IMG/VR virus record: IMGVR_UViG_3300005664_000085
Span: 1 to 24,250 of that record
Reading direction: 5' to 3' (one strand)
DNA: 24,250 bases
Origin: a virus
Under the pieces are notes generated by a model. That model was not told where the DNA came from. It saw only the letters and a program-made list of their open reading frames with translations, and ran no database searches. Positions 1-24,250 of the stretch are shown one piece after another. Made by a program: the position numbers and the translations under genes. How positions within the stretch are numbered: position 1 is the stretch's first letter; each line of letters begins with the position of its first letter.

Positions 1-15
1 AAAAAAATAAATAAT

Positions 16-24
16 ATATTTATA
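16..24 (+). promoter_or_regulatory. Candidate phage promoter element ATATTTATA
   Basis: The 9-mer ATATTTATA ends 14 bases before the first start codon. The same word lies 13-32 bases upstream of other genes at 1468, 4582, 17849, 18500 and 20069, with a near copy at 18535. Position and recurrence suggest a -10-like element. Its complement contains TATAAATA, the T4 late promoter word, but that orientation would point away from the genes. The element is inferred from recurrence only. Confidence 0.4.
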
Positions 25-38
25 TTATATACTTTAAA

Positions 39-599
39 ATGAAACAAACAGAATTAATAAGTGCCATAAAAAAAGAATTGAAAGCTAAATTAATGAAAGA
101 AAATTTAGAAATTTTAGATTCTCAACCAGAAAGTGAATATAATTTAGAAGATCAAATTGGTAACTTTTGGATTGTAAAAAAAGCCATAAAAGAATCGACT
201 GAAGAAGATATGATTCAAGAAGTAGATATTTTTGGATTAGCTGAAATGATTTCTCAAGGTCTTGTAAAAGAAGATATAGTAGGTTTATATAAAGCAGAAG
301 GTAAAGCAAGATCTACATCTCGTAAAATGTTACGTACTAGAGATGGAGAATTAAAAGAAGACATCAAAATGGGTTCTCAACAATTAAAAGATATAGATTC
401 TAAGATAGCTGATATTAAAGCTGATATTCAAGCTAAAACTCAAGAAGGAATAGATAATCCTGGTCAAAGAAGTTCTGTGTCTGCAAGTTTAGAGCCTTTA
501 TACGCAAAATTAGATAAATTAGAAGATTTGAAAACCAGATTAGACGCTTCTATTTCCTCTTCTAAACCTTCAAAAGAAGCTCCTAAAGAAGATGAATAA
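39..599 (+). CDS. Hypothetical coiled-coil protein with capsid-targeting-like N-terminus
   Basis: I do not recognise this 186-aa protein. The N-terminus (MKQTELISAIKKELKAKL) is a basic amphipathic helix like those opening several other proteins here (592, 4604, 10570). The middle (about residues 25-85) is acidic and mixed. Residues 100-175 are Lys/Glu/Asp-rich with heptad-like spacing and probably form a coiled coil. The tail is Ser/Pro/Glu-rich and disordered. The start is the first ATG after an ATATTTATA element; no Shine-Dalgarno is visible. The stop overlaps the next gene by 8 bases, so the two are probably translated together. By position and N-terminus I infer a virion or head-internal protein, without domain support. 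Confidence 0.8.
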   Translation: MKQTELISAIKKELKAKLMKENLEILDSQPESEYNLEDQIGNFWIVKKAIKESTEEDMIQEVDIFGLAEMISQGLVKEDIVGLYKAEGKARSTSRKMLRTRDGELKEDIKMGSQQLKDIDSKIADIKADIQAKTQEGIDNPGQRSSVSASLEPLYAKLDKLEDLKTRLDASISSSKPSKEAPKEDE

Positions 600-1152
600 A
601 ACCAATCTAATAAAATTAATTAGAGAAACTGTTTATAACTTACTGGAACAAGACACTAAATTTTCTGAAGGAGATGTTGTAAAAACTAATAGAGGAGATG
701 ATGGGGTTATAGTTTTATCTAAACATCCATATTATTCAGTTACTTTAGATGAAACTGGCACAACAGAAACATTTCATTATACAGATCTAAAAAAACAGGA
801 AGAATTCTACGGGAAATATGATACTTCAGATGCTCCAGATTTAGAAGAATCAACATCTGATTCTATATTAATGTTAAATGGAACTCTTAGGGTTCAAGAC
901 AACGTAAATTTAAGTGATGTATTATCTGATATAAGAAGTATACTTGGTGTTACAGTTGTAAGAACAGAAGATATTCCTGGTTCTAGATCAGATACTAATC
1001 TACATATAAAAATAGACCCATATCCCTTTAAGGAAAAAAGTGATGAAGAAATAAAAGACTTTATCAAAACTTCAATAAGACGAATACCAGGAACTAAGGA
1101 ATTTTGGTCTTCATCTCAAATAAAAGAATTAAAATTTAGAATTAAAAAATAA
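592..1152 (+). CDS. Hypothetical protein with KOW/SH3-like segment and capsid-targeting-like N-terminus
   Basis: Unrecognised 186-aa protein. Residues 1-20 (MNKTNLIKLIRETVYNLLEQ) form an amphipathic helix ending Leu-Leu-Glu, which fits the [L/I]-x-E consensus of T4-type prohead proteases. Residues about 24-68 (FSEGDVVKTNRGDDGVIVLS onward) read as a small beta-barrel of KOW/SH3 type. The C-terminal part (about 90-186) has alternating strands and helices and a basic end. The start lies inside the end of the upstream gene (8-base overlap). A hairpin terminator begins at the stop codon, so the gene closes a two-gene unit. A virion role is inferred only from the N-terminus and neighbours. Confidence 0.8.
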   Translation: MNKTNLIKLIRETVYNLLEQDTKFSEGDVVKTNRGDDGVIVLSKHPYYSVTLDETGTTETFHYTDLKKQEEFYGKYDTSDAPDLEESTSDSILMLNGTLRVQDNVNLSDVLSDIRSILGVTVVRTEDIPGSRSDTNLHIKIDPYPFKEKSDEEIKDFIKTSIRRIPGTKEFWSSSQIKELKFRIKK

Positions 1153-1173
1153 GATCCGAAAGGGTCTTTTTTT
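1151..1173 (+). terminator. Rho-independent terminator
   Basis: Stem AAGATCC/GGGTCTT (one G.U pair) closes a GAAA tetraloop and is followed by an uninterrupted T run. It overlaps the stop codon of the gene at 592. The terminator at 15393 has nearly the same stem and the same loop. Confidence 0.85.
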
Positions 1174-1186
1174 ATCTAAAGACGGG

Positions 1187-1195
1187 TCGTATATT
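1187..1195 (+). promoter_or_regulatory. Candidate promoter element after terminator
   Basis: The word TCGTATATT follows the first terminator by about 15 bases and precedes the ATG at 1218. The same word follows the second terminator and precedes the ATG at 15461 by a similar distance. The pairing of terminator, this word and a short ORF occurs twice, which suggests a promoter restarting transcription. Confidence 0.35.
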
Positions 1196-1217
1196 TACTC
1201 AAATAAAAATACATATT

Positions 1218-1391
1218 ATGATATATACAATATTAAGTGGACATTCTGTAGGTAATCTTATATTTGAAGTCCAAAATTTCCAAAAAAACAACCCTAGCGT
1301 TCAATTTTTAGGAGGACCTTATAGTGATGGACAATTTCATTATCAAGCAGTATTAGTAAATATAAATGATCAACAAATATTAAATGATTAA
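1218..1391 (+). CDS. Small hypothetical protein, 57 aa
   Basis: An ATG-initiated ORF of 57 codons with codon use like its neighbours fills most of the gap between the terminator at 1151 and the endonuclease cassette. The product starts MIYTILSGHSVGNLIFEV and contains aromatic and Gly/Pro residues (LGGPYSDGQFHYQ), suggesting a compact folded protein. No known domain is recognised. A candidate promoter word lies about 25 bases upstream. It could be a chance ORF, but the length and placement favour a real gene. Confidence 0.55.
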   Translation: MIYTILSGHSVGNLIFEVQNFQKNNPSVQFLGGPYSDGQFHYQAVLVNINDQQILND

Positions 1392-1400
1392 ATAAATTTT

Positions 1401-1448
1401 ATGGAACAACAAGCAGTAAGCATCGTAACAGTAAGTAAAAGCCTCTGA
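1401..1448 (+). pseudogene. Remnant 5' end of the RNA ligase gene
   Basis: The ATG opens a 15-codon ORF reading MEQQAVSIVTVSK before running into a hairpin and stopping. The RNA ligase at 2227 starts MKKINAVTVVTIKQK, so the two align as QAVSIVTV against NAVTVVTI. I interpret this as the original ligase start, cut off when the GIY-YIG cassette inserted; the ligase downstream now uses a differently encoded start. The same arrangement occurs at 19983 in front of the terminase. The alignment is short, so the claim rests mostly on the repeated architecture. Confidence 0.55.
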
Positions 1449-1458
1449 ATAGAGGCTT
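1439..1458 (+). repeat. Endonuclease-cassette hairpin, copy 1
   Basis: AAGCCTCTGAATAGAGGCTT is an 8-bp perfect stem with a GAAT loop. The identical 20-mer occurs at 20040-20059, also just upstream of a GIY-YIG gene. No T run follows, so it is not a typical terminator. It may isolate the HEG from upstream translation or be a border structure of the cassette. Confidence 0.8.
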
Positions 1459-1467
1459 AGAGAAGTA

Positions 1468-1476
1468 ATATTTATA
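1468..1476 (+). promoter_or_regulatory. Promoter-like ATATTTATA in cassette leader 1
   Basis: ATATTTATAC lies 26 bases before the endonuclease start. It is shared with the second cassette leader (20069), where GTAATATTTATACG is conserved although the following bases differ. It probably lets the cassette carry its own promoter. Confidence 0.45.
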
Positions 1477-1501
1477 CGCGCCAACATTTAAACATACTGC
1501 G

Positions 1502-2221
1502 ATGATAAATACACAAACTTCCCAACAAATTACAAAAATTTACTTAGTTACTAACTGTTTTGGTGATCCAAACAAAGTCTATATTGGTCAAACAAGAAAT
1601 TGTAGATATTGGAAACATAAACAAACTTTTGGCTCCTCTATAAATTATGACTATATAGATGAAGTTAATTCTCTAAATAGTAAAGAATGGAAACCTTTAG
1701 AATCATATTGGATAGAACAATTTACACAATGGGGATTTAATGTTCAAAATAAAAATAGAGGTGGGAATGGTCCAACTATATATTCTGAAGAAGCTAAATT
1801 AAAAATTAGTAATTCAAATAAAGGTAAAAAGAGGTCTGAAGAGACTAAACAAAAAATGAGAAAACCCAAATCCGAATCTCATAAAATAAATTTATCTAAA
1901 CCAAAACCTTGGAATAAAAAAAATAAACCAAATGGTTTTAATGTTGGAAGAATACAAACTCAAGAAACAAAAGATAAAATATCTAAAAAATTAATGGGTA
2001 GAATGATTTCTGAAGAATCTATAAATAAAGGTAGGAAAAAGAAACAAAAACCTATAATTCAATATGATTTAGATGGTAATTTTATTAAAGATTGGGATTC
2101 TGCTTTGGCTGTATATAATGAATTAAAAATAAGTAGAAGTGGTATATCATCAATGTGTAGAAATGAATTAATATATAAAAGTGTTGGTGGTTTTATTTGG
2201 AAATTTAAAAATATAATTTAA
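1502..2221 (+). CDS. GIY-YIG homing endonuclease with NUMOD modules
   Basis: A free-standing 239-aa homing endonuclease that would cut one DNA site and promote spread of its own gene. The GIY-YIG catalytic domain covers about residues 10-95: KIYLVTN and KVYIGQT supply the two signature strands, with basic residues RNCRYWKHK and a Glu in LESYWIEQF. Residues about 95-145 hold NUMOD3-like DNA-binding helices (SEEAKLKISNSNKGKKRSEE). The end is a NUMOD1/IENR1-like module (IIQYDLDGNFIKDWDSALA). Very AT-rich. Its paralogue is at 20102. It sits between a remnant and the intact RNA ligase, with 5 bases separating its stop from the ligase ATG, so the ligase 5' region was probably its target. Start chosen because the leader and first codons (ATGATAAATA) match the paralogue. 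Confidence 0.93.
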   Translation: MINTQTSQQITKIYLVTNCFGDPNKVYIGQTRNCRYWKHKQTFGSSINYDYIDEVNSLNSKEWKPLESYWIEQFTQWGFNVQNKNRGGNGPTIYSEEAKLKISNSNKGKKRSEETKQKMRKPKSESHKINLSKPKPWNKKNKPNGFNVGRIQTQETKDKISKKLMGRMISEESINKGRKKKQKPIIQYDLDGNFIKDWDSALAVYNELKISRSGISSMCRNELIYKSVGGFIWKFKNII

Positions 2222-2226
2222 AATTT

Positions 2227-3411
2227 ATGAAAAAAATTAATGCCGTTACTGTAGTAACTATTAAGCAGAAGTCTCCTTTATTTAAAGATGGACAACCCGC
2301 AGAACGAATTGAATTAATTGAATTAGAAGAAAATGGGTTTACCCTTGTATCTCAAAAAGATTTATACCAAGTAGGAGATAAAGCAGTTTATATTCAACCT
2401 GACTTTAATCTTTCGGATATTCCTTTATTCGAATCTTTTTTACGTCCAAACGGAGATGTAACTAAAAGTATGTTAGGTAAAGTAGAGGGAGTACCTTTAC
2501 GTATCAGAGCTAAGAAATTTAACTTTTCACGTGAAGGAAGTATTGATCCTGTTTATAGTAATGGAATTTTATTACCATATAATGAAGTATCTAAGTATTT
2601 AAATACTTCTAAAAAATTAGAAGATCAAGATTTAACATTCTTATTAGGTATCACAAAATGGGAAGAACCAGAAGTTAAAGATAAAGCTGGTAATAAAGTA
2701 GGGGGTGCACGAGTATTCCCTGAAGGACTTTATAAAACAGATGAAACTAATATTAATAATCTTTGGGGTCATATTGAAAATAAAATTGGTTATCCAATTA
2801 CCCTAGTTGGTACTGAAAAAGTAGATGGATCAAGTATTACTATTGGTGTTAAAAATGGTAAAGGATTTATTTGTTCTCGTAATCAACAACTTGACCTTAT
2901 GGTTAAAAAACATGTTGGAAGACGTGAAAAAACACTTTTAGAAAAAATATCATTTTGGACTAAACCTAATTTAAATTTATATGAAGAAGTAGAAAATGAT
3001 TCTGATTTCATAAAGTATGGTAGACCATATTTAGAACAATTATTAGACCAAAAAGAATATAATTTAATTTTACGAGGAGAATTAAATGGGAAAACTTTAA
3101 AAGGTTCTGGAAATAAATTAAATCCAAGTAGTAAAGAAGAAAATAATATTAAATTCTTTGGAGCTGATGAATGCAATGAAAATGGAATTGCTGAAAAAAT
3201 GAACTATGAAGACTTCACACTTACAATGAAGTATTATAATTTTCATACAGTAAAAGAAGTGTTCCATAAAGAATTTAATTCAAGACAAGAAATTGAACAA
3301 GAATGTGAAGAATATTTCAAACAAAATATGATTGAAGGTATTGTATTACGAACTTTAGATTCCAAATTCAGTGCAAAATACATGTCGAATCGATATGATG
3401 AAAAGAAATAA
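2227..3411 (+). CDS. RNA ligase, Rnl5/DRB0094-like
   Basis: A 394-aa ATP-dependent RNA ligase of the covalent nucleotidyltransferase superfamily; it would seal nicks in RNA through an enzyme-lysine-AMP intermediate. The N-terminal part (to about residue 130) looks like the OB-type domain of Deinococcus RnlA-like ligases. The nucleotidyltransferase motifs appear in order: motif I EKVDGSS with Lys198, SRN at 217-219, RGEL near 280 (motif III region), EGIVLR near 370 (motif IV) and SAKYMSNRYDEKK at the end (motif V). The next gene starts at the last base of its stop codon. The 5' end seems to have been replaced when the upstream endonuclease cassette arrived. Likely role: repair of host-cleaved tRNA or other RNA damage; substrate unknown. 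Confidence 0.85.
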   Translation: MKKINAVTVVTIKQKSPLFKDGQPAERIELIELEENGFTLVSQKDLYQVGDKAVYIQPDFNLSDIPLFESFLRPNGDVTKSMLGKVEGVPLRIRAKKFNFSREGSIDPVYSNGILLPYNEVSKYLNTSKKLEDQDLTFLLGITKWEEPEVKDKAGNKVGGARVFPEGLYKTDETNINNLWGHIENKIGYPITLVGTEKVDGSSITIGVKNGKGFICSRNQQLDLMVKKHVGRREKTLLEKISFWTKPNLNLYEEVENDSDFIKYGRPYLEQLLDQKEYNLILRGELNGKTLKGSGNKLNPSSKEENNIKFFGADECNENGIAEKMNYEDFTLTMKYYNFHTVKEVFHKEFNSRQEIEQECEEYFKQNMIEGIVLRTLDSKFSAKYMSNRYDEKK

Positions 3412-3623
3412 TGGATCCTAAACAAGAAGCCCAATTTTTATTTGACCGTTTTTATAATGAAACGTTATCTCATTTATCAGACCATAACACAAAAGAAGAC
3501 GCACGTAAAAGTGCGTCTATATGTGTTGAAGAATTAATTAAAATGGCTAATTATTATACCGAAGGATATTACGCTTTAGGTGAATATTATGAAGAAGTTA
3601 AACAAGAAATAAATAAATTATGA
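3411..3623 (+). CDS. Small conserved phage protein, 70 aa
   Basis: A helical, acidic 70-aa protein. The pattern of an Asp-rich start, a central AxxSASICVEELI helix and an EYYEEVKQEINKL end resembles small proteins I recall as common in Bacteroidota phages. None of these has a known function. It overlaps the RNA ligase stop by one base and the next gene by four (ATGA), so it is translationally coupled to both. No membrane segment or catalytic motif is visible. Confidence 0.75.
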   Translation: MDPKQEAQFLFDRFYNETLSHLSDHNTKEDARKSASICVEELIKMANYYTEGYYALGEYYEEVKQEINKL

Positions 3624-3898
3624 AATTAACAGGAGAAGAAGCTAGAGAAATGGTTTATGACGATCATGAAGATTTTGAAACTATTGAAACTAAAATAGTA
3701 GATACTTCTAGATGGAGTATTCTTAGTGAAGGTGTATTTAAACACATTCCAACAGGTAAATTTTATCAAACTAGTTGGTCTAGTGGTGCTACAGAAATGC
3801 AAGATGAAAGTCCATTTGAATATGAAGAAGAAGTTGAATTAGATGAAGTAGAAGCCAAAGAAGTACTAGTAACTCAATGGGTAATTAAAAATAAATAA
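3620..3898 (+). CDS. Small conserved phage protein, 92 aa
   Basis: A 92-aa acidic protein. The core IVDTSRWSILSEGVFKH, then PTGKFYQTSWSSGATEMQDE and an acidic FEYEEEVELDEVEA tail, resembles a recurring phage family of unknown function that I recall from Bacteroidota phages. It is probably a single beta-rich domain. It overlaps the gene at 3411 by an ATGA and ends one base before the phosphoesterase. Possible links to the RNA ligase or phosphoesterase rest on gene order only. Confidence 0.75.
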   Translation: MKLTGEEAREMVYDDHEDFETIETKIVDTSRWSILSEGVFKHIPTGKFYQTSWSSGATEMQDESPFEYEEEVELDEVEAKEVLVTQWVIKNK

Positions 3899-3899
3899 T

Positions 3900-4580
3900 A
3901 TGCGACTCTTACATATCGGAGATAGTCACGGATACCACCGTTTACTAACTATACCTAAAGATATAGATATAATAGTTCATTCTGGGGATTTTTCTAATTA
4001 TCATGATGTATATAAAAATGAACCCGAAGCTAAAGATTTTATTCAATGGTTTGGGAATTTAGATGTTGAATATAAAATACTTATTGCAGGCAACCATGAC
4101 TCTTTAGCATTCCATTGGAATACTCAATTTCGTAATTTATGTACGGCTTTCGGAATAATTTACCTCGAAAATGAAGAATGTTATATAGAAGGTATTAAAT
4201 TTTGGGGTTCACCTAACACTCCAACATTTGGTGATTGGTATTTCATGAAAAGTAGAGATAAAATGGATAAACATTGGTCTAACGTTCCGGATGATATAGA
4301 CGTATTTATATGTCATGGCCCTTGTAAAGGAATATTAGATTTATCTTATGGAAGAGATAATAATATAGAATTTTGTGGAGATAGAGCATTACGAAATCAT
4401 ATATTAAATCGTATTAAGCCTAAATTATTTTTGAGTGGGCATATACATAATTGTGGGGATATCATAAACCAAGGAACCTTACAATTATCAGGTTATCCTA
4501 CTATATTTAGTAATGGATCTGTAGTAACGGATGGAAAATTTGGTATATTAAGTAGTCAAGGTAATATTTTCGAAATTTAA
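3900..4580 (+). CDS. Calcineurin-like metallophosphoesterase, MPPED-like
   Basis: A 226-aa binuclear metallophosphoesterase. Metal-binding signatures appear in order: GDSHG (7-11), HSGDF (near 30), AGNHDS (63-68), CHGP (about 140) and GHIHNCGD (about 180). Spacing and the phrases FIQWFGNLDVEYKILIAGNHD and FWGSPNTPTFGDW resemble the MPPED1/2-type branch, which has phosphodiesterase activity on small nucleotides. It follows the RNA ligase and two small genes in one apparent operon, so a role in RNA end or cyclic-phosphate processing is possible but not shown. The ATG used follows the previous stop by one base. It is the last gene before the ATATTTATA element at 4582. Confidence 0.88.
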   Translation: MRLLHIGDSHGYHRLLTIPKDIDIIVHSGDFSNYHDVYKNEPEAKDFIQWFGNLDVEYKILIAGNHDSLAFHWNTQFRNLCTAFGIIYLENEECYIEGIKFWGSPNTPTFGDWYFMKSRDKMDKHWSNVPDDIDVFICHGPCKGILDLSYGRDNNIEFCGDRALRNHILNRIKPKLFLSGHIHNCGDIINQGTLQLSGYPTIFSNGSVVTDGKFGILSSQGNIFEI

Positions 4581-4581
4581 C

Positions 4582-4590
4582 ATATTTATA
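4582..4590 (+). promoter_or_regulatory. Candidate promoter ATATTTATA
   Basis: This copy lies in the short gap between the phosphoesterase and the start of the modular virion-like block, 13 bases before the ATG at 4604. Confidence 0.4.
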
Positions 4591-4603
4591 TATAAAGATT
4601 AAT

Positions 4604-5386
4604 ATGAAAAAATTGCATTTAAGAAATATAATTAAAGAAGTACTATTGGAAGAAAAAGGTTATTCACGCTACGCTCCAGGAGGTACAACAAAAGGTTTAA
4701 CTAAAGATACATTGGATAAAATATTATTAAGAATAGCTAATGGTGATATTGAAGTAACTGAAGATGAAGATCAAGTTGCTCGTGGAAATAAAGTATTAGA
4801 TAGAGCTGATCCTGAAAACGTAGCACGAATTATTCGTGGAGAAAAACCTGTATATGGAGGTGAAGTAGATCGTATGCAGGAATTAGCTGGAATTCAGAGT
4901 GAAATAAGAGTAAATCAACCCCAATTAAAAAAGTTTAATGATTACATGCATATATTAGATTTTTTTGGAGGAGAATTACCTCAAAGTTACAAACAAGCCC
5001 AAGCAGAAGCATTGCGTTCTGGGTATGATTTAACATTACAAGAATATACTGTAGCAGATCAAAATTCTACTTTTAGTGAAATAAAAGTAAACTCACCTGG
5101 AAAAATTCAATTTGATTATGATGAAGATGATGATGATGGAGAACTAAAAGTAGTTTCATTATCCAAAGATGGGGAAACTTGGTGGGGTACTGAACCTTAT
5201 GTTGATGAACCTGGATTCATAAAAATGGAATTTTTATTTGAAGAGGAAGAAGATAGGGAAGTAGAACAAGAACAAATGGATAAATTAACTTCTTTGTTAG
5301 ATAAACATAATATTCCTTATGAAATCACTGGGGATGATGAATTAAAATTTATCAAAATTCCTAAAGATAAATTAGATCTAAGATAA
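4604..5386 (+). CDS. Modular putative virion protein with two EIKVNNP-type sites
   Basis: Unrecognised 260-aa acidic protein made of pieces. Residues 1-17 (MKKLHLRNIIKEVLLEE) form an amphipathic helix ending Leu-Leu-Glu. Residues 18-90 are a charged domain. Residues 90-106 read DRMQELAGIQSEIRVNQP, and residues 156-165 read TFSEIKVNSP, two members of the motif found across this block. The last 95 residues are very acidic and may be a small beta-rich module. If a prohead protease cuts after the motif Glu (100 and 159), it would yield three chains. The last base of the TAA stop is the A of the next gene's ATG. Function inferred from motif and context only. Confidence 0.8.
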   Translation: MKKLHLRNIIKEVLLEEKGYSRYAPGGTTKGLTKDTLDKILLRIANGDIEVTEDEDQVARGNKVLDRADPENVARIIRGEKPVYGGEVDRMQELAGIQSEIRVNQPQLKKFNDYMHILDFFGGELPQSYKQAQAEALRSGYDLTLQEYTVADQNSTFSEIKVNSPGKIQFDYDEDDDDGELKVVSLSKDGETWWGTEPYVDEPGFIKMEFLFEEEEDREVEQEQMDKLTSLLDKHNIPYEITGDDELKFIKIPKDKLDLR

Positions 5387-6723
5387 TGGGTAAAAAATAT
5401 ACTCCACCAAAATTAAATTTCGGAGATTTAGTTACCTTCAAAAATGGAGATAAACTTTATTGGCAAAATCATCACCAAAATGATGGTTGGGGTTGGTTCA
5501 AAGAAAATGATGGTTCAACTAAACAACCTAAATCTTATAAAGGTATATTAAAAATTGGTAGTAAAATTATTCAAGAAATGGATTTAAAAAGCATACTTAG
5601 AGAAGAGATAGATAACGCTATTGAGAATCAAAGACAAGAAACACTTGAATTTGAAAAAGATCCAACCGAATATATTCTTCAAAAATATCCTTCACTCGAA
5701 GCTACACTTACAGACTTAATGTCTCCTGTGTATAAAGATTATATAACAAGTATATTTGTTGTAAGCCCCAAACCAACTACATTTAAAATACTTTTACATA
5801 ACGGACGTAATTTTCTCTTAATTTATAACCCAAAAGCTTATATGGCAAAAGTGTCTGGAAAAGTTTATCATTTAATGAACTTAAAAGATGAAGAATATGC
5901 TATAAAAGCTATATCAAACCTATTACTACAAGGACTACCTCCTGGTAGTGCAGGTCCTGGTGAAGAGATTGAAAACGAGACCGACATGAAGGACCAATTT
6001 GTCCAAGATATGACAGCGGAACCTGGGGACGAAAATTTAGATTTAGATGGTGTTGATACTTCAGAAGTACCTAATGAAGAAGCTCCTGAAGAAGAGGAAG
6101 CTGAATTACAAGAAGATAAAGAAGTACAAGTAAAGAAACCAATTAGGTTTAGAATAATAAGAGAAAATAAAGATTCTTCTATTTTTAGAAAGAAAAATTT
6201 AATTGAAGCTAGAATACAAAAAGAATGTATCGGTTTAAATGAGTCTGATTCTATATCTCATACGGACACTGAAATATTTATGGAACTTGCCGATCCTGAT
6301 ATGGCTTATAATTATTCTGAAGACATTAGTAATCATTGGGGTTTCGAGGATAAGTATGGAAATAAATTAGAAGTTAGTTTTGATCCTTCATCTAAATATA
6401 TAGAATCTTATTTTGTTTTAAAAAATAAAAAAGGAGAATGGATAGAAGTTTACGATTATGATAAAATGATTGGAAGTATTAATCCTGAGGATGGGTTGGT
6501 AGGTGGAAAAGATGAAATGAGGTCTAATACTATATGTAAAATCATTAGAGATGAAATAATCCCAAAATATTTGATAAATAAAACACCACAACTAATAAAA
6601 CTCCACCCTATAAGTGAATATAGACGTAGAATATTTTTAAAATGTGCTGAAATTTGTAAAGAAAAATATCCACAAATTCAAATTAAAGAAATGGGACCTG
6701 AAATACTTTTAATTAACAAATAA
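5386..6723 (+). CDS. Putative virion-associated protein, 445 aa
   Basis: Unrecognised. Residues 1-64 look like a KOW/SH3-like barrel (FGDLVTFKNGDKLYWQN). Met65 begins a second segment, MDLKSILREEIDNAIENQ, resembling the helical N-termini of neighbouring proteins, and could be an internal start at 5578. Residues about 85-200 form a mixed domain ending in a Gly/Pro stretch (LPPGSAGPGEE). Residues 200-250 are an extremely acidic linker. The last 195 residues are a separate alpha/beta domain, more AT-rich in DNA. It looks like a fusion of at least two originally separate units. Position within the modular block suggests a virion or internal head protein. Confidence 0.75.
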   Translation: MGKKYTPPKLNFGDLVTFKNGDKLYWQNHHQNDGWGWFKENDGSTKQPKSYKGILKIGSKIIQEMDLKSILREEIDNAIENQRQETLEFEKDPTEYILQKYPSLEATLTDLMSPVYKDYITSIFVVSPKPTTFKILLHNGRNFLLIYNPKAYMAKVSGKVYHLMNLKDEEYAIKAISNLLLQGLPPGSAGPGEEIENETDMKDQFVQDMTAEPGDENLDLDGVDTSEVPNEEAPEEEEAELQEDKEVQVKKPIRFRIIRENKDSSIFRKKNLIEARIQKECIGLNESDSISHTDTEIFMELADPDMAYNYSEDISNHWGFEDKYGNKLEVSFDPSSKYIESYFVLKNKKGEWIEVYDYDKMIGSINPEDGLVGGKDEMRSNTICKIIRDEIIPKYLINKTPQLIKLHPISEYRRRIFLKCAEICKEKYPQIQIKEMGPEILLINK

Positions 6724-6726
6724 AAT

Positions 6727-7404
6727 ATGAGGAAAAAAATAATATTCTTCACCGGAGCTGGAATTTCACAGGAAAGTGGGATTCCAACTTTTCGCGGTAG
6801 TGAAGATAGTTTATGGAGTAAATATGATGTTAACTTAGTTGCATCAAGAAGAGGATTGGATATAGCTTTAACTCAAGTTCTTGACTTCCATAATGATGCT
6901 AGAAAATTAATTTCAACTTGTGAACCTAATTACGCTCATAAAGTTATAGCTGAATTAGAAAAAGACCATGATGTTACTGTTATTACAACAAATATAGATA
7001 ACTTACATGAAAGGGCTGGTAGTACTAATGTAATTCATTTACATGGAAATGTTTTTGAAGTTTGTGATTGGAATAAAGACAACCCATATGAATGGAATGA
7101 AGATATTAAAGAAGGAGATTTACATCCAATAACCAAAGAACAACTTAGACATAACACAGTTCTTTTTGAAGAACAACTACCAGTAGATATACCACATCTA
7201 TATAAAAATATAGTTAGAAAATCAAACCATCTAATTATAATAGGTTCTAGTCTACAAGTATACCCATCAGCAAATATAACTCAATATAATAAAAATATAA
7301 TTTATCTAAATCCGGAACCTTGTGGTTTATATGACTTTGAATGGAAGAAAATATTTAAATCAGCCGTAGAAGGTATTGATGAAGTAAAACAATTAATAGC
7401 TTAA
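6727..7404 (+). CDS. Sir2-family NAD-dependent deacylase (sirtuin) lacking zinc cysteines
   Basis: A 225-aa sirtuin; family members use NAD to remove acyl groups from lysines, and some cleave NAD. NAD-binding GAGIS (10-14) and ESGIPTFRG (16-24) are intact, as are TTNIDNLHERAGS (87-99) with the ribose-contacting Asn89 and Asp91, the catalytic HLHG (His106) and IGSSLQVYP (172-180). The usual zinc tetrad (two CxxC pairs) is absent: after His106 only Cys113 appears before Cys198, and the region is shortened to EVCDWNKDNPYEW plus a charged loop. I recall that Bacteroidota sirtuins often lack these cysteines. It sits among virion-like genes. Its job could be modifying host or phage proteins or manipulating NAD during infection. 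Confidence 0.92.
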   Translation: MRKKIIFFTGAGISQESGIPTFRGSEDSLWSKYDVNLVASRRGLDIALTQVLDFHNDARKLISTCEPNYAHKVIAELEKDHDVTVITTNIDNLHERAGSTNVIHLHGNVFEVCDWNKDNPYEWNEDIKEGDLHPITKEQLRHNTVLFEEQLPVDIPHLYKNIVRKSNHLIIIGSSLQVYPSANITQYNKNIIYLNPEPCGLYDFEWKKIFKSAVEGIDEVKQLIA

Positions 7405-7406
7405 AT

Positions 7407-8714
7407 ATGAGTGTAAGTTTATCACCAACTCAACTCTCTAAACCTTATCACTCTAATCACGAGTTTTATAGTTTATATCAAGATCGAGGTGAAAGATTTT
7501 TAGATAAAATAAATAAAGAAGAACCATTTGAATTAACAGATGGTTCTTTTTCAACTATATCAAAATCATCACCTGGAGTCCTCCTTTTGTTAGAAAAAAA
7601 TTATAAAGAATTAGGTGGTGGTAAAAAATTATTCTGTTGTGAAGGTGCTGTATGGAGATCCCTTTCTGAATTTAAAAAAACAGTTGAATTCGGTGCTGGA
7701 GGAGGTCAGGGTGCTGGTTCAAAGAATACAGCAGTACAAGAATCCACTCAATGTGTTTTTAATTCTCTTTCACATTTAAAAGGACAAGAAATTAAACCCG
7801 AAGATATTACTTTCACTACAATATCTGAATCATATCAATACTGTCAAACTACAACTCCATTAGACGAAGTATATAAATTTTCACAAAACGAATCGTGGAA
7901 ACAATCCTTTATAACTAGTTCCAATATACTCTATAGCTATGTAAGCGAATCTAATTATACTCATCATAGAGACTCTCCACTCATAAACGATCTATACGCG
8001 AAATACGCGAGTACAGGCGTAAAATATCAATCGGATAAATGGAATCCAAGCGATGTATGGATTGTAAAAGACAGCGCGTTAGATACCCGATTTTCATCCA
8101 GTATAGAAGAATTAAATAATCAAGTAAAAGACATGTTCCAAAATAAGGAGATAATAGGAGTCAGTTTAAAGAAACTAGGTAAAAACCCTAAATTAGAAGT
8201 AAAGAATATGGATAAAGATAATAAAAAAAAGTACCAATATTTAGGATATAAAACCACTTCAAAAAGTAAAGATATTTCTTTATTATACGATGGAGGTCGA
8301 ATTTATTTTCGTACATTTAATCATGCTACAAATTGGGCTGGTGAAATTTTGGGAAAGACAGCGTCGCATGGTAAGATTGGTTTTGGTCCAATTAACACTA
8401 TCTTAGAAAAACATAATATAAATTCATTTAGGACTTCTAAACATTATAAAATATTGTGGGAAGACTATGAACTTACAAAACAAATATTTCATTCGCTATT
8501 TAATGAATTTATAGAAAATAAATCTAAGGAGGATATTGATATATTTATACAGGAAAAAAATATTGACTGGAGAGTTTCTAAAATGATGGGATTACAATTT
8601 TTATCTATTATAGAATCTCAACCTAAAGATATACAAAATAATATACTTACAGAAATTATCTCTTATGCGAGCAGCGAATTAGACGAAAGCTCTGTTTATT
8701 TAAAATTATCATGA
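7407..8714 (+). CDS. Conserved phage protein, possible PD-(D/E)XK-like fold
   Basis: A 435-aa protein with no confident assignment. Notable segments are a Gly-rich FGAGGGQGAGSKNTAVQEST near residues 95-115, a cysteine pair (KLFCCEGA), KWNPSDVWIVKD near 212-223, and EIIGVSLKKLGKN near 250-262. WNPSDVW followed by SLKK resembles the spacing of an Asp and a Lys in restriction-endonuclease-like folds, but no complete catalytic set can be read with certainty. The C-terminal 120 residues are helical. The stop overlaps the next start as ATGA. Bases around 7970-8110 are less AT-rich than neighbouring modules, suggesting an older resident gene. Confidence 0.75.
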   Translation: MSVSLSPTQLSKPYHSNHEFYSLYQDRGERFLDKINKEEPFELTDGSFSTISKSSPGVLLLLEKNYKELGGGKKLFCCEGAVWRSLSEFKKTVEFGAGGGQGAGSKNTAVQESTQCVFNSLSHLKGQEIKPEDITFTTISESYQYCQTTTPLDEVYKFSQNESWKQSFITSSNILYSYVSESNYTHHRDSPLINDLYAKYASTGVKYQSDKWNPSDVWIVKDSALDTRFSSSIEELNNQVKDMFQNKEIIGVSLKKLGKNPKLEVKNMDKDNKKKYQYLGYKTTSKSKDISLLYDGGRIYFRTFNHATNWAGEILGKTASHGKIGFGPINTILEKHNINSFRTSKHYKILWEDYELTKQIFHSLFNEFIENKSKEDIDIFIQEKNIDWRVSKMMGLQFLSIIESQPKDIQNNILTEIISYASSELDESSVYLKLS

Positions 8715-8776
8715 ACGAAATACAAAGATTACAACAACTAGCTGACATATTAACTGAAATTAAAGTAAATAATCCA
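8711..8776 (+). repeat. Dispersed leader repeat, copy 1
   Basis: About 66 bases encoding MNEIQRLQQLADILTE and IKVNNP are nearly repeated at 10248-10313 and 12733-12798. Similarity extends upstream of the ATG: TTTAAAATTATC here, where it encodes the end of the previous gene, against TTTAAAACTATC before copy 3, where it is non-coding. Confidence 0.8.
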
Positions 8777-9004
8777 AACGTAAAATTCTCTAATTTAAGA
8801 TTAGGAGAAAAATATGATTTGGAAGGAGAAAATATATCAGAAACTGGGGTTGAATTTGATGGTTATAATCCTGTTGAAAATAATAAGTCTGCATTTTTTA
8901 AAATGGATCCAAATGGTTTTGAAGATGATTGGGATGAAGAAGATGGTGGTAATATAATAGAATTTTGGGAAGATGAATTAACAAAAATAACTCCATCAAA
9001 ATAA
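8711..9004 (+). CDS. Short protein: targeting-type leader plus small acidic module
   Basis: A 97-aa protein. Residues 1-16 (MNEIQRLQQLADILTE) are a helical leader closing Ile-Leu-Thr-Glu, followed at once by IKVNNP. The remainder (FSNLRLGEKYDLEGEN onward) is a small acidic beta-rich module ending in negative charge. The same leader recurs in near-identical DNA at 10248 and 12733. The module resembles those ending the proteins at 10818 and 13009 (a lead strand, then LxxGxxY). If cleaved after Glu16 it would give an 81-aa product. ATGA overlap with the previous gene suggests coupled translation. Confidence 0.8.
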   Translation: MNEIQRLQQLADILTEIKVNNPNVKFSNLRLGEKYDLEGENISETGVEFDGYNPVENNKSAFFKMDPNGFEDDWDEEDGGNIIEFWEDELTKITPSK

Positions 9005-9005
9005 A

Positions 9006-10556
9006 ATGAGTATAAAAATTTCCGACATATCAAACATTCTCCTTCAAGATCCCCAAAACAAAAAATGGGATAAAAAATATATCGATGGAGTTATTAAGGA
9101 GAGAATAGCTGTTTTAGATTACAAAAAGACATTTCCACAAGGTCTTAATGAACAAGATGAGGACAAAGACAAAGACAAAGACAAAGACGAAGAGGATGTA
9201 GAATTAGAACCTGAAACTATTCCTGTTCCTAAAGAAGAACCGGAAAATATAAAAATTTCAGACGACGAACTTATCCCAAAGAGTGATGAAGAAGAAATTA
9301 CAGTTGAACCTGATGTAGAAGTAGCCCCTGAAACTATACCTGTTCCAGATGAACCTATTTCTCCAGAAATAGAGAAAAAACAAGCCGAGTATACTACTAT
9401 AAGTAAAGAACAAGCACGTGAATTACTTTCCTTTAAAGGAAAAATATTCCAAGCTGTATTCACTAAACGAGGAGACGGATCACTACGCGCAATGAATGGC
9501 CTTACAGGTGTGCGCAAGTATACGTCTGGTGGAGAACTTCCATATAGTCCCAAAGATAAAGGACTTGTTCCCGTATACGACCTTAAAATTGGAAATGGTC
9601 CTAAGGGCTACAGAATGTTAAATTTGGATGGTTTAAAGACACTTCATATGGACGGTAAGAAGTACAAGATCGACCCATTTTTAAGAGAAATAAAAATAAA
9701 CCAAGAATTAAATCCTACAGATGAAAAACAAACACAAGCATTTGAGGATGTATCTAATACTACTAAATCAACATTTACTGTAGATGGTAATACTATAGAA
9801 GTTATTTTATCTGTAAATCCTACAGTATCATTTGAATATATAGATAAAATATATGGAACTCATTTACAAAATTTAATGACTGGAGACAAACATTTTTATG
9901 AAGATTTAAAAGATGAAATACCCGAAAAATTTCAAAAAGTTGGTATATTATCTTTTTCTGTTAATGAAGAATATGGTACTACCAAATTAAGAAATACTGG
10001 AGAACAATCTAATATACAATTATATTTAAAAATATTAAATAATGTTTTTAATGTTGCTAAAAAATATTTTAGTAAATATGACCCAAATGTTATAATTATA
10101 AATTATCCTGATCGTGATATCCCTAGTGATATTCATAAAAAAAGAAATAATACCTATAAACAATATATTGAAAAAAATAGTTGGGGTCATTATAATGTTA
10201 AAGAAAAAAATGGTATTCTATATTTAGAAAAAAATAATTTAAATACAATGAACGAAATAAAAAGATTACAACAATTAGCTGGAATACTTTCGGAAATAAA
10301 GATAAATAATCCATTAATTGATTCTAAAAAACTTATGGATTTATATAATTCATTACATAATAAAATTGAAGATTATTTTGAAGAAAATGACACGTTTCCT
10401 GAGATAGATGAAGAACTTGAAGAATTAGGAAATAAATATGGTTTTAGTGAGGGTGTATTTTTAAATCCAATCAAAAATGAAAAAATTTTTAATATTTTAG
10501 ATCAAGAAGAGAAAACACAATTATATAAAGACTTAGAAATTTTATTAAACAAATAA
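9006..10556 (+). CDS. Modular protein with WYL_2/DUF2693-like SH3 domain, fused to a leader-type protein
   Basis: A 516-aa chimeric ORF. Residues 1-50 are helical. Residues 51-130 are an acidic/Pro linker that includes a KDKDKDKD repeat and two copies of PETIPVP. Residues about 135-222 (FKGKIFQAVFTKRGDGSLRA, then the MNGLTGVRKY strand and GYRMLNLDG) match what I recall of the Sm-like SH3 domain WYL_2/DUF2693. LREIKINQ at 226-233 is a variant of the block-wide motif and opens a very AT-rich 180-residue segment. Met415 (base 10248) starts an in-frame MNEIKRLQQLAG leader with LSEIKINNP, as if a missing stop fused two genes. A separate product from 10248 is possible. Confidence 0.78.
   Translation: MSIKISDISNILLQDPQNKKWDKKYIDGVIKERIAVLDYKKTFPQGLNEQDEDKDKDKDKDEEDVELEPETIPVPKEEPENIKISDDELIPKSDEEEITVEPDVEVAPETIPVPDEPISPEIEKKQAEYTTISKEQARELLSFKGKIFQAVFTKRGDGSLRAMNGLTGVRKYTSGGELPYSPKDKGLVPVYDLKIGNGPKGYRMLNLDGLKTLHMDGKKYKIDPFLREIKINQELNPTDEKQTQAFEDVSNTTKSTFTVDGNTIEVILSVNPTVSFEYIDKIYGTHLQNLMTGDKHFYEDLKDEIPEKFQKVGILSFSVNEEYGTTKLRNTGEQSNIQLYLKILNNVFNVAKKYFSKYDPNVIIINYPDRDIPSDIHKKRNNTYKQYIEKNSWGHYNVKEKNGILYLEKNNLNTMNEIKRLQQLAGILSEIKINNPLIDSKKLMDLYNSLHNKIEDYFEENDTFPEIDEELEELGNKYGFSEGVFLNPIKNEKIFNILDQEEKTQLYKDLEILLNK
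9162..9188 (+). repeat. GACAAA hexamer tandem repeat
   Basis: Four perfect GACAAA units plus GAC encode an alternating Asp-Lys run in a disordered linker. This is a slippage-type repeat that can vary in length without frameshift. Confidence 0.85.
10248..10313 (+). repeat. Dispersed leader repeat, copy 2 (in-frame inside a longer ORF)
   Basis: Encodes MNEIKRLQQLAG, then ILSE and IKINNP, in frame with the ORF begun at 9006. The ATG could act as an internal start for a 102-aa protein. The DNA closely matches copies at 8711 and 12733, but the upstream flank differs from those two. Confidence 0.75.
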
Positions 10557-10569
10557 TTTAAAATAAAAT

Positions 10570-10818
10570 ATGAAACGTAGCGAATTAAAACAAATAATTA
10601 AAGAGGTAGTAAGAAGTACTCAACCTCAAAGAGTTGCACCTGAACGTGAAACAATCGTTAAACCAGAAACTGACACTCCAGAACGTAAACCAAAGAGACG
10701 TACATTAACTCCACCAACCGAAGCACCTTCCACACGCCCTAAGGCAGAAGGTGTAATTAAAGAAAACGAACAAGATATAGCTCAAAAAATAGCAGACCGT
10801 TTCCAAAAATTAAAATAA
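10570..10818 (+). CDS. Short disordered Pro/Thr-rich protein with helical leader
   Basis: An 82-aa protein. Residues 1-16 (MKRSELKQIIKEVVRS) are an amphipathic basic helix containing Ile-Lys-Glu, like the leaders at 592 and 4604. Residues 17-60 are rich in Pro, Thr, Arg and Lys and should be disordered. The end is a short helix (AQKIADRFQKLK). Small, basic, leader-bearing proteins like this resemble T4 internal head proteins in general character. The last base of its stop is the first base of the next ATG. No catalytic motif. Confidence 0.75.
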   Translation: MKRSELKQIIKEVVRSTQPQRVAPERETIVKPETDTPERKPKRRTLTPPTEAPSTRPKAEGVIKENEQDIAQKIADRFQKLK

Positions 10819-12686
10819 TGGAGTATAATCAAATATTTAAGCCCTCAACCCTAGCTAAGCTAAATAAAAAATCCCAAGAAAATCTTAAATCGATGCTTGG
10901 TGATAAAACACTTATGCAAACAATGATTCAATCACAAGAATTATTGGATGACATCTCTAAGGCAGAAGCTCCATATAAAGATCAATTAGAACAACTTGCT
11001 ATTCAAATGATAGAAGATTTATATCCTATTGTTGAAGAAGAGGGGATAAAGTTGGATGCTAAAATTGTTCCAATGAGCGATATTCATTCAGAATTGGATG
11101 AAATAAAAATAAACAAACCTATTTCTGATGGTGATATTTTAAATACATTTATAAAATTATCAAGTAAAGGAGGAAGACCTATTAAAGGTAGAGAAAAAGA
11201 ATGGATACTTCATTTTGTTGAAGAAACACAAAATATATTAGGAGACATACCTTCAGAGAGGATTTTAAATCTAATTAAAAAAAATCCAACATCTAGATTA
11301 AAAGAATTTATTCCCTTTATAAACGAAGAAATATCCCCTGAATCTCGTCGCCGTATAATAAATGGAATTACTCAAGGTGCAGCACTACGTGGTGCTTTCT
11401 CATTCTATCTATTTAAAGATTATCTTGACGCAATCGACCCTACTCTTATAGACAAATATAACCAAATAATGAAAAATTCATTTGGGATTTATGATGATGA
11501 TAATGCTATAGCAATGTTATTATCTTTATTAGCTCAAGGTCATAAAGCTGCTGGGGGTTCAAGTAAAGTTATTATTAATGAGATAAAAGTAAAACAACCT
11601 AAATTAATATTAGAATGTTTTTTTGATGAATCTTGGGTTGATTTTTTAAAACAAAATCCTATATTATTTAAAATGCTTAAGAATAATATATTAAGCATGA
11701 ATGGGGATAATATATATGATAAAGAAGATAATGTTTATAATATGGCAAATGATTTTTCTCATTGGGGTGGATCTTTGGGATTTAATGGATTAGAAGATTG
11801 GAATAAAGATAAATTAAAACAATTCATTCAAAAATTATTAACTCCTAAATACACTAAAGACTATGAAAATACCATTAATGTATTTAATAAAGCTATAGAT
11901 AATACTCCTTGTTATTCAAAAAAATATAAACAAAAAATTATCCAAAAACAAGGAGAAAAATTAAATAATCCTGAATGGATAAAAAATGAATTAGATAGAC
12001 TAAACGAACAACAAGAATCCGGTATAACAATTCGTGCTCGCGCTATTTGTTTTCCAATGTTAGTTCATGAAATAATTAAAGGTTTATATGAATTAGTTTC
12101 ATTACAAGGTTTTAAAGGTGATAAAGAAGCTAATCAAGGAGTTGTAGATAAAGTAGATACCTTATCAAATGAGTTGCATGATATTAAGTTTGGTAAACAT
12201 ATTTTTGATGCATTAAATGATATTTTTGCAGACTCACCACACTCTGATCCTCGTATACGAGAATTCTTCTTTTCCGAAGTATATCAACTTGAAGATGGTG
12301 ATTTTATAGATTTCGTAGAAAACGCTATTAATGAAGAATTATCTCCAAAACAAAAAAGATGGGTTGACTCTACATTAAAAGATATATCTTTCGATTTAAA
12401 AGCTGATGATTATGATCAAGAAGGGATTGATGAAATAAAAGTAAACAATCCTGAATCAATTAAATTCGAAAATTTAAAGATAGGAGATGTATATAGTTTC
12501 AAAATAAAAAATGGTAATATGGAAAAATTAATAATAGTTAATAAAACGCCCAATGAACTAAATCCGTATTCTAAACCTGCTATTGTTGGGAATCGAAATA
12601 TTAATATGAATAATGAAGATGATGATGATAATGATCATTATTTAACCATTTCTAAAGATGATATTATTAATATAAAAAATATTTAA
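10818..12686 (+). CDS. Putative virion protein split by two EIKVNNP-headed segments
   Basis: A 622-aa protein. The backbone appears in three stretches: residues 1-94; 172-254 (SPESRRRIINGITQGAALRG, then FSFYLFKDYLDAIDP); and about 402-538 (TIRARAICFPMLVHEIIKGL). These resemble a conserved structural-type protein I recall from T4-like marine phages. Between them lie unrelated, more AT-rich segments, each opening with the motif: LDEIKINKP (Glu95) and INEIKVKQP (Glu255). A third, IDEIKVNNP (Glu539), opens the C-terminal acidic beta-rich module. The backbone would read through plausibly if the inserts were removed. Each motif fits [I/L]-x-E before the possible cut. Virion function inferred. Confidence 0.78.
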   Translation: MEYNQIFKPSTLAKLNKKSQENLKSMLGDKTLMQTMIQSQELLDDISKAEAPYKDQLEQLAIQMIEDLYPIVEEEGIKLDAKIVPMSDIHSELDEIKINKPISDGDILNTFIKLSSKGGRPIKGREKEWILHFVEETQNILGDIPSERILNLIKKNPTSRLKEFIPFINEEISPESRRRIINGITQGAALRGAFSFYLFKDYLDAIDPTLIDKYNQIMKNSFGIYDDDNAIAMLLSLLAQGHKAAGGSSKVIINEIKVKQPKLILECFFDESWVDFLKQNPILFKMLKNNILSMNGDNIYDKEDNVYNMANDFSHWGGSLGFNGLEDWNKDKLKQFIQKLLTPKYTKDYENTINVFNKAIDNTPCYSKKYKQKIIQKQGEKLNNPEWIKNELDRLNEQQESGITIRARAICFPMLVHEIIKGLYELVSLQGFKGDKEANQGVVDKVDTLSNELHDIKFGKHIFDALNDIFADSPHSDPRIREFFFSEVYQLEDGDFIDFVENAINEELSPKQKRWVDSTLKDISFDLKADDYDQEGIDEIKVNNPESIKFENLKIGDVYSFKIKNGNMEKLIIVNKTPNELNPYSKPAIVGNRNINMNNEDDDDNDHYLTISKDDIINIKNI

Positions 12687-12732
12687 AATATATAACCTCC
12701 CTAAAGAAGATTAATTAATATTTAAAACTATC

Positions 12733-12798
12733 ATGAACGAAATAAAAAGATTACAACAACTAGCTGGTATAATAACTGAAATAAAAGTAAACAATCCT
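12733..12798 (+). repeat. Dispersed leader repeat, copy 3
   Basis: Near-identical DNA to copies at 8711 and 10248. The 12 bases upstream (TTTAAAACTATC) differ by one base from the coding sequence before copy 1, so a unit larger than the leader seems to have been duplicated. Confidence 0.8.
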
Positions 12799-13005
12799 AT
12801 ATATCCATATTTTAATGAATGGAAAGAAGATAATATATTAAGTATGCAAGACCAGGAGTATGAACCCCATGAAATATTAGACTTTAAGGACCAGAATACT
12901 CCAGAAGATGCAGTGAATTATTTAATTAATATTGGTTATCTTGATCAAAATGATTTTGATCATAATTTAACTTTTATTAAAACAGGTTTATATCCTAAAT
13001 ATTAA
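12733..13005 (+). CDS. Short protein with leader repeat, 90 aa
   Basis: Residues 1-16 (MNEIKRLQQLAG then IITE) precede IKVNNP, the clearest example of the block's leader and site. The remaining 68 residues (a Trp/Asp/Glu-rich segment, then TPEDAVNYLINIGYLDQNDF) look like a small helical domain not shared with the other leader proteins. It is preceded by 46 bases of non-coding DNA and followed 3 bases after its stop by the 792-codon gene. If cut after Glu16 the product is 74 aa. Unknown function. Confidence 0.78.
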   Translation: MNEIKRLQQLAGIITEIKVNNPIYPYFNEWKEDNILSMQDQEYEPHEILDFKDQNTPEDAVNYLINIGYLDQNDFDHNLTFIKTGLYPKY

Positions 13006-13008
13006 ACA

Positions 13009-15387
13009 ATGAAACTAACAGATATATTAATACTAGAATACTCAGACAAGACTATCCAAACTACAATAGATAGATGGAAGAAAACATCACCTCAAATCGA
13101 CGATAATCTTGCAAGACAAGTAATACAACGTTTTGATCAGATTAAATCAGGTTTATCTTCTAAACTACAACAAGTAGCCCTTAGCGACGAACTAAAAACA
13201 GGTCAAAATTATCTTAATATAGATAAGTATTCTTGGGCTGATATGGTTAACTTACTGCGTTCCTTACCTGAAAAAGAGGATAAGATAAAAAAAGATGCTA
13301 TCCAGATGTTCGTAGAAAAAGAACGTATGGATAAAGGTGATGTAACGAGCTACGTAATTCGTTTTATGAATAACAGACGTAACCTTAAATACGCCTTAGC
13401 GAACGGAACCGAAGATGGAAATTATAGCAAAGAAGAAGTACAAAAATTAGTCCCAAAACGTCTTATTCCTAACGATGCATATCTAGACCCTCGTGCTTGG
13501 GATTTTGGTCAGATGGAACATATGTTAGATGCTTTATTCCCTATGCAAGCTAAAGTTGGGGAAGAAGGTGATCAAAATACCGCTACTACAGACGCAGATA
13601 AAGTGTATGATAAAGATGGTATCGAAATTTATAAAGGAGATGCACAACATAAATGTATCGCTTATAATCCTTCCGAAGGTGGTAGGAAAAAATATGGTTG
13701 GTGTATAGCTCAACCATCTAATACAATGTATGATAGGTATCGTTTTATGGAAGGTACAAACCGTATGTTTTATTTCGTATTTGATAGAAGTCTCCCCGAT
13801 ACAGATCCATATCACGCTTTTGTAATTCATGTTGGTGAAGGAAATAAAAAATATTGGATTACAGATGCAAAAAATAGTGGAGATAAAGAATTTCATCCTT
13901 GGGAAAAACTTAAAACAACAGCTCCACCAGTTTGGCCTAAAATAGGACATTTAGAACATATTTTTAAATATGTTGATCCTTCTAAAGCTGAGATTTCTGG
14001 TGCCGCAATGCGAGGTAAAAGATTATCTGCAAATGACTTCCGTGAGTTAGATTACGAAGATAAACAAAATTATGTTCAAGCTAATGCGGGATCTTTATCA
14101 CCTGAAATTCTTAAAATATTAGATAAAGAATTAAAGAACTTAGCCATAAATTATGGTCAAAAATTCCCTTATGCGGACTTAAAAGATAACGAAGGACTAG
14201 CAAAAAGATATGCAGCATTCCGTTTCAGACATACAAATTATTCTAAGGATCCTATACCTTTACCTTACGTTAAATTTTTAGATGACGAAGCTAAACAAAA
14301 ATATCTAGAAACATTCGACGACAATCTTACATTTGAATATATAGAAAAATTCTTTGGCCCCAAAGCTACAGAAAATTATGTACAAAAACAATTAAAAAAT
14401 CTAGATTACTTACCTCCTCAAGCTATTAAGTATATTAAGGATCCAAAACAAAAACAAATATTTGAAATTTATTCAAAACTGTTTACACCTTGGGAATTTG
14501 GTAAGGATACAAATATTGGTGACGAAGAATTATCTACTTCTGCAGATATGCCTGTTCAAGATATTAACCCAAAACCTATTACAGCCAAAGAGTGGAATCA
14601 ACTTAGTCCCGAAGAACGTAAAGTTATTACAAACTTAGCTGAAAAAGTAAATGGGAAAGAACAATATTCAACTCTATTATACGCTCTTCCTTATATTATA
14701 GAAGATAAAGGTAGAAAATTAGTACTCCTACCCCTAAAAGGTGAAGACTATAGTTATGAAGATTGGGTTTTAGTTGATGAAAATAACAAAGTAGTACAAA
14801 AAGGTATAGATGGAAATACTTCTTCTGTAGCAGGTACACCTTTAATAAGTGGATACCCAGATTTCAGTAGTGATCCAAGAAGAGTATACCCTTCATCTGA
14901 ACTTGAAATTAATAGTGGTAAAAGTGATATAAAAGAAATTAAAATCAATAAACCATTTTATCTCCAAAAAGGAAATATATATGATATATACGAATATGAT
15001 GGGGATTATGGAAAATATGATTATATTTTCGATGGTGAAGATCAAGGAGATTATATATTTTATCATAAAAATGATGAAGATGTTCATATATTTATCCCTA
15101 AAGATGATTTAAATAATTATAAAATTTCTAAATCAATAAACCAAATTAAAGAAATTAAAGTAAATAATCCAAACCCATTAAAACAACTTATGAAAGATAA
15201 AGGTGTTGACCAAAAATGGTTTGATAAATATATTATTCGAATGGATGAACTTACTCCAGAAGAATTACAAGATCTAGAATATGTTTCAGATAGGATAGAT
15301 ACACATCTTGATAATCAGGACGATGAAGAAGACTTTGAAGAACAATTCCTTCGAGAACGTCTCATGCATCGCGCAGGATTACTTTAG
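13009..15387 (+). CDS. Large putative virion protein with GWCIA-type domain and two terminal EIKVNNP segments
   Basis: A 792-aa protein, the largest uninterrupted gene product in the window. It starts MKLTDILILEYSDK, a short leader with Ile-Leu-Glu. Residues about 200-305 include CIAYNPSEGGRKKYGWCIA, FYFVFDRSLPD, HAFVIHV and YWITDAKNSGD. I have seen similar Trp-Cys signatures in uncharacterised phage and plasmid proteins but know no function. Residues 350-490 hold imperfect helical repeats. IKEIKINKP (Glu643) opens a Tyr/Asp-rich beta-type module; IKEIKVNNP (Glu715) opens a last acidic helical piece ending RLMHRAGLL. The 3' 430 bases are more AT-rich than the core. A terminator follows directly. 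Likely virion-associated. Confidence 0.78.
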   Translation: MKLTDILILEYSDKTIQTTIDRWKKTSPQIDDNLARQVIQRFDQIKSGLSSKLQQVALSDELKTGQNYLNIDKYSWADMVNLLRSLPEKEDKIKKDAIQMFVEKERMDKGDVTSYVIRFMNNRRNLKYALANGTEDGNYSKEEVQKLVPKRLIPNDAYLDPRAWDFGQMEHMLDALFPMQAKVGEEGDQNTATTDADKVYDKDGIEIYKGDAQHKCIAYNPSEGGRKKYGWCIAQPSNTMYDRYRFMEGTNRMFYFVFDRSLPDTDPYHAFVIHVGEGNKKYWITDAKNSGDKEFHPWEKLKTTAPPVWPKIGHLEHIFKYVDPSKAEISGAAMRGKRLSANDFRELDYEDKQNYVQANAGSLSPEILKILDKELKNLAINYGQKFPYADLKDNEGLAKRYAAFRFRHTNYSKDPIPLPYVKFLDDEAKQKYLETFDDNLTFEYIEKFFGPKATENYVQKQLKNLDYLPPQAIKYIKDPKQKQIFEIYSKLFTPWEFGKDTNIGDEELSTSADMPVQDINPKPITAKEWNQLSPEERKVITNLAEKVNGKEQYSTLLYALPYIIEDKGRKLVLLPLKGEDYSYEDWVLVDENNKVVQKGIDGNTSSVAGTPLISGYPDFSSDPRRVYPSSELEINSGKSDIKEIKINKPFYLQKGNIYDIYEYDGDYGKYDYIFDGEDQGDYIFYHKNDEDVHIFIPKDDLNNYKISKSINQIKEIKVNNPNPLKQLMKDKGVDQKWFDKYIIRMDELTPEELQDLEYVSDRIDTHLDNQDDEEDFEEQFLRERLMHRAGLL

Positions 15388-15392
15388 ATCAC

Positions 15393-15415
15393 AAGACCCG
15401 AAAGGGTCTTTGTTT
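15393..15415 (+). terminator. Rho-independent terminator closing the virion-like block
   Basis: Perfect 7-bp stem AAGACCC/GGGTCTT with a GAAA loop, followed by TGTTTT. It sits 5 bases after the stop of the 792-codon gene and shares stem and loop with the terminator at 1151. Confidence 0.88.
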
Positions 15416-15428
15416 TCCCATAAAAATA

Positions 15429-15437
15429 TTCGTATAT
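15429..15437 (+). promoter_or_regulatory. Candidate promoter element after terminator
   Basis: A second copy of the word TCGTATATT, again shortly after a terminator and 23 bases before an ATG (15461). It pairs with the copy at 1187. Confidence 0.35.
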
Positions 15438-15460
15438 TAAATAATATAATAACTTAAATA

Positions 15461-15643
15461 ATGAACGTAATTTTAATAGTCTCCGCAGTTTATTTACTTA
15501 TAGGTACTATGATAGTAGAAGTAATGAGATATAGTAGTCTTGAATACGATCAATTGGTTCGAGGTAATTACATCCAGTACTTAAAAGATGTAATAATGTG
15601 GTTTCCTGACTTATTATCATTCATGAATGAAGATAAAGAATGA
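15461..15643 (+). CDS. Small membrane protein, 60 aa
   Basis: Residues 2-21 (NVILIVSAVYLLIGTMIVEV) form one hydrophobic transmembrane helix at the N-terminus. A short charged part with an amphipathic, aromatic helix (YLKDVIMWFPDLLSFM) follows. The ORF ends in ATGA overlap with the next ORF. No signal-peptidase or lipobox motif is seen. Size and topology are compatible with many small phage inner-membrane proteins, and a specific role cannot be read from the sequence. Confidence 0.7.
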   Translation: MNVILIVSAVYLLIGTMIVEVMRYSSLEYDQLVRGNYIQYLKDVIMWFPDLLSFMNEDKE

Positions 15644-15732
15644 AACTCGCTATAATAGGAAGTAGAGATTTAATAAAAATAAGTATAAAGAAAAATAAAA
15701 AAAATTCAACGGATTTAATTGGAAATATAAGT
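15640..15732 (+). pseudogene. Remnant of a SLOG/DUF2493-like gene start
   Basis: The ATG overlaps the previous stop (ATGA) and opens MKLAIIGSRDL, a strong match to the nucleotide-binding first strand and loop of DUF2493/YspA-type SLOG proteins. The sequence then becomes Lys/Asn/Ser-rich (IKISIKKNKKNSTDL) and continues in frame into the oxidoreductase. I read it as the stub of a deleted gene whose start is still in use or fused. It rests on 11 residues. Confidence 0.4.
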
Positions 15733-17061
15733 ATGAATAAAGAAACAAAGAAACTAGTTTTTATTGGAGCTGGAGTAAGTACACAATATGGTGTTATACA
15801 TCTATTAAAGAACGGATACGACCCTTCATGTATAACTATTATTGAAAAGGGGAATTCTATATATAATAGAAAACCAAAAGAAGTTATGTCAGGAGCAGGA
15901 GGGTGTGGTACCTTCTCAGATTTTAAAGTTATACCATCATTTAAACAAGGGGGCTTATTCTATCCCCATTATTGTGAAGACGAAGAATATGCAACTGAGT
16001 TATCTAAACAATTATATAATTATATAGTTGAATATCATCCTGACCCCTCTAAAATAATGTATACTGAGCCTGTAGAAGAACCTCAATTTATTAAAGATTC
16101 TCCATTTGAATTAAGACAATCTCCTTGTTACCATTTAGGTACAGATTATGGTCAACAACAAGTTAAAAATATATTTGAATATTTTGATAAGGTAGGAGTT
16201 AATCAAATTTATAATGCTGAAGTTAAATCTATTTCTATAAAAGAAGATGGTATTTTTATTTGGTATATAGAAGATGGTTATAAACATGAAAGATATGAAA
16301 TATTTACCGACAAATTGATTATAGGAACCGGTAAGTCAGGTATGGATTTACTTACTTATTTAATTAAAAAAGAAAATCTAATTACGGTACCTAAACCTGC
16401 CCAATTTGGAGTAAGATATGAAACTGATGGTAAATATTTTGAAGAATTATCTAAAGTAGCTTATGATTTTAAATTATATAAGAAATTTGGTGAAGATAGT
16501 GCTCGCTCATTTTGCACAAATAATTTTGCTGCTTTTGTTGCTGAAGAAGAAACTTATGGTATGAAGTCGTTTAATGGACATGCTCATAAAGACCCTGATA
16601 AAGAAAATGGTTTAACTAATTTTGGTATTTTATTAGAAGCTCGTGGTATAGAAGACCCATTTGAATTTAGTAAAAAACTTGTAGAATTTTTCCAACATCA
16701 TGGAGAAGGAGCTTATTATTCTCCTAAAGGAAGAAAACCATCACTTACAGACCAAGGTACCCCAGTTCCTGGATATAGAATCCAATTAGAAGAATTTAAA
16801 GAGGGTTTTGGAAAATATGCTAATTATATATTAGAATTTATCGATGATTTAAATAAAACTTTTGGAATAGACGATAATTATATTTTCTACTGCCCTGAAG
16901 TTAAATTTTTAACAAACGAAATATTACTAAACAAAGAAGATTTATCATTGCCCCAACATCCAAATATTCACTTACAGGGTGACGCAGCTGGAGCGCGCGG
17001 GATCTATATCTCTGCGTTACATGGCTTATACAACGCAAATTCAATACTAAATAATAAATAA
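15733..17061 (+). CDS. FAD-dependent oxidoreductase
   Basis: A two-dinucleotide-binding flavoprotein, 442 aa from Met at 15733. LVFIGAGVSTQYGVIHLL is the N-terminal Rossmann fingerprint (GxGxxxxxGxxxL) for FAD. A second signature, LIIGTGKSGMDLL, lies near residue 200. LQGDAAGARGIYISALHGLY near the C-terminus is the second FAD contact (GD box). The general shape resembles the COG2509-type NAD(FAD)-utilising dehydrogenases sometimes found in large phages; substrate unknown. The frame is open from 15640, which would add 31 residues that do not belong to this family, so I prefer the start at 15733. A coupled start at 15640 remains possible. Confidence 0.85.
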   Translation: MNKETKKLVFIGAGVSTQYGVIHLLKNGYDPSCITIIEKGNSIYNRKPKEVMSGAGGCGTFSDFKVIPSFKQGGLFYPHYCEDEEYATELSKQLYNYIVEYHPDPSKIMYTEPVEEPQFIKDSPFELRQSPCYHLGTDYGQQQVKNIFEYFDKVGVNQIYNAEVKSISIKEDGIFIWYIEDGYKHERYEIFTDKLIIGTGKSGMDLLTYLIKKENLITVPKPAQFGVRYETDGKYFEELSKVAYDFKLYKKFGEDSARSFCTNNFAAFVAEEETYGMKSFNGHAHKDPDKENGLTNFGILLEARGIEDPFEFSKKLVEFFQHHGEGAYYSPKGRKPSLTDQGTPVPGYRIQLEEFKEGFGKYANYILEFIDDLNKTFGIDDNYIFYCPEVKFLTNEILLNKEDLSLPQHPNIHLQGDAAGARGIYISALHGLYNANSILNNK

Positions 17062-17062
17062 A

Positions 17063-17302
17063 ATGAGCGATTATAAAACAAGAACAATTACATCTCCAGA
17101 TGGAATTAAAAGAACAATATTTGACGGAAAACTTCATTCGAGTGAAGGTCCAGCACTAGTCTTCCCTAAAGAAATGAAACGTAAAGATGAATATTATTTA
17201 TATGGTATTCAATATACTAAAGATGCATGGTTAGAAGTTAAAAAAGATGGAATAGGTTTACCACCAAGTAAACAAGGTTTAAAAGATACACCAACATACT
17301 AA
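17063..17302 (+). CDS. Small protein with DGKLHxxxGPA repeat unit
   Basis: A 79-aa protein. FDGKLHSSEGPALVFPKE followed by YYLYGIQYTKDAW resembles one unit of the beta-hairpin repeats reading like GKLHREDGPA and YLNG, which occur singly or in arrays in phage and bacterial proteins. One full unit and half of the next are present. No enzymatic motif. The start follows the oxidoreductase stop by one base, and the next gene starts 1 base after its stop, so it is part of one operon. Confidence 0.72.
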   Translation: MSDYKTRTITSPDGIKRTIFDGKLHSSEGPALVFPKEMKRKDEYYLYGIQYTKDAWLEVKKDGIGLPPSKQGLKDTPTY

Positions 17303-17303
17303 T

Positions 17304-17840
17304 ATGAGTAAAATAGCACTATGTTCTACAGTCAGCTGCGGCAAAACAACTTTAGTAAATGCCTTAGCTAAATTACCTCAATTTAAAGACTATAAAATTG
17401 CAACAGAACGAAGTAAGTACTTGAGGGATTTAGGTATTCCTCTTAATACAGATTCAACTATTATTGGACAATCAATATTTGGGAGTGAGAGACTTTCAGA
17501 ATTATTGTATGATAATTTAATTACTGATCGTAGTATAATTGATGTTATGTCTTTTACAAACTTAGCTCAATCTATAAACAGTATTGATAAAGATGCATTT
17601 GAAAGCTATTTCGAACGTTTCATTTCCGAATACGATTATATATTTTATATTTCACCTGATGGAATAGAAATTGAAGACAATTCTGTTAGGACTATTGACC
17701 CCCAATATAGAAAAGATATCGATATTGAAATACTTCGTCTTATATCAAAATATCGATATAAAATTAAAAACTACCATGAGATACATGGAATGACTGTTGA
17801 AGAAAGAGTTGATTTTGTAAAATATATTATATGGGGTTAG
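17304..17840 (+). CDS. P-loop NTPase/kinase-like protein (AAA_28/NadR-type)
   Basis: A 178-aa protein. The Walker A motif is CSTVSCGKTTL (Gly13-Lys14-Thr15), with Ser replacing the usual first Gly. NLITDRSIIDVMSF near 70-85 carries the Asp-Arg typical of nucleotide kinases of this group, and YDYIFYISPDG near 112 is the following strand. Size and pattern fit small kinases of the AAA_28/NadR-like branch, which phosphorylate nucleosides, nicotinamide riboside or polynucleotide ends. The substrate cannot be decided. It is the last gene before the HNH endonuclease insertion. Confidence 0.8.
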   Translation: MSKIALCSTVSCGKTTLVNALAKLPQFKDYKIATERSKYLRDLGIPLNTDSTIIGQSIFGSERLSELLYDNLITDRSIIDVMSFTNLAQSINSIDKDAFESYFERFISEYDYIFYISPDGIEIEDNSVRTIDPQYRKDIDIEILRLISKYRYKIKNYHEIHGMTVEERVDFVKYIIWG

Positions 17841-17848
17841 AGCTTTAT

Positions 17849-17857
17849 ATATTTATA
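17849..17857 (+). promoter_or_regulatory. Candidate promoter ATATTTATA before HNH gene
   Basis: ATATTTATAC lies 22 bases before the HNH endonuclease ATG. A second copy follows the HNH gene (18500), so the gene is bracketed by the element. Confidence 0.42.
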
Positions 17858-17879
17858 CTAAACGATAACTAATATATAA

Positions 17880-18500
17880 ATGAAATATTGTAATAAGTGT
17901 AAAGAAAATAAAGAATTAATTAATTTTACTAATAAAACTTCTTCTCCTGATGGGAAATCATATGTCTGTAGACTATGTAAAAAGGAGATTGATAAGAATT
18001 ATTATAATAATAATAAAGAAACATTCCATATTAGAAATAAAAATTGGAAATGTAATAATTTAGAAAGATTTAAAGAAGTTAATAAAAAATGGAACAAAGA
18101 TAACCCAGATAAAGTAAAAGAAGCTCAAATTAAATATAGAATAAATAATCCTTCATATAAAATAAGAAATTTATTTCATAATTTAAAAAATAGATTCCAA
18201 AATGGTCATGGTAAAGAAGAATATAAAATCATAAAGGATTATATAGAAAACTTATTTATAGAAAATATGAATTGGAATACTATTGAAATAGATCATAAAA
18301 TCCCTATAACATGGTTTAAATTAGATACTCCTCTAATATTAATTAATGATTTAAGAAACTTACAACCTTTATTTACTGAAGATAATAGAAATAAAGCAGC
18401 TAGTTATTGCCATCCTGTGGAAAAAGAATACTATGATCTTATAATTAATTATATCAAACCAAGAAGAGTTAAACAATTGCTAGAAATAATCAACCTTTAA
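17880..18500 (+). CDS. HNH homing endonuclease with N-terminal zinc ribbon
   Basis: A 206-aa free-standing HNH endonuclease. The N-terminus has a four-Cys zinc ribbon: Cys4 and Cys7 (YCNKCKE), Cys30 and Cys33 (YVCRLCKKE). The middle (35-95) is Asn/Lys-rich and basic, suited to DNA contact. The HNH core is IEIDHKIPITWF (His139), then DLRNLQPLF (Asn160) and EDNRNKAAS. Very AT-rich, like the two GIY-YIG genes. It lies between the kinase-like gene and the acidic pre-terminase gene with promoter-like elements on both sides. No remnant of a split neighbour is visible, so it appears to be an intergenic insertion. Confidence 0.9.
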   Translation: MKYCNKCKENKELINFTNKTSSPDGKSYVCRLCKKEIDKNYYNNNKETFHIRNKNWKCNNLERFKEVNKKWNKDNPDKVKEAQIKYRINNPSYKIRNLFHNLKNRFQNGHGKEEYKIIKDYIENLFIENMNWNTIEIDHKIPITWFKLDTPLILINDLRNLQPLFTEDNRNKAASYCHPVEKEYYDLIINYIKPRRVKQLLEIINL

Positions 18501-18508
18501 TATTTATA
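18500..18508 (+). promoter_or_regulatory. Candidate promoter ATATTTATA after HNH gene
   Basis: This copy begins at the last base of the HNH stop codon. With the near copy GTATTTATA at 18535-18543, one of the two probably serves the gene at 18576. Confidence 0.38.
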
Positions 18509-18517
18509 TCGAACAAG

Positions 18518-18536
18518 ACTAAATTAACAATTTAGT
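18518..18536. repeat. Perfect inverted repeat before pre-terminase gene
   Basis: ACTAAATT, a 3-base loop AAC, then AATTTAGT: an 8-bp perfect palindrome that runs into the near-promoter GTATTTATA. It could be an operator, a weak hairpin or RNA leader. Confidence 0.6.
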
Positions 18537-18550
18537 ATTTATATACTTAA

Positions 18551-18576
18551 AACAACAAATAAAAACAACAAATAAA
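18551..18576 (+). repeat. 13-bp perfect tandem duplication in a leader
   Basis: AACAACAAATAAA is present twice in direct succession, the second copy ending at the A of the ATG. It lengthens an unstructured A-rich leader, which in Bacteroidota-type initiation may aid ribosome loading in place of a Shine-Dalgarno. Confidence 0.75.
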
Positions 18577-19253
18577 TGGATATTGCAAGCTCAAGAAACT
18601 TCCTATTAAAAGAAAATACAGAATTAGATGAAATGGCTAAAATTCAGGGTGACCTAAAAACAGCTATTGAAAAAGTAATAACAGACAATCCAGAAGTTAA
18701 TGGATTACCACTTAAAAAACTAATCAGAGCAGATACCTCAGTATTAGATGCTTTAGACGGTGAAGATTTATATGATAATCAATTAAATAAATTTATCGCT
18801 GCACAAAAAGGTGAAAGAGAAGTAGGATCTAGAGGTAGAAAACCTGGTGGTAGTACAGATGCTAAACAAGATATAGATTCTGAAGTTTCTACAGGAGCTG
18901 CAGCAAAATTATCTTCAATTATTGAACCAGAAGGTGAGGATGAAGGTGAAGAAGATATTATTGATGCTTGGAATACTCCAGAAGAAGATGATGAACTAGA
19001 AATAGAACCTTCTGCACGTGATATTAAAAATGCTAGTGCTGGATTAGGTGCTCAAGATACTAATATTGAACAAGCAAATGCTTTTAAAAATATTATCACT
19101 AAAAAAGTAGATAAAATTGAAGCCCTTGATCCAAGAGATAGAGCAAAATCTGTTGATATGAGTGCTTTAAAACAATTCATTTCTAAACCAAAAGTAGTAA
19201 AAGCATTAACTGTTCCTACTATCCGTAGTCTAGTTTCATCTATAATTGGATAA
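18576..19253 (+). CDS. Acidic protein upstream of terminase, possibly small terminase or scaffold-type
   Basis: A 225-aa protein. The leader MDIASSRNFLLKENTELDEM contains Leu-Lys-Glu and Leu-Asp-Glu. Residues 25-85 are helical (LKTAIEKVITDNPEVNGLPL). Residues 90-150 are an acidic, Gly/Ser-containing linker with Glu/Asp runs (EPEGEDEGEEDIIDAW). The C-terminal 75 residues are helical and basic, ending in a hydrophobic helix (LTVPTIRSLVSSIIG). It occupies the position before the terminase large subunit where a small terminase could lie, but no DNA-binding motif is evident; a head or neck protein is equally possible. The stop is one base before the next ATG. Confidence 0.72.
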   Translation: MDIASSRNFLLKENTELDEMAKIQGDLKTAIEKVITDNPEVNGLPLKKLIRADTSVLDALDGEDLYDNQLNKFIAAQKGEREVGSRGRKPGGSTDAKQDIDSEVSTGAAAKLSSIIEPEGEDEGEEDIIDAWNTPEEDDELEIEPSARDIKNASAGLGAQDTNIEQANAFKNIITKKVDKIEALDPRDRAKSVDMSALKQFISKPKVVKALTVPTIRSLVSSIIG

Positions 19254-19254
19254 T

Positions 19255-19668
19255 ATGCCTTACGACATACAAAAACAGATAACTCCTCCTAACGGGGGAG
19301 TTTCTTGGTTCTCAAAAGAACGAGCAATATTCGGTTCTATAATTATATTTTTATTTTTCGTAATTATATATGGTTTAATTAAACAAAATGATTTTAAATC
19401 TCAACTCGAAGAAAATAAAAACAAAATAGAATACGTACAAAAACAAAACGATTCTATATCTAAAGCAAATTTGGATATACGAAATAAGTTTAGTACATTC
19501 GAAAGTAATATTAATGTTATAGATAATAAATTATACGATAATACTCAAAAATGGTATAACTTAAATAAAAAATTCAATGAAGAAATTAATGATGTTGATA
19601 CCTATTCTTATGATAAGCTTTTCAAGTCTGTCACAAGTAGATACGACAAAAATGTCGTTCCCAACTAA
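19255..19668 (+). CDS. Putative inner-membrane spanin-like protein
   Basis: A 137-aa protein from ATG at 19255; an in-frame TTG at 19246 lies inside the upstream gene and is less likely. One transmembrane helix at about residues 24-42 (AIFGSIIIFLFFVIIYGLI) is followed by a long, charged heptad-rich ectodomain (QLEENKNKIEYVQKQND). This is the N-in, C-out topology of an i-spanin (Rz-type), which works with a partner to fuse inner and outer membranes at lysis. The partner-like gene at 19577 overlaps its 3' end by 92 bases in another frame, as spanin genes often do. No holin or endolysin is seen nearby, so lysis is inferred from topology and overlap. Confidence 0.65.
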   Translation: MPYDIQKQITPPNGGVSWFSKERAIFGSIIIFLFFVIIYGLIKQNDFKSQLEENKNKIEYVQKQNDSISKANLDIRNKFSTFESNINVIDNKLYDNTQKWYNLNKKFNEEINDVDTYSYDKLFKSVTSRYDKNVVPN

Positions 19669-19981
19669 TACTGTTAGACTTATATATAAAGATTTATTAA
19701 AAGGAGATAAATGCGAGGCTGAAAAAACATACCTCTATTCTCAAATAGATTTATATGAAAATAAATTATCTGAAAAAGATAGTTTAATATTTGGTTATAA
19801 AAAATTAGATGAAAATAATCAATTTATAATTAAAAACGATTCTATTCAGAAAGAAGCATATAAAAGTAACGAGTCTTTATTTAAAAAACAAATTAAACAA
19901 GCCAATATTAAAAAAACTTTCTGGTTTACAACCACTTTAGTTACTACAGCTATTTCTATATTTTTAATTACAAAATTATAA
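19577..19981 (+). CDS. Secreted protein with C-terminal membrane helix, spanin-like partner
   Basis: A 134-aa protein. Residues 1-20 (MKKLMMLIPILMISFSSLSQ) form a classical signal peptide with the Ser-Leu-Ser-Gln end common in Bacteroidota. Residues about 45-110 are coiled-coil-like (YLYSQIDLYENKLSEKD). The last 20 residues (FWFTTTLVTTAISIFLITKL) are a transmembrane helix. The plan of N-terminal export, coil and C-terminal TM resembles a unimolecular spanin, but there is no lipobox Cys. The first 30 codons are read in a +1 frame over the end of the gene at 19255. It could be the outer partner of that protein or an independent u-spanin variant. Confidence 0.62.
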   Translation: MKKLMMLIPILMISFSSLSQVDTTKMSFPTNTVRLIYKDLLKGDKCEAEKTYLYSQIDLYENKLSEKDSLIFGYKKLDENNQFIIKNDSIQKEAYKSNESLFKKQIKQANIKKTFWFTTTLVTTAISIFLITKL

Positions 19982-19982
19982 T

Positions 19983-20069
19983 ATGGAAGAAAATCAAAAT
20001 CAACCCACCTTATCGTTTAAAGAGTTAGTAAAACAAATAAAGCCTCTGAATAGAGGCTTAAGGAAGTAA
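19983..20069 (+). pseudogene. Remnant 5' end of the terminase large subunit gene
   Basis: A 28-codon ORF reading MEENQNQPTLSFKELVKQI and then passing through the cassette hairpin to a stop. The intact terminase begins MAQEENIIPQKSFKELVKDE. SFKELVK is shared, but four of its seven codons differ synonymously (for example TCG/TCA, AAA/AAG, GAG/GAA, GTA/GTT). I read this as the displaced original start of the terminase. The arrangement duplicates that at 1401-1448. Confidence 0.7.
20040..20059 (+). repeat. Endonuclease-cassette hairpin, copy 2
   Basis: Identical to the 20-mer at 1439-1458: 8-bp stem and GAAT loop, no T run. It lies inside the extended reading frame of the terminase remnant. Confidence 0.8.
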
Positions 20070-20077
20070 TATTTATA
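20069..20077 (+). promoter_or_regulatory. Promoter-like ATATTTATA in cassette leader 2
   Basis: GTAATATTTATACG is conserved with the first cassette leader and lies 24 bases before the endonuclease ATG. Confidence 0.45.
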
Positions 20078-20101
20078 CGTGCTAACAATAATAATATCAC
20101 G

Positions 20102-20998
20102 ATGATAAATATAACATCTTCCTCTCAAATTACAAAAATTTACCTAGTTACAAATTGTTTTGGTAATCCAAATAAAATTTATATAGGTAAAACAAAAGGT
20201 TCAAGAAAAAATGATCATAAGAAAACTTATGGTCAAAATATAAATTATGATTACATAGATGAAGTTAACTCTCTAAGTCGTGAAGACTGGGAACCTCTAG
20301 AAACATTTTGGATTAATTATTTTAGATTTTTAGGATTTGAAATAATGAATGTTAGAAAGAAAGGTGGAAGCGGTCCTGAATTTCATTCTGAATTAACTAA
20401 AAATATTATAAAGGAAAATAATATTGGAAAAAGAAATAAACCTGTATTACAATATGATTTAGAAGGTAATTTTATTAAAGAATGGGAGAGTATATTAGAT
20501 GCTTCTATTAAATTAAAAATAGATAGAGGTAATATAGCTAATTGTTGTAATAAAATTTATAAGACTAGTGGAGATTTTATTTGGAGACATTCAAATGATC
20601 CTTTGGAATGTGATTATATATTAACAGGTAAATCTAGTAATGAAGTAATTCAATTTGATTTAGATTGGAATTTTATTAAAAAATTTAACTCAACTACAGA
20701 AGCTAGTAATGAGTTAGGTATAGGATCTAGTGGAATTGGAGATTGTTGTACTGGAAAATATCAAAAAATAAAAAATTTTAGATTTGCATACGCTAATGAT
20801 ATTTATGATAAAAACAATAATATACCAAAGATAAAAAGAAAATGTGGTTATAAAGTTTATATAGAAAATAATATACATATATTCAAAAATTTAAAAGATA
20901 TTAGAAGTTTAGGTATTAGTGAATGGAATATTAAACGTTGTATTAATTCCATAGATGGTAAATATAATAATTATAGAATAGAAAAATATAAAGAGTAA
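20102..20998 (+). CDS. GIY-YIG homing endonuclease with two NUMOD1-like modules
   Basis: A 298-aa paralogue of the endonuclease at 1502. The GIY-YIG domain (KIYLVTN, then KIYIGKT; basic KGSRKNDHKK; Glu in LETFWINYF) spans about residues 10-95. It lacks the long NUMOD3 part. Two NUMOD1/IENR1-like repeats follow (VLQYDLEGNFIKEWESILDA near 118 and VIQFDLDWNFIKKFNSTTEA near 182), plus a third partial module (IFKNLKDIRSLGISEWNIKR). The different module count suggests different target recognition. The stop overlaps the terminase ATG by one base. It stands between the terminase remnant and the intact terminase, so the terminase 5' end was probably its target. Confidence 0.93.
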   Translation: MINITSSSQITKIYLVTNCFGNPNKIYIGKTKGSRKNDHKKTYGQNINYDYIDEVNSLSREDWEPLETFWINYFRFLGFEIMNVRKKGGSGPEFHSELTKNIIKENNIGKRNKPVLQYDLEGNFIKEWESILDASIKLKIDRGNIANCCNKIYKTSGDFIWRHSNDPLECDYILTGKSSNEVIQFDLDWNFIKKFNSTTEASNELGIGSSGIGDCCTGKYQKIKNFRFAYANDIYDKNNNIPKIKRKCGYKVYIENNIHIFKNLKDIRSLGISEWNIKRCINSIDGKYNNYRIEKYKE

Positions 20999-23778
20999 TG
21001 GCACAAGAAGAAAATATAATACCACAAAAATCATTTAAGGAATTAGTTAAAGACGAATTTTATAAATGTGCCAGTGACCCTGTATACTTCTGTAAAAAAT
21101 ATTATTATATACAACATCCACAACGAGGTAGGATGTTATTTAATCTATATCCATTCCAAGAAACACTATTAAGGCGTTTTCAAAAGGGGGAGTGGAGTAT
21201 AATTAATAAATCGAGGCAGCTAGGTATATCAACCCTAGTTTCTGCTTTCTCACTTTGGTTAATGTTATTCCATAAGGATAAGAATATTCTTGTATTAGCT
21301 ACTACGCAAGATACAGCGAAAAACTTAATTACTAAAGTACGATTTTCATACGATCAACTTCCATCTTGGTTAAGATTAAAAGATACAGAGAATAATAAAT
21401 TATTACTTAAGTTAGTAAACGGTTCTCAAATACAAGCTAAACCCGCAACTGATAATGCATCAAGATCTGAAGCCGTTACTTTACTTGTAATAGATGAGGC
21501 CGCATTTATTGATAATATTGAAAGAATCTTTACTGGTGCTCAACAAACCCTAGCTACTGGGGGTTCTTGTATCGCATTATCATCACCAAATGGAACGGGT
21601 AATTGGTTTTATAAAGAATTTACCAAAGCACAAGAGAAATTAAACAGTTTTGTTCCACTTTTACTTCCTTGGACTGTCCATCCAGAACGAGACCAAACTT
21701 GGAGAGACCAACAAGATAGAGATTTAGGTGTAAAACATGCAGCACAAGAATGTTTCTCAGGAGATACAATTGTGTATACAAAATTAGGACCTAAATATAT
21801 TAAAGACATCCAAGAAGGAGATATAGTATTAAGTCATGATGGAACTTTTAATAAGGTATTAAAAACATTTAATCATATAGAGGAAAACAATTTATATGAA
21901 ATCAAAAATGGGATTAATAATATTCAAAAATATACAACAGGTAATCATCCTTTCTTAAACATTGTTAATAAATGGACTACAGTTGAAAGTATATATGATC
22001 ATAATCAATATATACAGTTATTTCCAACTAACATAAATCAGTATGATAATCCTTCCAAAATAGATTTATTAGATTATATCAAAGTTAATAATCCACAATA
22101 TTTTCCTCTAAAATCTAATGATGAATCAATTTGGATTAATAAAAAATCTTACGTACATCGACATATAGAATTTGATTATGAATTAGGTTTTATTATAGGT
22201 TGTTTTTTATCTGAAGGTAGTTATTGGAATAATGTAGTTTCATTTTCGTATAATGGAGAAACAGAGAGTGAAGAACATTCATGGCCTTTAATATTACAAA
22301 ATTATATTAATAAAAAGTTTAATATAAGTATATTTTCTCATTACCTTAGTAAACGAGATAAAGGAGCTAATTTATATGTTAAAAACCAAATATTTCTTAA
22401 ATTCATAGAGTTATGTATTGATGGAGGAAAATATTGTCAAGATAAACATATAAGTTCTTTTGTATGGGAAAATAGTAATAAAGAAACTCTAAAAGGTATA
22501 CTTGATGGTATAATGGTTGGAGATGGAATGTTAAAATCTGATTACAATTGTAAATTAGGTTTAACATCTGAAAGACTAGTGTATGATTCTTTATATATAA
22601 GTAATTTGTTGGGGTTATATAATACAACAATATCAATAAATAAAAAAGAAGGTACTAATATTATATTAGGAAAAGAATATCAATGTAAAAATAGTACTAT
22701 ATTAACTTATAGTAATACTAAGATTGATTCGAATGAAAAAATATTTAGTAAGAGAATAAAAAATTATAATACAGTAGTTAATAATAGAAAGACTACTAAA
22801 TTTATGATTGATAATGGGATTCCATTAACTATATTACAATTAAATCCTTCATCAGAAAAAATACAAGTATATAATTTTGAAGTTGAAAATACACACACTT
22901 ATGTAACAGAGTATGGTATAGTACATAATTGTGACGCAGATTTCATCACGAGTGGTGAATCGGTCATCGATACTGATGTATTAAATTATTATACTAAAAA
23001 TATAGCACGAGAACCTCTTGAACGTAGAGGGTTAAATGGAGAATATTGGATATTTGAAATACCTGATTATTCTCGATCTTACGCACTTATTGCCGATGTT
23101 GCTCGTGGAGATGGAGCAGACAGTTCTACATTCCATGTTTTTGATATAGAATTATGTCGTCAAGTAGCTGAATTTAAATCTCAATTACCTACTAAAGATT
23201 TTGCTAATGTTATACATGCAGCTTGTGTTGAATGGAATAACGCTTTGTGTGTTATCGAAAATGCAAGTATAGGATGGGACGTTGTAGGTAGAATGATAGA
23301 CAAAGAATATAAAAACTTATATTATTCTCCAAAAATAGACAACCCTATTGATTCGGAGCAATATTTATCTAAGTATAATAGTAATGTAGGTATGGTTCCT
23401 GGATTTTCTATGACCCAAAAGACAAGACCACTTGTCATCTCAAAACTAATTTCGTATATGAACGAATATTCAGTTGATATATTTTCAAAACGTGCATTAG
23501 AAGAGATTAGAACATTTATATATAAAAATGGTAGACCACAAGCACAACAAGGTCATAATGATGACTTAGTTTTACCTATTGGAATATTTTTATTCTTGAG
23601 AGAAACAACACTAATGTATCAAAAACAAAGTGAAGAATTATCGAGAGCAGTATTAAATGGTTTCACAAGTGTAAATTATGCTACTCCTGCTGTATATAAT
23701 AATCCATATGAACAAAATCCATATCGCATGCAAGATGGACATGGGGGTGTAGAAGACTTAACCTGGTTATTAGGCTAA
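20998..23778 (+). CDS. terL: Terminase large subunit (T4 gp17-type) containing an intein
   Basis: A 926-aa precursor; 533 aa after removal of the 393-aa intein. The ATPase-nuclease motor packages phage DNA into proheads through the portal. Walker A is SRQLGIST (72-79); Walker B is TLLVIDEAAF (161-170). The coupling-type SSPNGTGNWFYKEF stretch follows. The nuclease domain after the intein shows ADVARGDGADSS with metal-binding Asp residues and GHNDDLVLP near the end. The intein lies at AAQE/CDADF, the conserved QEC site of gp17-like terminases. The first 20 residues appear to be a replacement for the remnant at 19983. No Shine-Dalgarno; the start overlaps the endonuclease stop. The portal gene follows 24 bases later. 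Confidence 0.95.
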   Translation: MAQEENIIPQKSFKELVKDEFYKCASDPVYFCKKYYYIQHPQRGRMLFNLYPFQETLLRRFQKGEWSIINKSRQLGISTLVSAFSLWLMLFHKDKNILVLATTQDTAKNLITKVRFSYDQLPSWLRLKDTENNKLLLKLVNGSQIQAKPATDNASRSEAVTLLVIDEAAFIDNIERIFTGAQQTLATGGSCIALSSPNGTGNWFYKEFTKAQEKLNSFVPLLLPWTVHPERDQTWRDQQDRDLGVKHAAQECFSGDTIVYTKLGPKYIKDIQEGDIVLSHDGTFNKVLKTFNHIEENNLYEIKNGINNIQKYTTGNHPFLNIVNKWTTVESIYDHNQYIQLFPTNINQYDNPSKIDLLDYIKVNNPQYFPLKSNDESIWINKKSYVHRHIEFDYELGFIIGCFLSEGSYWNNVVSFSYNGETESEEHSWPLILQNYINKKFNISIFSHYLSKRDKGANLYVKNQIFLKFIELCIDGGKYCQDKHISSFVWENSNKETLKGILDGIMVGDGMLKSDYNCKLGLTSERLVYDSLYISNLLGLYNTTISINKKEGTNIILGKEYQCKNSTILTYSNTKIDSNEKIFSKRIKNYNTVVNNRKTTKFMIDNGIPLTILQLNPSSEKIQVYNFEVENTHTYVTEYGIVHNCDADFITSGESVIDTDVLNYYTKNIAREPLERRGLNGEYWIFEIPDYSRSYALIADVARGDGADSSTFHVFDIELCRQVAEFKSQLPTKDFANVIHAACVEWNNALCVIENASIGWDVVGRMIDKEYKNLYYSPKIDNPIDSEQYLSKYNSNVGMVPGFSMTQKTRPLVISKLISYMNEYSVDIFSKRALEEIRTFIYKNGRPQAQQGHNDDLVLPIGIFLFLRETTLMYQKQSEELSRAVLNGFTSVNYATPAVYNNPYEQNPYRMQDGHGGVEDLTWLLG
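21751..22929 (+). mobile_element. LAGLIDADG intein within terminase
   Basis: 393 codons inserted before Cys (22930) of the C-extein. Cys1 opens CFSGDTIVYT (block A). YTTGNHPF is block B with its Thr-x-x-His. The dodecapeptides LGFIIGCFLSEGSY and LKGILDGIMVGDGML are the two LAGLIDADG helices with acidic residues, so the homing endonuclease appears intact. YNFEVENTHTYVTEYGIVHN gives blocks F and G with terminal His-Asn, followed by Cys+1. All splicing residues are present. The DNA is much more AT-rich than the exteins, consistent with recent arrival. Confidence 0.95.
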
Positions 23779-23802
23779 AATTAAATAAATTATAAAATAA
23801 AT

Positions 23803-24250
23803 ATGGAAGAAACTCCAAAACAAAATAAGACGTTTTTTCAAAAAATAGAGAAATTATTCTCTACAGATGTAGTACTTCACAATACAGGAGGTAACCAACT
23901 TAAAGTTGTGGATATTAATGATGTCCAAAAACAAGGAGAATTAGTTACAAATTCCCAACACGATAGATATAACAAAATTTACACTACATCTGGAAGAAAC
24001 CAATATAATAGTATAAATCAAGTCCCAACAACAAGAGTACAGTTATATACTGATTATGAAGCTATGGATACTGATTCTATTATAGCTTCTACTCTGGATA
24101 TAATATCAGATGAAGTATCTTTACGAAATGATTTTGGAGAAACTTTACAAATACGTAGTTCAGATGAAACTATGCAAAAAATATTATACAATCTATTTTA
24201 TGATATTTTAAATATAGAATTCAATTTATGGTCGTGGACTAGAAATATGT
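23803..24250 (+). CDS. Portal protein (T4 gp20-type), 5' part
   Basis: The reading frame is open from ATG 23803 to the window edge (149 codons). After a variable 70 residues, RVQLYTDYEAMDTDSIIAST and LDIISDEVSLRNDFGE match the opening of T4-type portal proteins as I recall them, followed by FYDILNIEFNLWSWTRN. The portal forms the dodecameric DNA channel at one head vertex and docks the terminase motor encoded just upstream. The gene order terminase then portal agrees with T4-type phages. The prohead protease, scaffold and major capsid genes would be expected further downstream. Confidence 0.88.
   Translation, partial: MEETPKQNKTFFQKIEKLFSTDVVLHNTGGNQLKVVDINDVQKQGELVTNSQHDRYNKIYTTSGRNQYNSINQVPTTRVQLYTDYEAMDTDSIIASTLDIISDEVSLRNDFGETLQIRSSDETMQKILYNLFYDILNIEFNLWSWTRNM

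Follow-up and report, generated by a model that had tools for sequence, protein, structure and literature searches.

Mobile in-frame protein cassettes beginning at candidate prohead-protease sites in late genes of an uncultured phage and its relatives

In phage T4, gp21 cleaves after L/I-X-E, and the internal proteins carry unrelated payloads behind a common short capsid-targeting sequence; one of them, IPI, 76 aa long when mature, acts against a restriction enzyme (PMC9026906, PMC3012670). With Asp in place of Glu at the cleavage position, T4 processing is blocked (PMC9026906). In phiKZ, 201phi2-1, and SPN3US, short protease motifs ending in Glu, S/A-X-E in the case of phiKZ, are borne by many proteins of the head and of ejection (PMC9026906, PMC5694885). 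The polyvalent proteins of phages and conjugative elements are long multi-domain proteins for which packaging and injection have been predicted (Iyer et al. 2017, PMC5512222).

The genes described here belong to a 24,250-nucleotide stretch of an uncultured virus (IMG/VR record IMGVR_UViG_3300005664_000085, hereafter the window) and to its relatives. They resemble those of T4 IPI, IPII, IPIII, and Alt in their short N-terminal leader ending in [IL]xE (24 leader-type cassettes), in the unrelated small payloads behind a shared leader, in a gp21-type protease, here present in relatives, and in their late or head gene setting. In contrast to the T4 proteins, the payloads are far more numerous and have in common a conserved tag at the N-terminus that the cut would leave; besides standing alone, they occur within conserved proteins and in polyproteins, flanked by sites on either side. 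They are mostly acidic, with a median net charge of −6, unlike the T4 internal proteins, for which a basic character is described. Because they lack the basic charge, we class them only as analogs in mode of action, not as T4 internal proteins themselves. Processing of the phiKZ type is similar in that head proteins have protease motifs ending in Glu, but the cuts in phiKZ, 201phi2-1, and SPN3US remove propeptides, and exchangeable cassettes lying between cuts were not found in the literature cited. The polyvalent proteins may find a parallel in carrier 40352 of a 132-kb relative (G1, IMG/VR 3300020045_010841), which has CTP_transf_like, a cytidylyltransferase-like (NMNAT-type) domain, and DUF5661, together with ART-like and metalloprotease-like stretches recognized by eye. 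Most units other than the domains of this carrier have no Pfam or PHROG match. Unlike in polyvalent proteins, uniform junctions of protease site plus tag lie between the modules, most of which are small domains of unknown type, and the prohead protease would release them at these junctions. The G1 carrier L090:352-3255 starts with a cytidylyltransferase (NMNAT-type) domain, and a Sir2-like ORF, recognized by eye, lies among the carrier genes of the window (6727-7404); the two might represent NAD-related cargo.

The preliminary description of the window had placed eleven copies of an IKVNNP-like motif preceded by Glu in six phage genes. All eleven Glu codons (4901, 5078, 8756, 9687, 10293, 11100, 11580, 12432, 12778, 14935, and 15151) are present and in frame, in genes 4604, 8711, 9006, 10818, 12733, and 13009. 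The strict motif E[IV][KR][VI][NK]xP occurs ten times in the window ORFs against a mean of 0.011 (maximum 1) in 1,000 within-protein shuffles, and G1 has 24 motif copies against 0.043 from within-protein shuffles. Glu precedes [IVLMY][KR][VI][NKS]xP in 10 of the 12 occurrences in the window, and in 86 of 90 over ten phage records. The eleven sites are real and above chance. The variant at 9687 (FLRE/IKINQE, where a slash marks a junction) is a real unit, as the orthologous sites of two relatives read FLRE/VKINNP and NIKE/IKVNPP; the site at 4901 (IQSE/IRVNQP) is off by one, as already noted.

G1 and a second relative, G2 (3300033512_000125, 90 kb), share most genes of the window as orthologs and contain numerous copies of the motif. 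The nearest cultured phage by capsid protein is Flavobacterium phage immuto (53.6%), with a T4-type head gene set. By comparison with the relatives, the motif is seen to form the first residues of in-frame protein cassettes, which are distributed in the window as follows.

4871..4903, + strand: RMQELAGIQSE, a leader-like internal peptide preceding cassette 1 of gene 4604; a fused leader gene, from comparison with relatives
4904..5080, + strand: cassette 1 of gene 4604, IRVNQP...STFSE, 59 aa
5081..5383, + strand: cassette 2 of gene 4604, IKVNSP..., 101 aa, running as far as the stop; three tandem units in a 1,795-aa protein of relative G12 are homologous
8711..8758, + strand: leader MNEIQRLQQLADILTE of standalone cassette gene 8711
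8759..9001, + strand: standalone cassette of gene 8711, IKVNNP..., 81 aa
9690..10247, + strand: variant cassette of gene 9006, IKINQE..., 186 aa; full motif at the orthologous sites of relatives
10248..10295, + strand: internal leader MNEIKRLQQLAGILSE of gene 9006, a leader-bearing gene fused in frame
10296..10553, + strand: C-terminal cassette of gene 9006, IKINNP..., 86 aa
11103..11327, + strand: site 1 cassette of gene 10818, IKINKP...PFINE, 75 aa; site empty in G2 and 27 other homologs
11583..12008, + strand: site 2 cassette of gene 10818, IKVKQP...DRLNE, 142 aa; absent from 27 other homologs
12435..12683, + strand: added C-terminal cassette of gene 10818, GIDE/IKVNNP..., 83 aa
12733..12780, + strand: leader MNEIKRLQQLAGIITE of standalone cassette gene 12733
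12781..13002, + strand: standalone cassette of gene 12733, IKVNNP..., 74 aa; a homolog in relative G3 lies behind a similar leader
13009..13038, + strand: MKLTDILILE, with a terminal IxE, as candidate leader at the N-terminus of host gene 13009 (from sequence)
14938..15153, + strand: cassette of gene 13009 near the C-terminus, IKINKP...NQIKE, 72 aa
15154..15324, + strand: cassette of gene 13009, IKVNNPNPLKQ...HLDNQDD, 57 aa; a different protein, in G2, has a homologous unit at its C-terminus

The initial eleven coordinates were extended to 103 units collected over 15 contigs, 94 of them with the strict tag, and nearly all payloads are without a known domain; Pfam and PHROGs searches on the window and ten carrier polyproteins gave almost no payload matches. 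Cassette lengths are mostly 56-120 aa (73 of the 94 strict units fall within 50-120 aa); longer units may be unresolved pairs, and the variant cassette of gene 9006 is probably two units. The cassettes are found alone behind a leader such as that of gene 12733 or MIKLIDLLNE, as inserts within conserved late-region proteins whose relatives are without the insert, and in tandem polyproteins of up to 1,795 aa. They start directly behind [ILV]xE: among the 94 strict units, 86 have L, I, or V at P3, P2 is mostly N or D, and P1 is E. The tag that follows has the form [IVYM][KR][VI][NKS]xP. Two junctions of the window do not fit, one on the 3′ side (HLDNQDD) and one on the 5′ side (IQSE). The segments on both sides of each site had been described as unrelated; however, conserved sequence lies to the left, either the leader (MNEIKRLQQLAGI) or a host protein, and in many cases the right side returns to host homology.

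Gene 10818 shows this variation most clearly. Its site 1 is empty in G2 (SLDE/SISPESRRR), holds one cassette in the window (ELDE/IKINKP...PFINE/EISPESRRR), and two different tandem cassettes in G1, followed by QLDE/GISPEGRRR. At site 2, the window, G1, and G2 each have a different insert. After GIDE, at the C-terminus, the additions differ between the window and G1, and G2 stops there. None of 27 further homologs (310-425 aa) has inserts. Similarly, gene 5386 has two cassettes in G1 and none in the window or G2. The 73-aa gp72 of immuto corresponds to a six-cassette G1 carrier in its bare form. Separate genes are also joined: immuto gp80 and gp88 are united in G1 into one 967-aa carrier with cassettes between them, homologs of window genes 9006 and 10570 are fused in G2 across KNLNE/NMKKSELRQ, and homologs of 10818 and 13009 are fused in G12. 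The G1 ortholog of gene 4604 ends just upstream of the position of RMQELAGIQSE (RGEKPQY, then stop), and the G2 counterpart of this leader junction reads RMKELAGLKKE/ITVNDP.

Clustering the payloads of the 103 units gave 60 singletons and 14 small clusters, and the clusters join units located in different places. The standalone leader gene 20907 of G1 matches internal units in G11, G14, and G19, the tail of window gene 4604 matches three units of the G12 array, and an unrelated G2 protein has, as its C-terminal unit, a match to the final cassette of window gene 13009. Homologous payloads thus lie in different carriers, and the cassettes have therefore been exchanged. The 1,795-aa polyprotein of G12 (L190:4614-9998) comprises at least 11 units; one beta-domain family accounts for seven of them and a second family for three. 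In G11, an 813-aa polyprotein (L188:1587-4025) has six tandem units all beginning with YK[IV]N[KT]P, and standalone genes have the different 10-aa leader MIKLIDLLNE. Two small ORFs, G001:C1:39643-39804 and 110977-111171, begin with MKVNNPN directly at the start codon; they are possibly tags without a leader, and one is outside the head region. Searches by tblastn of window genes 12733 and 13009 and the two largest arrays against cultured phages gave no convincing match, gene 10818 matches just two huge uncultured phages, at its C-terminal part, and the head regions of the cultured relatives immuto, Mel-JY01, and RM378 have no motif-bearing carrier in the stretches examined. Many exact DNA matches to the pattern in IMG/VR were dropped as wrong-frame or belonging to unrelated proteins.

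The leader motif R[ML]QxLAGI is almost restricted to three places: the N-terminus of small late genes, fused junctions, and the scaffold C-terminus (in G1, G2, G11, G12, and immuto). By analogy with the T4 capsid-targeting sequence (PMC9026906), we infer that cargo is led into the core of the prohead by this peptide, perhaps through mimicry of the scaffold tail. A 914-aa protein (G012:C1:112288-115032) has the scaffold-tail peptide at both ends, FLRMQQLAGI near its start and FLRMQKIAGLKK at its end.

A gp21-type protease was expected downstream of the portal. It is present in relatives, but the window record ends inside the portal gene, before the position of the G1 protease. Peptidase_S77 was found in G1 and G2 and in six further relatives, of which G11, G12, and G13 are motif-bearing, while in the other three (G20-G22) the motif is absent or in few copies. 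The G1 enzyme (L088:14248-14862) matches the solved T4 gp21 structure 5JBL (E=5.7e-18). No S77 match was obtained in G3 (85 kb, with a single motif gene), which may be a fragment. All 24 G1 sites lie at 7.3-42.7 kb of the 132 kb, around the terminase, portal, protease, scaffold, and capsid genes, and the remainder of G1 has none.

The window gene for the large terminase subunit (20998-23778) is broken by about 370 aa, starting C-FSGDTIV and ending VHN/C, an intein with a likely endonuclease, whereas the G1 ortholog (536 aa) is uninterrupted. An IKVNNP at 22078, within this insert, has Tyr in front and is probably a coincidence. ORFs resembling homing endonucleases, two GIY-YIG and one HNH, lie at 1502-2221, 17880-18500, and 20102-20998 and, by eye, are absent at the G1 counterparts. 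An intein-like account of the cassettes themselves was dropped, as they have no splicing residues in common.

We consider it likely that the cassettes are head cargo separated by a protease, like the T4 internal proteins, arranged as mobile cassettes; the known logic of these proteins is thereby extended to mobile cassettes and polyproteins. The motif would mark where a T4-type prohead-protease site, [ILV]xE, meets the start of a payload, [IVYM][KR][VI][NKS]xP. The phage and its relatives would maintain a payload pool as standalone genes behind a leader resembling the scaffold tail, as in-frame inserts, and as tandem polyproteins. Carriers would bring the payloads into the prohead, where a gp21-type protease would cut [IL]xE on both sides and free each payload with an N-terminus of the IKVNNP type; the freed payloads would probably be ejected into the host along with the DNA. 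Cassette structure, empty sites, carrier exchange, flanking [IL]xE, conservation at the protein level, confinement to the G1 head region, and the protease of the relatives are read from sequence comparison; from these we infer cleavage, packaging, ejection, and an effector role of the payloads. Prohead-protease sites in head-associated polyproteins had been proposed at the outset, and the S77 enzymes of relatives, with a conserved [LM]xE at their own C-terminus, the head-region location of the G1 sites, and the [IL]xE flanks, absent where nothing follows, agree with this proposal. The products predicted here differ: in place of short peptides, they are mostly payload domains of 56-120 aa, in mobile in-frame cassettes whose sites can be empty in relatives. 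Counterpoints are the acidic charge of most payloads, the lack of an S77 match in G3, the two window junctions that do not fit, and the differing candidate sites of the capsid protein. Moreover, cleavage of gene 10818 at its two internal sites would divide a conserved host protein, which would be tolerable only if the pieces stay together.

Concerning the tag, an explanation compatible with protease-separated cargo is that IKVNxP is extended recognition on the primed side, making the cargo a better protease substrate, with no role after cleavage. The tag always directly follows the cut position, its first six residues are strongly constrained, and the scaffold of G11, an expected protease substrate, reads GIEE/YRIKKP. 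Nevertheless, [IL]xE is also the right end of the cassettes at 20 of 22 host junctions, and these twenty ends are without the tag. Since the host residues following cassette ends (EISPE, QQESG, SRYTQ, and EKIPG) never bear it, the tag belongs to payload N-termini. It is also absent from the conserved [LM]xE at the C-terminus of the prohead protease and from the candidate sites of the capsid protein, which read VxE or LLE and not [IL][ND]E. Such an extended recognition role is possible but disfavoured. As the tag is absent after host-side [IL]xE sites, it is probably dispensable for cutting; the earlier remark that the sequence after the cut exceeds what the protease needs is supported by these sites and by the capsid protein.

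Alternatively, the carriers, as head or other structural proteins, might stay uncut, with the units as their exchangeable domains and [IL]xE-IKVNxP as a conserved linker or docking strand between domains; we consider this unlikely. The inserts do lie in loops and at C-termini of conserved proteins, and the payloads resemble folded domains: a payload family with eight members was modelled as a compact, beta-rich domain (mean pLDDT 81.6) with motif residues 1-4 disordered, and in the gene 10818 model the cassette junctions are disordered and site 2 falls between two strands. The disorder at the motif and the junctions also favours protease-separated cargo. A modelled cassette and a modelled carrier had no significant match in the PDB and a viral fold library. 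However, [IL]xE is present at the right end only where more protein follows, and at none of 37 natural C-termini; host-junction boundaries were placed by eye from alignments, and this C-terminus comparison is the stronger control. Related payloads switch their tail by context, RKEDVKLINE before host sequence and NKDVNIK at a stop. Moreover, standalone genes have the junction directly behind a short leader, separate genes of relatives are fused through the same junction, and E is near-invariant while P2 is variable, all of which speaks against uncut domains.

Selfish DNA elements inserting in frame, with the motif as a coded element end devoid of a role in the protein, could also be suggested by the empty sites, the tandem copies, and the recurrence of a payload in different genes, but we regard this as very improbable. 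The conserved DNA termini expected of such an element were not found: observed codon identity at the motif is near that expected from codon usage (0.642 against 0.621 in the window, 0.648 against 0.647 in G2, and 0.529 against 0.591 in G11; somewhat above expectation in G1 and G14). Tag residues change between clades (IKVNNP, YKINKP, IKVKSP, and MKVNNP) while the pattern stays; together with the codon identities, this indicates that conservation acts on the protein. In addition, the payloads are mostly unrelated, and the G1 sites are all in head-region genes. Finally, although the genome is AT-rich and abundant in I, K, and N codons, a chance origin of the repeats in low-complexity coding sequence is already refuted by the shuffles of the window and G1 and by alignments in which the orthologous positions of the motif are conserved.

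Within the framework of protease-separated cargo, we tentatively propose, as somewhat short of an even prospect, a polyprotein strategy like that of eukaryotic viruses. A shared, mobile pool of small effectors, each with an N-terminal [IVY]K[VI]NxP tag, would be loaded by insertion at the prohead-protease sites of any carrier bound for the head. Only cleavage would expose the tag, which would then have a job of its own in packing, ejection, or host recognition. No report of such arrays was found in the literature searched, the coverage of which was limited. The reading as head cargo, if true, raises the question of why mature cargo should bear a common N-terminal tag of the IKVNNP type if the protease seems not to need it. 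If our reading is true, the junction would be a signature by which head cargo is picked straight from genome sequence (94 strict candidates over 15 contigs). It would offer a route to candidate injected effectors in uncultured phages, and these phages would provide a natural example of capsid loading with arbitrary small proteins.
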